Shown one piece after another: positions 1 to 64,000 of a DNA stretch of 64,000 bases. A program made the position numbers and the translations under genes. Origin of the DNA: Conexivisphaerales archaeon (GTDB lineage Archaea; Thermoproteota; Nitrososphaeria; Conexivisphaerales; DTJL01); contig JAVYTR010000008.1 in the NCBI GenBank assembly GCA_038728585.1, positions 1 through 64,000 on the forward strand. The letters are read 5' to 3'. Under the pieces are notes generated by a model. It made no database searches, was not told the DNA's origin, and saw nothing but the letters and a program-made list of their open reading frames with translations. How positions within the stretch are numbered: position 1 is the stretch's first letter; each line of letters starts with the position of its first letter.

Positions 1-2
1 TT

Positions 3-1172
3 GATGAAGCTAAAGCTGACGGGGCCGTTATCGGGATAAGCGGGGGGATAGATTCTGCAGTTACAGCGTACCTTACAGTCCAAGCTATAGGAAGCAGGAG
101 AGTACTTGGCCTGATAATGCCGGATTCTAGAATAACACCCGAAGAAGATATTGACGATGCAGTCCAGGTTGCAAAGGAGCTTGGCATAAACTACAAGATG
201 ATAGATATTGCTCAGATTCATTCATGCTATACAAAATTGCTTGAGAGAAACAAGGTGGCTGAAGGGAATCTTAGAGCTAGGATAAGAATGTCTCTGCTCT
301 ATTATTTTGCAAACGTCAGCAACAGCCTTGTTATAGGTACAGGCGACAGGTCCGAATTGCTGCTTGGCTACTTCTGCTATGACGAGAAGACAAGAGCAGT
401 AACTGCTGATGGACCTAAATACTTCCATCAGCTCAGGCCTGACGATAAGCTGTACAGTCTTGATTTTGTTTCAGGCAAGATGAGGGAGAGCCATTTTGGT
501 AAGATATTCACCTTCAGCTATATGGGAGCTATGAGCGTTTTCAGGTCTGAAAATTACTCCTTTGCAGTAACCCCAAACCACAGAATGGTCATCAAGGAAA
601 AACGGTCAAGAAGGCCTTTCTTCGCAAGGGCTTCTGATCGTCTTGTCGGTAATTTGCAGTTGCCCTATGTGGATGATGAAAGGGAATTGATGAAGGCAGA
701 AGCAATCGCAAGATATCATTCTTTGCAAGGTAGCAATTCAGCTGAAAGATACAGCGGTTTGGTCTGGTGTGTAAGCGTACCTCAATATGAAAACTTCGTG
801 GTTGAAAGAGACGGCAGGCTTGCAGTGAGCGGAAATACAAAATATGGAGACGGAGGGGTTGATATACTTCCAATAGCTGACCTTTACAAGTCAGAAGTCA
901 GAAGCCTGGCAGAGATTTTGGGCGTAAATAGAAGGATAATACAGAAACAGAGCAGTCCCAGGCTTTGGGAGTCTCACACTGCTGAAGATGAGCTTGGAAT
1001 GGCTTATTCAAAGATAGACAAAGTTCTATCACTGTATTTTGATATGAAGCTTCCTCTCGATGAAGCAGCATCAAGAGCCATGGTTGAGGAGTCTAAGGCT
1101 GAAGGGCTTATTGTAAGACATCAGAGGACAGAGCACAAGAGGAATATACCTAGGATTTGCAAAATCAGATGA
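3..1172 (+). CDS. nadE: NAD+ synthetase (5' partial) interrupted by an intein
   Basis: Makes NAD+ from deamido-NAD+ with ATP and ammonia or glutamine-derived ammonia, in the cytoplasm. The frame is open from base 3, so the N-terminus lies outside the window. The PP-loop ATP-binding motif SGGIDSAV is encoded near bases 39-62, upstream of the first ATG at 117. The motif GTGDRSELLLGYF is followed by about 154 foreign residues (375-836) and then resumes as TKYGDGGVDILPIADLYKSEVR, the conserved ATP/substrate region of NadE. The C-terminal extein is complete and ends at TGA 1170-1172. Host identity is secure from the motifs. Splicing must occur for activity, because the insert splits the active-site loop. 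Whether the enzyme uses free ammonia or a glutaminase partner cannot be seen. Confidence 0.93.
   Translation, partial: DEAKADGAVIGISGGIDSAVTAYLTVQAIGSRRVLGLIMPDSRITPEEDIDDAVQVAKELGINYKMIDIAQIHSCYTKLLERNKVAEGNLRARIRMSLLYYFANVSNSLVIGTGDRSELLLGYFCYDEKTRAVTADGPKYFHQLRPDDKLYSLDFVSGKMRESHFGKIFTFSYMGAMSVFRSENYSFAVTPNHRMVIKEKRSRRPFFARASDRLVGNLQLPYVDDERELMKAEAIARYHSLQGSNSAERYSGLVWCVSVPQYENFVVERDGRLAVSGNTKYGDGGVDILPIADLYKSEVRSLAEILGVNRRIIQKQSSPRLWESHTAEDELGMAYSKIDKVLSLYFDMKLPLDEAASRAMVEESKAEGLIVRHQRTEHKRNIPRICKIR
375..836 (+). other. Mini-intein inside NadE (about 154 residues)
   Basis: In-frame protein-splicing element between GYF and TKYGDGG of NadE. It begins with Cys (block A, C-Y-D-E-K-T), carries a block B motif T-P-N-H about 65 residues in, and ends with a block F/G-like segment VWCVSVP...SGN before a Thr +1 residue. 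There is no room for a homing endonuclease and none is seen, so it is a mini-intein. The penultimate residue is Gly instead of the usual His, and there is a Cys at block F. Both features occur in some phage-type Hint domains. Splice-site coordinates are inferred from NadE conservation on both sides and the Cys1/Asn-Thr rule. Confidence 0.9.
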
Positions 1173-1247
1173 ATCGTCGAAACAGCTGGGGAAAACATTA
1201 ATATAATGCATGGAAGAATCGGTGAATATAGCAAAGTGATTTACTAA

Positions 1248-2354
1248 TTGTCTATGCCAGCTGATGATTCTAACGCCAAACTTGTTAGAGCTATTATGCA
1301 GGTTGGCCCTGGAAATTTCTCCCTTTTGTCAAGGTTAACGGGAATACCATCGGAAACAGTAAGATACAAAATAAAAAACCAACTGTTAAAGAAAGGAATA
1401 AACATTCATGCAATAGTCGATACATCAAAACTGGGCCTTCAGAGAACCATAGTTCAGATGAGATTCACTGAGAAATATCATCCGATTTCGAAGCCTATTT
1501 TGCAGGCATTACATGAATTATCATATCTTACTTACTACTCGGGCGAATTGATGACAAGACAATATTATACCATGTTTCAGGTGCCCATACAGTTCAAGAG
1601 TGAATTTACCGAATTTCTGGATGCAATGGTCAACTTTGAAATGCTTGAATACTACCATATAAGACCAATAAATTGGATTAATTACATTTCTTTCAGGCCT
1701 GAATTTTTTGATTTACAGAAAGGAAGGTGGGATATTGATTGGCAAAGTGTAAAGTTGACGGAGGATATACCGAGAATTACCCCGATAACATATCCATTAG
1801 TGGGTTTTGATTACCACGACCTCCTCATAGCGTCGAAATTAACTGTTGATGCATTAGCTACTATCGCAGACATGTCGAGAAACTTGGGGATCAATGTAAA
1901 AACTTTACAGTATCACTATACAAAGCATCTCTTGGATAAGCAGATGATAGCCAAGTACGTAGTAAGATGGATGGGAGACTTGGAATCAACTAGAAAGCAT
2001 AGAATCATATTTGGGAGGTTATACGCTAACGACCTTTCTAGAGGTGAACTAGACTTACTGCGCAAATTAGTGTACAGTATCCCATTCTCATGGAGTGAGA
2101 TCATTACTGAGAATAGACAGTTGTTTGTGTCAGAGATTTGTATACCAGTCGAACATCTTGTCTATGTCCAGTACTTTATCAACAACTCTTTGGGTGAGCT
2201 TGCAAGCCGTGTGGAGCTAAGAACAATAGACTCGACATCATCGATGGCATTTACGACCCCAACAAGCCAATTTGACCAGGTAACACAGAGCTGGAGATAC
2301 GAACTAAGTCAAAACATAGCAAGGTTAGAAAAATTACAAGAAGTATACAGATAA
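1248..2354 (+). CDS. Double winged-helix transcriptional regulator (Lrp/HTH-like, archaeal)
   Basis: Putative DNA-binding regulator of 368 residues. A first helix-turn-helix lies at about residues 10-50 (FSLLSRLTGIPSETVRYKIKN) and a second at about 190-240 (VDALATIADMSRNLGINVKTLQYH), each followed by an alpha/beta ligand-like domain rich in Tyr and Ile. The duplicated arrangement resembles large Lrp/AsnC-related regulators of Nitrososphaerota; that family placement is from memory of the pattern. The reported start is TTG 1248. ATG 1254 is an equally good start, because an AATATAGC TATA-like box near 1225-1232 would place transcription initiation at the ATG (leaderless). Target genes are unknown; nothing adjacent suggests an operon. 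Confidence 0.75.
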   Translation: MSMPADDSNAKLVRAIMQVGPGNFSLLSRLTGIPSETVRYKIKNQLLKKGINIHAIVDTSKLGLQRTIVQMRFTEKYHPISKPILQALHELSYLTYYSGELMTRQYYTMFQVPIQFKSEFTEFLDAMVNFEMLEYYHIRPINWINYISFRPEFFDLQKGRWDIDWQSVKLTEDIPRITPITYPLVGFDYHDLLIASKLTVDALATIADMSRNLGINVKTLQYHYTKHLLDKQMIAKYVVRWMGDLESTRKHRIIFGRLYANDLSRGELDLLRKLVYSIPFSWSEIITENRQLFVSEICIPVEHLVYVQYFINNSLGELASRVELRTIDSTSSMAFTTPTSQFDQVTQSWRYELSQNIARLEKLQEVYR

Positions 2355-2405
2355 GATACATTTTCTAATATAATAAAATCAATAAAAGTGATTCTATAAA
2401 GCTTC

Positions 2406-2519
2406 TTAACCGAGACTAACTACTCCACCTACTGCCTCTAGGATTATGGGAGAGACTCCTAAAATCGCTAGGACAGCTATTGGAGCAATCTCCTTAGCTA
2501 CCATCTTGACTTTCTCCAT
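2406..2519 (-). CDS. Small hydrophobic peptide, 37 residues, with strong RBS
   Basis: Reading the minus strand from ATG at 2519 gives a 37-residue peptide ending at TAA 2406-2408. It has a basic N-terminus (MEKVKMVAKE) and then an uninterrupted apolar, Gly-rich stretch suited to one transmembrane helix. AGGAGG stands 7 nt upstream of the ATG, the best Shine-Dalgarno in this window, and a TTTAAA-type TATA element lies about 40 nt upstream (near 2559-2569). Function is unknown. A membrane-inserting regulatory peptide, a toxin of a type I-like system, or a bacteriocin-like peptide are possibilities without direct support. The RBS and composition make translation likely. Confidence 0.6.
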   Translation of the reverse strand: MEKVKMVAKEIAPIAVLAILGVSPIILEAVGGVVSLG

Positions 2520-2913
2520 TTTTATTTCCTCCTAATGGTGAAACCTTTTCCAGGTCGTTTTAAATATATCAGTTTCGCATTTAATATTACTTTTTGCTGC
2601 TATTTTTCTGAGCAAATAGAAGAAGTACGACCATTTTCAGTACAATCTGGCAAGAAGATTACTACTTTACTATATTCTGCCCTAGATAGTTGTTATTGTG
2701 AATGTTGTTGTCACAACTCTATTAAATGCTTAATGGAAAATCTGTCAATATTTTCCATAAAATTCAAACATATAGTGGTGAGCTTCAATTATAGACTCCT
2801 CAGGTCAGACTTCTAATCTTCTAGAACTCTTTGCAACAGCTACAACAGCCCTCTAGAGTTCCCCCCGTTAAATACTGACTTGGCATAAGATTGCAACAGG
2901 TGACGCGGTAAAA
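2520..2913. other. Intergenic region, divergent promoters
   Basis: About 390 bp between the small minus-strand peptide gene and the plus-strand secreted protein gene. It holds the AGGAGG and TATA-like element of the former. A 93-codon plus-strand frame (2535-2816) is open, but its Cys/Phe-rich content and lack of RBS do not look coding. No RNA gene is recognised. Confidence 0.5.
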
Positions 2914-4056
2914 ATGAACAAAAAATACGCAACGTTCGCCTTGGCTCTTAGTGCTCTAGTTGCACTATCGATCTTCGCATCACTGGGCAATGCAGTGGTT
3001 CTTGCCGATAGTCAGGACAACGAGGACGCTGGCAAGGGAAGCATCGACTCACTGTATCACCAACACTTCAGCCTGGGGGAGCTGAGTGCAGAAGGTAATT
3101 CTGCTGTCTTCCTCTCTACCTCTCAGTCTACAAGTGGCAACGTTATGACTAGAACTCTATTCGGTGTCTTCGCAAGTGCTGAAGATGTTCCAACTCTTGC
3201 AGTAGCACTTATGAACGAAACAATCACTGGCAGTGGAGATGGCAGAAACGCATCGTTCACCTGGGCAGTAGGCGGGATAAAGGCACTTGGTGTCTTCGAG
3301 TACAATGATACAGCAAAGACAGGAGTATACAACCGGTCAGTAGATGGTCAACCCCTCAGTCAGATAAACTTCGATGAGATGGACTGGACACTGAACACAA
3401 AGCAGGTAACGCTGTCTAACGGAGTGCAGGGCTACCTAGTAAACATAACAGGCACAAAGGGAAGTTTTGTCTTCGGAATGAGTGCAGTTGTTTATAACAC
3501 AGGTGTAGTTGTTGCAGGAACCCAGCTTCTCCCTACACAGGTGAAGGTGAACTTTACAATCCAGAACTATCCATTTGTAAGCAGTAGCAGCAGACTTGGT
3601 CTATTACTATCCTACGGCGGCCAGCAACACTTTGGCAGCATAACCAACGTCATAACAAAGACAGTAACCGGTTCAGGCGAAGACCAAGTAGAGACAATCA
3701 ACAGACAGACGACAGCAACAGTATCTAAGGGAGCATTCGCATACTTCTACTGGAACACAAACGCAGTGGTTGATGGAGTTAGTCAGCCTGTCAAGTCGGA
3801 GCAGTTGAGCAATGGGACATTCGCAAGAATAATCCTCAACTATCCACAAGGAAAATCGATAGTTCATGACCCGATACTTGGCGCAGGTACTGGCCTACCA
3901 AGTCAGATCCCAACACTTCCATCCCTTGGCGGAGCAACTTCAGCAATGTCGCTCGACCTCTATCTGATCGCAGGTTCCATAGTAATCATAGCACTGGTTT
4001 CAGCCCTTGCAATAGCTGCAAGAAGAAAGCTGATAGAGCCAAGACTGATGATGTAA
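2914..4056 (+). CDS. Secreted, C-terminally membrane-anchored surface protein
   Basis: A 380-residue protein with a Sec-type signal (basic MNKKYA, then an apolar stretch to about residue 31, possible cleavage after VVLADS). A long Ser/Thr/Asn-rich extracellular part carries many N-x-S/T sites. A single C-terminal membrane helix at about residues 350-370 is followed by the positive tail AARRKL, as in archaeal surface proteins. No enzyme motif is visible. A hairpin terminator overlaps its stop codon, suggesting a monocistronic and perhaps strongly expressed gene. It could be an S-layer-associated or sensory surface protein. Family not recognised. Confidence 0.7.
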   Translation: MNKKYATFALALSALVALSIFASLGNAVVLADSQDNEDAGKGSIDSLYHQHFSLGELSAEGNSAVFLSTSQSTSGNVMTRTLFGVFASAEDVPTLAVALMNETITGSGDGRNASFTWAVGGIKALGVFEYNDTAKTGVYNRSVDGQPLSQINFDEMDWTLNTKQVTLSNGVQGYLVNITGTKGSFVFGMSAVVYNTGVVVAGTQLLPTQVKVNFTIQNYPFVSSSSRLGLLLSYGGQQHFGSITNVITKTVTGSGEDQVETINRQTTATVSKGAFAYFYWNTNAVVDGVSQPVKSEQLSNGTFARIILNYPQGKSIVHDPILGAGTGLPSQIPTLPSLGGATSAMSLDLYLIAGSIVIIALVSALAIAARRKLIEPRLMM

Positions 4057-4080
4057 ATCATCAGCATTTTTTATTTTTAT
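4045..4080 (+). terminator. Hairpin plus T-tract terminator after the surface protein gene
   Basis: Perfect 8-bp stem CTGATGAT (4045-4052) and ATCATCAG (4057-4064) with a GTAA loop that contains the TAA stop codon, followed by a T-rich run (4067-4079). It has the form of a bacterial intrinsic terminator, but T-tracts alone suffice in archaea. Confidence 0.65.
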
Positions 4081-4207
4081 TATCATATTTCTTTATATCG
4101 TTGATTATAAAATATGATTTAGCCTTGCCAAAAGTACCATTTATTGCTGGTTTTGTCAAAGTCTTTATTGGGTACCTTGTTTTTACAACCATCGAGGGTA
4201 AGAATTA

Positions 4208-4369
4208 GTGTTGCCGTGGGTCTGCAGGGCGTGTGGAGAGGAGTTCGAGACCAGGGAGCTGGCCTTCGAGCACCTGCTGAGAAAGCACCATGGCCAGAAG
4301 TGGAAGGGAATGATCAAACAGGTAAAATCCACAAAGGGAGAAGTTCCTCTGGACCTTTACCTGAGATGA
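4208..4369 (+). CDS. C2H2 zinc-finger mini-protein, 53 residues
   Basis: A short frame from GTG 4208 (or TTG 4211) to TGA 4367-4369. It encodes a classical C-x2-C-x12-H-x4-H finger (C6, C9, H22, H27; CRACGEEF...) followed by a basic tail (GQKWKGMIKQVKSTKG). GAGGG stands about 10 nt upstream of the GTG. This frame has better residue content than the overlapping 88-codon frame at 4144-4410. Small single-finger proteins are known in Sulfolobales and other archaea as DNA-binding or protein-binding factors. The target is unknown. It is convergent with the minus-strand regulator that ends 3 bp downstream. Confidence 0.7.
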   Translation: MLPWVCRACGEEFETRELAFEHLLRKHHGQKWKGMIKQVKSTKGEVPLDLYLR

Positions 4370-4372
4370 TAG

Positions 4373-5155
4373 TTATACCTGCTGCTGGTAAACAAGAAGG
4401 AAGAATGTAATGGTTGATACTACGAAGTAAATCAGCTGTATGAGGAGAGACCTTTCCAGTCTGAACCCGAACTGACTTGAGAAATATCCCGAACCAATTA
4501 TTATTGAAGCTAGCTGCATGACTATCAGCAAAACATCTACCCCCTGAGAAAGATGCAGGAAAAAGGCCAACCCCACGAAGATGTATGGTAGATAGACGAG
4601 CGAAGAAGAGAAAAAGCTGCCAATACTGACAAATCTCCTGCCGCTCAGCAGCGCAGCCAAGAGGGAGTATATGTAAAAACTCAATACAGCCGAAGGAAAC
4701 GAGATTAGAGACAAAAGGAATCCCTGGTTTGCATAAGTGTTCATCAGCAGAAGGCTGTGACTGGAGTATGCAAATAGGTAGGAGCCTACCACTATTATGA
4801 CCACAAAGGAGACCGCTGACAGAACATTCCTTGAGCTGAGCCTTGTGAAGATCCATGCAGGAACGAGCGAAGTGCTCCTGGCCTCTTTTGGTATCGGCAG
4901 GCCCTCCTTCTGAGCCATATCCGAATAGAATTTTATTCCTTCTTTTGTAAGAGTGTACTTCTTGTCATGGTTCTGACTTATCAGGTCTGAAAGTACATCA
5001 AGATGATAATACAATGTACCCACAGGCAATCCAGTTTCTTCCCTCAGCTGGGAGAATGACAGACTCTGCTTTTCGCCGAGCAGTTCTATCAGTCTCTTTC
5101 TTACGGGATGCCCGAGTACCCTGACTTCTGCAGAAGCATCCTTGACTGAGGGCAT
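4373..5155 (-). CDS. Membrane-bound ArsR-like winged-helix regulator
   Basis: A 260-residue protein. Residues about 1-85 form an ArsR-type winged helix (LGHPVRKRLIELLGEKQSLSFSQL, then the recognition-helix segment GLPVGTLYYHLDVL). From about residue 110 onward come five or six apolar segments typical of a Yip1-like integral membrane domain. The DNA-binding domain would be cytoplasmic. This domain order is common in archaeal one-component membrane regulators. A TTATAAT element lies upstream near 5180. The signal sensed and the targets are unknown. Confidence 0.8.
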   Translation of the reverse strand: MPSVKDASAEVRVLGHPVRKRLIELLGEKQSLSFSQLREETGLPVGTLYYHLDVLSDLISQNHDKKYTLTKEGIKFYSDMAQKEGLPIPKEARSTSLVPAWIFTRLSSRNVLSAVSFVVIIVVGSYLFAYSSHSLLLMNTYANQGFLLSLISFPSAVLSFYIYSLLAALLSGRRFVSIGSFFSSSLVYLPYIFVGLAFFLHLSQGVDVLLIVMQLASIIIGSGYFSSQFGFRLERSLLIQLIYFVVSTITFFLLVYQQQV

Positions 5156-5357
5156 ATATCAGGCCTTGCCGGGCACGGTATTATAACCGATTCGACATTG
5201 TATATGACAGTTTTGATTATCAAATTTGGTCGAATTCATCATTTCCTCTTTTTATCAGAGTCAGTCAGGAGAATTAATACTGTTAGCGTCAGCTAAGTTT
5301 TGAACGTATGTTAGCAAAGTCTGTTTCCTGCATGTGTGAAAGATAAAACATTGAATG

Positions 5358-6587
5358 CTATGCCCTTTGAAGCAGGATCGCGAAACCTTGACCCCCACCT
5401 ACACATAGGGTTGCCATACCGTATTCTTTCCCTGTATCAGCAAGCTGCCTTGACAGGGTTCCGACAAGCCTGGCACCAGAAGCTCCCAATGGATGACCTA
5501 TTGCTATCGCGCCACCATTTACATTAACTATGCTTCTGTCAATACCAAGTTCCCTCATAGCATAAAGTACTACTACTGCAAAGGCTTCGTTTATCTCCCA
5601 CAGGTCTATTTTATCAACACTAAGATTAGCCTTCTGCAGAGCTTTTCTGCTTGCTGGTACAGGCCCTTTACCCATAACGCTCGGCTCCACCCCAGCCCAT
5701 CCCATCGAAACTATCTTCGCCAACGGCTTAACCCCGTATTCCTTCACCTTTTCTTCGGACATCAGCATAACCAGCGAAGCTCCTGCGTTGAGTGGTGATG
5801 AATTGCCTGCAGTTATGATTCCGTCTGACTTAAAAGCTGGAGGTAACTTCGAAAGCTGCTCCAGGCTTGTATCTCTTCTTATGCTCTGGTCTGTTTCAAC
5901 AATCAATTCCTTCCCCTGATGCTCCACCTTCATCGGGAGCAACTCTTTCCTCAGCCAGCCATTGTCCGTGCTTGCTGATGCTCTTTTGTGGGATTCCAGA
6001 GAATATGCGTCCATATCTTCTCTCTTTATCCCTGCTTCTTGAGCAAGCTTTTCAGCTGTCAAACCCATCACGTATCCGATATTCATCTGGTACTTCATGT
6101 ATTCAGGTCTCGTCAGAAGCCTGATGTTTGGAGCGATGTGAGGGTTGTTGCTCATAGGAACATGAGTCATATGCTCCATCCCTCCCGCAAAAACTATGCC
6201 TGAATTTTCAGTCATTATCTCCATCGCACCTATTGCCACTGCATTCATCGAGGATGCGCAGGCTCTGTCTATGGCCATCGATGGCACGCTCGCTGGCAGG
6301 TTGGCAAGCAGGACGGGATGTCTCCCTCCATAAAGCCAGTTCTCATCTACCTGCAGAGCGCAGCCTGTGATCACATCATCTATCTCTTCTGCTCTTATGC
6401 TATTTCTCGTGATTAAAGCAGTTATCAGCTGAGATAATGCCTGGTCCATCCTTATCGAATTGTAGACATCTTTTTCAGGCTCACTCGGCCTTGACCTGGA
6501 GAAAGGGATCCTCAGATAATCTACCACGTAAGCTGTTTTCACATATGAATTTGAGTTTCCAGCAGAAATATCTGGCATAAGTTTCAC
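5358..6587 (-). CDS. Acetyl-CoA C-acetyltransferase (thiolase)
   Basis: Degradative-type thiolase of 409 residues, which cleaves 3-ketoacyl-CoA or condenses two acetyl-CoA. The nucleophilic Cys is C110 in DRACASSMNA. NEAF lies near 333, GHPLGASGAR contains H365, and the second Cys is C395 in CVGGGQG, so all catalytic elements are present. Its ATG overlaps the stop of the upstream hydratase/dehydrogenase gene by 4 nt, showing translational coupling. Together they can carry out the hydration, oxidation and thiolysis steps of beta-oxidation. With the acyl-CoA dehydrogenase at 29 kb the route would be complete apart from acyl-CoA activation. A role at the end of the 3-hydroxypropionate/4-hydroxybutyrate route is the alternative. 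Confidence 0.93.
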   Translation of the reverse strand: MKLMPDISAGNSNSYVKTAYVVDYLRIPFSRSRPSEPEKDVYNSIRMDQALSQLITALITRNSIRAEEIDDVITGCALQVDENWLYGGRHPVLLANLPASVPSMAIDRACASSMNAVAIGAMEIMTENSGIVFAGGMEHMTHVPMSNNPHIAPNIRLLTRPEYMKYQMNIGYVMGLTAEKLAQEAGIKREDMDAYSLESHKRASASTDNGWLRKELLPMKVEHQGKELIVETDQSIRRDTSLEQLSKLPPAFKSDGIITAGNSSPLNAGASLVMLMSEEKVKEYGVKPLAKIVSMGWAGVEPSVMGKGPVPASRKALQKANLSVDKIDLWEINEAFAVVVLYAMRELGIDRSIVNVNGGAIAIGHPLGASGARLVGTLSRQLADTGKEYGMATLCVGGGQGFAILLQRA

Positions 6588-8587
6588 CTGCCCTTAAAGA
6601 CTGCCTGCCTCTTCTGCAGAAATGCGCTTATTCCTTCCTTCAGATCCTCGGTACCATACAAAGCACCCATCGCCATAGCCTCTGCTGCAAGACCATCATC
6701 GAGCGATGTTTCAGACGCTATTGAAAGCAACCTCTTACCTAGTCTGACAGAAGCTGGCGCAAGCTTCAGCGATAACTCTTTTGCTGCCTCGATGGCAAAC
6801 GCCTCAGCATCGGAATCCTGGACCAGTGTATGGGCAAGTCCTATCTCCAGAGCCTCCTTACCGTCTATCCTTTCCCCTGTCAGTACCAGCCTTGCTGCCT
6901 TTGCAAGACCGAGAAGTTTTACAGACCTCTGTGTACCCGACCACCCTGGCACAAGGCCAAGCCTCACCTCAGGGAACCCTATACTGCAATCCTGCGAAGC
7001 TATCCTAAGGTCACATGATAATGCCAATTCAAGCCCGCCTCCCAGTACATTCCCCTTCATTACGGCTATTGTCAGCTGAGGCAGATTCTTTATCATCTGC
7101 ATAGTCATCTGCCCTTTCCTTGAAAATTCAACGAAATCTATCGAACTTGCAAAGAACTGGGAAACATCAGCCCCTGCAGAAAGGTCTTTACCTCTGCCCG
7201 TGAAGACAACTACCCTGACCTCTTTATCTTCTTCAAGGTTCTTGCAGGCTCTTGCTATCCCATCGAGCATTTCTCCGTTTATCAAGTTGTGAGATCCTCT
7301 AGCCAGCCTTACAACAGCCACCTGAGGGGTTGGCCTTTCAACTGTAACCACTTCCTCAGCTGCAATTTCTGCAGCCTTCTCAGCTTTTTTCACTTCAGCC
7401 TGTTTGGCCATCTGCTGAGGTATGGCTAATCTGCCCTCCACTGCTTCTCTCAGTTTGCCTTCTCTTATCGCTGCAGTTGGATAAAAGACCTTGCACTCGA
7501 ACCTTTCAGCAAGCTCCTGAAGCTTTGAAGCAATCTCCTGCGAAGTATAGCTCTTTGCAACAGAAATGGGTCCAAAAGGTCTGTTCATCCCCAGCACAAC
7601 GGCCTTCTCTATGTCATCAGGCCTTGCAACCCCTTCCTCGATCAGTTTGACAGCCTCGTTTATCTCGATTGCGAACAGATCAAGGACCGAGACCTTATCT
7701 GTTGGCTCAGCCTGAGGTATCTTCGCCCTTCCCTCTACCCATTCGTAGAAGCCCTTGCCAGTCTTCCTGCCCAGTCTCTGCTCCTGAACCATTCTTTGCA
7801 GTGTTTCGAACCTGGCATAATCTTTTGAAACCGTATCTGCAAAGTATTTCAGAGAATCGTAGGCTATGTCTATTCCTACGAAGTCAAGAAGTTCATAGGG
7901 GCCCATCGGCAGACCCTGGGACTTTGCAAAAGCATCAACCTCCTCCGGCTTTGCCAGTGATTTGTCCAGTATGATGGAGAAGAGAAGTACATCAGCAGCA
8001 TTTATCCTGTTCACTATGAAGCCTGGAGAATCCTTTAGAACCCTTACAGGTGTCTTGCCTATCCTTCTGCAGACCTCTTCAAGAGTCTTTAGCACCTCTT
8101 CTTCTGTAAAAGCTGATGGTATAATCTCAACAAGCTTCATCGAAACTGGAGGGTTGAAAAAGTGAAGTCCTGCAAATTTGTCTGGCCTCTTTGTTGCGTT
8201 TGCAATATCTGTTATCCTTATGTTTGAAGTGTTTGTCGCAAAGATTGCTTCTGGCTTGGCATGGTTCTCCAGCTCTGAAAACACCCCTATCTTCAGCTCT
8301 ATCCTTTCGGGCACAGCTTCTATCACAAGCTCTGCCGCCTTTACAGCTTCTTGCATGTTACCTGTAAATACTATCCTGTTGAAAGCCTGCTCAGCATCTT
8401 CAGCCTTAAGTCTGCCCCTCTCCACCTGCCTGGCAAGGCTCGCCTTTACTCTCTCTTTCGCCTTTTCAAGTGCTTCTGGGTACTTGTCCATCAGGCTTAC
8501 CTGAAAGCCGTATGTGGCAAAGACCTGAGCTATTCCATGGCCCATTTCACCTGCACCTATAACCGCTACATTTGTTATATCAACCAA
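6584..8587 (-). CDS. 3-hydroxyacyl-CoA dehydrogenase / enoyl-CoA hydratase fusion
   Basis: A 667-residue bifunctional enzyme. Residues about 1-385 are an NAD-dependent 3-hydroxyacyl-CoA dehydrogenase with the Rossmann motif GAGEMG at 11-16 and HFFNP near 143. After an Ala/Glu/Lys linker, residues about 410-660 are a crotonase domain with both catalytic glutamates kept (GGGLELAL and FPEVRLGLVPG). The order dehydrogenase-hydratase is the archaeal type, known as crotonyl-CoA hydratase/(S)-3-hydroxybutyryl-CoA dehydrogenase in the C4 part of the 3HP/4HB cycle and in beta-oxidation. It is the first gene of a two-gene unit with thiolase. Which chain length it prefers cannot be read from sequence. 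Confidence 0.93.
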   Translation of the reverse strand: MVDITNVAVIGAGEMGHGIAQVFATYGFQVSLMDKYPEALEKAKERVKASLARQVERGRLKAEDAEQAFNRIVFTGNMQEAVKAAELVIEAVPERIELKIGVFSELENHAKPEAIFATNTSNIRITDIANATKRPDKFAGLHFFNPPVSMKLVEIIPSAFTEEEVLKTLEEVCRRIGKTPVRVLKDSPGFIVNRINAADVLLFSIILDKSLAKPEEVDAFAKSQGLPMGPYELLDFVGIDIAYDSLKYFADTVSKDYARFETLQRMVQEQRLGRKTGKGFYEWVEGRAKIPQAEPTDKVSVLDLFAIEINEAVKLIEEGVARPDDIEKAVVLGMNRPFGPISVAKSYTSQEIASKLQELAERFECKVFYPTAAIREGKLREAVEGRLAIPQQMAKQAEVKKAEKAAEIAAEEVVTVERPTPQVAVVRLARGSHNLINGEMLDGIARACKNLEEDKEVRVVVFTGRGKDLSAGADVSQFFASSIDFVEFSRKGQMTMQMIKNLPQLTIAVMKGNVLGGGLELALSCDLRIASQDCSIGFPEVRLGLVPGWSGTQRSVKLLGLAKAARLVLTGERIDGKEALEIGLAHTLVQDSDAEAFAIEAAKELSLKLAPASVRLGKRLLSIASETSLDDGLAAEAMAMGALYGTEDLKEGISAFLQKRQAVFKGR

Positions 8588-8694
8588 AACTGGTCACTGC
8601 AGCAGCTTAGCAATCTCATCTTTATAACCGATTTTCATAACTCAGCATAAGCTGACATGATGCAATAAAAAAGAAGTTGTGTTATACCTATTTC

Positions 8695-10239
8695 TTAACT
8701 CTGAGCTGCTGGTGCAGGCTGAACAGCCACTTCTTTCGGAGCCCTTCTTGGGATTATGGCGCTGAGTACTACAGTCACTAGCAGGTTAAGGCCCAATGAG
8801 AGTACAGAGATGTAAAGAGAGCCAAACGGTGTGCTGTAAAGAGATGAGTTCAGGCCTGTGAATTTGGGAGTACCGAATCCGTTTGCCACAAGCACCATGT
8901 ACAGCCCAGAAAGTATTCCAGCTATCAGTCCTGCTGTAAGTGCCTCCTTCTTGAACCATCTTATGTAAAGACCCATGAACAGAGCAGGGAAAAGTTGAGC
9001 TATCAGAATCCCTCCGAACAGCTGAAGCTGAATTGCATAGGTTGACTGGACAGTGAAGACGAAACCAAGAGCTATGAATTTGAATATAGCTGAAGCCCAC
9101 TTTGCTATTCTTGTCTCTGAAGCTGCAGAGAGGTTCGGCTTGAACTCCTTGATTATGTTTCTTGTGAGAAGGTTCGCCTGAGCAATAGCCATTATCGCTG
9201 CAGGCACAAGTCCTCCGACAAATATTGCAAGCAGAGCAACGCCAGCAAACCAGCTTGGCACTGTGCTGAGGATCAGAGCAGGGACTACCAGCACGCCCCT
9301 TGAAGATGCGGGAAAGTTACTCAGAAAGCTCATTGCTGAAGGAACAGAGTAGACTATCAGTCCGAACAATGCAAGCAGAGCTAAGCCGACTCCATACAGA
9401 CTCAGGAAAGATGTGCTGAGCCTGAGCTTGTGTGCACTTTCAGCGCTGAGTATTCCGTTGACTGCATGCGGATAAAGGTATAGCTGAAGGGCGCTTGCAA
9501 ACGCAAGGGTTGCGTAGCCTGGAACAAGTGAAGAAGGAACTGTTACATAATTTGGCTTTATGCTTGGATTGGAGAACACATGTGAAAATCCGCCTATTTC
9601 GTAAAGGGCAGCACCTATTACTACGACCACAGTTATCCATATCAGCACATCTTTGAAGACTGCAGTCAGAGTGGCACCTCTCAGTCCGCTAGTGAAGGTG
9701 AAGGCTGCAAGTATCAGGAAAGCAATTACCAGAGAGACCTCCTGCACAGTTTCAGTGTTTCCAAACCCTGCGAGCATAGATGTGAGCACTGCCTGCATAC
9801 CTACTATCTGAAGGGCTATGTATGGAAAAACGGCAACTATACCAGTTAGTGCAACGAGTATGCTTAGTGTCCTGCTGTCAAAAGCATCCCTGACAAAGTC
9901 AGAGCCTGTTATGTACCCTTTTTCTCTGGACAGCTTCCACAGCTTTGGAGCGAAGAAAAGAGCAACCGCAAATGTCATCGCTACGTATGGCACAGCGAAG
10001 AAGTAAAGGCTTCCCTTTGCGAATACACCTGATGGTACAGCAACGAATGTGTATGCTGTGTAGAGGTCTGCTCCTACAAGGAAGAAAGCTAGGACTGCGC
10101 CGAGCCTTCTCCCCGCCAATGCCCATTCATGAAGATGGTTCAGGTCTCCCTTTCTCCATCTTGAACCATAGAATCCTAGAATTGTGAAAACAGCGAACAG
10201 AGCCACGAAGACTGAAATGATGACTGTTGAATCACTCAT
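8695..10239 (-). CDS. Sodium/solute symporter (SSF family)
   Basis: A 514-residue integral membrane protein with about 13 apolar segments, beginning near residue 5. The N-terminal part has DLYTAYTFVAVPSG and the middle has the Gly/Ala-rich SSF pattern (FVGGLVPAAIMAIAQANLLTRN). It probably imports an organic acid, amino acid or similar solute with Na+ or H+. The gene overlaps the small DUF3311 gene upstream by 4 nt, the standard partnering of this subfamily. Substrate is not assignable. Location between fatty-acid and threonine genes makes a carboxylate or amino-acid substrate plausible but unproven. Confidence 0.88.
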   Translation of the reverse strand: MSDSTVIISVFVALFAVFTILGFYGSRWRKGDLNHLHEWALAGRRLGAVLAFFLVGADLYTAYTFVAVPSGVFAKGSLYFFAVPYVAMTFAVALFFAPKLWKLSREKGYITGSDFVRDAFDSRTLSILVALTGIVAVFPYIALQIVGMQAVLTSMLAGFGNTETVQEVSLVIAFLILAAFTFTSGLRGATLTAVFKDVLIWITVVVVIGAALYEIGGFSHVFSNPSIKPNYVTVPSSLVPGYATLAFASALQLYLYPHAVNGILSAESAHKLRLSTSFLSLYGVGLALLALFGLIVYSVPSAMSFLSNFPASSRGVLVVPALILSTVPSWFAGVALLAIFVGGLVPAAIMAIAQANLLTRNIIKEFKPNLSAASETRIAKWASAIFKFIALGFVFTVQSTYAIQLQLFGGILIAQLFPALFMGLYIRWFKKEALTAGLIAGILSGLYMVLVANGFGTPKFTGLNSSLYSTPFGSLYISVLSLGLNLLVTVVLSAIIPRRAPKEVAVQPAPAAQS

Positions 10240-10457
10240 GCAACCCTACCTCCCTCTTCTTCTTCATCCAGCCTCTTTGCAAGGTAGGTGAATGCCAGAT
10301 ATGGAATGACTACTATGAAGAGCATCATTATCTGGAACCAGTAGAAGAATGGCAGGCCTGCAAGCTTAGGGTTGACGTAGTTGTAAAGAGGGGTGTAAAA
10401 GTTGATGAACGATGGCACTATCAGCAGCAACGCCATTACTATATGGATTGCTTTCAT
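10236..10457 (-). CDS. DUF3311 small membrane protein, symporter partner
   Basis: 73 residues with two predicted membrane helices (about 6-22 and 38-62) and an acidic tail DEEEEGG. The pattern of an N-terminal helix, a Pro/Tyr/Asn loop, then FYWFQ and a second helix matches the DUF3311 family, which is found directly before SSF symporters. The 4-nt overlap with the symporter start supports a coupled two-subunit transporter. The family role is unproven; assistance in assembly is inferred. Confidence 0.8.
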   Translation of the reverse strand: MKAIHIVMALLLIVPSFINFYTPLYNYVNPKLAGLPFFYWFQIMMLFIVVIPYLAFTYLAKRLDEEEEGGRVA

Positions 10458-10550
10458 CAGCTGAATTTAACGCTGGGTAATGACGTAGTATTTAAGCATC
10501 ACGTATCGAACTGCTCAGAAATTCTATACCATCTTGCATATTAGTACAAT

Positions 10551-11144
10551 TTAGAACTGATATGCTGACCAGTACGCAAATCTTCTATGTCTTCTACCAA
10601 CAAGGTACCCCAGAACCAGCCCTATCAGGGCGCCTCCGCTGTGGGCAAGCCAGTCTACGTAGACAGAAGAGAATGTGTTGAAGATGAAGATGATAACAAA
10701 CCATCCAAGCAGGGCAGCATTTACCCTTCCGTGGAAAGCAAAGTCATGGGTTACGGCTGCTGCAACAAGTCCAAATATACCGCCTGAAGCTCCGAAGCTT
10801 ATTATATTTGGACCGTTCAGAAGGCTTGCAACGTTTCCAGCAAGACCTGAGATGAAGAATATGGCAAAGTATTCCCTGTAGTTAAAGGCAGGGGCAAGAA
10901 GGGAATCGACAAAGAGAACAGATACTGCGTTGAAAACAACATCAGTCAGGCCAAGATAGTTTGGGAGGACAACTATCATCGAAGTTAAGAGTGGCCAGAC
11001 GTAGCCTATAAGGACAAGGGCGTTGGACTGGACAAGAAAGTAGACAGATGGCAGTCCATCTATCCTTATGGCTGAAGCGATAAATCCTATCACAAGCCCA
11101 AGAAATATGAGCAGTATTAGGTCTCTGCCTTGCTTGGATACCAC
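10551..11144 (-). CDS. Rhomboid-family intramembrane serine protease
   Basis: A 197-residue membrane protein with six helices. The catalytic dyad is visible as S120 in FGASGGIFG (GxSx motif) and H168 in AHSGG. These are the correct helix 4 and helix 6 positions for a minimal rhomboid. It cleaves transmembrane substrates within the membrane; the natural substrate is unknown, but several single-span surface proteins in this window are possible targets. Starts with GTG at 11144. It is followed by the SSF unit downstream and preceded by a small hypothetical gene. Confidence 0.88.
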   Translation of the reverse strand: MVSKQGRDLILLIFLGLVIGFIASAIRIDGLPSVYFLVQSNALVLIGYVWPLLTSMIVVLPNYLGLTDVVFNAVSVLFVDSLLAPAFNYREYFAIFFISGLAGNVASLLNGPNIISFGASGGIFGLVAAAVTHDFAFHGRVNAALLGWFVIIFIFNTFSSVYVDWLAHSGGALIGLVLGYLVGRRHRRFAYWSAYQF

Positions 11145-11185
11145 TTCAGGCGCTACCCCTTGGCTGTTATTATCTTCCTGCTAGG

Positions 11186-11500
11186 TCAGTTCGTCTGTGT
11201 CTCTTCAGGTGTCAGTGTGAATACAAACCTGGCTCCCTGGAATTCTTCTTCTCCGACTCTCTTCCAGTCAACCCTGAACGACTTCGAATCCTTGGCTCCT
11301 ATAACTGTTATCTTCTTTGGCAGTTTCTCCCACAAACTTTCTACCTTTGCAGGGTCTCTTGTGAATAGCAGGCTTCTCCTCCTCTTCATCAGATACCTGA
11401 TTGCGACCTTTTCGTAATCATAGCCCTGAACTTCGACCTTTTCTGCACCTGTATCGATCGTGAAATTTCTCTTGGCCAAACCCTTACTCCTGTATTCCAT
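11186..11500 (-). CDS. Hypothetical protein, 104 residues
   Basis: A basic, soluble 104-residue protein with no recognised family. It has regular alternation of charged and apolar residues (VEVQGYDYEKVAIRYLMKRR, then RFVFTLTPEE), suggesting an alpha/beta fold. It lies 41 bp upstream of the rhomboid gene in the same direction, so co-transcription is likely. It starts with ATG at 11500. No catalytic or metal-binding motif seen. Confidence 0.6.
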   Translation of the reverse strand: MEYRSKGLAKRNFTIDTGAEKVEVQGYDYEKVAIRYLMKRRRSLLFTRDPAKVESLWEKLPKKITVIGAKDSKSFRVDWKRVGEEEFQGARFVFTLTPEETQTN

Positions 11501-11577
11501 GGCGAATTCTCAGGATATATAGATATTCCTGAAGGGACATCAGCATGCTTGCAGCGAATGTTCTTATGTGATTTGCT

Positions 11578-12756
11578 TCATATGAGGCCAAGCCTTTTAC
11601 CAACATCCTCCATCTTCTCAAGAGCAAAGTCCAGGTCAGACTTTGTATGCCTTGCGTTTATTATCGTCCTTATTCTCGCCTTATCCTTCGGTACCATAGG
11701 ATACACGATAGGGATTGTGAACACTGCTTCCTCAAAAAGTTCCTTGGCAAAGTCCTGAGCCTTCTTGCTGTCTCCAACCATTATGGGCGTTATGGGTGTC
11801 TGGCTCCTGCCAGTGTCAAAGCCGAGCTTCTTCAGCTTCTCCTTGAAATACCTTGTATTCTTCCAGAGCCTATCAAACAGTTCAGGATGCTCCTGCACGT
11901 ATCTTATCGCTGCGAGGTTAGCAGCTGCTACAGCTGGAGGCTGTGAGCCTGAAAGCAGGTAAGGCCTTACCTTGTTCCTGAGCATTCTGCAGAACTCTTT
12001 CCCTGCCACAACGTATCCTCCAACACTTCCAAAGGCCTTTGAAAAGGTTCCCATCTCAACATCAACCATCCCTTCAAGACCAAAGTGATTGACTGCACCC
12101 CTACCCAGCTTTCCAAGCACACCTTCACCATGAGCATCGTCAACATAAGTAAAGGCTCCTGATTTCCTTGCCAGCTTGACTATTTCTGGCAGAGGGGCTA
12201 TGTCTCCCTCCATGCTGAAGACAGCATCAGTTATTATCATAACCTTGTTGTATTTCTTGGTCCCTTCCAGCATCTCTGCCAGTGAATTAACATCGTTGTG
12301 CTTGTACACCCTTCTTTCCACCTTGCTTATTCTGAGCCCGTCTATTATGCTGCCATGGTTCAGTTCGTCGCTTATAGCCAAGTCTCCTTCGCCCAGTGTG
12401 GCTGATAGAACCCCGAAATTGGCAACAAAACCGCTCTGGAATGTTACTGCATCTTCCGCATTCTTGTACCTGGCAAGCTCTTCTTCAAGCTGTTTGTGAA
12501 GACTCATAGTTCCCGCAATGACCCTGACTGCACCTGAGCCAACACCATAAGCCCTTACAGCTTCGATCGCAAATCTCTTAAGCTCAGGGTTGTTAGCTAG
12601 ACCAAGATAGTCGTTCGAACATAGCATAAGTACTTCCCTGCCATCGACTATCGACCAGTTGCTCGCTGGGCTTTCCAGAACATGCTCAGGCCACATCCTG
12701 TTTTCGTTTTTCAGCGTATCAAGTTCCTTTTTGGCAAATTCTTCCAGGCTTTGCAT
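11578..12756 (-). CDS. kbl: 2-amino-3-ketobutyrate CoA ligase (glycine C-acetyltransferase)
   Basis: PLP-dependent alpha-oxoamine synthase of 392 residues, which converts 2-amino-3-ketobutyrate and CoA to glycine and acetyl-CoA. Seen: CSNDYLGLANNPELK near residue 46, DDAHGEGVLG, the Schiff-base lysine in TFSKAFGSVGGYV, and SGSQPPA. The family also includes 8-amino-7-oxononanoate synthase. The presence of threonine dehydrogenase 3.4 kb away on the other strand, and no biotin genes nearby, favours Kbl. A TATA box at 12778-12785 is centred 26 nt before the ATG, so the mRNA is probably leaderless. Confidence 0.88.
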   Translation of the reverse strand: MQSLEEFAKKELDTLKNENRMWPEHVLESPASNWSIVDGREVLMLCSNDYLGLANNPELKRFAIEAVRAYGVGSGAVRVIAGTMSLHKQLEEELARYKNAEDAVTFQSGFVANFGVLSATLGEGDLAISDELNHGSIIDGLRISKVERRVYKHNDVNSLAEMLEGTKKYNKVMIITDAVFSMEGDIAPLPEIVKLARKSGAFTYVDDAHGEGVLGKLGRGAVNHFGLEGMVDVEMGTFSKAFGSVGGYVVAGKEFCRMLRNKVRPYLLSGSQPPAVAAANLAAIRYVQEHPELFDRLWKNTRYFKEKLKKLGFDTGRSQTPITPIMVGDSKKAQDFAKELFEEAVFTIPIVYPMVPKDKARIRTIINARHTKSDLDFALEKMEDVGKRLGLI

Positions 12757-12777
12757 GCACTGAATTTTGCTGCGGGG

Positions 12778-12785
12778 ATATATAT
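12778..12785 (-). promoter_or_regulatory. TATA box of kbl
   Basis: ATATATAT centred 26 nt upstream of the kbl ATG on the minus strand. This is the normal TATA-to-start distance of an archaeal leaderless transcript. Confidence 0.55.
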
Positions 12786-13142
12786 GGAAATCGTATTTAG
12801 CAAAAGGGTATACTTTGCTGCCCTTTACTCAATTCTTGAGAGAAGAACAGTATCATTAGTTCAACCATTTCATCTTTATATTAATCTTCGTCTTCATATT
12901 ATCTTTGGACCTTCGCAGCCTTCGGAGATGTGTTTGTCTTCGACCCTGATCTGTGAGGAAACCTATTGGTGTTCCAGTCGCTCAGGATTCTTATTGGTCT
13001 GTTTTTAAAGAAGTGCCACGTATAGTGGAAGAACGTTTATTAATGAGTCATTTTATGCAGATAATAACGCAAGGTAATTCGCAGGACGTAAAGCTGAAAA
13101 TCGCTTAAGGTTCTTCGATTCTTTGCTGGCTAAAGTGATAAA
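12786..13142. other. Intergenic region between kbl and the helicase gene
   Basis: About 360 bp between divergent genes. No tRNA-like or other RNA structure is recognised. A TTTATTAAT element near 13033-13042 could serve the helicase gene with a leader of roughly 80 nt. The remainder holds nothing I can support. Confidence 0.4.
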
Positions 13143-14354
13143 TTGACAGAATTTGAACAGATGGGGCTGGCTGATAGTATTCTCAGAGGCCTAGCTGAAG
13201 AAGGATACAATCATCCGTTCCCCATTCAGGAAAATACCATTCCTTCATTGCTTGAAGGAAAGGAAGTAATTGGACAGGCAAAGACAGGCTCTGGAAAGAC
13301 AGCAGCCTTTGCTCTGCCTATCCTCCACATGATAGATGAAAGAAACAAGGAAGTGCAGGCTTTGATACTTGCACCAACAAGAGAACTTGCCCTTCAGATT
13401 GCTGATGAGATAACAAGGCTTGGCAAGTACAGAAAGGTTAGAGTCGTAACAATCTACGGCGGACAAAGCATTAACAATCAGCTGAACGCATTGCGCAAAG
13501 GTACGCAGATAGTTGTAGGCACTCCAGGGAGAGTTATTGACATGTTGAAGAGAGGATGGCTCGACCTCTCCTTTGCCAGATATGCTGTTCTGGATGAAGC
13601 TGACAGGATGCTTGACATGGGGTTCATAGAAGACGTCGAATACATATTGAGAAAGCTTCCTGCCTCCAGACAGCTTTCTCTCTTTTCTGCAACGATGCCA
13701 AAGCAGATTGTAGAACTCTCAAGGAAATATATGAAACAGCCTGTAAGAGTGATGATGGACAGCGAAGAGCCATCTGTAGATGAACTCGACCAGTATTACA
13801 CGTTTGCAGAAAGAAGAGATAAATTGCAAAGGCTGGTGGAAATCATGAAAGCTGAAAACCCGTCAAGTGCCTTGGTCTTCTGCAGGACGAAGGCTGGAGC
13901 GAGAAAGGTAGCATGGGAGCTGGAGAGAAGGTACTTCAAAGCCCTACCGATGCATGGCGACCTGAGTCAGGCCCAGAGAGAAGCATCTCTGGCTGCTTTC
14001 AGGAACGGCAGAGCTGAGATACTTGTTGCAACTGATGTTGCCTCAAGGGGTATAGATGTCAAGGGGATAGAACTTGTGATAAACTTTGATTTTCCGGAGG
14101 AGCCTGTAGCATATTTCCACAGGGTTGGGAGGACTGCAAGGGCTGGAAACAGTGGAAAGTCGATTTCTATTCTCACAGATGAAAACCTGTCTGATTTCCA
14201 CAGGGTTTTGAGGATGACTAAAAGCAGGATAAAGCCGTACAGGAAGGAGGATGAATCAAGGATTAGTAGCAACGTGGGATATTCCTATGGGGCTCCGTTC
14301 GCAAGGGCTTACCGTTATCGAGGTATGAGACCTTACAGACGATATGGCGAATGA
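13143..14354 (+). CDS. DEAD-box RNA helicase
   Basis: ATP-dependent RNA helicase of 403 residues, acting in the cytoplasm in RNA unwinding, probably ribosome assembly or RNA decay. All core motifs are visible: Q motif region (GYNHPFPIQ), Walker A AKTGSGKT, PTRELALQ, GTPGR, DEAD in VLDEADRM, SAT, FCRTKAGARKV, ATDVASRGIDV and HRVGRTARAG. A short Arg/Tyr-rich tail follows (YRYRGMRPYRRYGE), as in many RNA-binding DEAD proteins. The start is TTG 13143, immediately before the first conserved residues. A cold-shock role is common in the family but not shown here. Confidence 0.93.
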   Translation: MTEFEQMGLADSILRGLAEEGYNHPFPIQENTIPSLLEGKEVIGQAKTGSGKTAAFALPILHMIDERNKEVQALILAPTRELALQIADEITRLGKYRKVRVVTIYGGQSINNQLNALRKGTQIVVGTPGRVIDMLKRGWLDLSFARYAVLDEADRMLDMGFIEDVEYILRKLPASRQLSLFSATMPKQIVELSRKYMKQPVRVMMDSEEPSVDELDQYYTFAERRDKLQRLVEIMKAENPSSALVFCRTKAGARKVAWELERRYFKALPMHGDLSQAQREASLAAFRNGRAEILVATDVASRGIDVKGIELVINFDFPEEPVAYFHRVGRTARAGNSGKSISILTDENLSDFHRVLRMTKSRIKPYRKEDESRISSNVGYSYGAPFARAYRYRGMRPYRRYGE

Positions 14355-14428
14355 GTTTTTAAAACTCTGAAGACCTATGCACGCTAAGGAAAGAAATTGA
14401 ACAGTCTTTCCATGTTGGTGGAGTAGGG

Positions 14429-14923
14429 ATGACACAGCTAGAGAACACCATAATCTGTCCTTCTTGTCATGCTAGGTTGACTGGTTATCCCAAGTATTGT
14501 ATGAAGTGCGGTACAAAGATAAGCTATCAGGCTGTTGAATCTGAAGCGGTAAACCAAAAGAGAAGTGTAAACCTGAGCCTGAAGAAGAACCTAAAGCCAT
14601 CGATCCCGATCAACAGCCTTCCTCTGATGCATAATACTGCAAGCTCTGTTAGCCCAGCAGCTTCAAGTCCAAGTATTAATACACGGAACAAGTCTGACTA
14701 CTGGGAGCCGGAGAAGATGAAGGCATTGATATTTTCTATAGCTGCAGCTATTGGTATTCTTCTGACAGCCCTTGGGTTATGGGTTATCAGCTCAATCGAC
14801 TCTTCAGTAGCAACATTTTACCTTGCAAGGATACAGATGCTCAGGTTCATGCTGTTTGGAGTACTGATAGTGATAGGTTCTCTCTTCTTCATGACCCTGA
14901 TGGAAGTAAGAAGCAGAACATAG
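14429..14923 (+). CDS. Zinc-ribbon membrane protein
   Basis: A 164-residue protein with an N-terminal zinc ribbon (CPSCHARLTGYPKYCMKCG, residues about 10-28), a Ser/Asn-rich linker, and two C-terminal membrane helices (about 97-120 and 132-156). It would be anchored with the ribbon in the cytoplasm. SD-like GGTGGAG lies upstream of the ATG. Function unknown. Small zinc-ribbon/two-helix proteins are frequent in archaea. Confidence 0.7.
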   Translation: MTQLENTIICPSCHARLTGYPKYCMKCGTKISYQAVESEAVNQKRSVNLSLKKNLKPSIPINSLPLMHNTASSVSPAASSPSINTRNKSDYWEPEKMKALIFSIAAAIGILLTALGLWVISSIDSSVATFYLARIQMLRFMLFGVLIVIGSLFFMTLMEVRSRT

Positions 14924-14959
14924 CTGGATAGGCAAATAAATAAAGAAGGAAAGAAAGAG

Positions 14960-16108
14960 TTAGGAAGCAGGAAAGGCAGATATCCCCTGAATTCTTCCAG
15001 CATTTTGTAGTATCATTTCCCAGGTTTCTCCTTCATCTTTTGAGTAGTATACTTCGCCCGTTGTTGTGCCGAAAAACACTTCCGCAGGGCTACCTGCAGT
15101 AACTGCCAAGGAATCTCTCAGGACACAGGTATGCACCTTTTCTGGCAGGCCTTTGCCCTGTTCTTTCCATGTTCTCCCTTTGTCATCGGTTGTGAGAACC
15201 TTCAGTTTCCCTTTTATGCAAGATAGATGCTCCTTGCATATACCTTGGTAGGCAGGAATAACAAAGACCCGGTTACTGTTTGAAATTGCTATCCCGAACC
15301 CGTGCCTCATATCATCACTTGGTGAAATATCTCTCCAACTGTTCCCAGAATCTTCTGACAAGTAGATGCCGCAATGGTTCTGCTGGAACAGCAATCCTTC
15401 TTTGGTCTGTGATATGGCCAGCTTGTGTGTGCAGGAATGTACTCGCTTTAGATGCTCTTCTGCAGACATGTCGTAATCATCTGAGCCCTGAGGGGTTTCA
15501 GGTGCATCTCTCCTGCTGGCTATCGGGCAGCTGGCAGTCACTCCTTTCTTCAATGATCTCCAATTTTCGCCATTATCATCAGACCTGTAAACACCGTTTC
15601 CTGAAACGACTATGTATAATCTTCCTTTTCTGAATGGGTCTGACTTTATTGTATGAACCGTCAGGCCAGTAGTTCCAAAACCCCAGTCTATACCCCATTT
15701 GTTGCGGTTAGGAGCGTTGAAGAGGCCTGTAACTTCCTCCCATTTCTTGCCTTCATCCTCAGACTTGAATAGATGCCCATACTGAGTCCCTGCATAGAGC
15801 AGGGACTTCGCGTGCCTGTCTTCCTCGACTGTCCAGACTTTTCTTACATTCAGGCCTCTGCTGCTTGGGCTCCAGCTTTCTCCATCATCAGAAACATAAA
15901 CTCCATCTGTAAGCGTTGAAGCGACAAATCTACCGCTCTTAGTCATGAATAGGTTATTAACACTTTCTCCCTTGAGATGGCGCCTTCCCTTCCTGTAATC
16001 TGGACCGTAAAGGATTAGGCATCCGTCAGTTGTGGAAACTGCAAGAATGCTGCTGGGGGTTTTATTTTTGGGCAACGTTTCCTTGAAGGACCGCTTTCTT
16101 AAAAACAC
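14960..16108 (-). CDS. Asp-box (BNR) beta-propeller protein, sialidase/VPS10-like fold
   Basis: A protein of up to 382 residues with at least six S-x-D-x-G-x-x-W Asp-box repeats (SDDGESW, SEDEGKKW, SDDNGENW, SEDSGNSW, TDDKGRTW, SKDEGETW), a bladed beta-propeller. No signal peptide is seen, so it is probably cytoplasmic. Sialidase catalytic residues are not evident, so enzymatic naming is unwarranted. The longest frame opens with GTG 16108, but a TATAAAT-like box lies only about 8 nt before it. TTG 16075, preceded by AAGGA, fits the promoter better and gives 371 residues. There is a Cys/His-rich stretch in the middle. Confidence 0.75.
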   Translation of the reverse strand: MFLRKRSFKETLPKNKTPSSILAVSTTDGCLILYGPDYRKGRRHLKGESVNNLFMTKSGRFVASTLTDGVYVSDDGESWSPSSRGLNVRKVWTVEEDRHAKSLLYAGTQYGHLFKSEDEGKKWEEVTGLFNAPNRNKWGIDWGFGTTGLTVHTIKSDPFRKGRLYIVVSGNGVYRSDDNGENWRSLKKGVTASCPIASRRDAPETPQGSDDYDMSAEEHLKRVHSCTHKLAISQTKEGLLFQQNHCGIYLSEDSGNSWRDISPSDDMRHGFGIAISNSNRVFVIPAYQGICKEHLSCIKGKLKVLTTDDKGRTWKEQGKGLPEKVHTCVLRDSLAVTAGSPAEVFFGTTTGEVYYSKDEGETWEMILQNAGRIQGISAFPAS

Positions 16109-16208
16109 TACTATTTATGGGATGTAACATCTTTGAGGCTTCCATCTTCTAGTACAGAAAGACTTTAAGCAGATTCTCTTGAACTACCTGGAAGGTGATA
16201 CACAACTT

Positions 16209-17240
16209 TTGAAAGCCATTGTAAAGCAAAGAGCGGAAGCTGGAGCAGACTTTGTTGACCTGCCTGAGCCTGAAATAGGCAACAGGGAGATACTGGTAAG
16301 GGTTAAGGCATGTTCTGTCTGCGGCACTGATGTTCACATATATGATTATAATGCATGGGCCAAAAGCAAGGTGAAGATTCCCGTTATCATAGGTCACGAA
16401 TTTTCAGGCGAAGTTGTCGAAGTTGGGAAAGAGGTAGATTCTGTACAGATAGGGGACCATGTCTCTGGCGAAACTCATATCCCATGCTTCAAATGTGAGC
16501 AGTGCAGAAAGGGCAATTATCACATATGTGAAAACCTGAGGCTCAGAGGGGTTGATGTAAACGGATGCTTTGCTGAATACCTAGCTATGGATGCTTTTAC
16601 GGCATGGAAGAACCCGAAGGAGATACCTCATGAGGTGGCGAGTGTGCAGGAGCCTCTTGGAAATGCTGTTCACACAGTCTTCGAAGGGGGAGGAGTGGAG
16701 GGGAAGGTCGTTGCAATCTTCGGCTGTGGACCAATAGGAATGGCTGCAGCGGCTGTATGCAAAGCGTCGGGGGCTGAAAAGGTGATAGCTGTCGATATAT
16801 CTGAATACAGGCTTAAGCTTGCATCAAATATGGGAGCTGATATACTTGTTAATCCGAACAGAGAGGAGCCTTTAAAGAGCATATCGGATGCCACGAAAGG
16901 AAAAGGGGTAGATGTATTCCTCGAGATGGCAGGTGTTCAGCAAACGCTAAGCTGGGGGTTGAAGGCTCTTAAGCCAGGAGGGAGAGCAGCTCTGCTCGGA
17001 ATTTATGACAGCAGTGTATCTGTTGACGTCTCCAACGACATAGTGATGAAGAATATAGAAGTTAGAGGAATATTCGGAAGAAGGATGTTCGCTGACTGGT
17101 ATACTGTATCATCTTACCTGAGGAGCGGAAAAGTGGATTTGACCAAGCTTATTACTCACGAGTTCCCGCTTAACCAGTTCCAAAAGGCTTTTGAAGTGAT
17201 GAAGAGCGGGAAGAGCGGCAAGGTAGTGATGAAGCCTTAG
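16209..17240 (+). CDS. tdh: L-threonine 3-dehydrogenase
   Basis: Zinc-dependent medium-chain dehydrogenase that oxidises L-threonine to 2-amino-3-ketobutyrate with NAD+. Seen: catalytic Zn ligand C38 in CSVCGTDVH, IGHEFSGEVVEVG, structural Zn cluster CFKCEQCRKGNYHIC, and the TDH signature QEPLGNAVHTV, followed by Rossmann motif GCGPIG. The longest frame starts at TTG 16179, but TTG 16209 (MKAIVKQ...) has GGTGA 10 nt upstream and matches the usual start of the family. Kbl at 11.6-12.8 kb completes the pathway to glycine and acetyl-CoA. The PAP2 gene follows with no gap. Confidence 0.92.
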   Translation: MKAIVKQRAEAGADFVDLPEPEIGNREILVRVKACSVCGTDVHIYDYNAWAKSKVKIPVIIGHEFSGEVVEVGKEVDSVQIGDHVSGETHIPCFKCEQCRKGNYHICENLRLRGVDVNGCFAEYLAMDAFTAWKNPKEIPHEVASVQEPLGNAVHTVFEGGGVEGKVVAIFGCGPIGMAAAAVCKASGAEKVIAVDISEYRLKLASNMGADILVNPNREEPLKSISDATKGKGVDVFLEMAGVQQTLSWGLKALKPGGRAALLGIYDSSVSVDVSNDIVMKNIEVRGIFGRRMFADWYTVSSYLRSGKVDLTKLITHEFPLNQFQKAFEVMKSGKSGKVVMKP

Positions 17241-17882
17241 ATGAAGTTAAACAAGGTTGATTATCTGCATGTAACTCTGATAATAATTTCTCTGATACTT
17301 GGTGTTTACTTAGCAACAGGTGTTTTTGACCCGTATGAAATAGTCTGGGTTCATTACTTCCAGCTCTGGGTGATTACCAACCATCTGACTCCGCTTTTTG
17401 AGGCCTTGACATATGCAGGCGACCCTTTTGTATGGATAATAATAATTGGTGTATATCTCATAGCTGAGAGAAAAAATCCGACTAGAGCCTTCAAGATGAC
17501 TATGTTCATAATACTGATCTCACTTGTTGACCTTGTATTGAAATACAGCTTTTCAAGACCAAGACCTTTTGTCAGATTCCCGAACGAAGTGCAAGTTATT
17601 TTGCCAGAAACGATGGGTTCCTACCCTTCAGGTCATGTAACCAGGTTGGCAGGTGAATCTTACTTCATCAAGAATGGCAGGCTCTCTTCAGCTTTCCTTG
17701 GCATAATGATAGTTTTACTGAGTCTTAGCAGGGTCGCGATGGGTGTTCACTACTTTACAGATACTATAGGCGGATTTCTTGTCTCTTATCCTTTAGCTGC
17801 TCTCACCGACCATTTTGGCATATACGAAAAGATTCTTGGCTATCTTCATCTGCTTCCAAAACCTAAAGTGGCTGCAGGCTGA
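17241..17882 (+). CDS. PAP2-superfamily membrane phosphatase
   Basis: A 213-residue membrane protein with the three PAP2 acid-phosphatase motifs: KYSFSRPRP, YPSGH, and SRVAMGVHYFTD. The catalytic His residues and Arg are all present. It probably dephosphorylates a lipid or polyprenyl pyrophosphate at the outer face of the membrane. Its ATG directly follows the tdh stop codon, so the two are co-transcribed, although no metabolic link is evident. Five or six apolar segments surround the motifs. Confidence 0.88.
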   Translation: MKLNKVDYLHVTLIIISLILGVYLATGVFDPYEIVWVHYFQLWVITNHLTPLFEALTYAGDPFVWIIIIGVYLIAERKNPTRAFKMTMFIILISLVDLVLKYSFSRPRPFVRFPNEVQVILPETMGSYPSGHVTRLAGESYFIKNGRLSSAFLGIMIVLLSLSRVAMGVHYFTDTIGGFLVSYPLAALTDHFGIYEKILGYLHLLPKPKVAAG

Positions 17883-17918
17883 GAATTCTGAAATATCTAT
17901 ACATTTATTCCAGCTCTG

Positions 17919-17926
17919 TTTAAATA
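17919..17926 (+). promoter_or_regulatory. TATA box for the gene at 17951
   Basis: TTTAAATA centred about 28 nt before TTG 17951. It supports a leaderless transcript with a TTG start. Confidence 0.5.
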
Positions 17927-17950
17927 CCTTGATGACGAAATAGCCTGCTA

Positions 17951-18394
17951 TTGACTGAGCCTGACAAAATGACGAGAGAAGAATGGATGCAGGAGGTAAC
18001 GAACAACCTAGACTACTATCTTGACACAGAAGAGGGGAAGCAGAAGCTTCTGGAGGAAGCAAGAAAGTGGGCTGAGCAGGCTCTCGAAGAAGTAGCAAGG
18101 GTTCACAAGCCTCAGAGAAATATTATCTGGCTGAGTAAGCATTGCCCTGACTGCAGATATTACCTGCTGCATGGGCAGAGGATGAGCTGCGAAAAGTGGG
18201 GAGCCAGAATAGTTAAGCCGTTTTACGGGAAGCCCCTGTGGTTTGTTACAAGAGATGAGGATGGTAATCCAATAGTGAACGTTTCAGACATAGACTGGAA
18301 CCAGAAATGGCTGGAGGTGTCTGAGGCTATAGTTGAAGAAGCTATAGAAAATATAAACAGGGGTAGACCCTATGATTGCTACGAGAGGAGATAG
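17951..18394 (+). CDS. Conserved-looking hypothetical protein with Cys cluster
   Basis: 147 residues, acidic at both ends, with a central CPDCRYYLLHGQRMSCEKWG segment that could bind zinc or a small iron-sulfur centre (C-x2-C ... C). The N-terminus contains an amphipathic Glu/Lys-rich helix. The TTG 17951 start is favoured by a correctly spaced TATA box; ATG 17969 is the alternative. Family not recognised. The gene stands alone between the tdh-PAP2 unit and a convergent RDD gene. Confidence 0.65.
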   Translation: MTEPDKMTREEWMQEVTNNLDYYLDTEEGKQKLLEEARKWAEQALEEVARVHKPQRNIIWLSKHCPDCRYYLLHGQRMSCEKWGARIVKPFYGKPLWFVTRDEDGNPIVNVSDIDWNQKWLEVSEAIVEEAIENINRGRPYDCYERR

Positions 18395-18417
18395 AAAGAG
18401 AGAAACATTTCTTTGTT

Positions 18418-19041
18418 TTACTCTTTGATAACCAGAGTCCCTGCAACTCTATCCGTGTATCTCTGCCTGTAATCTCCCTGGGTTAAAAGACCTGCAAGCA
18501 AGTCTAAGAGCAGAAGGATCCAGTAAAGCTTTGCAACGTTTCTGATCAGGGTCTCCCTTAGACCCAATTTCTGCACTGATGAAGTTGCGCTTATCACTTT
18601 GAGCCTTAAGATTCTTTTACCTAAAGTAGCCCCATACATCGCTTCAGCGAACGCTGCATAAAGCATCATCAGCAGACCTGCGTAAAAAACTCCCAGGGTT
18701 CCTATTCCGAAAACTATTCCAAAAGGATTTGCCAGGCCCGTTATTAGCAAAGGATAGGCGATGACACCGTAAGCAATCAGAACAACGACTGAAACAATTA
18801 TCAGGTCTATCACATATGCTATTACTCTGAGTATCCAGTGAGTCTGAGCTTCTGTGTCAGTAGTCAACCTGTCAAGAGGCGTAACTGGCTGAGATGAGGT
18901 TTGTGGAGGAGGTGCAGTTGTCTGACTTTGAACTGTTGAGCCTGAGGAAGGTGGTGCAGCTGTGACGATTATCTGCTTGCCACAGTTTGGACAGAACTTT
19001 GCATCGTCAGGTATCTGCTTGCCACAATTGGGACAGTACAT
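18418..19041 (-). CDS. Zinc-ribbon plus RDD-domain membrane protein
   Basis: A 207-residue protein. The N-terminal double zinc-ribbon knuckles (CPNCGKQIPDDAKFCPNCG, residues 3-21) are followed by a Gln/Ser/Pro/Thr-rich linker and an RDD domain of three helices (about 70-200) containing YGATLGKRILRLKV, the RDD signature. RDD proteins are poorly understood; transport or Na+/H+ antiport roles are reported for some. The zinc ribbon would face the cytoplasm. Confidence 0.8.
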   Translation of the reverse strand: MYCPNCGKQIPDDAKFCPNCGKQIIVTAAPPSSGSTVQSQTTAPPPQTSSQPVTPLDRLTTDTEAQTHWILRVIAYVIDLIIVSVVVLIAYGVIAYPLLITGLANPFGIVFGIGTLGVFYAGLLMMLYAAFAEAMYGATLGKRILRLKVISATSSVQKLGLRETLIRNVAKLYWILLLLDLLAGLLTQGDYRQRYTDRVAGTLVIKE

Positions 19042-19063
19042 AATTTTTACGAAAAAAGGCGGG

Positions 19064-19618
19064 TTAATATGTCTTTCCTGATGTATCTATCTGACTTTCG
19101 GTAGAAATAGTCCCCTCTGAATCTAAACGCTGGACAAGTCTTTTCATCCTGCTTATCGAGTTTGGTGAGACATGGAAGAGCCTTGAGAGCTCCGCCATGC
19201 TAATTTCGACCCCTGCCCTATAAGCTAGCAAGAGGTATGCCGTTGCATCGAGCACCTTTCTACTCTTTCCTTCAAGAAGTAAAGACCCTTTTTCTCTGTC
19301 CTTCTGCTTGAGGGCATATACATAGTCCTTCGCCTGACTTAATAGCTTTTCATCAATAGTCCTTCTAAGAACCTGCTGGCCGATCATCGAGTAGAGTTCG
19401 CTATACAGAGCAAGGAATCGCTCCCCCTTCGCAGTTGTGGAAAACCCAAATTCTCCTTTGTCCAGAAGACCAGTTTCTACCATCGAACCTGTCAGGTCCT
19501 TGAGTCTTGAGTAGGAGATGGATAAACTGTAAAAGAGCCTGTTAAGATCGCACGGTGAAGATAGGCAGACAGTTAGAATATCAGCAACGATGTCGAACTT
19601 TGTTCTGTATTTTTTCAA
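19064..19618 (-). CDS. Winged-helix regulator with TFB-like cyclin-fold C-terminus
   Basis: A 184-residue protein. Residues about 1-85 match the archaeal winged-helix type (FDIVADILTVC..., SRLKDLTGSMVETGLLDKG, TTAKGERFL). Residues about 108-165 (SRKVLDATAYLLLAYRAGVEISMAELSRLFHVSPNSISRMKRL) have the layout of one cyclin repeat of transcription factor B, including the final helix-turn-helix. No zinc ribbon or second repeat is present, so it is not a TFB. A TATA-like TTATAAAC about 28 nt upstream suggests a leaderless mRNA. It is divergent from the large surface-protein gene, which it might regulate. Confidence 0.65.
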   Translation of the reverse strand: MKKYRTKFDIVADILTVCLSSPCDLNRLFYSLSISYSRLKDLTGSMVETGLLDKGEFGFSTTAKGERFLALYSELYSMIGQQVLRRTIDEKLLSQAKDYVYALKQKDREKGSLLLEGKSRKVLDATAYLLLAYRAGVEISMAELSRLFHVSPNSISRMKRLVQRLDSEGTISTESQIDTSGKTY

Positions 19619-19701
19619 TGGTAATATTATTATGTAGCACCCGTTTATAATTTAGTATATAAAAAAGTTAGACAAATCTGTTAGAACTCTTGTTCATAGT
19701 A

Positions 19702-19709
19702 TTTATAAA
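19702..19709 (+). promoter_or_regulatory. TATA box of the TIG-domain surface protein gene
   Basis: TTTATAAA centred about 44 nt before ATG 19750. Initiation near 19732 would leave an 18-nt leader holding the GGTG ribosome binding site at 19740-19743. Confidence 0.6.
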
Positions 19710-19749
19710 GGTATCAAAAGAGGCATGCCCTACGGAAAAGGTGTAATGA

Positions 19750-21909
19750 ATGAATAGCAAAACTATGTATCTATCTGCAATCTTCATAGTGCTACTTCTG
19801 GCTTTTGCTGCACCGTTCACGGCTCTTGCATCGACTGGTACAGCAGGTTTAGGTGTTGTTGATAAACCGTATCTAAACCAAGTTACGAGCTTCACGGCTG
19901 CCAGCGCTTCCGTTTCAGTGAAGGGCGGTTCTTCAACCGTTGTAGCGTTGGACGGTTCACCTGCCACAGGATATCTGGTATTCGTCCTCGATGGCGTAAC
20001 TTTCTCTGGTTCTCAGTTCTATCTCTACATATCCAAAGACGGTCTGTCACAGATCTCGCCGGGCGACTTCAGATTTGCCGGCCCATTCAATGTAGCTGAC
20101 CTCAGTGCCAGTCCACCAAAGAACGTAACAGGTGGTTATTCAATAGGTACATTTTCAGGACACAAACTTGTTGAAGGACCTATTCCAACAAACCTTTCAC
20201 AGGGTAATTACTACATAAAGGTGTATGATGGCAGTTCGACTAGCGTCGCAGTAAGTGCTCCGTACATTAAAATAGTACCCAACATAGTACTCTCCCCAAC
20301 CCAGGGACCAGCAGGAGCTACTGTCACAATCTCAGGTTATGGCTTCACTTCTAACGGCGTAGTCAACATCACATATAGTCCTAAGGTCAACACTTCCGTC
20401 AAATTCAATGCAAGCGCCACTGGTCAGTTTACTTATTCCTTCCAAGCTGGTTACCTCGGCAGTCCTTCAAGTCCTATGATTTACATGAGCTCTGGAACAT
20501 TAAGTCCAGCTAACTTCCTAACGCTGACTGTAACAGCTAATGATACTACATCGGCTCTTACTGCTTCGGCTACCTACAACGAATTTTACCGTGACTTCCA
20601 TTACATTCAATCCTACAGCCCCGCAGGTGTCCTTCAAACTCCCACGTCAGGCATAACAAGCACTCCGCCGTGGCCCAATGCAACATCAGTTAACGGCTAC
20701 GTCCTTCAAGCATTTAACGTAGCAGGCGATTTCTGGAACCCGACAGCCAACCTGACCTTCACATGGGATGGTTCTCCGATCACCCCTGTGGTCTCTAGCG
20801 GTGCACCCAACGCAACTGGCTACTGGTGGGCGAACTTTACGCTACCCGTCTCGGCACTTGGTAACCACAACTTTAGAGTCTTTGATGCCAATACAAATAT
20901 GTCTATAATCGTCAGTATCCAAACAACCTTGATCGTCACGCCCAATAAGGGGACAGAAGGTACATCTGTCACTCTTACTGGCTATGGTTTCCATGCATCC
21001 AAACAGGTAACCGCCTGGTGGTTTGGAAGCGCTATAGCAGGCACAGTAAATGCGGACACGGATAACATGCTCCTGTACAATGCTACAACAGACTCACTTG
21101 GTTCCTTCTCTGTCACGTTCCCAGTACCGAGCAACGTTTACGGTGGTTCACACCTGCTTGAGGCGAACGACAGCATGGGTACAAGTGCAACAGCCTCATT
21201 TACTGTTAAGCCTTCATTCACGGCCAGCCCAACAACTGCTCCTCTAGGTACAACTGTCACGATAACAGGCGTAGGCTTAGCATCAGGCTCAGGCACATAT
21301 TCCAGCACTCAATTTACATTGGTTAACGGACAGTCTACCGGTGCAGCTCCAGTGAATTACCTAGTCACATATGATAACTTCAACACCGGTACTACAATAA
21401 GCGGTAACACAACAGGATACGGTACAGGAACTGTGATAGCAGCAGGCGTTCCGATGGTTCATTATGTCGGTATTGCTCAAACAGGAACATATCTACCAGT
21501 TAACGTAACGGGCACAACGAACGAAGGCGCCGCAATTCAAGCTCAGCTGCAGCAGGTGCTGTCCAACCAACAGACGATCCTCAGCAACCTTAACTCTCTC
21601 TCAAGCGCAGTTGCAAGCAACGCAAATGCACTAAGCTCTCTTCAGACTTCTGTCAACAAGGTTGACAGCGATGTCCAATCTGTTGGTAGTTCGGTAAGCC
21701 AGCTCAGCAGCACTGTAAGCCAAGGATTCTCATCAACAGGCAGCTCCCTTAGCGGCATACAGCAAACTCTTGGTACGCTCGCTACAAACTCTGGGCTTCA
21801 GAGCGTATCATCCACACTGAACAATGTATCAACATTCCTTTACGTTGCAATAGCCCTAGCTGCAATCGTCCTCATACTGGAGATAGTCATACTGGTACGC
21901 AAGCGCTGA
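19750..21909 (+). CDS. Large surface (S-layer-like) protein with TIG domains and coiled-coil stalk
   Basis: A 719-residue exported protein. A signal peptide occupies about residues 1-28 (ending TALAS). IPT/TIG-type Ig-like domains are marked by repeats of P-T-x-G-x-x-G-x-x-V-T-I-S-G-Y-G-F (near residues 180, 395 and 490). Residues about 595-690 form a Gln/Ser/Leu heptad-type coiled coil, and the last 20 or so are a membrane helix ending VRKR. A coiled coil plus C-terminal anchor recalls SlaB-type S-layer stalks of Sulfolobales, but here the outer domains are in the same chain. Clear promoter and T-tract terminator, and even codon use, suggest high expression. Confidence 0.75.
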   Translation: MNSKTMYLSAIFIVLLLAFAAPFTALASTGTAGLGVVDKPYLNQVTSFTAASASVSVKGGSSTVVALDGSPATGYLVFVLDGVTFSGSQFYLYISKDGLSQISPGDFRFAGPFNVADLSASPPKNVTGGYSIGTFSGHKLVEGPIPTNLSQGNYYIKVYDGSSTSVAVSAPYIKIVPNIVLSPTQGPAGATVTISGYGFTSNGVVNITYSPKVNTSVKFNASATGQFTYSFQAGYLGSPSSPMIYMSSGTLSPANFLTLTVTANDTTSALTASATYNEFYRDFHYIQSYSPAGVLQTPTSGITSTPPWPNATSVNGYVLQAFNVAGDFWNPTANLTFTWDGSPITPVVSSGAPNATGYWWANFTLPVSALGNHNFRVFDANTNMSIIVSIQTTLIVTPNKGTEGTSVTLTGYGFHASKQVTAWWFGSAIAGTVNADTDNMLLYNATTDSLGSFSVTFPVPSNVYGGSHLLEANDSMGTSATASFTVKPSFTASPTTAPLGTTVTITGVGLASGSGTYSSTQFTLVNGQSTGAAPVNYLVTYDNFNTGTTISGNTTGYGTGTVIAAGVPMVHYVGIAQTGTYLPVNVTGTTNEGAAIQAQLQQVLSNQQTILSNLNSLSSAVASNANALSSLQTSVNKVDSDVQSVGSSVSQLSSTVSQGFSSTGSSLSGIQQTLGTLATNSGLQSVSSTLNNVSTFLYVAIALAAIVLILEIVILVRKR

Positions 21910-21927
21910 TAGAAGCTAAATCACAAG

Positions 21928-21938
21928 TTTCTTTTTTT
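21928..21938 (+). terminator. T-tract terminator after the surface protein gene
   Basis: TTTCTTTTTTT starting about 19 nt after the stop codon. Archaeal RNA polymerase terminates on such tracts without a hairpin. Confidence 0.55.
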
Positions 21939-21959
21939 ACATTCAACGCTTAGCGTGAG

Positions 21960-22562
21960 CTAGAAGTCATTCAATTTTTTTGTAACGCCTTCCTCAAGCA
22001 GGTAGACTTGGTCTGCAAAAGAGGTATCAGACTTGTCTTGGGTTGAGAAGACTAGCTGCCTATTCGTTTGTTTGCAGTAAGTAACTACCTTACTGATGAA
22101 ATCCTCTTTGTTGTCGATAAACGAAAAGGCTTCATCAACCAATACCAATTCGGTGTCGGAAAGCAAGGCTGTAGCTATCGCTACCCTTATTCTGTTCCCT
22201 GTGCTCAAATTTCCGACAAGGCCTTTAAAATTTATTCCCATGGCGTTTTTAATTTCTGCTGATGGGATGTTAATAGTGCCCTGCTTTCTTCCCCACTTTA
22301 GATGCTCCTCAACAGTAAGGTTCGGAATGTAAGTTTCAGGCGTAACAAGTACTACCTTTCTATCTTCAATTCTCAATCCTGTTATATCTCTTCCATTCAA
22401 AATTATAGTTCCGCCGTCAGGCTCAAGCAATCCTGCAATAATACTGAGAAGAGTGGTCTTGCCTGATCCATTTTTTCCAAGTATGCATCCCGTGCCTGAT
22501 ATTTCCAGGTCCGCCTTAAGAGTGAATTTATCCCTGGTCTTGGAAACATTCACCTTCAGCAT
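21960..22562 (-). CDS. ABC transporter ATPase, molybdate/tungstate type
   Basis: A 200-residue nucleotide-binding subunit, short because it lacks the C-terminal TOBE regulatory domain of ModC/WtpC. Walker A is GKNGSGKTT (near residue 31) and Walker B is LVLVDEAF. The signature motif reads LSTGN instead of LSGGQ, an unusual but tolerated variant. The order ATPase, permease, binding protein on the minus strand, divergent from a ModE-like regulator, supports oxyanion import. Molybdate and tungstate cannot be told apart. Confidence 0.85.
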   Translation of the reverse strand: MLKVNVSKTRDKFTLKADLEISGTGCILGKNGSGKTTLLSIIAGLLEPDGGTIILNGRDITGLRIEDRKVVLVTPETYIPNLTVEEHLKWGRKQGTINIPSAEIKNAMGINFKGLVGNLSTGNRIRVAIATALLSDTELVLVDEAFSFIDNKEDFISKVVTYCKQTNRQLVFSTQDKSDTSFADQVYLLEEGVTKKLNDF

Positions 22563-22586
22563 GTAGTTTCGTCGCTACCTTCTGGT

Positions 22587-23366
22587 TTATTGCCTTTCCC
22601 TATTCAACAGTCTCATCGCTACCATGATAGGTAATGCTACAACAACCATTGCAGCAGATGCAGTAACTGCAGCCTTTAACCCGAACGAAGTGTAGTACTG
22701 GTAGATCAGAACTGAAGCCGCACTTGAACCCGAGAGTCCATACAGACCCAGAACACTGTAAGCAACAATAGCTATTGAGCCGAATTCGCTCATAGCTCTG
22801 CTCAAAGATAGTAGTGAAGCTGTGAGGATTCCTCTTATAGACCTGGGCAAGACAACATGAACAAACACTCTGGTGATGCCAGCTCCCAGACCTCTTGCAA
22901 AGTATTCTGGCGACCTATCCAGACTGTCAAAAAAAGAAAGAAGTGACTTGATGTACAGCGGGGCTGATACTATTGTCAGAGCTACCACAAGTCCTGGCAG
23001 GCTGTTGAAGAAATCTATCCCTACGCCCAGGAGAAATCTGCCGGTAGGTGTCAGTGGGCTGTCTATAACCAGCAAGGCGATTCCTATTATAGGATGGGGT
23101 ACCATAGCAGGAAGGTCAACCAAGCTTTCAGCTACACTGTTTCTGTTTCTTGACAGATAATAAGCCAACGGTGTGTAAAGTGCAACAATTGCCAGCACAG
23201 CTATGGCAGAACCTAACAGAGAGAGTAATATTGCTCTCTGCATCTGGCTGCTTATACCGATCGAATCATAGAAAGGGCCTAGCCCCCAGTATACAAGAAG
23301 TATCACAGGTAAAACTAACAACATGAGAGTTGCATAAGCAAATACGGCGAAGAGGTTGAGCTTCAA
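22587..23366 (-). CDS. ABC transporter permease, molybdate/tungstate type
   Basis: A 259-residue membrane protein with six helices and the cytoplasmic EAA loop (ARGLGAGITRVFVHVVLPRSIRGIL), typical of ModB/WtpB/CysT permeases. It overlaps the binding-protein gene by 4 nt and is followed by the ATPase gene 24 bp later. It would form a homodimer in the membrane, moving oxyanion handed over by the binding protein. Confidence 0.88.
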   Translation of the reverse strand: MKLNLFAVFAYATLMLLVLPVILLVYWGLGPFYDSIGISSQMQRAILLSLLGSAIAVLAIVALYTPLAYYLSRNRNSVAESLVDLPAMVPHPIIGIALLVIDSPLTPTGRFLLGVGIDFFNSLPGLVVALTIVSAPLYIKSLLSFFDSLDRSPEYFARGLGAGITRVFVHVVLPRSIRGILTASLLSLSRAMSEFGSIAIVAYSVLGLYGLSGSSAASVLIYQYYTSFGLKAAVTASAAMVVVALPIMVAMRLLNRERQ

Positions 23367-24382
23367 GATAACAAATTGCCTCCAAGAATCACTTTTCCAC
23401 TAACAACCAGGCTCTGAATAGCTGAGGGAAGGTCTGTGCTGTTGAATACAATGCAAGGGCTTAATGGCTGTACTCCATACTTGGCAAGCAACGAATTCTG
23501 CTGAACAACGTAAGAAACAAAATCTAACGCACTATTATAGTTCTTGCTTCCCTTCGGAACCGTTATGAAGAGCAGAATTGGTCCTCCCTTCTGCAGTCCA
23601 GATGTGGTATTCCATGTCAGCCTGGAGTAGAAGGATGAGAGAGATGCGTCTCCTAGGTTGATCAGACCAGGCAGGTCCATTCTCTGAAGACCGAGCGATA
23701 TTGCAGCTGACTTGTAGATGAATAACACCTGAATCTGTCCAGACTGAAGCGGAGCCACAAGTTCAGCTGCACTCGAAGAGGTTATGTTCTCCTTGTTATG
23801 AAGCACCCTATCTACATAATAGCTTGCGTTATTTCTGTAGGCTAGACCAGCAGCTTCAAGCATGAACCATGCCCTCAAGCCAGCAGGGTCGCTGTTAGGG
23901 TCAGAGATGCCAAGTTTGAGAGAGCCAGAGGTTAAATAATCGAAAAAATTAGTCCATGAAAGATTACTGTTGCTGATGGTTGCATTCTTGTATAACAATA
24001 GTAGCGTATTGATGGCGGAAGAATAAGAACTAGAATTGGCATACGCTATCGTCATCTGGTCTGAAGCAAATGCTATTGCCCAGCCCGGGTACATATCTCC
24101 CATATAGCTTGGACTTATGGCTGACTTGCTTACAGAAATGAAGACGTCATCAGGATTCCCCTGAGCTATCTGCCTTGCCAGGGTAAATGAGCCTCCGGTC
24201 TTGGGATTTGTATACGCCAGATTGTGTGCAGATGAATAGCTGGAAAGCAGGTAAGAGGATTCAACTGCATATGCATCAGCTGAATACACTATGAGCGTTC
24301 CTTTGCTTGGAGCAGATACAAAGAACGCTATAGCCATTACAGCGATAACCAATATTGTGAGAACAACTATCTTCATCCTCAT
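23363..24382 (-). CDS. Molybdate/tungstate-binding protein, WtpA-like
   Basis: Extracytoplasmic solute-binding protein tethered by an N-terminal membrane helix (MKIVVLTILVIAVMAIAFFV). The body shows LIVYSADAYAV, GGSFTLARQIAQGNPDDVFIS and SDPNSDPAGLRAWFMLEAAG, the ModA/WtpA-type layout for oxyanion binding. The open frame extends to 24415, but this would place a palindrome and likely transcription start inside the coding region, so ATG 24382 or 24376 is preferred. It opens the three-gene transporter operon. Confidence 0.85.
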   Translation of the reverse strand: MRMKIVVLTILVIAVMAIAFFVSAPSKGTLIVYSADAYAVESSYLLSSYSSAHNLAYTNPKTGGSFTLARQIAQGNPDDVFISVSKSAISPSYMGDMYPGWAIAFASDQMTIAYANSSSYSSAINTLLLLYKNATISNSNLSWTNFFDYLTSGSLKLGISDPNSDPAGLRAWFMLEAAGLAYRNNASYYVDRVLHNKENITSSSAAELVAPLQSGQIQVLFIYKSAAISLGLQRMDLPGLINLGDASLSSFYSRLTWNTTSGLQKGGPILLFITVPKGSKNYNSALDFVSYVVQQNSLLAKYGVQPLSPCIVFNSTDLPSAIQSLVVSGKVILGGNLLS

Positions 24383-24384
24383 AC

Positions 24385-24408
24385 CGATATGCAATTGGCT
24401 GCATATCG
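24385..24408. promoter_or_regulatory. Perfect 9-bp inverted repeat, probable ModE-type operator
   Basis: CGATATGCA (24385-24393), six-base spacer, TGCATATCG (24400-24408). It lies directly before the transporter ATG and about 20 nt after a TTTAAA TATA element (24418-24423, minus strand), so it covers the expected transcription start. The divergent ModE-like regulator is the obvious candidate ligand. Confidence 0.6.
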
Positions 24409-24506
24409 ACCTCATGATTTAAACCTTACTTCTCAACTATGCCTGTCAGCTAAGCTTTTATCCTTCTTGCAAACAACTCCTAAACAGGATTTGGAGGATA
24501 AGATGT

Positions 24507-25070
24507 TTGTCTGATGAGAAAGTGACCAGAGAAAAGTTAAGTCCGTCCTTCACTCTGATGTTTAAGGGCAAAGATACTAGCATAGACCAGATTGATGCTG
24601 TACTTCTTAATTACATTGAAAAGGAGCATTCCCTATCAGCTGCAGCAAAGAAACTTGGCATTTCATACAGAAATGCCTGGGACAGAATAAAAAGACTTCA
24701 GGAAGCATTCAGAGAACAGCTGATAGTGACAAAAAAGGGAGGAAAGCATGGCGGTAGTGCTATGTTGACTGAGCAGGGAAAGGCAGTACTAAAGGAATAC
24801 AAAAGGCTGAATGCTTATCTTTTCAATGCCCTTTCAGACAGGGACTTCTGGCAGCACGCAAGCTTCAAGCTGAGTGCAAGAAACAGGTTGAAGGGCAGAG
24901 TAATTTCTGTGAAAAAGGGGAACGTAACCTCTCAGGTTAAGATCAGGGTAAGCGGAGAGAGTATAATTACTTCGATAGTTTCTAACGAAGCAGTGGATGA
25001 CCTTGATATAAGGGCGGGAGACGAAATTTATGCCATAATAAAGGCAACAGAGGTTATACTGGCTAAATAA
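24507..25070 (+). CDS. ModE-like regulator (winged helix plus TOBE domain)
   Basis: A 187-residue molybdate-responsive-type regulator. The N-terminal helix-turn-helix at about 27-70 (IDAVLLNYIEKEHSLSAAAKKLGISYRNAWDRIKRL) is of the ModE kind. A TOBE/Mop oxyanion-binding domain occupies about 120-187 (ARNRLKGRVISVKKGNVTSQVKI...). It starts with TTG 24507, preceded by GGAGG at 24493-24497. It is divergent from the oxyanion ABC transporter, with a palindrome in the transporter promoter. It would repress transport when molybdate or tungstate is plentiful. Confidence 0.88.
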   Translation: MSDEKVTREKLSPSFTLMFKGKDTSIDQIDAVLLNYIEKEHSLSAAAKKLGISYRNAWDRIKRLQEAFREQLIVTKKGGKHGGSAMLTEQGKAVLKEYKRLNAYLFNALSDRDFWQHASFKLSARNRLKGRVISVKKGNVTSQVKIRVSGESIITSIVSNEAVDDLDIRAGDEIYAIIKATEVILAK

Positions 25071-25131
25071 CCTGACAATTTTTTGCTCTGGCTCAGGAAT
25101 ATTTATCTCCTTGCAGTGAAACTCCTCGGTC

Positions 25132-28100
25132 ATGAAGCTTTCTTCGCTCATGCTTCTTTTACTCATTGCTACTTCTGCGTTTCAGGTTGCCCATCAATCA
25201 TTCCCAAGTGCTGTTTCTGATTCGCATTCGCTTGCACCATCAGCCCAGGTCAGTTTCTCAATCTTCTTTCCGCCTTCTTCCGCTTCTAATACGATAAAAG
25301 TGATTGGTTCAGACAGGTTCACTTCAGTCGAAAATTATTTGCAGTCGCTAGGCTTCAGCATAGTTTATTCAAGCCCTTTGAGGTATCTCCTGACCATAAG
25401 CGGAGAAGCTTCGCTCGTAGAAAGACTATTCAGCGTAAACCTTTTGACTGCGAAGGCATCACAGGGTATCTATTACTACCCCTCTTCTCCGCTGATCATT
25501 CCTTCCCAGCTTTCTGGATTGAGAATATTCGGTCTCACCAACAGAAGCATATTTACTCCTCAATATGTGGCTCTGGCAAGAGTTAACCAGAGCGGCTTCT
25601 ATCCAGCTGATATACCAAGGTCAATACCTTTCCCCACAAAAGGTTCGCTTCAATTTTCAGCTACATACTATTCGCCGAGCGTCTTTCAGCAGGCATACAA
25701 TGAGACACCACTTCTGCAGAATGGATATGAAGGGCAAGGGCAGACTATAGCGATTATAGATGCATATGGAGACCCAACGATCTATCAGGACCTTCAGTCC
25801 TTTGACAGGCAATTCAACCTGCCTGCAGCACAGCTGCAGATAATACCTATAGGAAGCTACCAGCCAGAGCAGGGAATAGGAACAGGCTGGGATGTCGAAA
25901 CAGCACTGGATGTTGAAGCCGCACACATGATGGCACCTTATGCGAAGATAGTGCTGCTTGTAGCCAATGGGAACAACATAAACAATGGCCTGTTTGATGC
26001 CATAGATAAAGTGGTTACAGAGCATCTGGCAAATATTACTAGCATGAGCTGGGGAGCACCTGAAAACCTCTTTGCAGCTTCTGGATTCTTTGCCTCTGGG
26101 TTTGACAATTATCCCTTTTCCGAATTCTATTTCGCCTTGGGTTCTTCCGAAGGAATATCCTTCTTTGCAGCCTCAGGAGATTTAGGGGCAAATGGAGGTA
26201 CTCCTTCAAAGTTCGGAGGGGTAACTTATCCTTCTTCTTCTCCATTTGTTACATCTGTAGGAGGTACAACTCTCTTTGTCAGGACGTTGAGTGGAGATGT
26301 AAGAAGCAGTGCAAGGGTTGAATATGCTGGTGAAGCTGCTTGGAGCTCCTCTCCTCAGTACCTCGGAGCAACTGTCAGCTCAGGAGGAGGAGAGAGCAGC
26401 TTCTTCTCAACTCCTTTCTATCAGAAAAGCTTCGCTTCAGGTCACAGAGAAGTACCAGACATATCTGCTGATGCGAACCCATACACAGGAGCAATAATAG
26501 TCTACGAAGGCCAGCAGGTGGCAATAGGAGGAACAAGCTTAGCAACCCCTATTCTGGCTGGGATGACTTCGCTTCTAGACCAGAGCCTGAATTCCAGACT
26601 TGGACTCCTTAATCCATATCTGTACAGCAGCGATGCCTTCAACAAGGTAAGCTTCGGCTATAACAATGGCTATTATGCTTCTTCATCCTACAATATGGTT
26701 ACTGGGCTGGGTTCGCCCAACCTTGGGATGCTAAGGGAAAGTCTGAACAATATCAACAGCCTAAAGATCAATGTTTCCACATCCTCTTCAGCTTCTTCAT
26801 CTTCATCCTACCCACAGTATCCTTATGGTTCACCCTTCGAGATAACTGCCACAGTAACAGACCCTTACGGTAGCCAGGTTACAAGCGGCTACTTCTATGC
26901 AGCAATATACACGCCAAAAGGTCTGCTCACCAATCTGAGTATGAGTTACAATGGCATTTACTGGGTTGCGAACTATACACCAAAGATAGCAGACCCTCCA
27001 AATGCATGGCAAATAGTTGTATCTGGCAGGTCAGGTAGCTATAGCGGCATAGGCTACTATTCGCTCGATATAGGCCTTAGCGTGAACATAATCTCGCCTG
27101 TCCCATATCCGTATGCACCTCCGTTGATAGCTGGAGAGCCTTTTGCTGTAGAAGCTATCATAACAAACCCTGACGGGAGCCCAGTCACCTCTGGCAGTTT
27201 CACAGCTACATTCTACCAGAATGGCAAAGCGATTTACTCTGCTCCTCTCTTCCCTGTAGGGAATAACGGAACATATGAAGGATCTGCACAGCTTGTTAAT
27301 CCACAAGGGACATGCATAATGAACATAACAGGCTATTCAGGTCAGCAGATAGGTTATGCCTATACTTATGAATACGTTGGAGAAGCTATACTTGATGCTG
27401 CAATAATAACCCCTATAGATGAAGCGATACCAACTGCCTATCCTGGTCAAACGATAACCCTTGTGGCAGCCACACTGACTGGAAACGGCACTGGCCTGTT
27501 CGATTCTAACATAAGTGCCACTTTTGTAAACCCTCAGGGTCAGAAGGTTGCAAGTGTGCAGCTTTATCCATCTCCTTCTACAACACAATACGGAACTTTG
27601 AATCTTTTCGGCTTTCACCAAGCCAACTTCACAGTACCATCATACTTCTCACCAGGGTTTTACTCGATAGAGTTCAATTCCTCTTACCAGTCCCAGTCAT
27701 CTGTTGTTCAGTCTGGCTACTACAACACCTCGATCTACATCTCTGCCAGCAGTCTGAACCTCACATATTCAACCCCTGTAGCTGTGGTTGAAGGACAGAA
27801 TGTGAATATTCAGGCTTCAATATATTATCCGAATGGAACAGAAGTAAAGTCTGGAGTGTTCATGGCTGAGCTGAACCCTTCAGCACTTGACTATGCTCAG
27901 AATCTTGTCGCTGCACAGACAGGAGTACCTATGCAGTATGATGTATCATCAGGCCTCTGGAAGGCAAGTTATACAATACCTACGGAGTTTGACCAGGGAT
28001 TTTACAAGGGAGTGCCTCAGTTCACGCTAGCAGGAGGCTGGAGTCTAGCCATTTCAGGTGAATCATCTGATGCTATGCAGGCACAGCATTCGTCCTACTT

Positions 28101-28944
28101 CACAGTCCTTCCATATACTCTGCTGAATACGCATGATATCAGCCCAGGCAACGTTGAATCAATAAATCTGGCAAGTTATTCGAATGGATTGCTACACCTT
28201 TCATACATAGGTGCAGATACTCTGGTTATAAGGGATATGCAGGTGAGCATAGATTCATCGTTGCTGAAAGGATTGACTCTTATAAACTGCACAGGTGTGA
28301 TAAGCAACTCGGTCATATCGGGCATAAGCCTCGTGAACTCCAGCATCAACCTGAACAGCGATGCCTTTGAGAACTCTTATGCTGGAGTTACTGCAAACTA
28401 TTCATACGTTCAGGTTGCCGATTCTCAGTTCAGGAATCTCACCTATGCATTCATGCCTTACTACAGCTTGGTAAAAGTTCAGAATTCTTCAACGGCATAC
28501 ATCCAAGTCACCAACATCTCCACCCTGGCTCAACCAACAACACCTCAGCGATCTTTAACAATACAGAAGGCAATCAAACAGTTCAGCTTAACGATTTATG
28601 GCTCGCAGTTAAGTGTAGATAGTGTCAGCATCGATGGGAATCCTGTAAACTTTACACAGAGCCCTGAAGGGAACAATTCGATAATACTGACGGTTCCTTT
28701 CGACTCACAGAAGCAGCCTGACGGGGTCTATCAGATGCAAGTTCTGGTTGCCTCAGGGATACAGTACCAGCTGGTTTTCCAGCTACTGAACATTTACCAT
28801 CAGAGTTCATACCAGACTCTCCTCACAGCTCTTACGTTATCCTCCATTCTGCTGGCTTTGGCTGCTATTGTCATTTCAGTAACCAGAAAGGGGAAAGAGG
28901 TCAAGATGGTCAAGCAAGCTGCAGAACCACAACCGACAACATAA
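25132..28944 (+). CDS. Sedolisin (S53) protease precursor, membrane anchored
   Basis: A 1270-residue acid-active serine-carboxyl peptidase. After a signal peptide and an activation propeptide (about 30-200), the catalytic domain shows E256 and D260 in DVETALDVE and the nucleophile S469 in GGTSLATP, the exact sedolisin triad spacing for Glu-x3-Asp. A C-terminal GLGSPN marks the end of the catalytic domain near residue 535. Several Ig-like repeats follow (about 545-1000), then a beta-helix-like region (1010-1150) and a membrane helix near 1228-1250. S53 enzymes work at low pH, fitting an acidic habitat. A TATA box at 25099-25108 predicts a leaderless mRNA. Confidence 0.9.
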   Translation: MKLSSLMLLLLIATSAFQVAHQSFPSAVSDSHSLAPSAQVSFSIFFPPSSASNTIKVIGSDRFTSVENYLQSLGFSIVYSSPLRYLLTISGEASLVERLFSVNLLTAKASQGIYYYPSSPLIIPSQLSGLRIFGLTNRSIFTPQYVALARVNQSGFYPADIPRSIPFPTKGSLQFSATYYSPSVFQQAYNETPLLQNGYEGQGQTIAIIDAYGDPTIYQDLQSFDRQFNLPAAQLQIIPIGSYQPEQGIGTGWDVETALDVEAAHMMAPYAKIVLLVANGNNINNGLFDAIDKVVTEHLANITSMSWGAPENLFAASGFFASGFDNYPFSEFYFALGSSEGISFFAASGDLGANGGTPSKFGGVTYPSSSPFVTSVGGTTLFVRTLSGDVRSSARVEYAGEAAWSSSPQYLGATVSSGGGESSFFSTPFYQKSFASGHREVPDISADANPYTGAIIVYEGQQVAIGGTSLATPILAGMTSLLDQSLNSRLGLLNPYLYSSDAFNKVSFGYNNGYYASSSYNMVTGLGSPNLGMLRESLNNINSLKINVSTSSSASSSSSYPQYPYGSPFEITATVTDPYGSQVTSGYFYAAIYTPKGLLTNLSMSYNGIYWVANYTPKIADPPNAWQIVVSGRSGSYSGIGYYSLDIGLSVNIISPVPYPYAPPLIAGEPFAVEAIITNPDGSPVTSGSFTATFYQNGKAIYSAPLFPVGNNGTYEGSAQLVNPQGTCIMNITGYSGQQIGYAYTYEYVGEAILDAAIITPIDEAIPTAYPGQTITLVAATLTGNGTGLFDSNISATFVNPQGQKVASVQLYPSPSTTQYGTLNLFGFHQANFTVPSYFSPGFYSIEFNSSYQSQSSVVQSGYYNTSIYISASSLNLTYSTPVAVVEGQNVNIQASIYYPNGTEVKSGVFMAELNPSALDYAQNLVAAQTGVPMQYDVSSGLWKASYTIPTEFDQGFYKGVPQFTLAGGWSLAISGESSDAMQAQHSSYFTVLPYTLLNTHDISPGNVESINLASYSNGLLHLSYIGADTLVIRDMQVSIDSSLLKGLTLINCTGVISNSVISGISLVNSSINLNSDAFENSYAGVTANYSYVQVADSQFRNLTYAFMPYYSLVKVQNSSTAYIQVTNISTLAQPTTPQRSLTIQKAIKQFSLTIYGSQLSVDSVSIDGNPVNFTQSPEGNNSIILTVPFDSQKQPDGVYQMQVLVASGIQYQLVFQLLNIYHQSSYQTLLTALTLSSILLALAAIVISVTRKGKEVKMVKQAAEPQPTT

Positions 28945-28972
28945 TTTAGCAACATAACGGGGAGCTATTGAG

Positions 28973-30196
28973 ATGAGAGGCATATTCGAGAAGGCTATTT
29001 CTGAGGCTTCAAGGTTCAGAAGGCTGAGCGGAGAAGAGGTCAAGGCTCTTGAGGATGTGGATTCAGCTTGTGAAGAGCTGGTCGAATCAGAGTTCGAGAA
29101 TTACGTAGCAAGAAGATACAACGAAGAGATACCTAAGGTCATGAGCAGATACAGTGTGATGGGTCTACCGATAGATCCAAAGTACGGAGGCAGAGGACTT
29201 GGCATATTTCCCCATGCCCTTGCAATGGAGAGGTTTGGCCAGCTCAGCCTTGGGGTAGCCACTTTCGTAGATGTCCATCAATTTCTGGGCAGCTTGACGG
29301 TTCAGGAATGGGGAAGTGAAGAAATCAAGTCAAATGTACTTCCCCTTTTCTCTTCAGGAGAGGCTATTGCAGCATACGCTCTGACTGAACCGGAGGCTGG
29401 AAGCGACCCCGCATCGATGAAAACAAGCTACAGAAAGCAGAATGGCAGATACAGAATAAGGGGTGAAAAATACCTTATTTCGAACGGGTCTTTGGCTAGT
29501 CACATAGTTGTCTTTGCAAGAAACGAAGACGAGAAGAGCTCAATCACTGCCTTTCTGGTGGAAACAAAAAATACAGGTTTCAACGTGGACATGAGGCTGA
29601 CTGAGAAGCCAGGCCTATTCACTTCAGACACTGCTCTTCTTTCGTTCGATGATTTAGAGGTTGATGGTTCAGCAATACTGGGCCAGGAAGGCAAGGGTCT
29701 TCATGTGGCATATTCAGCACTTCTCAACGGAAGGATTGGCATAGCATCAGCCTGCTTGGGCGTGATGGAAGATTGCCTGGAGCAGGTAACTGAGAGGGTA
29801 AAATCCAGGTATCAGCACGGCAAAGAGATAGGTAAACATCAGCTGGTGCAGAAGCATATTGCAAAGATAGCAACCAACCTGGAAGCCTCAAGGTGGCTTG
29901 TACTTGTTTCAGCGCTGAAAAAGGAGGAATATGATAGAGACAGGAAGGACCTAGCAAAAAGGAATGAGGCTGACAAGTATTCAGCGATAGCAAAGTACAC
30001 TGCTTCAAGATATGCCTTTGAAGCAGCTGATTCATCCCTGCAGCTTTTTGGCGGTTTTGGCTACAACATAATGAGCCCCGTTACCAAGCACTTCCTGGAC
30101 ACAAGGGTGGCGAGAATATACGAAGGGACGGATGAGATAATGGAGCTGAAGATAGCCTCCACTATACTGGGCAAAGATTATGAGGCATACAGGTGA
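28973..30196 (+). CDS. Acyl-CoA dehydrogenase
   Basis: FAD-dependent acyl-CoA dehydrogenase of 407 residues; oxidises acyl-CoA to enoyl-CoA. Seen: YALTEPEAGSDPASMKT (FAD/substrate loop), the mid-domain fold, ADKYSAIAKYTASR, LQLFGGFGYN, and the catalytic Glu in YEGTDEI near residue 380. GGGGAG stands about 8 nt before the ATG. It may supply the first step for the hydratase/dehydrogenase-thiolase unit at 5-9 kb. The CoxG-like gene follows 23 bp downstream. Electron acceptor (ETF) genes are not in this window. Confidence 0.92.
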   Translation: MRGIFEKAISEASRFRRLSGEEVKALEDVDSACEELVESEFENYVARRYNEEIPKVMSRYSVMGLPIDPKYGGRGLGIFPHALAMERFGQLSLGVATFVDVHQFLGSLTVQEWGSEEIKSNVLPLFSSGEAIAAYALTEPEAGSDPASMKTSYRKQNGRYRIRGEKYLISNGSLASHIVVFARNEDEKSSITAFLVETKNTGFNVDMRLTEKPGLFTSDTALLSFDDLEVDGSAILGQEGKGLHVAYSALLNGRIGIASACLGVMEDCLEQVTERVKSRYQHGKEIGKHQLVQKHIAKIATNLEASRWLVLVSALKKEEYDRDRKDLAKRNEADKYSAIAKYTASRYAFEAADSSLQLFGGFGYNIMSPVTKHFLDTRVARIYEGTDEIMELKIASTILGKDYEAYR

Positions 30197-30219
30197 GAAG
30201 ACTGGGAAGATGGTAAGAG

Positions 30220-30669
30220 ATGCAGCTTGAATTTACAGGTAAAGAGGAAGTTAAAAGTCCTTTACCGCTTACATCAAAATTCCTTTCGACCCCGGAAGAC
30301 CTTGCAAAGTCAATTCCAGAAGCAGAAGAAGTCAAGGTTCTGTCTGAAGATGAATTCGAAGCCAAGGTGAAGGTGAAGATATCTGTCATATCAAGTACTA
30401 TGAAGGTTAGGATGAAGGTTCTCAAATCGGATGGTAATACGATAAACCTGCATGCTACATCTTCAGGAACAGGGAGCTCGGTTGAAATTAAGACTCAGTT
30501 CAACCTTTCTGCAACAAACAGCCATACCAGCATAAACTGGAAGGCAGATGTCAGCATATCAGGCCTGATAGCAGGACTAGGAAGCTCGACTTTGAAAGTT
30601 TTTGCTGAGAAGTACATAAGGCAGATAGTAGCAAATCTGCATGAACAATTGGAAAAGAAAACTGCTTAG
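30220..30669 (+). CDS. CoxG/SRPBCC-family protein
   Basis: 149 residues with the start-like (SRPBCC) fold pattern of CoxG: FTGKEEVKSPL, IPEAEEVKVLSEDEFEAKVKVKI, and a C-terminal helix ending VVANLHEQLEKK. CoxG family members bind apolar ligands or tether molybdenum hydroxylases to the membrane. Here it follows an acyl-CoA dehydrogenase rather than Mo-hydroxylase genes, so a lipid or acyl-CoA carrier role is possible. The molybdate transporter 6 kb away is suggestive, but no Mo-hydroxylase is seen. Confidence 0.75.
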   Translation: MQLEFTGKEEVKSPLPLTSKFLSTPEDLAKSIPEAEEVKVLSEDEFEAKVKVKISVISSTMKVRMKVLKSDGNTINLHATSSGTGSSVEIKTQFNLSATNSHTSINWKADVSISGLIAGLGSSTLKVFAEKYIRQIVANLHEQLEKKTA

Positions 30670-30769
30670 CTGACAGAAAATACTGCAAAAAGTGGATTTT
30701 CTATTACCAAAGCAATAAATTTAATTTACTATACTGCTGATAAACTGGAGTACTGGAGAAAACAGCAGC

Positions 30770-31465
30770 ATGCATGCTTATGGCTATACCGTCATGAACC
30801 CAGCTGATGAAAGCGAAGAGGTTCAGCTTCAGGAATTGACCAGCTTCTGCAGGGAAAAAAGAATAGAGTTAGAGATGGTCTTTGTGGATGATTATGAAGC
30901 TTCCTTTGAGCCTTTTCTCAGGAGGCCAGCAGCATACAAGCTGACAGAAGTTGCAAAGGTCAGGCCTGTAAATTATTTGGTTGTTTATGAGCTTTCCAGA
31001 CTTGGCAGAACTCCTCTGGACACTTTGAGCGTGCTGCTGAACATTGTCGAAAAGCCCAGGGAGAGAGATGGTTTGGGGCTTCAGGTCCTCAGCGTCAGGG
31101 AGGAATTCATGAACATCACAGACCCGAGCGAGAGAGATAAACTGATCAGGATTATCAACTGGTTCTCAGAGCAGGAGAGAAGAAGGATAAAGGAGAGGCA
31201 GGAGGCTGCATGGAAACTGGGAAAGCAGAAGGGAAGACCCAGACAGATAGAGCCTGAAGAATTGCTGGGTTACATAAAAAAGTACCCGGGCCTAAGCATG
31301 AGTGCGATTACGAAGCTTATGAATGAAGATAGGGAAAGAGCTGGAAAGAAGAGACTTGGTTATTCTACGGTAAGGATGCTTGCAAAAAGGCTTGGAGTGA
31401 GGTGGAGGCTGATGCTTCCTCCTCAGGTTCTTGCTGATGGGGATGAACAGTCACGGAAAGGCTAA
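30770..31465 (+). CDS. Serine-recombinase-fold protein without the catalytic serine
   Basis: 231 residues aligning by eye with resolvase/invertase proteins: GY start (residues 5-6), QLQEL, LSRLGR (R77, R80), EFMNITDPSERDKLIR, SEQERRRIKERQEA, KGRPR, then a C-terminal helix-turn-helix (LSMSAITKLM, STVRMLAKRLGV). The usual GYxRVS start reads GYTVMN, so the position of the nucleophilic Ser is Asn10 and the neighbouring Arg is Val8. It is therefore probably not a strand-transfer enzyme. It may be a DNA-binding or architectural protein. No attachment sites or mobile-element boundaries are seen around it. GGAG precedes the ATG. Confidence 0.75.
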   Translation: MHAYGYTVMNPADESEEVQLQELTSFCREKRIELEMVFVDDYEASFEPFLRRPAAYKLTEVAKVRPVNYLVVYELSRLGRTPLDTLSVLLNIVEKPRERDGLGLQVLSVREEFMNITDPSERDKLIRIINWFSEQERRRIKERQEAAWKLGKQKGRPRQIEPEELLGYIKKYPGLSMSAITKLMNEDRERAGKKRLGYSTVRMLAKRLGVRWRLMLPPQVLADGDEQSRKG

Positions 31466-31517
31466 ATATATTTAACAAGGCCAGCGAAGTTAATCTGAGC
31501 GCAGGGAGGAGTTGCTG

Positions 31518-32780
31518 TTGAACCGGAGCGAAGGCAGGGCAGATCACGCAAAGAGGAGTAAGTTCTTCGCCTTAAGCGTACTCTGGTTAGCCTTGCCTTC
31601 AACCTACCAGTCTTCTGCCATTTTCATCGTTTTACTTATCCCTGTCTTTATCACCCTTATGCTTGCACCCCTCCTACTCTTCAGGAGAAGGAAGAAGGAG
31701 GAAAAGAAGGAACCTCAGAAGCAGGAAGGTGGGGGAGAAAGTGGAAAAGAAATTCAGACAACAAAGCCTGATGGAGAGCAGCAAAAGACAGAGCAGACCG
31801 AGTCTGTTCACGAAGAAGAAGAAAGAGAAAAGAAGGGGCTGCCAGCACTGCGACCAGAAGAGGAAGGTACTTCAATCACAATCCCTGAACCAACCATCAG
31901 AATAATAAAAGAAGAGGGACCTGGCAGAGTAGAGATAGAAGAGTATCCTCCTTCTGCTCCTATAGTGCCCAAGGAAGAATCTGCTCAGCCTCAACCAAAA
32001 CAGCAAGCAAAACAGGGTATACCGTACCATCTGGTCAAAAAAGATGTTCATGACCCCGCAGACTGGATACTTGACTGTGTGGGAGGATATGATTTCTGGC
32101 CAGAAGAGAAAGGTCCATTGCCGAAGCCAGAGCTGGAGGTGGAATTCAAGAAGAAGTTCCCTAACGTTACGCTTGCAAATTTCAATGCTATAGTCTACGA
32201 CCTGATCTACAAGGATAAGATAATTTCTGAAGTTGTGGACGGGGTTACGCTGTTAAGGCTTTCAGCAGAAACAAAAGCTGAAAAGGCAGCGGAATGGAAC
32301 AAAAGGTATGCTGATGCCATGCTTATGCTGGCACAGCAACAAGCTCAGAAGCAGGGAGCACCTGCGGGGGAAAGAAGAAAGGAATGGATCGAAGTCTCAC
32401 CACAGGCAGAACTGGGTCAGGGAGGCCCGTGGGATGATCTGAACAAGCAGATGAAGGATATGAAGTGGTATGGCAGAGTGATGACATCAGGGCCAAAGGA
32501 GATAAAGAGTCTCATGTGGCATCGGGAGCCTCCTGTCCATGAACACCAGCCTCCAAAGGCGTACTATCCAAACATAATGCTTGAGTGGAGACAGAGCGTG
32601 ACAGGTCAGCCTCCATACTGGCACATTGAGGGTGTGAACATCAAGGAGGAAGAATTCATGAAGAAGATACAGGATAAGACATGGAGCGAATGGCTTTCAA
32701 AGAACAAGATAGTCATAGACGTGCCAACGTGGGAAGAAGCAGTGGTCAAAGTACTTGAAATGGCCAGGAGCTTCGTCTGA
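31518..32780 (+). CDS. Membrane-anchored protein with acidic linker and winged-helix-like domain
   Basis: About 420 residues. A single helix (about 25-50, followed by RRRKKEEKK) anchors it with the bulk inside the cell. Residues about 55-175 are low complexity, rich in Glu, Lys, Gln and Pro. Residues about 176-255 (LEVEFKKKFPNVTLANFNAIVYDLIYKDKI...) look like a winged helix. The last 120 residues, with HEHQPPKAYYPNIMLEW, are not recognised. GGGAGG abuts TTG 31512, so TTG 31518 is the better-spaced start. It sits between the recombinase-fold gene and an orphan response regulator, all in one direction. Confidence 0.65.
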   Translation: MNRSEGRADHAKRSKFFALSVLWLALPSTYQSSAIFIVLLIPVFITLMLAPLLLFRRRKKEEKKEPQKQEGGGESGKEIQTTKPDGEQQKTEQTESVHEEEEREKKGLPALRPEEEGTSITIPEPTIRIIKEEGPGRVEIEEYPPSAPIVPKEESAQPQPKQQAKQGIPYHLVKKDVHDPADWILDCVGGYDFWPEEKGPLPKPELEVEFKKKFPNVTLANFNAIVYDLIYKDKIISEVVDGVTLLRLSAETKAEKAAEWNKRYADAMLMLAQQQAQKQGAPAGERRKEWIEVSPQAELGQGGPWDDLNKQMKDMKWYGRVMTSGPKEIKSLMWHREPPVHEHQPPKAYYPNIMLEWRQSVTGQPPYWHIEGVNIKEEEFMKKIQDKTWSEWLSKNKIVIDVPTWEEAVVKVLEMARSFV

Positions 32781-32873
32781 TATCTAAAATAGCAAAAAAT
32801 AATATGTTAAACTACCAAATGGATAAATCGGTTCAGCAAAGGTTAAATTGAGCTGATTCCCATCCATCATAAC

Positions 32874-33329
32874 TTGCGGCTCGTGGGCTCTATTCTGCTG
32901 GTGGATGATGACCAAGGTATTAGGGATACGTTAGCTATGGTGCTGAAGGGTTATGGGCATAAGGTCAGGTGCGCAGCCAGCGCTGCAGAGGCTCTGGAAG
33001 CGTTGAAACAGGAGGAATTTGATATACTACTGGTCGATATAAGACTGCCCGATAAAGACGGCATTCAGCTGCTTCATTCGATACCAGATAGGGTGCCTGC
33101 TCCTAAGGCCATAGTGATAACAGGCTATCCCACTCTTGAGAATGCTGTAGGTGCAGCAAACGAAGGTGCATCTGGCTATCTGTTTAAGCCGTTTGAGGTA
33201 AGGCTTCTGCTTGAGAAGATAAATAAGCTGCTTGAAGAAAGGCAGCTTGAAAAGAGATATGATGATAAGAAGTTAGCCACCTACGTAAAGAGCAGGAGCA
33301 AGGAATCTGCACCGCTGATAGCACAGTAA
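32874..33329 (+). CDS. Stand-alone response-regulator receiver protein
   Basis: 151 residues, a CheY-like receiver followed by a short basic tail. Seen: acidic pocket DDD (11-13), phosphoacceptor D55 in LLVDIRLPD, Thr in IVITGYP, Lys in YLFKPFE. There is no output domain. No histidine kinase is in the window, so it is an orphan. The start is TTG 32874, supported by a TATA-like TTAAATT at 32843-32849, about 27 nt before it. Confidence 0.88.
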   Translation: MRLVGSILLVDDDQGIRDTLAMVLKGYGHKVRCAASAAEALEALKQEEFDILLVDIRLPDKDGIQLLHSIPDRVPAPKAIVITGYPTLENAVGAANEGASGYLFKPFEVRLLLEKINKLLEERQLEKRYDDKKLATYVKSRSKESAPLIAQ

Positions 33330-33340
33330 ACTTAGTCAGC

Positions 33341-33670
33341 TCAAGCGTTGATTTTTGAAATTTCTGATATAATCACTGCTAAGTCGTTTGCGTCATCTTC
33401 AAGGTTGAATTCTGTTTTAAGTGTCTTTACAAGGACTTCCTCTATTATCGGGGCTGACTTCCTGAATACAGCCTTCAGAGCCTCTTCAAAGCTTTCCGGG
33501 TCAAGAGGTAAGATATCTAGTCCTTTCCCGTATCTATCCTTCATGTATTTTACAAACGCTCTGTAGGCCAGTTTACCAAGAACTGCTGTCAGACATTCTT
33601 CAGCCGCTGCGGTGACCCGTTCATATGGAGATTCTGTCTCGTTATCATCACCGCTAGCCTTTTCGGACAT
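33341..33670 (-). CDS. Hypothetical protein, 109 residues
   Basis: An acidic, helical 109-residue protein (ERVTAAAEECLTAVLGKLAYRAFVKYMKDRYG..., LVKTLKTEFNLEDDANDLAVII). It has the look of a small conserved archaeal protein, but no family is recognised. It is convergent with the response regulator 11 bp away. No motif for catalysis or metal binding. Confidence 0.6.
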   Translation of the reverse strand: MSEKASGDDNETESPYERVTAAAEECLTAVLGKLAYRAFVKYMKDRYGKGLDILPLDPESFEEALKAVFRKSAPIIEEVLVKTLKTEFNLEDDANDLAVIISEISKINA

Positions 33671-33763
33671 TGAGATGTCATGACTATTCGAGGATAGATA
33701 TTTATCCTTTATGAATAACTTTTTTATGCTTTGTTGGAAAAAACAACAATACCAGCTGTTTGT

Positions 33764-33958
33764 TTAGAAAAGGTCAAAATAGCCGGCATCTCTTCCTGCT
33801 ATTATGCTCGATACCAGCACAACTGCAAGCATCATCGCAATTGAAATTACAACATTGAGACTTAGCGCTACATCAACTATCAGGACTACAAAAGTTAAGG
33901 AGAAAAACAGCATACTAAAGTATTTTATGAATCTGCCAGCTTTTTGCCTGTTCAACAT
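33764..33958 (-). CDS. Small two-helix membrane protein
   Basis: 64 residues: basic start MLNRQKAGRFIK, two apolar helices (about 13-33 and 35-53) separated by Asn, and tail AGRDAGYFDLF. AAGTGAAGA precedes the ATG. Composition supports a genuine membrane peptide. Function unknown. Confidence 0.5.
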   Translation of the reverse strand: MLNRQKAGRFIKYFSMLFFSLTFVVLIVDVALSLNVVISIAMMLAVVLVSSIIAGRDAGYFDLF

Positions 33959-34068
33959 TCTTCACTTTGATTCTAGCTCTCAAATCAATGGCAAGTAAAT
34001 TGTAATTGATAAACTGGTTGACAAACATGGTTCTGTTTTGTGATATATCAGCGCTAACCTAGAAGGTA

Positions 34069-34212
34069 ATGATGCTGGCAACATTCCTGCTGTTGCTCCT
34101 GCTGCTTGTCCTTGCCCAGAAGACGCCAGATGAGAAGCCTTTCGTTATGGGAGAGGAGCAGGAGCAAGAAAGCAATGTTTTTGTCATTTTCATGCATATG
34201 GGAATGTCATAA
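34069..34212 (+). CDS. Possible Leu-rich small exported or membrane peptide, 47 residues
   Basis: Frame from ATG 34069 (or 34072) to TAA 34210-34212. The N-terminus has a run of Leu, like a signal or anchor (MMLATFLLLLLLLVLAQ), followed by a polar segment rich in Glu and Gln. AGAAGGT precedes the start but is close to it. Coding status is uncertain; the Leu-run is encoded by ctg-rich DNA. Confidence 0.35.
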   Translation: MMLATFLLLLLLLVLAQKTPDEKPFVMGEEQEQESNVFVIFMHMGMS

Positions 34213-34273
34213 TGCTGATGCCTAGCGTAAGCTATAGACATTTTCAGCAAAATTCTGAACCCTTTAGTTACAG

Positions 34274-34280
34274 TTATATA
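34274..34280 (+). promoter_or_regulatory. TATA box of the Sua5 gene
   Basis: TTATATA about 46 nt before TTG 34323, giving a short leader that contains GGAGA at 34311-34315. Confidence 0.5.
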
Positions 34281-34322
34281 CGCTCATTTGAATCATTCGT
34301 TCACTCGACTGGAGAAACTCTG

Positions 34323-35360
34323 TTGCAAACAAAGATTTTCAAAGTTGACCCGATTGAACCAGATAGAAAAGTGATAGTCAGGGCAGCCAATCTTATTAGG
34401 TCAGGCGAAGTCGTTGCATTCCCTACAGAGACTGTTTATGGTTTGGGAGCTGATTCAACAAACGACAGGGCTGTTGAAAAGATATTCACAGCCAAGGGAA
34501 GACCATCAGACAATCCTCTGATAGTTCATGTATCTGACCTGAAGATGTTGAGAAGGATCGTTGAAAGGCCAGGAAGGAAGGAATTGGACCTCATCTCTTA
34601 TTACTGGCCTGGTCCATTAACTATCATATTCAGGAAGAAGAAGGTAATTTCAGACCTGGTTACAGCAGGCCTGCCAACTGTAGCCGTCAGAATGCCTTCT
34701 CACCCCGTTGCACTTGCCCTGATAAAGGAATCAGGCAGGCCGATTGCTGCACCGAGCGCTAATCTGAGTGGAAGGCCAAGCCCGACAAGGGCAGAGCATG
34801 TTATGAAAGACCTATCAGGCAAGATACCTATGATAATAGATGCTGGGCCTACTGAATTTGGAGTAGAGTCCACAGTGCTTGATTTGACAGGAGAATACGG
34901 GGTAATATTGAGGCCAGGGCCGATTACAGCTGAAGACTTGGCTCCTCTGATAGGGATGGCGAAGATGTACAGACTGGGTAAGGGAGAAAGGCCTCTTGCG
35001 CCGGGTATGAAGTACAGGCATTACGCTCCAAACACAAAGATGGTACTGGTCTGTGGAGGACCGAACGGAATTGTAGATAAGATCAACAGGCTTGCTGAGG
35101 CTGAAGTGAGAAAAGGGAAAAGAGTTGGAGTACTCTGCACGGACGAAACGAAGGGGAGGTATGATGAAAGATTGAACAAAGTCTCGCTAGGTTCGAGGTT
35201 CAGCCCGTACATGCTTGTAAGAAATCTTTACCATTCTCTCAGAACACTTGACGACATGAATTTGGACTTGATATTCGCAGAAGGGTTTCCTGAAGACGGC
35301 ATCCTTGCCACTCTGATGAACAGACTTAGAAAGGCGGCATCTAAAGTGATGGAAGAATAG
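34323..35360 (+). CDS. sua5: L-threonylcarbamoyladenylate synthase (Sua5)
   Basis: Makes threonylcarbamoyl-AMP from Thr, bicarbonate and ATP for the t6A37 modification of ANN-decoding tRNAs. Seen: VVAFPTETVYGLGADS, KGRPSDNPLIVHV, PLTIIFRKK, VAVRMPSHP, APSANLSGRPSPT, VESTVLDLTG and LRPGPI (YrdC domain), then the C-terminal Sua5 domain (APGMKYRHYAP). The long form with the Sua5 domain is usual in archaea. The frame is open from ATG 34212, but TTG 34323 has GGAGA 7 nt upstream and gives the expected N-terminus (MQTKIFKVDP). Confidence 0.93.
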   Translation: MQTKIFKVDPIEPDRKVIVRAANLIRSGEVVAFPTETVYGLGADSTNDRAVEKIFTAKGRPSDNPLIVHVSDLKMLRRIVERPGRKELDLISYYWPGPLTIIFRKKKVISDLVTAGLPTVAVRMPSHPVALALIKESGRPIAAPSANLSGRPSPTRAEHVMKDLSGKIPMIIDAGPTEFGVESTVLDLTGEYGVILRPGPITAEDLAPLIGMAKMYRLGKGERPLAPGMKYRHYAPNTKMVLVCGGPNGIVDKINRLAEAEVRKGKRVGVLCTDETKGRYDERLNKVSLGSRFSPYMLVRNLYHSLRTLDDMNLDLIFAEGFPEDGILATLMNRLRKAASKVMEE

Positions 35361-35411
35361 CTTCGCTTCAGGTCCGAGATGTTGATATATCTTGCTGAAT
35401 AGTATTCTGGT

Positions 35412-37154
35412 GTGTCAGAGATAGAATCGCTGAATAAGAGCGCAGACGAGCTGCTGATGCATTTTTCAAGAAGGGTGGAGAAGATGAAGAACAGAGACGA
35501 GTATTCCGTTCTCATAAGAAGGCTCAACCAGAAGAAGGCGATTGAAACTGCCATATCTTACTTTGGAGAAGGAGAGCATATTGCAGTTGGAGTTGACGGC
35601 TCGATGGAACAGGCTGAGACACTGGAGATGCTTCTTTTCTACGTAAATGCGATTGCATATTCCTGTCCGTTCAGAGTAGCCAAGGATTCTATTTCTTTTG
35701 AAGTATCCAGTATGAAGAAAGAGGACAAGATAGGAGCTTCAAGTGCGGTGCCTCTCTGGGTTGAAGACCTGACATACGTCTCTGAAGAAAGAAGTTCGAG
35801 CGCATCTGCTCAAATGCAGTCATCTTTGGATGACGTTTCATTCTCGCTGATGCTTCTTGTTGAGTTAACTTCAGCGATTCGTTCAGCTGAAATTGACGAT
35901 GTGAAGCTGATCTTCCTGGACAGGCAGGTCTCGGGCACATTCCAGAGCCTGACAAGGGATGTCAGGTACCTGCTAAAGAAAGAGAAAAGCGCCCTTGAAA
36001 AGATACATTCTGGAGAGCTTATGCGGGATGTCTTTCTCTTCAACGCCGTACCGATTCCTGAGCTAGATGTACCGAAACATGGGCCATATCTGCCATACCA
36101 TATACTGCAGAAGATGATTGTTGAAGGTTTCAATCTGAAGGAAGCTTGCAGGGAGTCTGGCTTGTCAAAGGAAGAGACTCAGAAAGTCTCAAAATTCCTT
36201 CTTGACAAGGATAGAAAGTACAGGTTCATGCAGAGCAGCGACAACCTGTCTTCCGAATCAGCAGGTTATCTGAGAAGGCTCGAAACCACTGCAAATGAAG
36301 TAGTTGCCAGATTGTTTGAGTCAGACAGGCATCCCCTCAAATTGGGAGAAGAGTGGCTAACCACAATCGACCTCAACCTGGTTAACTTAGTCAAGCTAGC
36401 CTCATTGATAAGAAAGAGCCTAAGAGAAAGGAGGATGCTGATAGGGATAGCTAAGGACACATTTTCCACAGACGTAAGCAGGTCTGTCATTCCTGCCATG
36501 AAGATTGATGAATCAATAAGACCAAGACTGAAACATGACAGGGTTATGTTCACCATACTGAGTGCAACCAACGAGACGCTGTTCACGCCACCTTGGAGGT
36601 CGATAGGTTATGATGCCGTCTTTGCAACTCTCTCTGAAGACGATAGCATGACAGGACTGAAAGCAGCCAGAAAGGTTGCTTCGAGAGAAAAGATGTTCAT
36701 TAAAGCCTTCTTTCAAACCAGGGCCAGCAGCAAAACAATCTTCAGGTCCCCAGTATTTCTGTACGACAGGCCGTTCATGAAAGAATATGATGAACCATTC
36801 TGCAATCCCAGAAAATACATGGAGAGGGACAAAGTGGAATCGATTGAACCTTACCTTGAAGAAAAGCAGGAGAATCAAGCTGACAATATGGTTCTGCTTC
36901 TACTTGCTTCATCAGACCACCCGGAGGTTTACGAAGCATATGGGCATAACATACTTCTCTACATGGCTGACAAAGCAGCAAAGGTGGATGCAAGGCTGAA
37001 GAAAGGGATGCTGCTGGGTACGATAAGTCTCAAGCTTACACCGATGGCAAGGAAGGAGAAGCTCTTCAACGTAATAAGAAGGTACAGAGAAACAAGGGCT
37101 GAGATCGAGGCGCTGAGGTCTGAAGAAGACAGATTTGCAACCAGATATGAATGA
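35412..37154 (+). CDS. NurA-like nuclease-fold protein (second copy, distant from HerA)
   Basis: 580 residues, twice the length of ordinary NurA. NurA-like elements are visible: AVGVDGS near residue 58 (D62, first metal ligand), KLIFLDRQVSG near 165 (D170, in the place of LxDGSL), and IGIAKDTFSTDVS near 395, comparable with the FVAKTSE strand of the true NurA at 57 kb. A helix-turn-helix-like insert (FNLKEACRESGLSKEETQKVSKFL) lies near 235-260. The assignment as NurA-like is by pattern and moderate. It starts with GTG 35412 and follows sua5 by 51 bp. It could process DNA ends, or be a DNA-binding relative without nuclease activity. Confidence 0.6.
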   Translation: MSEIESLNKSADELLMHFSRRVEKMKNRDEYSVLIRRLNQKKAIETAISYFGEGEHIAVGVDGSMEQAETLEMLLFYVNAIAYSCPFRVAKDSISFEVSSMKKEDKIGASSAVPLWVEDLTYVSEERSSSASAQMQSSLDDVSFSLMLLVELTSAIRSAEIDDVKLIFLDRQVSGTFQSLTRDVRYLLKKEKSALEKIHSGELMRDVFLFNAVPIPELDVPKHGPYLPYHILQKMIVEGFNLKEACRESGLSKEETQKVSKFLLDKDRKYRFMQSSDNLSSESAGYLRRLETTANEVVARLFESDRHPLKLGEEWLTTIDLNLVNLVKLASLIRKSLRERRMLIGIAKDTFSTDVSRSVIPAMKIDESIRPRLKHDRVMFTILSATNETLFTPPWRSIGYDAVFATLSEDDSMTGLKAARKVASREKMFIKAFFQTRASSKTIFRSPVFLYDRPFMKEYDEPFCNPRKYMERDKVESIEPYLEEKQENQADNMVLLLLASSDHPEVYEAYGHNILLYMADKAAKVDARLKKGMLLGTISLKLTPMARKEKLFNVIRRYRETRAEIEALRSEEDRFATRYE

Positions 37155-37627
37155 CGAAGAAAGAGGTAGCTGTATTTTTGTCTGAAGAGGATTGCTAGTT
37201 CGGGGGCAAATTTGTTATTCATCGGTTATTATTCAAGAAAATATAGGAAGAAGCAGGAGATAGATGGATGAATCGAGAAACCACTTCAGTGAAGGCGCAG
37301 AGCCAAAGCGGTAAGACTGACATTCTCTCGCGTTCTAATGAAACATATGGCATAAGTGTGTCCCGTTAAGGCTGATGCATTCTCAAAACCTTCGAAAGAG
37401 ACACAAAGTCTTTTTAGCCTTATAGAACTTGCAGACAAAGAAAGAAAGCAGTTGCATTCATTGCTGATCATTGCATGATGCGTAAAGTAGGTAATACAAA
37501 GATAAAGCTAGTTATGGCATGCTTTAACTAGTAGCAACATCAAGCATATTCGCAGTCTATCAAGCTCGATATCGAAGTCGATATATAACAGATAGAGATA
37601 TTTCACAAGAAGACGGGAGCTGATGAT
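37155..37627. other. Intergenic region, 470 bp
   Basis: No convincing gene. A CGATATATAAC TATA-like element at about 37576-37586 precedes the MBL gene by 45 nt. Several short TGATGA/CTGA-like boxes occur, but none forms a convincing C/D RNA. The frames here contain frequent stops or no RBS. Confidence 0.4.
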
Positions 37628-38359
37628 ATGGGTGAATCCTTCCAATGGAGAATTCTTCTGCCAGGTATCCCAGCTTCCTCTTCCAGAGGATTTCTCGGCT
37701 GGTGTAGTGTTGCGTTACTGAAATTCAAAAGCACCAAAGGTAGTCAATACGCGCTTTTCGATACTGGTCATGTCGGTGACAGGGGCCAGCTGCTGGTAGC
37801 GTTGGACAAAATGGGAATAGGCATGAACAAGATATCTATTCTGATTCTTTCTCACCTCCACTATGACCATGTTCTCAATTCAGAGCTGTTCAAGTCGGCA
37901 AGGATCTACGTTTCAGCCAAGGAGCTGGACTATTTTCGAACAGCTGCAAACGGAGACGTTTACTATCCTAATTCGTATCTCGAGCATTTCTTGTTAGCAC
38001 GGAAGAACGACATAATCTCATTTGAAGACGAAGACGAGCTCCTCTCAGGCAGATTCTTGCTGCTTCCAGGCCATACTGCAGGCAGCTCTGGCTTCCTCTG
38101 TGGAGATGTCCTCTTTGCCGGAGATTCTATAAAATATGCCAGCGAGGCAGTAAAGAAAAAGGTCACATACGCTTATTACAGCCAAGAAAAGGCTGAGTCA
38201 AGTCTGCGACGGATTACGCAAGTCGCAAAAATAGTTGTGCCAGGACATGATGCCCCGTTCGCAATAAAAGATGATGAAGTATCATACACGGAGAGGAATA
38301 CAGCATACCTTGAAGTTCAGGAACTGAGGGGGAACGACGTAAAGATTAAGAGAATATAA
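37628..38359 (+). CDS. Metallo-beta-lactamase-fold hydrolase
   Basis: A 243-residue MBL protein with binuclear metal motif HLHYDH (residues about 76-81), third His in LLPGHTAGSSG, Asp in FAGDS and C-terminal His in VVPGHDAPF. The set is that of small cytoplasmic N-acyl homoserine lactonase-like or glyoxalase II-like hydrolases. The substrate cannot be assigned. Starts at ATG 37628 with GGGAG upstream. It stands alone. Confidence 0.88.
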   Translation: MGESFQWRILLPGIPASSSRGFLGWCSVALLKFKSTKGSQYALFDTGHVGDRGQLLVALDKMGIGMNKISILILSHLHYDHVLNSELFKSARIYVSAKELDYFRTAANGDVYYPNSYLEHFLLARKNDIISFEDEDELLSGRFLLLPGHTAGSSGFLCGDVLFAGDSIKYASEAVKKKVTYAYYSQEKAESSLRRITQVAKIVVPGHDAPFAIKDDEVSYTERNTAYLEVQELRGNDVKIKRI

Positions 38360-38495
38360 GTTGCGTTCGCTCTGGACTAAATTAGGCTTGCAATAATTTA
38401 TTGTTTGTTCAAAGAGTCTATCTCTAATGCTTCTCTTGCAAGGCTCCTGCAGCAGTTGAAACTAACACGGCAAGAGCCATGCACGGGAAGTTCAG

Positions 38496-38503
38496 TTTAT
38501 AAA
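38496..38503 (+). promoter_or_regulatory. TATA box of the cyclase-protease unit
   Basis: TTTATAAA centred about 31 nt before TTG 38531. It predicts an almost leaderless mRNA and supports the TTG start. Confidence 0.55.
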
Positions 38504-38530
38504 TGAGTATCTTCAGAAATAAATTACAAA

Positions 38531-40480
38531 TTGGAAGATAGGCGACGTAAAATCGTCGCGATAATGTTCACTGATATGGTTGGGTATACTTCGTTATCCC
38601 AACGGAGCGAAGCGCTAGCCTTGACCTTGCTCGAAAAGCAGAGGAAAGTTGTCAGGTCATCTCTCCTGGCGTATGGTGGAAGAGAGATAAAGACCATTGG
38701 AGATGCATTTCTCGCAACCTTTGAATCATCTACTAACGCTCTGGAGTGTGCTTTAGCGGTCCAGTCAAAGATGGCTGAGATCAACTCCAGAATCGGGAAA
38801 TCGCAACCAAAGTTGCTTCTCAGAATTGGTATCCACGTCGGTGAAGTGGTAGAAGATAAAGGCGACATTTACGGTGACAGTGTGAACATAGCGGCAAGGG
38901 TTGAACCTTTGGCAGATGAAGGAGGTATATGCATAACACAGGCTGTGTGGGAGCAGGTGAAGAATAAGGTTGCTGCTGATTTCATAAAGATGAAGGAAAC
39001 AAAGCTGAAGAATGTTTCTGACAAACTTCAGCTATATTCTGTAAGGCAAGTCTCCAATCGTGACAAAAAGAGTGAAATGGGGGCATCTGAGACTAAGAGG
39101 GACTATGTAAGGATAGCTGTATTGCCTCTAACCGATCTTTCAGGTAAGAGGGATGACGGATTCTTCGCGGATGGATTGACTGATGAACTGATCTTTGCTT
39201 TATCACGAATAAAGGCTTTAAGAGTGATAGCGAGGACATCGATAATGAAGTACAAAAACGAAAGCAGAAGTGCAAGGGAAATCTCAAGGGAGCTGGATGT
39301 CGATTATCTGGTTGAAGGTAGTGTCAGAAAATCTGGAGAGCAGATACTCTGTCAGGTTCAACTGATCGAAGCAAATACAGAGGAGTCAATATGGGCGCAG
39401 AGCTACAAAAGAGACCTGAAAGATATATTTGAGACGCAGGCGGAGATAGCTCAGAAGGTATGCTCAGCGCTGAGGTCAAAGATCGAGTCACCATACGCTC
39501 TCAAGGTACCTGAGAACCTAGGCAGAACAGAAAACCTGAATGCCTTTACCCTTTACCTGAAAGGAAGGCATTACTGGAATAAGAGAGACGTGAACAGCAT
39601 AAAGAAGGCCATCAAATTCTTTGAAATGTCAATCTTCGAAGACCGTAAATATGCAAAAGCTTACTCTGGTCTAGCAGACTGCTACATAATTCTGGGAAAT
39701 TACATCTCCCTGAACCTGAAGGAAGCATTCACAGAAGCAGTCAGGTATGCAAAAAAAGCGATCAAACTTGACCCTCAGCTTGCTGAGGCGCATGCATCAC
39801 TGGGTGCAATTCTCGGTTCTTACTACTTTGATTTTACACATGCTGAAGAAGAGATGAGGAAGGCGATAAGCCTCAATCCAAGCTATGCAATTGCACATCA
39901 CTGGCATGCTGACATCCTTCTGGCTCTTGGTAGACTGGATGAAGCAATGAAAGAACTTGAAATAGCTCATATGCTCGACCCGAATTCTGACATCATACTC
40001 ACCGCCCTTGCGATGAGCCACCTCTATTCGGGAGATGTTGAGGGAGCGCTAAGATACTGCAGGCAGGTTCTGAAAAGGAGTCCGAATTTCCACATAGCCT
40101 ACAATGTCATGGGAGAATGCTATCTGAAGAAAGGCGACAAAGATAGGGCTCTGCAGCAGCATTTGAAGGCCAGTAGAATCAACAGTAACGATAACTTCAC
40201 CCTTGCCTACCTTGCGCATGCTTACCTCTTGAAGGGAGACAAAGATAGGGGATTAGAAATAATAGACAGAATAAAAAGGAAGGTTAAAGAGCCTGAGCTG
40301 AGCTCTTTGCTTGCAATAGCATATTCTGCATATCCTGATGTTGACTTGGCATATGAGTGCATAGTAAGAGCCATCAGAGGCAGAACTATGGTAGTCGAAG
40401 ACTTGCGCTATTCACCTATTTATGCATCAGTCAGAAGCGACCCCAGGTTCGAATACATACTCAGAGAATTCATAAAATAG
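38531..40480 (+). CDS. Class III adenylate cyclase with TolB-like domain and TPR repeats
   Basis: 649 residues. Residues about 1-170 are a class III cyclase catalytic domain with every canonical residue: metal ligands D15 (FTDMVGYT) and D58 (KTIGDAF), ATP-selecting K54 and D112, and transition-state N119 and R123 (YGDSVNIAARVE), with the family spacing. Lys and Asp at the selector positions indicate ATP, so cAMP. Residues about 195-320 resemble the TolB N-terminal/FlgO-like domain seen between cyclase and TPR units in bacterial proteins (IAVLPLTDLSG, GLTDELIFALS, YLVEGSVRKSG). TPRs fill about 335-640. No membrane segment. This architecture is common in bacteria and rare in archaea, so ancient lateral transfer is likely. 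The protease gene follows 26 bp downstream. Confidence 0.88.
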   Translation: MEDRRRKIVAIMFTDMVGYTSLSQRSEALALTLLEKQRKVVRSSLLAYGGREIKTIGDAFLATFESSTNALECALAVQSKMAEINSRIGKSQPKLLLRIGIHVGEVVEDKGDIYGDSVNIAARVEPLADEGGICITQAVWEQVKNKVAADFIKMKETKLKNVSDKLQLYSVRQVSNRDKKSEMGASETKRDYVRIAVLPLTDLSGKRDDGFFADGLTDELIFALSRIKALRVIARTSIMKYKNESRSAREISRELDVDYLVEGSVRKSGEQILCQVQLIEANTEESIWAQSYKRDLKDIFETQAEIAQKVCSALRSKIESPYALKVPENLGRTENLNAFTLYLKGRHYWNKRDVNSIKKAIKFFEMSIFEDRKYAKAYSGLADCYIILGNYISLNLKEAFTEAVRYAKKAIKLDPQLAEAHASLGAILGSYYFDFTHAEEEMRKAISLNPSYAIAHHWHADILLALGRLDEAMKELEIAHMLDPNSDIILTALAMSHLYSGDVEGALRYCRQVLKRSPNFHIAYNVMGECYLKKGDKDRALQQHLKASRINSNDNFTLAYLAHAYLLKGDKDRGLEIIDRIKRKVKEPELSSLLAIAYSAYPDVDLAYECIVRAIRGRTMVVEDLRYSPIYASVRSDPRFEYILREFIK

Positions 40481-40506
40481 AAGTATGGTAGCGAAGCGAA
40501 TCACAG

Positions 40507-41256
40507 ATGAAGGTAAAGAGATATGGATGGGTCAGGGATGAAAAAGACGAAAGGGATTACTTATACAGGGCAAGACTGAATAAAAATGATATTCCTTCAA
40601 GAATAGACCTGAGAGGGTTATGTCCTCCTGTGTACGAGCAGGGAAAGCTTGGTAGCTGCTCGGCAAATGCAGTGGCAGCCGCGTTGGAGTACGACCTGAT
40701 AAGAAAGAGAATTAAGCCTTTTGTCCCTTCAAGGTTATTCATCTATTACAATGAAAGACTCATCTGGAAGACAACACAGTACGATAGCGGTTCACCTCTG
40801 AGATTAGCTTCAAAAGCTCTGAAAAAATACGGTGTCTGCGATGAAATACTTTGGCCTTACGATATCAGGAGATACAAGGAAAGACCTGAGAGAAGATGCT
40901 ACGATCAAGCCAAGAATTATGAAGGAACGAAATATGAAAGGATAGGAAGAAGTTTGCAATTGATGAAAGATTGTCTCGCTTCTGGTCTGCCGTTCGTCTT
41001 CGGGTTTACTGCTTTTGAATCATTCGAAAGCGATGAGATGGCAAAGTATGGTATTCTCAGCATGCCGAAGAGGGGAGAGAAAAAGGTTGGTCAACATGCT
41101 GCACTTGCGGTAGGGTACGATGACGCAGAAAGTGTACTTATTGCCAGAAATTCATGGGGAGAGAAGTGGGGAGATGAAGGATATTTCTATGTGCCGTATC
41201 AGTATGTCCTTACTGAGAATTTGGCAGCTGACTTTTGGGCTATTTCGTTTGCATAA
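40507..41256 (+). CDS. Papain-like cysteine protease (C1 family)
   Basis: 249 residues with the papain triad in order: C51 in QGKLGSCSANA (with the preceding Gln forming the oxyanion hole), His in GQHAALAVGYDD, and Asn in ARNSWGEKWGDEGYF. No signal peptide, so it should act inside the cell or be exported by an unknown path. There is no propeptide, unlike most papain relatives. It lies 26 bp after the cyclase gene and is very probably co-transcribed, suggesting regulated proteolysis linked to cAMP signalling. That link is inference. Confidence 0.88.
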   Translation: MKVKRYGWVRDEKDERDYLYRARLNKNDIPSRIDLRGLCPPVYEQGKLGSCSANAVAAALEYDLIRKRIKPFVPSRLFIYYNERLIWKTTQYDSGSPLRLASKALKKYGVCDEILWPYDIRRYKERPERRCYDQAKNYEGTKYERIGRSLQLMKDCLASGLPFVFGFTAFESFESDEMAKYGILSMPKRGEKKVGQHAALAVGYDDAESVLIARNSWGEKWGDEGYFYVPYQYVLTENLAADFWAISFA

Positions 41257-41792
41257 AGAAACAAAGAATGATGCTATTACTTGATTCATCCTTGGGCGGA
41301 ATAGCCTTTTCTTTTTTTATGTGAAAGGGTCGACGTTTGGCTATCAATTTTTTTATTAGGTTTCCCAGGCAACATTTTCTTCGTCCTAATGCCAAAAGAA
41401 AACCTAAAAGAGCTGTGCGAGAGAAAGAGAGACTTCTGAACAATCAGCTTGCTTCTAGCTCATGAATGGTTGTCTACAGCTCAGTCGACCTTGCAGGAGC
41501 CGGATTTGCAGATTCCGTAATAAAGCTGTCAAAGTAGAGTAAATGCAGATGAACTAGTGCCAGGCTGGCAAATGGCATATTCTTCCCGGCTACAAAATGT
41601 GACATAAACCCGGAATCAGAGCCAGGAGTAATAATCAGAGGACTGCTGATAATTTTTGTTATGAAGAGGGTAGCTACAAAATATAGGATTGATGAACCTA
41701 TCAACCATTAACAGCTACTCTATCGTTCGTAGCCAATTACTGGAAAGAGGATTCCAAAAATATTAAGACGAAGTTGAGGAGCTGGTTATGGG
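41257..41792. other. Intergenic region with T-tract terminator
   Basis: About 535 bp. CTTTTCTTTTTTTAT at 41306-41320 is a likely terminator for the protease gene. GAGGAG at 41774-41779 serves the following phosphatase gene. Minus-strand frames of 67 and 76 codons are open, but have no RBS or recognisable content. Confidence 0.45.
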
Positions 41793-42314
41793 ATGGCAGG
41801 ACTGGAACTGGACACAAGGGTGTACAGGGTACTTTTGGGACTGATCATTGGCAGACCGTCAAATTTTTCCTGGCTGATAGAAAATAAAGTAGCCGGCTCT
41901 GGCTTGCCGGTCGGAGAAAGGGGATATCGATGGCTAAGAGACCATGGTGTCTCAGCCATTTTATGCCTAACCGAGGACACCTGGGGAAAGGCCCATGCAG
42001 AAAAGCTGGGGATGCAATACATGCATATTCCGATGCTGAACAGGCAGCCAGAGATACCAAGGAAGCTAGACCAAGCAGTTGATGCCATAACTTCAACTCT
42101 GAATCAGGGGAAGTCTATTCTGATTCATTGCCAAGCAGGTCAAGGCAGGACCGGAATGGTTCTTGCTGCTTACCTCATTAGGGAAAAAGGGTTGACTGCG
42201 GATGAAGCCATAAAACATGTAAGAAACCTGAGAACTGGTTCTCTGAAGAGGGAGAAGCAGGTTAAGGCTCTTCATGATTACGAAGAATATCTGAAGATTG
42301 CTAAGACAAGCTAA
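41793..42314 (+). CDS. Dual-specificity protein phosphatase
   Basis: A 173-residue cysteine phosphatase. The P-loop HCQAGQGRTG holds C113 and R119 (C-x5-R). The general-acid Asp would lie in the LTEDTWG loop at about 60-65. The closest known type is the archaeal small tyrosine/dual-specificity phosphatase (Sulfolobus SsoPTP-like). It removes phosphate from Tyr or Ser/Thr of proteins. It is preceded by GAGGAG and is monocistronic. Confidence 0.9.
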   Translation: MAGLELDTRVYRVLLGLIIGRPSNFSWLIENKVAGSGLPVGERGYRWLRDHGVSAILCLTEDTWGKAHAEKLGMQYMHIPMLNRQPEIPRKLDQAVDAITSTLNQGKSILIHCQAGQGRTGMVLAAYLIREKGLTADEAIKHVRNLRTGSLKREKQVKALHDYEEYLKIAKTS

Positions 42315-42337
42315 AAGTGTTACTTATTGCTATTATG

Positions 42338-42676
42338 CTATGAATAAGGCTCAGTCGCCTTTGCAAAAGTGATAGAGCCGTTCTTCATAGTCAATTCATA
42401 CATATCGTTGACTTCAAACCTGACCCCAAGCATGTCGTATTCGTTCTCTGTCAGTATCATAGTCATCTTCGGTATTACGAGTTCTCTCATTCCCTGAATA
42501 GGGAGGCCAAAGCTTTGAAGCTGAGAAAGAATTCCCTGAACCATCTGCGCCTCCTCTCCCATCATCCTCTGTGGTGTTTCTCTTCTCCTTACTTCAACAA
42601 GCTCTATCTGCTTACCAAGTTTTCCTGTCTCCGGGTCTGTGTAGCTGCTCACCCTGTTTACCTTTATCAGTACCAT
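42338..42676 (-). CDS. Small archaeal protein, possibly arcadin-1-like
   Basis: About 112 residues from ATG 42676 (VLIKVNRVSSYTDPETGKLG...). The frame extends to 42778, but the divergent gene and the start of conserved-looking sequence favour the internal ATG. It shows IELVEVRRRETPQRMMGEEAQM, a Gln/Leu-rich helix, and MTMILTENEYDMLGV. From memory the pattern resembles arcadin-1, a protein found with crenactin in Thermoproteales; this is tentative and no actin gene is nearby. It is divergent from a small membrane gene, sharing an 80-bp promoter region. Confidence 0.55.
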   Translation of the reverse strand: MVLIKVNRVSSYTDPETGKLGKQIELVEVRRRETPQRMMGEEAQMVQGILSQLQSFGLPIQGMRELVIPKMTMILTENEYDMLGVRFEVNDMYELTMKNGSITFAKATEPYS

Positions 42677-42755
42677 GCATCGTTTGCATATTGCATCTGA
42701 TTTAATCTTTTTGTAAAAGTAGCTTTTATTAGGAAGCTCTCGGAAAATAATATGA

Positions 42756-43106
42756 ATGAGATCTGCTGGCGGCTTCACCCTATCGGTTATAATATTCCTT
42801 CTATTCTCATATTTGTTTCTTTGGCAGACTTCTTACCTGATATATCCTGGCGGAGCACCTACTAACTTACTGCTGTACATCTGGGCATATCTCATGATAA
42901 CAGTTTTTTCCGCATTCGGTATTGTATATTTCATGTTGCCTTCAAATAGCAAAAAAAGAATGAGAGAAGGGGCTTATGTTGCAATATTAGATGGTAATGT
43001 TATAGGAGAGGCAGCCAGTCTTGATGAGCTTTGGGAATTGCTTGAATCAAAGGACGTAGATTACTCAAAGCTAAAAGTTACGTTCAGAAAAGCAGCTAAA
43101 GGCTAA
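42756..43106 (+). CDS. Small membrane protein with DUF5678-like tail
   Basis: 116 residues: two apolar helices (about 8-28 and 39-61), a basic stretch KKRMREG, then a soluble tail AYVAILDGNVIGEAASLDELWELLE that resembles the DUF5678 motif of short archaeal proteins. A CTTTTATTAGG TATA-like element lies about 28 nt upstream of ATG 42756. The function is unknown. Confidence 0.6.
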   Translation: MRSAGGFTLSVIIFLLFSYLFLWQTSYLIYPGGAPTNLLLYIWAYLMITVFSAFGIVYFMLPSNSKKRMREGAYVAILDGNVIGEAASLDELWELLESKDVDYSKLKVTFRKAAKG

Positions 43107-43297
43107 GGACCTGGCCATCTTATCCCTTTTTCAGCTGCTTCTTTCTTCGATATATAGCACTTTGCAGGTGCGTTCTTCCTTCTGTCCAGATGCCTGTATG
43201 CCAGATAGTAGTAGACGTTTCCCTTTCTCCCAATTTTCTTCTCAAGTACAGGCGTCCAAGCATTCTTTCCGCACTTTGGACAGATGACAGTAGGCAT
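43103..43297 (-). CDS. Small zinc-ribbon protein, 64 residues
   Basis: N-terminal C-x2-C knuckle (VICPKCGK), then a basic middle (RKGNVYYYLAYRHLDRRKNAPAKCYI) with a lone third Cys, and tail KGIRWPGP. Probably nucleic-acid binding. TATA-like GTTAAATC about 26 nt before ATG predicts a leaderless mRNA. A cluster of TTGTGTCA repeats lies directly upstream. It overlaps the convergent membrane gene by 4 nt. Confidence 0.65.
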   Translation of the reverse strand: MPTVICPKCGKNAWTPVLEKKIGRKGNVYYYLAYRHLDRRKNAPAKCYISKKEAAEKGIRWPGP

Positions 43298-43329
43298 AGC
43301 ATCATGCTGAAGGGTTAAGAGATTTAACC

Positions 43330-43532
43330 GTTTGTGTCATTCAGAACGATAATGCAATTGCATAACTATTGTTTGTGTCATTAAAGACAGGAGAGTTAAG
43401 CGTGGTCCAGCTTTGTTGCGGGTTTTAAGATATGATGTTTGTGTCACTTTTTGAGCAAATAGGGCTGATTGTTTAACTTGGAAAATATTCTGGTAGGTTG
43501 TGTCAAGCTGCTCAATTTTGCTGATTGTGTCA
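43330..43532. repeat. Five dispersed copies of TTGTGTCA
   Basis: Ten-base units starting at 43330, 43371, 43437, 43496 and 43523: the first three read GTTTGTGTCA, the others GGTTGTGTCA and GATTGTGTCA. Spacing is irregular (41, 66, 59, 27). They fill the gap upstream of the zinc-ribbon gene, and the first abuts its promoter. A 12-bp palindrome ATGCAATTGCAT (43352-43363) lies between copies one and two. Not a CRISPR. A cluster of operator or activator sites is likely. Confidence 0.6.
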
Positions 43533-43607
43533 TTGTCTCCTTGACCTGCAATTAAGAAGGAAGCTGGCAGCCTCTGACATTGTTTATGCCAAAATCTGAT
43601 TTGAAGG

Positions 43608-44573
43608 TCAGACTGATTCCATTCTTAACTTCCGCTGAATGGCAGCTATGTCATCTCTACCAACTAGCTTAGCTTCAGCCACAATTGACCCATACCCCGC
43701 TGCAACTGCTATGGCAGGTGTTAGAGTATAGGCAGCTCCTCGACCTGATGAATCCATGCAGACAGCTCCCGCACTGCTCTTGCCAAGCAGCCTCTTCATC
43801 TCATCCAATTCTCTTACAAGAACCTTGAATGGGTCTGTCCTACCGTTCAGGTCGTTCACAATTCTGGCAGAAAGGCAGTATCTCATTATATCTTCGCCGA
43901 CACCTGTAGCAGAACAGCCGCCATGACCGTTCATCGCATAGAATCCTGACCCTACAAGCGGAGAGTCGCCCACTCTACCAGGAAGCTTGAAGATAGTTCC
44001 GCCGGTGCTCGTAGCTGAAGCAAGGTTTCCATCCTGGTCGATTGCTACCCCTCCTATAGTGTCTCCTTCACCCCTGTAGACCTTCTGCAGCTTCTTAATC
44101 CACATTTCTTTCTGAAGGTAACCATCGAATCCATTTCTGAACCTCTCATCAGCCTCCCTGCTTGGTTTCATCTCTTCCCAGAGGCCAAATGCTTTTGCAA
44201 GTCTTTCTGCACCACTGCCAGCGATTAGGCAGTGGTTGGTGTTTTTCATTACGTTGTAGGCAAGAAGAATTGGATTTCTGACGTTTCTGACTGCTGCAAC
44301 TGCACCTACCTTAAGTGAGGAACCATCCATTATTCCTGCATCGAACTCGATATCGTGCTCGATATTAGGGTATGCTCCTCTACCAGCGTCGAACATCCCC
44401 GAGTCTTCCATATACGATATCGCTTCCAGCAATCCATCCAAAGCACTACCTTTCCTCAACGCTGCCAACCCCTCTTTTACTGCTGCTCTCAGAGTCTCCT
44501 CTACCCTTTCTCTTCTAGCTCGGTCTATCTTCCATTCACCAGCCCCTCCGTGAAGTATTATTCTGGCTTTCAT
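43608..44573 (-). CDS. Isoaspartyl peptidase / L-asparaginase (plant type, Ntn hydrolase)
   Basis: A 321-residue precursor that self-cleaves before the nucleophile T172 (GEGDTIGGVAID). Further motifs are LHGGAG near the N-terminus, NTNHCLIAGSGA, ATSTGGTIFKLPGRVGDSPLVGSGFYA and GHGGCSATGVGE, all matching the type 2 asparaginase/isoaspartyl peptidase family. It removes isoaspartyl dipeptides and hydrolyses asparagine. It begins with ATG 44573 and has an AT-rich promoter near 44615-44623. Confidence 0.92.
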   Translation of the reverse strand: MKARIILHGGAGEWKIDRARRERVEETLRAAVKEGLAALRKGSALDGLLEAISYMEDSGMFDAGRGAYPNIEHDIEFDAGIMDGSSLKVGAVAAVRNVRNPILLAYNVMKNTNHCLIAGSGAERLAKAFGLWEEMKPSREADERFRNGFDGYLQKEMWIKKLQKVYRGEGDTIGGVAIDQDGNLASATSTGGTIFKLPGRVGDSPLVGSGFYAMNGHGGCSATGVGEDIMRYCLSARIVNDLNGRTDPFKVLVRELDEMKRLLGKSSAGAVCMDSSGRGAAYTLTPAIAVAAGYGSIVAEAKLVGRDDIAAIQRKLRMESV

Positions 44574-44643
44574 GTGCTGGGATACTGCTCAGCCTGTATG
44601 TAAGTGTAACACATTTTTAAAATTCCAGTCGTTAGGATATGTT

Positions 44644-44766
44644 TCACTTTTTCCCTTTAACTGGTCTTACCCGAACCTTGTAGAGGCACTTTGGACAGGT
44701 GGCATAATAGCTGCTCTTTCCTTTGTACTCCCAGTCATAATGGCAATGCTTGCAATGCAGCAACAT
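44644..44766 (-). CDS. Double-knuckle zinc-ribbon mini-protein, 40 residues
   Basis: Minus-strand frame from ATG 44766 to TGA 44644-44646. Two C-x2-C knuckles, HCKHCHYDWEY and TCPKCLYK, are spaced as in a rubredoxin-like zinc ribbon, with a basic tail (KVRVRPVKGKK). AT-rich TATA-like sequence lies near 44806. An SD is weak: the leader consists of repeats of the GGTAGGT kind. A real small gene is likely because of the metal-binding layout. Confidence 0.6.
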   Translation of the reverse strand: MLLHCKHCHYDWEYKGKSSYYATCPKCLYKVRVRPVKGKK

Positions 44767-45503
44767 GGTACCAATTACCTACCAACCTACTTACCTACTA
44801 ATTATTTATGCCTTTTCTCGTTGAAAGACCATGGTCTCTGCCGCCTTAATTTCTAAGTCTTAGACGCAAACATGATAGATGACATGCGCAAGTATGATCG
44901 GATAAAACAATACGGTGATTTTTCTTTGGTTTAAAGTCATACTTTTTGACAAACTCTTTGTCATGAGTTATGCCCCGGAATGTTATTCGGAGGATTCATC
45001 TTAGTCCAGTCGTTCATCGCTTTATTCAGCACAATATCTGCAGATTGAATCCCAAGACCGACTCGGATGCTTTGTCTCTTTTTATCATTCTACCTTGGTT
45101 GCTTCTCTTCTCTTTCTTCAATGCTCTATTCTCTGCTTCAAACCAAGACCCTACTTTGTGAAGTTCAAGGTCAAATATTGGTTGATGAACAATGTCTGTA
45201 TCTCTTGAGCAAAAGCTTCCTAATCATAACAGAACCTTGATTATCCTCATAAGGAATCGGGATATGATGAATCAAGACCTCCTTAAGGGGAAAGCAGAAG
45301 AGGGCAAGATAAACGAAGGAGAGAAAAGAAAAATAATATCATTTTTTGCTGTCTATTCTTTAGTGCAGTTTACAAATTTAGGTACGTTTAAAGAACGTCA
45401 TAACCTACATCGACTTCAGCTGGCATCATGCCAAACAGAAGATAACAAGGCTTGAATCCTCTGGAAACAAAGTTATCTACCTGTTTATTCGCTAGTCAAT
45501 TCC
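44767..45503. other. Intergenic region, 740 bp, possible decayed coding sequence
   Basis: No intact gene is supported. Short CCTAC/TTACC repeats at about 44777-44800 precede the zinc-ribbon gene. On the minus strand, about 45250-45020, two frames read like broken coding sequence (IRKLLLKRYRH..., then KVGSWFEAENRALKKEKRSN...), as if separated by a frameshift. The plus-strand frames 44970-45161 and 45192-45455 have no RBS. Confidence 0.35.
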
Positions 45504-46049
45504 ATGCCAGAAAGCTGGCTTGAGGAATTTGATGAGTACTGGAGCGCCAGAGAACGTTTCCTCAGATCAGACCCTAAGTCGCCTCTGAAGCCAGAGGAAA
45601 GAAAGAAGTTTTCAGGTCTGAGGTACTATCCGCCAGACCCAGCATTCAAGGTGAAGGCCAGATTTTCCAGAACAATCAAGGACAAAGAAGTTGAACTCAG
45701 AACCACTGCTGGCAATACTGTAAAACTGCCCTTTGCAGGAGAGCTTCGCTTCACCATAGGTGGTAACGAATTCAGGTTGCTTGCGTTTAAACGTGAAGGC
45801 TCAAGCCTCTTTGTTCCATTTTGCGACAGAACCAACGGTTCGGAAACCTGCAGCATCGGCAGGTATGTAGAGATTGAGTTACATGAAGGAGCAGAGAGCA
45901 TACCAGTGACTTTAGACTTTAACTTTGCATACAATCCAGACTTTACTTACGACCAGGGCTGTGACAGCGTTATTCCACCTGCAGAAAATAGGCTTGATAT
46001 TCCGATAAAGGCTGGGGAGAAGAGCTACTTTAGCCAAAGAATCAGATGA
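45504..46049 (+). CDS. DUF1684-family protein
   Basis: 181 residues: WLEEFDEYWSARERFLRSDPKSPLKPEERKKFSGLRYYPPDPAFKVKARF, RLLAFKR, LFVPFCDRTNGSETCSIGRYVEI, and LDFNFAYNPDFTYD near the end. These are the fixed positions of DUF1684, a family with a beta-rich fold and unknown role. It converges with the cyclic-nucleotide-binding gene, overlapping 8 bp. Confidence 0.85.
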   Translation: MPESWLEEFDEYWSARERFLRSDPKSPLKPEERKKFSGLRYYPPDPAFKVKARFSRTIKDKEVELRTTAGNTVKLPFAGELRFTIGGNEFRLLAFKREGSSLFVPFCDRTNGSETCSIGRYVEIELHEGAESIPVTLDFNFAYNPDFTYDQGCDSVIPPAENRLDIPIKAGEKSYFSQRIR

Positions 46050-46488
46050 TGTTCTTTTCTGTTTCTCTCAGTCTTCTTGCCAGCACCCTCATCACTTCAA
46101 GAGCTACCTTTGGTTGAGTTAAGATCATTGATTCAAATTGCCAGGCAGAAAGGATCAAGCATGTTGTTGGTGTCTTGGCTATCACATCTGCAGACCTGGG
46201 GTATTTATCGAGAAGCGTCATTTCGCCGAAAAACTGCCCTTTGGATAGATTGGCTATCACCTTCTTCCCTTTCCTAACTTCAACCTCTCCATCTGAGATA
46301 AGATAGAATGCAACACTCATCTCTCCTTCCTTTGCGATCGTTTCTCCTTCTTTGAAAGTTTTCTTCGTAAATTGTGAATGCAATTTTGTCAGTTGCTTTT
46401 TGTCCAGGTTCTGGAAAAGAGGAACCTCTCTGAGCCAGCTTAACACTGCATCCTTGCTGTCAGCATCTTTGTCCATCCTCTTTTGCAC
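46042..46488 (-). CDS. Cyclic-nucleotide-binding domain protein
   Basis: A 148-residue single-domain CRP/PKA-type cNMP-binding protein. The phosphate-binding cassette GQFFGEMTLLDKYPRSADVIA keeps Glu89, which contacts the ribose 2'-OH, and Arg98, which contacts the cyclic phosphate. This supports real cyclic nucleotide binding. There is no DNA-binding or catalytic domain, so it would act by protein-protein contact. It is 5.6 kb from the class III cyclase, making it a candidate cAMP receptor in the same circuit. Confidence 0.9.
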   Translation of the reverse strand: MQKRMDKDADSKDAVLSWLREVPLFQNLDKKQLTKLHSQFTKKTFKEGETIAKEGEMSVAFYLISDGEVEVRKGKKVIANLSKGQFFGEMTLLDKYPRSADVIAKTPTTCLILSAWQFESMILTQPKVALEVMRVLARRLRETEKNII

Positions 46489-46628
46489 GTTGGTCAGAAT
46501 GAAAATCAGGTTAATAAACTGTTGTGCTCTAAAAGCAGAAATTATCCATTTACTTGATTGAGATATCGCGAACCTAGCTATCGGTAATTATTGCGTCTAT
46601 AAATATCCGAGATTGATTAGATTATGCT

Positions 46629-46916
46629 ATGGAACTGAGTAAGAAGATGAAAGTTATGGCTGTAACCCACTCGGACCCTAGAATGCATGTGGTCCCGCCT
46701 GAATTGAAAGGCGAAGAGATATACCTTGTGTTGCAGGACGAGAAAGTTTTAGGAGATGTGCATGGAAAAGAGCCTTATGTTCGAGAGGGACACATGCTGG
46801 CACCTCATGCAATGCAGGTACCTGAAACCGTTGTTACTTTGACACCAGAAGAATATGCTGACTTGGGAAAACCTGGGATTGATACCATCATAGAAGTTGT
46901 CCTTCGGTACGGATGA
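46629..46916 (+). CDS. Hypothetical protein, 95 residues
   Basis: MELSKKMKVMAVTHSDPRMHVVPPEL then beta-type sequence, a His-rich middle (HGKEPYVREGHMLAPHAMQV) and VVTLTPEEYADLGKPGIDTII. The end recalls the LTENEYDMLGV segment of the protein at 42.3 kb. A CTATAAATA TATA box at 46597-46605 is 26-28 nt before the ATG, so the mRNA should be leaderless. Function unknown. Confidence 0.65.
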   Translation: MELSKKMKVMAVTHSDPRMHVVPPELKGEEIYLVLQDEKVLGDVHGKEPYVREGHMLAPHAMQVPETVVTLTPEEYADLGKPGIDTIIEVVLRYG

Positions 46917-46933
46917 CATGATAGCTATTCTCG

Positions 46934-47710
46934 TCAGCGAAGGTCTTCAAGTTGTGGCCTGTCCCTCGCGATAGAGATCACAAGTTCAAAGTAATCACGA
47001 AGCATCTTTCTAAACTCCTCTTCGTTCAGGTCACCGTTTGCCTTCTCAAGAAAAGTTTCTATTGCATTGAAACTTGCCCTTGACGTATTCTTCATAAGAG
47101 ACAAAAACTGCTCGTTCTGCTTATTCATCTTGCTGTCTTCTAAAAACAGCCCTCTTCTCTTTAGAGAAGCTATGGCGAATGCGTTCCTGACAAGCGAAGA
47201 TGCATCAACCAGAGGATCGCCTACTGGCCTTTCTGTCACCCACCCCTCGAAGAATCTCTGAGCTAGCTTCCTCTCTTTCTCGTTCATTACATCAAAGACT
47301 ATATCATCCACTATGATGTTTTGCAAGTGGCTAAAGGAATCGATGAGATATGCCGATTCCCTTTCACTCAGTCCTTCCTTCTCCTTGTATTCTTCTACCA
47401 GTTCCTCGATCAGTTCGGAATCATGAGAAGGAAGCCCCTTCTCAGACGCGTAGATGTGCGCAAGTTCGTGCATCAGAAAACCACCTAGCATTTCTGAATC
47501 GAGTGCCCATTCTGAAGCGACTATGTACTGAGTGCCGTCCCTTTCTTTTGCATAGCCCATAAAGGTTAGCTTCGGGTCCACTATCAACTTGACCTGTGAC
47601 TTTATCTCATAACCAGAATCCCTCATTCTTTTCAAAGCCCAGTTCAGAGCTTCGTCAAGCGCTTCATCCTTCTTGTACTGTTTACTCAAACAACTAACCT
47701 CTCGCTTCAA
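46934..47710 (-). CDS. HExxH zincin-like metalloprotein (DUF5781-like)
   Basis: 258 residues with HELAH (in FLMHELAHIYAS, about residues 81-85), a zinc-protease type motif, inside a helical protein. Downstream acidic helices (HDSELIEELVEEYKEKEG, IIVDDIVFDV) could provide the third ligand. It resembles uncharacterised archaeal zincin families such as DUF5781, tentatively. No signal peptide, so cytoplasmic. Activity is uncertain because no third ligand can be named with confidence. Confidence 0.7.
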   Translation of the reverse strand: MKREVSCLSKQYKKDEALDEALNWALKRMRDSGYEIKSQVKLIVDPKLTFMGYAKERDGTQYIVASEWALDSEMLGGFLMHELAHIYASEKGLPSHDSELIEELVEEYKEKEGLSERESAYLIDSFSHLQNIIVDDIVFDVMNEKERKLAQRFFEGWVTERPVGDPLVDASSLVRNAFAIASLKRRGLFLEDSKMNKQNEQFLSLMKNTSRASFNAIETFLEKANGDLNEEEFRKMLRDYFELVISIARDRPQLEDLR

Positions 47711-47746
47711 CTTATGCTTATTTCAATTGGAGTCTGCATATATTTG

Positions 47747-48274
47747 TCAGTCAGGCCTGTCTAGCTCCTGTATTGCCTTCTCCCCCCTTAGCGAATCGCC
47801 TACTACTGCTCTCTGCGAGACAATTCCTATCGGTTTTCCATTTTCTAGCACTAGCAGTCTCCTTATCTTCTTCTCCTCCATGATTCTGAGCGCATCCTTA
47901 ACCGGTGTCTTCGAATCCACATGAATTACTGGAGACGACATTATCTTTCTTATTGTTATGGTTGAAGGAACCAGGTCTTCTGCTGCAACTTTGTAAAGAA
48001 TATCCCTTTCGGTTACTATACCCACAGGGTTCCCTTTCAGCATTACAATTGCACTTCCAACATTCTTCTCCTTCATAAGCTGAGCTGCTTTCCACACAGT
48101 CTCTCCTGCATCAAGCTTAAGAAAGTCCTTCCTTACAAAATCGCCAACTGTAGGTACCTTTCTCTCGACATGCCTGAGCCATATGCCCATTGAGTAATGG
48201 CATGAAGGACACTCCTCCGGTGGCTGAGCTGCATCAACAACATGACCGCACCTGTAACATTCCCATTTTGTCAA
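47747..48274 (-). CDS. Rubredoxin-like zinc ribbon plus CBS-pair protein
   Basis: 175 residues: a short ribbon (ECYRCGHVVDAAQPPEECPSCHYSMGIW, residues 5-32) followed by two CBS repeats (about 40-100 and 105-165), with the typical PVGIVTERDIL and PIGIVSQRAVV. CBS pairs bind adenosine nucleotides, and a ribbon of this kind is found in archaeal CBS regulators. It is 60 bp downstream of the HEAT gene and in the same direction. Confidence 0.88.
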   Translation of the reverse strand: MTKWECYRCGHVVDAAQPPEECPSCHYSMGIWLRHVERKVPTVGDFVRKDFLKLDAGETVWKAAQLMKEKNVGSAIVMLKGNPVGIVTERDILYKVAAEDLVPSTITIRKIMSSPVIHVDSKTPVKDALRIMEEKKIRRLLVLENGKPIGIVSQRAVVGDSLRGEKAIQELDRPD

Positions 48275-48334
48275 TACGCTTCAACATCCTCCTCATCATT
48301 ACTTATACATTCTTCTGAATTATTGAAGAACGGT

Positions 48335-48844
48335 TCAGGGCCTGGGGGCCCTTTCTCTGGCAGTAGCCCCGACGAAGTATTTCTTAAGAAATCTGATGTT
48401 GAAAAGCGACGCTTTGGCGGAATTGCTTACGATAGGCTCTTTGTCTTCAGCAACCTTCTGCAACACTTCTTCTACTTCCTTGCTTCCTATCGACCCTAAG
48501 GCAGCTGCAGATTCATGCCTTACAACCGGGTCTTTGTCATACAATGCAGCCTTGCAAAGGTATTCATTTGCAGATGATAGACCTATCTGTCCCATCGAGA
48601 AAGCAGCCTCATGCCTTACCAGGGGGTCGGGGTCGTTGAGGAGCACATCCCCCAAAACCTTTACAGCCTGCTCTTTACCTATCTCTGCTAAAATTGTCAC
48701 AGCATGGAGCCTCAGCACTAGGCTGTCTTCGTTTTTCAATATGTTGACAAAGAACTCCTCGTCACCATCTTTGAAGTGTTTCTCCATGTCGAGCATTATC
48801 TTAAAACCGTATTCCTCATCGCAGAGGACCTTAGAAGTGTACAT
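48335..48844 (-). CDS. HEAT-repeat protein resembling one half of deoxyhypusine hydroxylase
   Basis: 169 residues with four HEAT units. Two carry HE dipeptides: VRHEAAFSMGQIG (H78-E79) and VRHESAAALGSIG (H110-E111), spacing 32. In eukaryotic deoxyhypusine hydroxylase each half has two such His-Glu motifs about 33 apart (human H56/E57 and H89/E90), ending in a helix like the EVEEVLQKVAED...FLKKYF seen here. So this is a candidate half-length (undimerised gene) version that could form a diiron site as a homodimer. The generic alternative is a PBS-lyase HEAT scaffold protein. The enzymatic call is inference from motif layout. Confidence 0.7.
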   Translation of the reverse strand: MYTSKVLCDEEYGFKIMLDMEKHFKDGDEEFFVNILKNEDSLVLRLHAVTILAEIGKEQAVKVLGDVLLNDPDPLVRHEAAFSMGQIGLSSANEYLCKAALYDKDPVVRHESAAALGSIGSKEVEEVLQKVAEDKEPIVSNSAKASLFNIRFLKKYFVGATARERAPRP

Positions 48845-48909
48845 GTCATCGAGGCAATTAACATTCCATAATTAAGCGCTTCTTCAGTCTAGCTACTCAG
48901 GAATTCGGT

Positions 48910-49461
48910 CTATTCCTGCTCTGCTTCATACAGCAGTTCTTCAAGTAAGTCAAGGGTAGCCTCAACCTTTGCTCTGTCTTTCAGAGTTTCCATGTCCAGC
49001 TCTTCTACATTTCTTAGTATTGATAGTACGTCCATTTTGTCGATGACCCTCTTTTCCTCATCTATAGTATTCTTCATCAGCCTCAGTTTCTCAAGGAGTA
49101 GAGGTCCAGCTTCTTGCACGTATGTTCTGATTCCCAGAATCTTTGCCTCTCTCCTTGGTATCCTTTCCTGGGTCAGAATGATATCAAGCTGGAGCCCTTT
49201 GTTGTTTCTAAACGTAGCTATTCTGTACTTTGATTCCCAAGCGTTTCTCAATTCTTCTGCATTGCATTTGATCTTTATTCTGCTCAGTGCTTCTGCAAGG
49301 TCTTCAAACTGCTCAGGAGTGGCCCTGATAATGACATCAACATCTATCGTAGTCCTTGGCCTCCCGTAATAGCTGACAGCTAGAGCGCCTGTGATTGCAT
49401 ATTCCAACCCTAGCTCATTCAGCTTTGTCAGAACCTTCTTTACAAAGTCAGAGAAATTCAA
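48910..49461 (-). CDS. Nucleotidyltransferase (AbiEii/MNT-like), putative toxin component
   Basis: 183 residues: the nucleotidyltransferase motif GALAVSYYGRPRTTIDVDVII has G-x10ish-D-x-D metal ligands (DVD), with a further Asp in LQLDIILTQERIP. This type occurs in AbiE- and MNT/HEPN-type modules. The preceding small gene at 49491-49700 (in transcription order) is 29 bp away and is a likely partner. Activity and targets are unknown. Confidence 0.75.
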   Translation of the reverse strand: MNFSDFVKKVLTKLNELGLEYAITGALAVSYYGRPRTTIDVDVIIRATPEQFEDLAEALSRIKIKCNAEELRNAWESKYRIATFRNNKGLQLDIILTQERIPRREAKILGIRTYVQEAGPLLLEKLRLMKNTIDEEKRVIDKMDVLSILRNVEELDMETLKDRAKVEATLDLLEELLYEAEQE

Positions 49462-49490
49462 TCAGAACAACACTTACTTGTCTATCTTTC

Positions 49491-49700
49491 CTAATTATTA
49501 TTTCTTCTAGTCGACAGCCTTCCGACTTTTCTGTCTAATCTCTGCAAAAAGAGCTGTCTTAACTCTCTGTAGCTTGCAGCAGGATACCTTTGCTTGAGGG
49601 AATCCCAACAGATCTGCAAAGTTACATCTGACATCTGGATGGCTAGCTCCAAATTGGAGTCGCGATAGTTCCTTCTACTGCTCAACAGAACCTCTGACAT
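49491..49700 (-). CDS. Small partner of the nucleotidyltransferase, 69 residues
   Basis: ELAIQMSDVTLQICWDSLKQRYPAASYRELRQLFLQRLDRKVGR: helical, basic, with the pattern common to short proteins encoded beside such nucleotidyltransferases. It is upstream of that gene with a 29-bp gap. Antitoxin role is inferred from the arrangement. Confidence 0.6.
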   Translation of the reverse strand: MSEVLLSSRRNYRDSNLELAIQMSDVTLQICWDSLKQRYPAASYRELRQLFLQRLDRKVGRLSTRRNNN

Positions 49701-49763
49701 AGGGCAGGATTATAAATTTAACCCATCACCTTTTAGTCGGTCAAACATTGACTGTCTCATGGG

Positions 49764-49799
49764 TGTATTACAAATCATTATATACAAAATTGTAATACA
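49764..49799. promoter_or_regulatory. Perfect 10-bp inverted repeat enclosing a TATA box (probable operator)
   Basis: TGTATTACAA (49764-49773) and TTGTAATACA (49790-49799), with a 16-nt spacer holding ATTATATAC (49777-49785). The right arm ends 8 nt before ATG 49808. A dimeric antitoxin bound here would cover the promoter, the expected autoregulation of a ribbon-helix-helix module. Confidence 0.7.
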
Positions 49800-49807
49800 T
49801 GTTGCCG

Positions 49808-49990
49808 ATGTCGGAGATAATAACCGTCAGGATAGACAGAGAAACCAGGAAAAAGATAAAGAAATACAGAATCAAAGTCAGCAAGGTAGTAAGAGCTGCA
49901 CTGAGAGCAGAGATCAGGAAGAAGGAAAGACAAGAGCTGAAAGAAAGGGTGAACGCTGCGAGGGAGATACTGAGCAGGGTTAAGCAATAG
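49808..49990 (+). CDS. VapB-like ribbon-helix-helix antitoxin
   Basis: About 60 residues: EIITVRIDRETRKKIKKYRIKVSKVVRAALRAEIRKKE is the RHH DNA-binding fold of VapB/CopG type, with beta strand ITVRID and two basic helices. The tail would bind the toxin. ATG 49799 is also in frame, but the TATA-to-start distance of 26 nt favours leaderless ATG 49808. It precedes the PIN-like gene by 28 bp. Confidence 0.8.
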   Translation: MSEIITVRIDRETRKKIKKYRIKVSKVVRAALRAEIRKKERQELKERVNAAREILSRVKQ

Positions 49991-50018
49991 TCTAACATAA
50001 ATGGAAGGTTGAGCAGAA

Positions 50019-50456
50019 ATGTCAACTAAGCACCGAAGATACTTGCTCCATCCTTCGTCGTTCGAGACTCTGCTCAGCTATATATCAGAGAAGAACTTTA
50101 ACAAAATATTATCAGAAATATCCCTTACAGATGTGGGAGCGTTCAGAATCTACGAAGATATTTATGCTATCGCAGCCAGCAGAATAACAAAGAAGACACA
50201 TGCTGAAAGGTTGGTCAAGTCGATCAAACAAATTCTTTCATCTATGGACATAGTAAAGACCCTACCAGAGAATTATTCTGCTATAGCTAGATTCGGAAAG
50301 ATGACAAACCTCGGTTTTGTCGACGCAGCACATATCTACACTTGCTCTAAACTCAAAATGAGTCTTATCACAAAGGATAAGACTGATGCAGAATATTTGT
50401 CCAGATATACCCAATGTGTAGAAGTCGAGACCTTCGCAAAGAGCCTAATGGAATAG
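50019..50456 (+). CDS. Degenerate PIN-domain-like toxin partner (VapC-like)
   Basis: 145 residues after the antitoxin gene. It keeps the late PIN elements TNLGFVDAAHIYTCSKLKMSLITKDK (a typical D-x2-H-x3 then thr-Asp strand), with the first strand RYLLHPSSFETLLSYI, in which the usual Asp of LLDTS reads His. That weakens, but does not remove, the metal site. SD GGAAGG lies upstream of ATG. The overlap of its end with the haem O synthase gene (12 bp, convergent) is notable. Confidence 0.7.
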   Translation: MSTKHRRYLLHPSSFETLLSYISEKNFNKILSEISLTDVGAFRIYEDIYAIAASRITKKTHAERLVKSIKQILSSMDIVKTLPENYSAIARFGKMTNLGFVDAAHIYTCSKLKMSLITKDKTDAEYLSRYTQCVEVETFAKSLME

Positions 50457-51305
50457 AGCAACGTCAAGTGCCATCATCGTGAAGAGAATAGCTAGGTATG
50501 GTGATGTGAATTTGAAGAGTGTCCAGCTCGTCTTCTCGGTCGGGGATTTAACAAGTTTAAAGGATATCAGCAAAAGCGGAACACTCAAAGCTAGAGACGT
50601 GAACAGAGTCAATTCACCGAATGGAGAGCCAGGTAGAAATGGAAAGAGTATAGTGAACAGAGCCAGAAGTATACTTGTCGATGCTATGCATCTTATCCCC
50701 TTCTTGACACCCAGAACCACAGGGAGCATCGGAATTGATGCCCTGTTGTAATCTTCCCTGCACCTGATTGCCAGACTCCAGATGTGAATAGGGGTCCAGA
50801 GTACCACTATGGCAGCTAAGAAGAATGGTGTCAGGGATATAGCCTTTGATATGCTCAGATAGCCAACAAAGGCAGGAAAACCACCGCTCGGTGCGCCAAG
50901 TATTATGTTCCACGGAGTCCTTCTCTTAGTCAGCACGTTATATATCACTATGTTGTCTACCATCCCCAATGCCAGAAGGGTTGGATAAAGGAACCCCAGA
51001 GGTACAGCTATTGCAAGACCCAGAGTCGAAAGACCAAAGCCATAGGCCAGAGCAGATAAAGGTGATAAAGCTCCGGAGGGAAGTGGCCTGTGCTTCGTTC
51101 TGTTCATCAGAGCATCTATGTCTCTATCCACGTAGTTCGTAAGCGTCCTCGCCCCCATGCTGCAGAGAGCTACTGCGGCGGTGACATCTAGAAGTTTCAA
51201 AGGCTCCTTAATGCCTCCAGCCATTATGGCTGATGTGAATGCGGTGAACACAAGAAGAGAGACTATGTTGGGATTGGTCAGCTCCCAGTAGCTTCGGAGA
51301 CTCAT
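50445..51305 (-). CDS. ctaB: Protohaem IX farnesyltransferase (haem O synthase)
   Basis: A 286-residue UbiA-superfamily prenyltransferase with about seven helices. It has the first Asp-rich motif NYVDRDIDALMNRTKHRPLPSG and the CtaB signature REDYNRASIPMLPVVLG (second motif). It attaches a farnesyl group to haem b, making haem O for terminal oxidases. It therefore argues for aerobic respiration with a haem-copper oxidase. Monocistronic here; no oxidase genes are in the window. Starts at ATG 51305. Confidence 0.9.
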   Translation of the reverse strand: MSLRSYWELTNPNIVSLLVFTAFTSAIMAGGIKEPLKLLDVTAAVALCSMGARTLTNYVDRDIDALMNRTKHRPLPSGALSPLSALAYGFGLSTLGLAIAVPLGFLYPTLLALGMVDNIVIYNVLTKRRTPWNIILGAPSGGFPAFVGYLSISKAISLTPFFLAAIVVLWTPIHIWSLAIRCREDYNRASIPMLPVVLGVKKGIRCIASTSILLALFTILFPFLPGSPFGELTLFTSLALSVPLLLISFKLVKSPTEKTSWTLFKFTSPYLAILFTMMALDVALFH

Positions 51306-51619
51306 GGTCTCATCAAGACTGACCAGAATCTCTTCCCCTTTTAGGCTTTCTGTATTTTAATGTTAGTCGGTAATTAATGGAAAGGACTCGGATGATTTAT
51401 TTATCGAATTTATCAGCTGAGAACTGTCGCCATTACAGAAGAGGAGATAGTAGGCTATGGAAAGAATCTTTTTCGATTGACTGTAATGAAGGAAGAACTC
51501 AGTAGCCTTCATGGTTAATGTTGCTCAGCCTAAGAAGCGAAACGTCTGCACTCATGGTATTGTTCTGTCTGTCTAGAGTTGTTCATCTTCGACATTTTAA
51601 CAAAGTCTCAGGCTAGGTG
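51306..51619. other. Intergenic region between haem O synthase and rad50
   Basis: About 310 bp. It holds the haem O synthase promoter (AT-rich near 51350-51400) and the 3' end of the rad50 operon. No gene or RNA is recognised. Confidence 0.4.
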
Positions 51620-54142
51620 TTATCTGTTCACTTCAGAGACTCTTGTCCCATCAGCTGTATTCTCAAACCTGTATATCGTCCCTACCTCAGAATCCTCGAA
51701 TATCTCCTCGTCATGCGTTATTATAATGATCTGCCTTAAAGCTGAATGGCCTTCACCACTACCTATCTGCGTTACCAGTCTTACAAGAGATTTTCTTCTC
51801 TCTTCATCCAGATGCGTAGTTGGCTCATCGAAGACTATGAAATCGACTTTGCCTTTGCCTATCAAGTCTGCTATCGCAAACCTGAGGGCAAGCGCTATAG
51901 CAACTTTCTCGCCTCCGCTCATTGAATCAACTGATATCTCCCCAGCTTCGCCGTAGCAGATTATGTTGACCTCCCTCTTTCCTTCCCTGAACTCTACTTG
52001 AGATATGCCTATCCCGAAGGCTCTTATGTACTCTGAGGCCTTTCTGCTGATCTGTTTTAAAGCCCATGACCTAAGGCTAGTAGCTAATATACCATCCCTG
52101 TTGTATACTTCCTGCCTTATCTTTTCGTAAACACTGATGTATTCGCTTGCTCTCTCCAACTCCTTCTTGTATGCTGAAAGAGTCTGGACCTCCTCTTCCA
52201 GCTTACTAATACTGCTTCTTATTCCTCCCCTTTCTTCCCTGAGTTTAGTCAGCTCCGGTACTATCTCCAAGTCATACCTGTTTCTGGCCTGCGAGTATTT
52301 CTTCTCATCATAATCTTTTGTCTGTTCAAGCAAACTAGCTATCTGAGTCACAAGGCTGGAAGAATAGTCATCTATGCTAAGAGCTTTAATGTCAGCAGCG
52401 TGAATATCGTCAGGAATACCCTTCAATGCAATCTTGAGCTCATCTAGCCTCTTCTCCATCTTCAATACGTCATCAATGCCTGATATCTTGTTCTCATTCA
52501 GAAAGGATTCTGCAACAGCTATTGCCCTTTGCTCATCTTGTAGCTCTTTCTCCCTAGCCTTGATCTGTTTTAACCTGTCAGAAAGCTCTTTCATTTTTGC
52601 GTCAAGTGAGTTAAGCTCTTCCAGCCTGTTCTTCGCATCAAGAAGTGCCTTTTCCTTCTCTTGCAGGTCTTTCTCGATCTGCTCCTTCTCTGACGATGCA
52701 TCTTCAAACTGTCTTTCATAGTCTTGCAGTCTTTCTTGAGCATCTTCGTATTCTCTCAGCTGCTCCAGCGCAGTTTCTACGTTCTGAAGCTCTTTACTTA
52801 TAGCATCAAGTTCTCTTTGCTTAATCTCCTTCTCTTCCACCTTTGCTTTTAGCTTGATTTCTACGTTTTCAGGTGATATCTGGCTGTCGCAGACAGGACA
52901 GACCCCCTGCTCCTTCAGTATCTGATAGTCGCTAATCTTTTCATCTATGGCGCCGAGTTCTGAGCGTATCTTTTGCTCCCTTTTCGTCAGCTCCTCCCTT
53001 CTTGACTCCAGTTCCTGCCGTTCTCCGGGCTTCTTCACCTGTCGAAGACGCTCGATCTTGGTGGATAGTTCTTCGATCTTCATACTGCTCTTTTCAAGAC
53101 GACGTCTGAGAAGAGATATCTCTTCTCCCATCTTCTCCGGCTTTATAGCTTTTATCTCAGCTGACTTTTCCTTAAGTGTTGTCAGTTCTTTATCGCATTC
53201 CATTTCCTCTTCTCTTAGACTGCTCAGCTCGGACTCAACCTTCTCCTTAGCTAGTATATCTTTGAGAAACCTCTTCGCCTTTGGTATCTTTGAATTTAGG
53301 TCCTCTTCCTCCTGCTTCATCTTCTTCCTTGTTTCTTCAACGTAGACCCTAAGGTTTCTGGTAAGACTCTTTGCATGCTCTACCTGTGTTTTCATCTGCT
53401 CCAGTTTGTTTATCAGCTCAGCAAGCTCTCTTTCTTCCTGCTGAATATCTTCAAGCTCGATTTCAAGCTTCGAAAGCTTTCCCTTCAGGTCATTAATCTG
53501 CTTCTCATCCTCCTCAATCTTCAACTGCAGGCTATCTATACTGTCAGTATCGTAGTTCTGGTATCTTTCTCTCAGCCTGACTTTGAAGCCATCAAGTGCA
53601 TCCTTCATAGCATGGTATGCTTTATCGAGCCTTTCTATCCCTATCACTTCGTTGATAAGGTTCTTCATATCTGAAGGTCTGTATTCTGTTACTATGCTGT
53701 CCAGCTCGCCCTGCTGAACGATTGTAGCTATCTCCATCATATCAAAACTCATCCCAGTAATCTTTCTAATTTCATCGGTCATTGATTCCTCCATCTGCTT
53801 CCTTTCGCCTGCAGCCAGCTGCCTGATGCTACCATCATCTGCTATCTCCTTCAGGACACCAGAAACCAATCTACCCTTTGCGTCTATCTTTCTCTCGACA
53901 AGATAGCTCTTACCAGCAACCTTAAACCTGAGAGAAACAGAAGCGAAGGATGCTCCTCTTCTTACAAGGTTTCTGTTTTCGTCGCCTCTCATATGCTTTC
54001 CATATAGAGCAAACGTAACGCCATCTATCACAGAGGATTTTCCCGCGCCATTATGGCCTATGAAGACACTTATCCCCTGCCTGAGCTTCAGCATAGTGTG
54101 TCTATGTGATATGAAGTTCTCCAGCTCAACCTCTTCGATCAG
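51620..54142 (-). CDS. rad50: Rad50 DNA repair ATPase
   Basis: SMC-like ATPase of about 840 residues, partner of Mre11 in double-strand break end processing. Walker A is GHNGAGKSS, the signature SMSGGEKVAIALA and Walker B FIVFDEPTTHLDE. The zinc hook C-P-V-C lies at about residues 415-418 in the middle of two long coiled coils. No ATG, GTG or TTG precedes Met 54094, yet the 16 codons before it (IEEVELENFISHRHT) match the first strand of Rad50. They are read from CTG 54140-54142, with GAGGAGAGGAG upstream, overlapping the mre11 stop by 4 nt. CTG is therefore the likely start. Confidence 0.95.
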   Translation of the reverse strand: MIEEVELENFISHRHTMLKLRQGISVFIGHNGAGKSSVIDGVTFALYGKHMRGDENRNLVRRGASFASVSLRFKVAGKSYLVERKIDAKGRLVSGVLKEIADDGSIRQLAAGERKQMEESMTDEIRKITGMSFDMMEIATIVQQGELDSIVTEYRPSDMKNLINEVIGIERLDKAYHAMKDALDGFKVRLRERYQNYDTDSIDSLQLKIEEDEKQINDLKGKLSKLEIELEDIQQEERELAELINKLEQMKTQVEHAKSLTRNLRVYVEETRKKMKQEEEDLNSKIPKAKRFLKDILAKEKVESELSSLREEEMECDKELTTLKEKSAEIKAIKPEKMGEEISLLRRRLEKSSMKIEELSTKIERLRQVKKPGERQELESRREELTKREQKIRSELGAIDEKISDYQILKEQGVCPVCDSQISPENVEIKLKAKVEEKEIKQRELDAISKELQNVETALEQLREYEDAQERLQDYERQFEDASSEKEQIEKDLQEKEKALLDAKNRLEELNSLDAKMKELSDRLKQIKAREKELQDEQRAIAVAESFLNENKISGIDDVLKMEKRLDELKIALKGIPDDIHAADIKALSIDDYSSSLVTQIASLLEQTKDYDEKKYSQARNRYDLEIVPELTKLREERGGIRSSISKLEEEVQTLSAYKKELERASEYISVYEKIRQEVYNRDGILATSLRSWALKQISRKASEYIRAFGIGISQVEFREGKREVNIICYGEAGEISVDSMSGGEKVAIALALRFAIADLIGKGKVDFIVFDEPTTHLDEERRKSLVRLVTQIGSGEGHSALRQIIIITHDEEIFEDSEVGTIYRFENTADGTRVSEVNR

Positions 54143-55278
54143 ACCCTTCTCCTCTCCTCAAAATATTTCCAGAGAATCTCGATAACTTCCTCTGTATTGT
54201 CTTGTGACAGAAGAGGGAGTATCTCGTTTATCGCCAGATTCGCTGTGTCCTTGTTTCCCAGAATCTTTTCTGTTATACTCAGCATCTCCTGCTGGATGTC
54301 AGCTGGTCTTTCTGCAAGTTCCTTTTCTGCAGAAACTGACTTTTCTTCGACTTCCCACTGATAATAAAGGGAATGTGGTTCGAGACTTCTCAGCACACTT
54401 GCAACCTTTGCTCTTTCCACATTATCTCCTTTTACAATCAAATTAAGCATTGGTTTCTTCTTAAGCTCCTTTATCTTTGAGATTAATTCTCTGACCTGCT
54501 TCTCGAGCGTTTCATAATCAACCTGGAGGGAGAAATGCTTTCTTGTGCTGTTCAGCTGAACCCACTGGTATGAAGCTTCCTGAGTAGAGAAGTCAACTAT
54601 GTAAAAACCCTTATGAAATTCTCTAATCCCCTCGCTGGTTGTTGCATCTAGCGAACCTGGGTAACAGACTGGGCCTTTCAACCTTTCAAATCTCTTTTCA
54701 TACCTGTCATGAAGATGTCCCATCGCGTAATAGTCGAAGCTTGTAGGTAGATCGCTTGCTGTCATCTCGCCTGCGAATTTGTGAAACTCGTACATACCCT
54801 GATGGAGTACGAGAATTTTTTTGCCTGTTCGGTTAGATAGCAAACCATCGAGTGCTGTCAGCTTTTCCTTCAGCTCATCTATCTCATCCCTTCTCCTCTT
54901 GTGGTAACCTACTACAGTCAAACCCTCAATAACTTCTCTTGGCTTACCATCTCCTATGTACGTGGCAAGGTCGACATGCTGGTAAAGAAGTGGAGAGGGA
55001 ATTGTGTACAGCCTGCTTATGTCATGCTCTCCCATAGTGAATACGAACTTTATATTTCTCTCCTTAAGCCTCTTAAGAGCGTCAACAAGCTTTACAAGCG
55101 CAGTCCCCTGAGGCTTGGGCATATCAAAGACATCTCCTGCATGTATTACCAGCTCGACCCCTTCTCTTATCATCACATCTATCGCTTCATTGAACGATTC
55201 GTAGAAGTCCTCTTCCCTTTCCTGCTTGCTGTAGGGCATTGCTCCAAGATGGCTATCAGATAAATGTCCAATCAGCAT
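54139..55278 (-). CDS. mre11: Mre11 nuclease
   Basis: Mn2+-dependent nuclease, 379 residues, working with Rad50. Phosphoesterase motifs: DSHLG (D8, H10), AGDVFD (D49), GEHD (83-86), VLHQGM and GHLHD. In most Mre11 the third motif is GNHD; here it is Glu in place of Asn. Its stop codon overlaps the CTG start of rad50, and herA lies 9 bp upstream in the operon. The C-terminus (KYFEERRRV) is where Rad50 contact would be expected. Confidence 0.95.
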   Translation of the reverse strand: MLIGHLSDSHLGAMPYSKQEREEDFYESFNEAIDVMIREGVELVIHAGDVFDMPKPQGTALVKLVDALKRLKERNIKFVFTMGEHDISRLYTIPSPLLYQHVDLATYIGDGKPREVIEGLTVVGYHKRRRDEIDELKEKLTALDGLLSNRTGKKILVLHQGMYEFHKFAGEMTASDLPTSFDYYAMGHLHDRYEKRFERLKGPVCYPGSLDATTSEGIREFHKGFYIVDFSTQEASYQWVQLNSTRKHFSLQVDYETLEKQVRELISKIKELKKKPMLNLIVKGDNVERAKVASVLRSLEPHSLYYQWEVEEKSVSAEKELAERPADIQQEMLSITEKILGNKDTANLAINEILPLLSQDNTEEVIEILWKYFEERRRV

Positions 55279-55287
55279 CTTTCTTCA

Positions 55288-56799
55288 TCATTCCATCCTT
55301 ATGAAATCAGCAGTGCTTTCTTTGGCTACTTTCTTCAGCCTGGCAGCCTGAGCCCACTCCTCGACTGCGTTTATGTCTGCTCCCATCAACTTCTCAGCCA
55401 CCTTTTCTACTCTGACCATCGATGGTAGCACCACCCACTGTCCTAGAAGTATAGCTTCCCCGACATTCAGAGAGGGGAGGAACCCACCTAGCTCTTCTGA
55501 CAACAGTTCTGTTGATTCCATTATGTAGCTCTGGTCCTTTGGCTGTGTTATCCTGAGTACAGCAAGAGAGCCCATCTGACTCAGTATATCCTGGTCCAGA
55601 CGGCTCGGTCTCTGTGATACAACAATGAGTGCAACTCCGAACTTTCTGCCTTCTCTAGCTATCTTGGCAGCTATGGATTTTGTCTTGTTCGTTGCGTCTC
55701 CTGCAGGGAGAAAGGTGTGTGCCTCTTCTATCGCTATGATTATGGGAGAACTGAACTTTACTTGGCCAGCATCCTTTTCTTCCAGGCTTATCCTTCTGGC
55801 TGCTTTTCTATCCTCAAGTATCCTATCAAGATAATAAGAGATGACTGTATCAGCCTGAGCTTCTGTCAGCTCGAGCATATTCAACACGTTTATCCTGTTA
55901 GGCTGAAGCTGGTCCAAGGGGTCCTTTATGTCAGGGTCTAGCACATTTCCCTTTCGCCTTAATGCTCTCTGGATTATTTCAATCAGTCTCTCTGCAGTTC
56001 TTTTGTCTTGGGCGTCTTCCTCTTCGTCTGAAGAAATTTCTTCTAGTCGTCTTACAAGCTCACCCCAAAAGTCTCCAGCTTCCTTAACTTCTTTGGTAAA
56101 TGCTCTGTGGAGCACACTTCTCTGTTTCTCTGCCCTCTCCCTTACATCGAGCATTCCTGCAAGTTCTTCCACATCAAGAAGCCTGGGGTTGACCTTTGCC
56201 TGTATATGGACTACTCCAGGAAGGTTCAGGTCTGAATATTCTCCATGATAGTCAAGTATGAGCATAGAACCGTTCAACTCGGCTATCCGCTTTGCGATAA
56301 GAGCAAGAAGGTTTGATTTTCCCCCACCTGTTGCAGCAAGTATTGCTAAATGCCTGCTGGCTATTTTGTTCGGGTCAACACCTACGCTTACGTCGCTGTT
56401 TCTAAGCAAGGTACCGAGCTTCAACCAGCCATCCCTGGCAAAGATTGATGTTAGTGTTGAAGGATCTGCTTCATACACTTCTGTTCCTGGTATGGATGGA
56501 ACAGAAGGGATTTTAGCATACCCACGCTTGAGTTCTTCAACCAGGCCAAGCACTTTGGCTGATGCACTGCGCCTCTTATCCCTGGGATTTTCAGAAGCTG
56601 CCCTGCTACCTTCCACAGCTGATTCATAGCTCATGGCATTGCTGATAACCTGGCTGCTGACGGTGCTATCTTCTACAAGCGCAAGAGCTCTGCCTTCATC
56701 CGTATCAACTATTACATATTCACCCACCTTGACAAGCCTTTTTGCTATGAAGCTGAAGCTATAGGGCTTGCTTCCAACATCAACCACTCCTATACTCAT
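55288..56799 (-). CDS. herA: HerA DNA helicase/translocase
   Basis: A hexameric bidirectional translocase of 503 residues. The N-terminal HAS barrel covers about 1-110. Walker A is ATGGGKSN (155-162), Walker B IIIAIEEAHTFLP, with an Arg-rich QRPSRLDQDILSQ motif near 410. It feeds DNA to NurA for resection with Mre11-Rad50. It overlaps nurA by 4 nt, confirming translational coupling. Confidence 0.96.
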   Translation of the reverse strand: MSIGVVDVGSKPYSFSFIAKRLVKVGEYVIVDTDEGRALALVEDSTVSSQVISNAMSYESAVEGSRAASENPRDKRRSASAKVLGLVEELKRGYAKIPSVPSIPGTEVYEADPSTLTSIFARDGWLKLGTLLRNSDVSVGVDPNKIASRHLAILAATGGGKSNLLALIAKRIAELNGSMLILDYHGEYSDLNLPGVVHIQAKVNPRLLDVEELAGMLDVRERAEKQRSVLHRAFTKEVKEAGDFWGELVRRLEEISSDEEEDAQDKRTAERLIEIIQRALRRKGNVLDPDIKDPLDQLQPNRINVLNMLELTEAQADTVISYYLDRILEDRKAARRISLEEKDAGQVKFSSPIIIAIEEAHTFLPAGDATNKTKSIAAKIAREGRKFGVALIVVSQRPSRLDQDILSQMGSLAVLRITQPKDQSYIMESTELLSEELGGFLPSLNVGEAILLGQWVVLPSMVRVEKVAEKLMGADINAVEEWAQAARLKKVAKESTADFIRME

Positions 56800-57665
56800 T
56801 CGTTCAGCACCTCTCTAGCTCCCGCTTCGACGTCTAAGCCAAGGACAGATGCCAGAGCCTGCATATCATCATCACTTATCTTGCACATTTCGTGCGCAAG
56901 CCTGAGGGAATAGGAGTATCCGTTAAATCTGTTTGCAGCCAATGCTTCAAATACCTGCTTGCACTCCTGCTGATTCAGTTTTCCCGGAACCTCCACCTTG
57001 ATGCATGGCTGATAGTCATCAAGTCTGGCATAAAAGACAGTGATTCCTATGCTGTCGAAATAAGGAGCAGAATAGCCTGCCTTCTTTGTCGCCTTAGTAA
57101 AGTAATATATATCTCCAAGCGTTCCTTTCAGCATCACATTGCTTTCAGATGTTTTGGCAACAAAGACCACTTTCTGCTCTGTCATCAGGGTCTTGGCATA
57201 TTCATGAAAGCTTATGCTCTTTCTTTTCCTTCTGTCATAGTATCTAGCTAAGAGAGAACCATCTACCAACACGAAGTCACACCTTTCCTTGCTTTGCAAG
57301 GCGAGAGAGTATTCGTAATCCATTCCTATGCTTGAAAGATACAGCATTGGGTTGTAAATCGCTTCTCCTCTCTCACTCTCTTCAGTCGCTAAAGTATTTA
57401 CCCCGACCTCATATCTTGGCTCAGCGGCAAAGGATCCATTTGGAAATACAGAAACCGCTTCTACGGAGTAAAGGTAGTACCCATGGTACTTCAGATAATT
57501 CCAGCTGCTGTCTATAGCGCATGTATTGTAGGCTCTCAGCTCGGGCTGGCAGGAAAACCACTTATGGTTCGCTTCTCTGAACAGCTCTTGGTTTGTTCTG
57601 GCATCCAGTTTTTGAAGTAGCTTTTCTCTGTTTTCCACGGCATAGGTGTATATCTGAGTGAGCAT
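56796..57665 (-). CDS. nurA: NurA nuclease
   Basis: A 289-residue 5'-3' end-resecting nuclease, first gene of the nurA-herA-mre11-rad50 operon. D52 (AIDSSWN) and D135 (LVDGSLL) mark the active site; VVFVAKTSES follows in the usual place. It starts at ATG 57665. The first residues (MLTQIYTYAVENREKLL) form the helix that binds HerA in the known complexes. Confidence 0.93.
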   Translation of the reverse strand: MLTQIYTYAVENREKLLQKLDARTNQELFREANHKWFSCQPELRAYNTCAIDSSWNYLKYHGYYLYSVEAVSVFPNGSFAAEPRYEVGVNTLATEESERGEAIYNPMLYLSSIGMDYEYSLALQSKERCDFVLVDGSLLARYYDRRKRKSISFHEYAKTLMTEQKVVFVAKTSESNVMLKGTLGDIYYFTKATKKAGYSAPYFDSIGITVFYARLDDYQPCIKVEVPGKLNQQECKQVFEALAANRFNGYSYSLRLAHEMCKISDDDMQALASVLGLDVEAGAREVLNE

Positions 57666-57931
57666 GGCAAATTGTATCGGTGCAAAGTATTTAACGATAG
57701 CCTCTGACTGCCTGTTTCAGAAATTTCATATGACAATATGATTATGGAATGCTTTCATTAAGCCTGATTAGTAACTTTGCTTTTTTGCCAGCTTCAAGTG
57801 ACGAAAATCTCCTGCTTTTATGGAAGTTCAGCTTATACAATCCTGAGTCATCTTACATCATATGTTTGTACAACTTCGAGTTGAGTCATCCAGGATGAAA
57901 GCCTTTCTCCGTAGCAGGTTCAAATTGAAGT

Positions 57932-58669
57932 CTATTTACTGAGAGCTTTGTAGACACCATCAAACATGAGAAGGTTGGTTTTGCAGATGGTCTCGGCGCA
58001 GTATTCCAGACCATAACCAGGTCTCTCTTCCGCAAGCCCCAGGTCGATAAGCCTGCTCAGAATATAGGCATTGACCTTGACATGCTCCCTATCTGCCGGA
58101 CCGTGCTCGAAGTAGTACGCCGCTTGGTCTTTCGTCAGTCCGTAGTTCTTGACCAGAGAGGGAGCTATGGCAGATGAAACAGAACTGAGGCATCCTTCGT
58201 TGGCAAACGAGCTTGCTCTTATCTCTGCGAAGGTCCCTTGGTATGATAGCTTGACTACCCAGTTGAGGTAAGCCTGAAGCTCGGGCATCAGATTGGCCTC
58301 TATGACATCCTTATGGTCAATCCCCAGGGCTCTGGCAGTGATCATGTAGACGCCATTTATATCCTGATGCGATAACTCTTCTACCATATGCGAGACTACA
58401 GCAGATTGAATGTCAGGATACTTGAGCAGGATCCAGTTGAATCTACTCATCGTATTGGCGTACAGAGTCAGAATCAGCTCACCTATGACCTTCCCCCATT
58501 GCATGTAAAAAATCCTGAAATTCTGCGTCGTCATCGTACCATCCCTAATTGACCTTATGAAGGGATGGAACTGCAATTTCCTCCAGTAAGGCCTGCATAT
58601 TGAGGTCAGTTTCTTTACCTTATGAACTGCTTCAGCAGATACATTTGCTCTTTGCGTATGGATTTTCAT
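57932..58669 (-). CDS. Haem-oxygenase-like (TenA/PqqC-fold) protein, putative diiron oxidase
   Basis: 245 residues of the helical haem-oxygenase-like fold. The helix bearing YFEHGPADREH provides H189, D193 and H196, the H-x3-D-x2-H pattern of CADD-type diiron enzymes. E158 and H101 stand at the correct distances. The first Glu ligand is uncertain: position 94 is His, with E97 and E98 adjacent. TenA thiaminase is the alternative. The gene is divergent from an MFS transporter with a palindrome between them, so they may process and import the same small molecule. Confidence 0.7.
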   Translation of the reverse strand: MKIHTQRANVSAEAVHKVKKLTSICRPYWRKLQFHPFIRSIRDGTMTTQNFRIFYMQWGKVIGELILTLYANTMSRFNWILLKYPDIQSAVVSHMVEELSHQDINGVYMITARALGIDHKDVIEANLMPELQAYLNWVVKLSYQGTFAEIRASSFANEGCLSSVSSAIAPSLVKNYGLTKDQAAYYFEHGPADREHVKVNAYILSRLIDLGLAEERPGYGLEYCAETICKTNLLMFDGVYKALSK

Positions 58670-58791
58670 TTCATAAAGAGGCTTCCCATCACAGTTATAG
58701 GTATTTGCATACAGGTGTACATTCTACTTGAGGATCTTCATGATACTTAGCTAGATAGCAAGCGCAGAGGGCTTAGGCTATGCCTATTATG

Positions 58792-58823
58792 TGTATACAA
58801 CTATTAACAAATAGCTATATACA
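58792..58823. promoter_or_regulatory. 14-bp imperfect inverted repeat over the MFS gene TATA box
   Basis: TGTATACAACTATT (58792-58805) and AATAGCTATATACA (58810-58823), 12 of 14 bases paired, with a 4-nt spacer. The right arm contains the TATA box, so a bound dimer would block the MFS promoter. The HDO-like gene starts 123 bp away on the other strand. Confidence 0.6.
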
Positions 58824-58849
58824 AAGAAAAGAGGGCAAATGCCAAGACT

Positions 58850-60139
58850 TTGCAAGAAACAATAACCTACACAGCTTCAGAGAAGAAACGTACGCTCTTG
58901 GGAGTATTTCTCGGCTATCTCTTTGACGGTTATGACTTACAGATTATAAGCTACGTGCTACCTGTAATGAGTGCAAGCCTTGGAGTTAACATCTCCTCTC
59001 TTGCCGTCGCCATTTCCTACTCTCTTTACGGTTCTATACTAGGAGGATTCGTATTCGGCTGGCTGGCTGATATATTTGGCAGGAAAAGAATCCTGCTTCT
59101 TACAATCCTGACTTTTGGTATATTTACACTTCTTACGGGGTTTGCTACGAACGTTGACCAGGTCTACATACTTCGCTTCCTAGCTGGATTAGGAATCGGA
59201 GGAGAGTGGGGTATAGGATTTTCACTGCTGAACGAAGCGTGGCAGGAGAAGACGAGAGGGAAGGCAGGTTCGGTTCTCTTCAGCATGTACCCGTATGGCC
59301 TGCTTCTAGCAGCACTGACTGCTGGAATCTTTCTTTCCAGGTTCGGAAATGTATTGGGCTGGAGATACTCATTCATGTTTGCGGGGTCTTTATCTCTTGC
59401 CTTACTTCTGCTCAGGTTTATCCTTCCTGAATCTAAAATGTGGCAAGCATACATGAAAAGCAAGAGAGAGGGAAAACTGCCGGCTGGATACGACAGAAGA
59501 ACACCTGTTATTCAGATATTTTCAAAAGAACACAGAACCACTACACTGCTAATCTCATTTTTCAGTGCCTTCGCTCTCTTTGGAGGTTACTCCGTAATAG
59601 TGTTCACACCTACTTATCTGGGTTTCGGAGGTCTGCACATCTCTGTTCCCAACTACACGCTCGTAATCGCTTTGGCTCTGTTCCTCGGCACTCCTGGCTA
59701 CTTTGTAGACGGTTATCTTTCTGACAAGTTCGGCAGAAAGAGGGCAGCTCAGCTGTTTATACCTGGTCTTTTGCTCTCGTTGGTCTGGCTTTACTTATTA
59801 GTTCTGTCCAAGCCTGAATTCTCTGGCATACTTGCATTTCCCGTATTCTACGCGCTAATAGCTATAAACTTCTTTCAAGGCTATTTCGGACACCTTGGAG
59901 TTTGGTTCGGAGAGCTTTATCCCACAAAGATCAGGGCAACCGCCTCGAATTTTGCGTTTGTTGTCGCTGGAAGGGGTCTTGGCGCAGCAACGGCTCCCAT
60001 CATCATCCCTATATTAGCTCATTATGTTGAGAATCTGGGGGTTGCCATGACTCTGGGAGGGATATTTGGAGCTTTAGGCGCCATCATAGTGTCAATCTAT
60101 ATTAGGGAAACAAAGGGGACTGTACTGAGGCCAGTCTGA
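58850..60139 (+). CDS. MFS transporter
   Basis: 429 residues with 12 apolar segments. The first loop motif is GWLADIFGRKR, and FDGYDLQIISY in helix 1 is typical of the aromatic-acid/H+ symporter and related subfamilies. The helix 4-5 region has AGLGIGGEWGIGF. It probably takes up an organic acid with protons. The TTG 58850 start lies about 31 nt from the TATA box. Substrate unknown. Confidence 0.88.
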   Translation: MQETITYTASEKKRTLLGVFLGYLFDGYDLQIISYVLPVMSASLGVNISSLAVAISYSLYGSILGGFVFGWLADIFGRKRILLLTILTFGIFTLLTGFATNVDQVYILRFLAGLGIGGEWGIGFSLLNEAWQEKTRGKAGSVLFSMYPYGLLLAALTAGIFLSRFGNVLGWRYSFMFAGSLSLALLLLRFILPESKMWQAYMKSKREGKLPAGYDRRTPVIQIFSKEHRTTTLLISFFSAFALFGGYSVIVFTPTYLGFGGLHISVPNYTLVIALALFLGTPGYFVDGYLSDKFGRKRAAQLFIPGLLLSLVWLYLLVLSKPEFSGILAFPVFYALIAINFFQGYFGHLGVWFGELYPTKIRATASNFAFVVAGRGLGAATAPIIIPILAHYVENLGVAMTLGGIFGALGAIIVSIYIRETKGTVLRPV

Positions 60140-60171
60140 TATTTTTCCTGAGAGTCTACGGATAGGTAACT

Positions 60172-60285
60172 ATGCATAGCTCAGAACTCGAGAAACTGAG
60201 AGAAAATGAAGAAGATGAAGAGATGAGGCTCCTGTTTTACTTGGTTTGGAAAGCAGGTTTACTCTGTCATAATAACTCTCTCTAA
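60172..60285 (+). CDS. Possible 37-residue peptide
   Basis: ATG 60172 to TAA 60283-60285: acidic start (SELEKLRENEEDEE) and apolar end (LLFYLVWKAGLL). AGGT precedes the ATG. It may be chance; listed because the segment lies between convergent genes and has coding-like content. Confidence 0.25.
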   Translation: MHSSELEKLRENEEDEEMRLLFYLVWKAGLLCHNNSL

Positions 60286-60352
60286 AAAGTTCATCCTAAA
60301 TACTATTTGACTTATGTAATAGGAAAGATGCTTTATGGTGACTTGTACCACT

Positions 60353-61954
60353 TCACCTCTTTCTCTTCTTTTTCTCCCCTCCTTCTCTAGGTCTTATATC
60401 CAGCTTCACCCCTAGCAGGTCTTCAAGATATTCAACGTTTTCACCCCCTCTACCTATCAGTCTCGGGATTGAATTCTTTCCAACTCTGATTACTGCTCTG
60501 TTTGCTGATACCATTTCAACCTCTGCCTTGGGGTCATAGCTTCTCAATACCTGCATTATCCTTTCTTCAGATTCTCTTCTTTTCTCCTTAACATCGTTGG
60601 ATTCTTCATTTATAGGTACCACAACATTCTCTTCGCCGTATGTGTAGATCTCATACTTCAGCTTCCCAGTCTCGAAATCCTTAACCTCGACAAGAGGTCT
60701 TGCCAAGTCTTCCTCAAACATACCTGTTGGAACCCTTACAACAAGATTGAGTTCAAGAACCTCCTTTATCTGCCCATCCTTGACAAATATAACAGTGTCA
60801 AGGACATGAGGAATCATCCCGAGCTCTATCCTGCCCAGAAACCTCTGTATAGCATCTACAGGAGCGCTGGCATGCACCACACCTACCATTCCTACACCAG
60901 CTAGTCTCATGTCAGCAAATACACCAAAATCCTTCCCTGTCCTCACTTCATCAAATATGGTGTAGTCTGGCCTCACAAGAAGCAGCATTTCTGCTGTTTT
61001 TGCGAAATCCCCTTCCAGCTTTCCGTATTGAGTTATTTCAGGATCAACCTGCAAATCCCTCGGCGACTCCATTGTCTTCACTATCTTCCCCAGGCTAGTG
61101 TAATACTCTGCTATGCTGCTTGCAAGAGTACTTTTGCCTGAACCAGGAGGTCCTGCGATCAGTATCCCTTCAGCCCTCTTGCTGAGCCTTGTTATCAATT
61201 TCTCTGAAAGATGATAATCTGCCAGAGTCAGCTTGACTATCGGTCTGACTATAGTTATTTCAAGTCCATCGCTGAACGGTGGCCTGGCGACTGCAAGGCG
61301 ATAAGCACCAAACTGCGTAACTGTCATGCCTCCCATCTGTATCTCTTCGAAGGCTTCTCTGCTAACCCTAGCAGCTTCGTGCACTTCCTTCTCCATCCGC
61401 TCAAGCTCATCCCTTGTCATCGGTTTCTCATCCAGCTTTACCAGCTTGAACTCTCCAGGCTTACCCCTTTTCGCTAGCGGAGGTACGCCCTCTTTAAGAT
61501 GCACACTCAGCGTTTGTGAATCAAAATACTTCTCGAATTCAAGTCCTGTCAGTTTGACTGATGGTCTTGAATACCTCACCTTTATCCCCTCTGCTTCTGC
61601 CACGAGATACAGAACATAGTCAGCTGTGCATAGAGTCCCTTTGACTTCTCTTGCAACGTTTCTTATTATGGCATCTATCCTCCCACTCCTTGCAAGTTTT
61701 ATGTCCTCCAACGTTGGAGTAGGTCCTCTAAAGTAAAATTGGATACCTTTCCTTTCACACATCTCCCTTAAGCTCTTCAAATGGTCTAGTCCAATGAAGC
61801 CAACATCTACGTTCTTTGAGGCCTGAGCCTGCAGTTCATCGAGCGCAGCCTGAGGTATGCATACTTCGACATCACTCAGTTTGCCTGACTCGATTTCAGG
61901 AAGGATTGCTCCGCTTATCAGAACGCTTGTATCGAGTACTAATATTTCACTCAT
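60353..61954 (-). CDS. PIN-ATPase-KH protein (PINA type)
   Basis: 533 residues: N-terminal PIN domain (LVLDTSVLISG, with DELQAQ, DAIIRNVA, CTADYVL), central type IV secretion-like ATPase with Walker A GPPGSGKST and VRPDYTIFDEVRTG, and a C-terminal KH-type domain (RVGKNSIPRLIGRGGENVEYLEDLLGV) with a Lys/Arg tail. The Sulfolobus relative PINA is a hexameric ATPase that promotes Holliday junction migration. It lies a few kb from the HerA-NurA operon, consistent with repair functions. Confidence 0.92.
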   Translation of the reverse strand: MSEILVLDTSVLISGAILPEIESGKLSDVEVCIPQAALDELQAQASKNVDVGFIGLDHLKSLREMCERKGIQFYFRGPTPTLEDIKLARSGRIDAIIRNVAREVKGTLCTADYVLYLVAEAEGIKVRYSRPSVKLTGLEFEKYFDSQTLSVHLKEGVPPLAKRGKPGEFKLVKLDEKPMTRDELERMEKEVHEAARVSREAFEEIQMGGMTVTQFGAYRLAVARPPFSDGLEITIVRPIVKLTLADYHLSEKLITRLSKRAEGILIAGPPGSGKSTLASSIAEYYTSLGKIVKTMESPRDLQVDPEITQYGKLEGDFAKTAEMLLLVRPDYTIFDEVRTGKDFGVFADMRLAGVGMVGVVHASAPVDAIQRFLGRIELGMIPHVLDTVIFVKDGQIKEVLELNLVVRVPTGMFEEDLARPLVEVKDFETGKLKYEIYTYGEENVVVPINEESNDVKEKRRESEERIMQVLRSYDPKAEVEMVSANRAVIRVGKNSIPRLIGRGGENVEYLEDLLGVKLDIRPREGGEKKKRKR

Positions 61955-62377
61955 TATGTGATGTACGAGCTTAAGAGTAATTATCTGTTTTGTTTATTCT
62001 GCTCTCGAGGAAAGATTGCGCTCGATGTTCATGCCAATCAATGCTGTCAGTTTATCAATTGACTCAATCTGATAAATGGCTCTTCAAACAGTGAAACAAT
62101 GCATATGGTTGTTAGCATACGAAATCGCTTCTTTGCAAACGTCTTTGTCTAGCATCAAAGAATAGGATTGGCATTCAAATTAGTATGTAGAAACTTTATG
62201 CATCATTTCAACCACATTCCTAAATGATGTATAACCGAATGAATGCAGAAACAGCAAGAGGAATTCATCCTTGCTAAGGAATGACAGAAAGATGAATTAA
62301 CCCTGACAGGTAATGGATATCGGCGATGAAGCTAGCTGGTATTTCTGATCCATGATGAGTGACATCAGAGCTGAGCC
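61955..62377. other. Intergenic region, 420 bp
   Basis: Upstream of the PINA gene and downstream of the MMPL gene. No gene or RNA is recognised. AT-rich elements near 61975-61990 may be the PINA promoter. Confidence 0.4.
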
Positions 62378-64000
62378 CTATGCCGTTTGAGAACCCTTTC
62401 TAACCTCCTTTCTGTTTCTCCTTGGGTTTCCGGGCCACCAATTGAGCCTCTTTGCAAGCACCATTATGGCAGGGACGAACATCATCCATACAACAAGCGT
62501 ATCAAGCAATACCCCGAAGGTTAAAGTGAGTCCTATCTGTTGAAGAAGTCTAACCTGAGTCAACACCAGGCCAAAGAAGACAGAACCTAGTATCAGGCCA
62601 AGTGCGACTATCACTCCTCCAGTCGTCTCAGAAGTGACGATAATCGCTTGAGGGTCATCTTTTCCTTTGACAACTTCTTCCCTAACCCTTGTTATCAGAA
62701 AGATGTCATAGTCCATTCCTACTCCAAGCATGGTCGTAACCAGAAAGAGAGGAGCAAAAATGTAAATCGAAAGACCTGAGAAGTGGTAGAATATCAACCA
62801 GACGAGAGCTAATGTCCAGGAGACGCTGCTCAGGATAGTCGCGATAAGCCTGAGCGGGGTGAAGACTGAACGAAGCTGGAAGAATAGTACAACGAATATC
62901 GCAGCTATGAGAACAAGTATTATCTTTGGCAGAACCTGAAAGACGTACTGAAGGACACCGTAAGAGTCGGTAGAGATGCCTCCTACAAGTATTCTGTAGC
63001 CATCACTGTACGAACCTGAAAGAGATTGCTGCATCATATTTGCTTCATTGAGAACTTTGTCAGAGAAAGGATTACCGCTGAAGACCACCTTCATGTATGT
63101 GGTTCTGTTATCAGGACTGAAGTAGTTCATGATCAGCTGAGATATTATCTCTTTCTGTTGCCCCTGCATGGAATTGATTTTCTGGAAAGGTATGCTTTCG
63201 TTGAAAGGGCTGATAGCACTGAATACAGAAGTCACGCCTTGTTCAGCCCTTATCCTGCTTTCGATACTGCTGAGCATTGAAAGAATGCTTACGTTGAAAG
63301 TGTTATTTCCAGTGCTTACAGGAGAGGGCAGCTGGACGACCACATACTCAGGAAGAAGCAGACTTCCGCCAAAATTGTTCGTTATCTGGTCTAATCCCTG
63401 TTTTGCTGGAGTATTTGGTGCTAGCGATAGGAAGTCAATGTTTACAGGTAGGCTGATGGCAAAGATCAAAGATATCATCGTGATGACAACAAGTATTGAT
63501 ACCACGGTCTTTGGATGGGATAAGCTCTTCTTCGTCAGGTTTGATAACCTGCTTGGCGAATTTAAAAACGACCTCCTTGGCCAGAAGACCCTGTTGCCAA
63601 GAATCGACAAGAGAGCTGGGAAAAAGGTGAGCGAAGAGAGGAGTATGACTGTAACTACGATCACGTTTGCAGAGCCAACATCGCTGAAAAGTGGGATGCC
63701 TGATAGAGAGAGTGCAAGGTAAGACATTATTACAGTGAGAGCACTTGTAAAGACAGCTTCTCCAGCCCATCTTGCAGATGTTCTGGCTGCTTCAAACTTG
63801 TCTGACTTCAGCTCCTGTCTGAACCTGTTCATTATCAACACAACGTAGTCCGATGCTAACCCAAGGCCGAGAACGCTTATTATTATAGGGCTGATGTAGC
63901 TCAGCTTTTCTCCCTGAAGATGACCCAGAAATAGGTCTACAAGTGCAAAGCCCACCTCTATTGAGACACCAAACATCACCAGAGGAATGAATGCAGATAT
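62378..64000 (-). CDS. MMPL/RND-family transporter (N-terminus outside window)
   Basis: The frame stays open to the window edge, so this is the C-terminal 540 or so residues of a longer protein. Two blocks of membrane helices flank an extracytoplasmic loop. The first block has LGLASDYVVLIMNRFRQEL, the second GVGMDYDIFLITRVREEV, the duplicated Asp-Tyr helix of MMPL proton-driven exporters. Archaeal members may move lipids or other apolar compounds. The tail is basic (RRNRKEVRKGSQ). Confidence 0.88.
   Translation of the reverse strand: MSAFIPLVMFGVSIEVGFALVDLFLGHLQGEKLSYISPIIISVLGLGLASDYVVLIMNRFRQELKSDKFEAARTSARWAGEAVFTSALTVIMSYLALSLSGIPLFSDVGSANVIVVTVILLSSLTFFPALLSILGNRVFWPRRSFLNSPSRLSNLTKKSLSHPKTVVSILVVITMISLIFAISLPVNIDFLSLAPNTPAKQGLDQITNNFGGSLLLPEYVVVQLPSPVSTGNNTFNVSILSMLSSIESRIRAEQGVTSVFSAISPFNESIPFQKINSMQGQQKEIISQLIMNYFSPDNRTTYMKVVFSGNPFSDKVLNEANMMQQSLSGSYSDGYRILVGGISTDSYGVLQYVFQVLPKIILVLIAAIFVVLFFQLRSVFTPLRLIATILSSVSWTLALVWLIFYHFSGLSIYIFAPLFLVTTMLGVGMDYDIFLITRVREEVVKGKDDPQAIIVTSETTGGVIVALGLILGSVFFGLVLTQVRLLQQIGLTLTFGVLLDTLVVWMMFVPAIMVLAKRLNWWPGNPRRNRKEVRKGSQTA

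Follow-up and report, generated by a model that had tools for sequence, protein, structure and literature searches.

The window analysed here, a stretch of 64,000 nucleotides from a Conexivisphaerales archaeon, encodes a small HEAT-repeat protein that could be an unduplicated, homodimeric di-iron deoxyhypusine hydroxylase (DOHH), a reading to which we assign a probability of about one half. This protein and its orthologues are called FamA, a label coined here. Human DOHH carries out the last step of hypusine formation on the translation factor IF5A. A half-length DOHH had been proposed in an earlier, sequence-only reading of the window, which placed the open reading frame exactly and left its minus-strand orientation unstated (Table 1). 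The wider proposal, that FamA is the unduplicated homodimeric DOHH of aerobic Nitrososphaeria including most ammonia-oxidising archaea (AOA) and that eukaryotic DOHH descends from this relative through duplication and fusion, is more tentative and falls somewhat short of an even chance.

Table 1. Coordinates of the FamA gene, its key codons, its neighbours and related genes; positions without a prefix are those of the window.
Feature	Position	Strand	Remark
FamA gene	48335..48844	minus	169 aa, as long as one half of DOHH; ATG start; coordinates include the stop codon
H78-E79 codons	48608..48613	minus	first HE pair; from alignment; kept 123/123
G85-Q86 codons	48587..48592	minus	HE..F..GQ signature; kept 123/123 in FamA, not in FamB
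H110-E111 codons	48512..48517	minus	second HE pair; from alignment; kept 123/123
AbiEii-like nucleotidyltransferase	48910-49461	minus	match slightly below Pfam cut-off
Rubredoxin-like/CBS protein	47747-48274	minus	downstream of FamA gene
DUF5781 protein	46934-47710	minus	in run with FamA gene
Haem O synthase	50445-51305
DS-family proteins of the host (L169, L170)	G000:C7:79174-80031, G000:C6:60893-61777
FamB loci	L148:1620-2084, L149:252-758, L151, L153, L155, L158, L161		AOA genomes
Third small HEAT protein	L160:351-842	minus	genome G094

In Pfam the protein matches HEAT repeats only (HEAT_2 at 2.9e-24, with HEAT_PBS also matched). The two His-Glu pairs to which the sequence-only reading had drawn attention, H78-E79 and H110-E111, lie 32 residues apart in successive HEAT repeats, and this HE-32-HE arrangement is found in all 123 non-identical FamA sequences. 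In all of them, too, the first repeat has Gly at H+7 followed by Gln at H+8, and the second repeat likewise has Gly at H+7. The invariant columns of a 20-member alignment include H78, E79, G85, Q86, H110 and E111, and a 37-member alignment has the same invariant columns. Identity between orthologues is 58-63% for near relatives and 40-48% for AOA. HE occurs in a single one of about 120 repeat-like segments collected from other HEAT-containing proteins, mostly ORFs of about 850 aa (in the host's ORF of this type the HEAT part follows an M1-type aminopeptidase-like part), and the motif is therefore neither a matter of chance nor a general property of HEAT repeats. An AlphaFold2 monomer model of the host protein has a confident core (mean pLDDT 89.5) and places the HE pairs as residues 5 and 6 of equivalent, parallel helices (H74-87 and H106-119), that is at the same position and not on opposite faces of the protein. 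The monomer model of an AOA orthologue (mean pLDDT 93.4) has the identical arrangement, with H72-E73 and H104-E105 in helices H68-81 and H100-113.

How close is this protein to DOHH? Among the natural proteins of the PDB, human DOHH (4D4Z) gives the best sequence match, with an E-value of 8.9e-19 for the single sequence and 1.9e-37 for the profile, and it is also the sole natural protein that the fold searches returned at E below 1e-3 (TMq 0.72 and 0.73). Designed alphaRep HEAT proteins score equal to or above DOHH in both kinds of search. Since these are idealised HEAT repeats, the fold alone says HEAT, and the case for DOHH depends on the residues of the motif and on the alignment with the separate halves. 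In this alignment FamA is colinear with either half of DOHH over the full length, and HE columns fall on HE columns. More precisely, H78-E79 aligns with human H56-E57 and H207-E208, H110-E111 with H89-E90 and H240-E241, and G85 with G63 and G214, the HE spacing being 33 in both human halves (56 to 89; 207 to 240) as against 32 in FamA. According to a review (PMC9117371), the human enzyme anchors its irons through H56, H89, E90, H207, H240 and E241 and binds the side chain of deoxyhypusine through E57, E90, E208, E241, G65 and G214. In the sequence of 4D4Z residue 65 is Met and the counterpart of G214 is G63, so that the published G65 is probably a misprint for G63. The iron-ligand and substrate positions of one half thus have their counterparts in H78, H110, E111, E79 and G85 of FamA, each kept in 123/123 sequences. 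Human DOHH and yeast Lia1 also share with FamA the HEAT repeats, HE pairs at matching helix positions of two consecutive repeats, and the signatures R.RA..(I/F).L in the preceding repeat, HE..[YF]..GQ[ML] and VRHE...[A]LG.I. The alignment hence bears out the likeness to the first human half, earlier judged by eye, apart from the C-terminal FLKKY, which is no family feature, as most AOA orthologues end in TGG. When the two DOHH halves were used as queries, the human sequence having been verified against 4D4Z for positions 1-289, FamA scored far above other HEAT proteins, with median bits of 46.5/42.9 for FamA, 30.2/13.1 for FamB (a second HE-HE family, see below) and 9.1/0 for other HEAT proteins. 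The order persisted when HE was masked in the targets (33.0/29.3, 17/0 and 9/0, respectively).

FamA departs from eukaryotic DOHH in size, with about 160 aa and two HE motifs instead of about 300 aa and four, and whereas the eukaryotic enzyme is a single chain, FamA would need to form a homodimer. The family definition of DOHH calls for four HE motifs in one chain; FamA, with two motifs and one half, is for this reason not classed as a member, although a DOHH-like function is the reading best supported by the data and stands at roughly even odds. From the comparison with the human enzyme we infer iron binding, a homodimer, chemistry with O2 and aIF5A as the substrate, and the following mode of action could be imagined. 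FamA would be an O2-dependent non-haem di-iron hydroxylase acting like DOHH with two identical half-length chains. Each chain would provide one iron site through H78, H110 and E111, which are invariant and aligned with the DOHH ligands, and two chains would face each other across a two-fold axis like the halves of human DOHH, bringing the two irons together. The deoxyhypusine of aIF5A would be held by its side chain at E79, E111 and G85, and hydroxylated to hypusine by a peroxo species of the di-iron centre, as in the human enzyme. On this view eukaryotic DOHH would represent such a half after duplication and fusion.

The context for such a reaction is present in the host's own genome, which encodes both deoxyhypusine synthase and an aIF5A with the target lysine in the loop SKPGKHGSAK. 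One of the two DS-family proteins of the host carries GGGISKHH, matching the GGGxxKHH motif, and the other, with GGGVPKNF, may have a different role. A PF01564 spermidine synthase was not found in the host genome, and full-length members of this family are scarce among the FamA carriers of the class-level sample. In Haloferax volcanii agmatine is the source of deoxyhypusine (PMC6105217), and by analogy deoxyhypusine could be made from agmatine in FamA hosts as well. Hypusine was reported in archaea decades ago, yet the literature, in keeping with the sequence-only reading, which took the archaeal enzyme to be not settled, still knows of no DOHH in archaea (PMC5178350, PMC6105217, PMC8153317, PMC3306375). 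Our search, which covered literature outside subscription, returned no report on hypusine in AOA and no paper linking DOHH or hypusine to the lineage of the window. Thermoproteus tenax and Pyrodictium occultum are anaerobes. Hypusine is reported in crenarchaea such as these two and in Sulfolobus acidocaldarius, and halophiles, methanogens, Thermococcales and Thermoplasmales contain mostly deoxyhypusine (PMC5178350). In our searches S. acidocaldarius, included as a named control, was matched by the COX1 and DS models and not by HEAT_2. Since this hypusine-positive archaeon has no HEAT_2 match and hypusine is reported in anaerobes, FamA is not the general archaeal enzyme and is at most the O2-dependent solution of Nitrososphaeria and some neighbours; another archaeal route to hypusine therefore exists, which could serve in FamA hosts too. 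The earlier idea of an unduplicated half-DOHH consequently holds up in respect of the length of one half, the colinear alignment, the retained key residues and the aerobic hosts, and fails as an account of hypusine in archaea at large.

The distribution of FamA, sampled within the phylum of the window, follows that of the terminal oxidase subunit COX1 (PF00115) in one direction. In the class-level sample FamA is present in 84 of 120 genomes, all 84 of which carry COX1, and in none of the 23 genomes lacking COX1; this count leaves out matches to long ORFs in families f2 and f6 and a match in G114 that concerns FamB only. In the phylum-level sample it is present in 92 of 397 genomes, a figure that takes in a broken copy in G107, with COX1 in 91 of the 92. 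The one carrier among the 230 genomes without COX1, G296, is an assembly of 350 contigs and 81% completeness. As the genomes are related, these counts are not to be read as independent trials. Intact orthologues score 171-277 bits and everything else at most 86, except for a broken copy in G112. FamA is nearly universal in AOA, is found in most other COX1-bearing Nitrososphaeria and also occurs in some Caldarchaeum-like and soil lineages; outside the class it was found in three families, with the matching loci labelled Caldarchaeum, HR01 or Thermoproteota, and Bathyarchaeota BA_x. The aerobic host that had earlier been argued from the haem O synthase gene fits the aerobic, COX1-bearing hosts in which FamA occurs. 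The converse does not hold, as FamA is missing from 76 of the 167 COX1-bearing genomes of the phylum-level sample, among them those of f20 and of f29, which we infer to be the Sulfolobaceae, and in the class-level sample from the f6 genomes (G002, G006, G018, G021 and others), which have COX1, often with two matches. Ammonia oxidation was considered as the trait linked to FamA and rejected because FamA also occurs in lineages named Gagatemarchaeum and Caldarchaeum, which to our knowledge are not ammonia oxidisers.

Could the HE pairs serve a purpose other than the hydroxylation of aIF5A? The main rival to the DOHH reading is that FamA is an HE-HEAT oxygenase with two irons or another metal, of DOHH ancestry and chemistry, that acts on another protein or on a small molecule, which we consider unlikely, though a serious contender. 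It draws on FamB, a second HE-HE HEAT family of about 170 aa in some AOA, which has HE-32-HE in 13 of 13 sequences and the layout SxRWDAVWLAGE ... VVRHEACYQIAARNMR ... RHEAIEALGLMRA. With at least two such families, FamA and FamB, in some AOA the scaffold has evidently diversified, and the HE motif alone does not fix the substrate; moreover, other archaea make hypusine without FamA, and spermidine synthase is missing in most FamA carriers. FamB resembles FamA in motif spacing and length, but it has an SxRWDxVWLAGE repeat before the first HE, does not conserve Gly and Gln at H+7 and H+8, and is patchily distributed; it is absent from the genome of the window, and a FamB profile searched through the phylum with E up to 1e-15 returned nothing outside genomes that carry FamA or FamB. 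It is probably another metal enzyme, and with its lower scores, the lack of Gly/Gln, the patchy occurrence and its absence from the host it is a less likely candidate for DOHH. Unlike FamB, FamA keeps the Gly of the first HE repeat that is tied to the binding of deoxyhypusine and, leaving the HE residues aside, resembles DOHH more closely, and these features, together with a single near-universal copy, as would suit a housekeeping substrate, and a host equipped with the synthase and aIF5A that a role in hypusine formation requires, favour aIF5A over another substrate. The tight link with COX1 could alternatively be explained if FamA were no oxygenase at all and bound iron, zinc or haem through its HE pairs, with aerobic metabolism served by a chaperone, a store or an assembly factor, the more so as partner binding is frequent in small HEAT proteins. 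Such a role is improbable in view of the many COX1-bearing lineages that do without FamA, which speak against a general oxidase assembly factor, and because the residues corresponding to the substrate side of DOHH, E79 and G85, vary no more than those at the metal-ligand positions.

Least probable is that FamA is an ordinary HEAT scaffold of the PBS-lyase type or an NblB/CpcE-like protein in which HE is incidental, a reading we strongly disfavour. The Pfam matches, the high scores of the alphaReps and the fact that NblB is the best named NCBIfam model would be in line with it. Albeit, it should be noted that FamA reaches 52.7 bits with the NblB model, against a cut-off of 300, and human DOHH itself obtains 54.6 bits from the same model; the scores with CpcF (21.3 bits, cut-off 220) and CpcE (12.1 bits, cut-off 330) are lower. 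The other HEAT repeats compared (the ORFs of about 850 aa, alphaReps, NblB, CpcE and YibA) share the fold and the repeat consensus with FamA, but HE pairs are nearly absent from them and they score low with the DOHH halves; a generic scaffold would have no conserved HE, whereas in FamA it is invariant in both repeats. Furthermore, phycobilisomes are absent from these archaea.

If the DOHH reading is true, FamA would be the first enzyme to fill this step in archaea, and hypusine would be made with O2 in some archaea and by a different route in others. A near-universal AOA gene that keeps the active-site residues of half a DOHH makes the question of an archaeal DOHH directly testable. It was proposed in a review of oxidase evolution that the di-iron oxygenase DOHH emerged from a non-enzymatic scaffold (PMC9040561), and a symmetric dimeric relative would, if FamA is one, explain how such an oxygenase could arise from a HEAT repeat. 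In a phylogenetic tree the halves of DOHH group as sisters (100/99), which is what a duplication on the branch leading to the human enzyme would produce. The separation of FamA, FamB and DOHH from other HEAT repeats is weak (78/84), with long branches and an unsure placement of DOHH. Relatives of FamA were found neither in viruses (none below 1e-3) nor on plasmids.

The FamA gene is part of a minus-strand gene run, and its context differs from lineage to lineage. The CBS and DUF5781 neighbours seen in the host are common to near relatives only, and no aIF5A or deoxyhypusine synthase gene was identified beside FamA in the neighbourhoods examined. Gene neighbourhood was rejected as a clue to hypusine, as the shared neighbours (SDR-type, ornithine-cyclodeaminase-like and thermosome-like ORFs) are uninformative. 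The downstream neighbour combines a rubredoxin-like zinc/iron ribbon with two CBS domains. Several irregular copies were also assessed. The host assembly includes a further FamA copy on a contig of 8029 bp (G000:C19, L144), which is most likely a contaminant, being 99.4% identical over 2.8 kb to the copy of another genus of the same family. The split copy of G112 was not accepted as an insertion at LVR^HE, because the break falls within scaffold N runs, and the G107 fragment adjoins bacterial-looking sequence and likely belongs to a chimeric contig. Finally, genome G094 encodes a small HEAT protein of a third kind, distinct from FamA and FamB, two repeats of which carry HE (RHEVAAQL ... RHEAIEALG).
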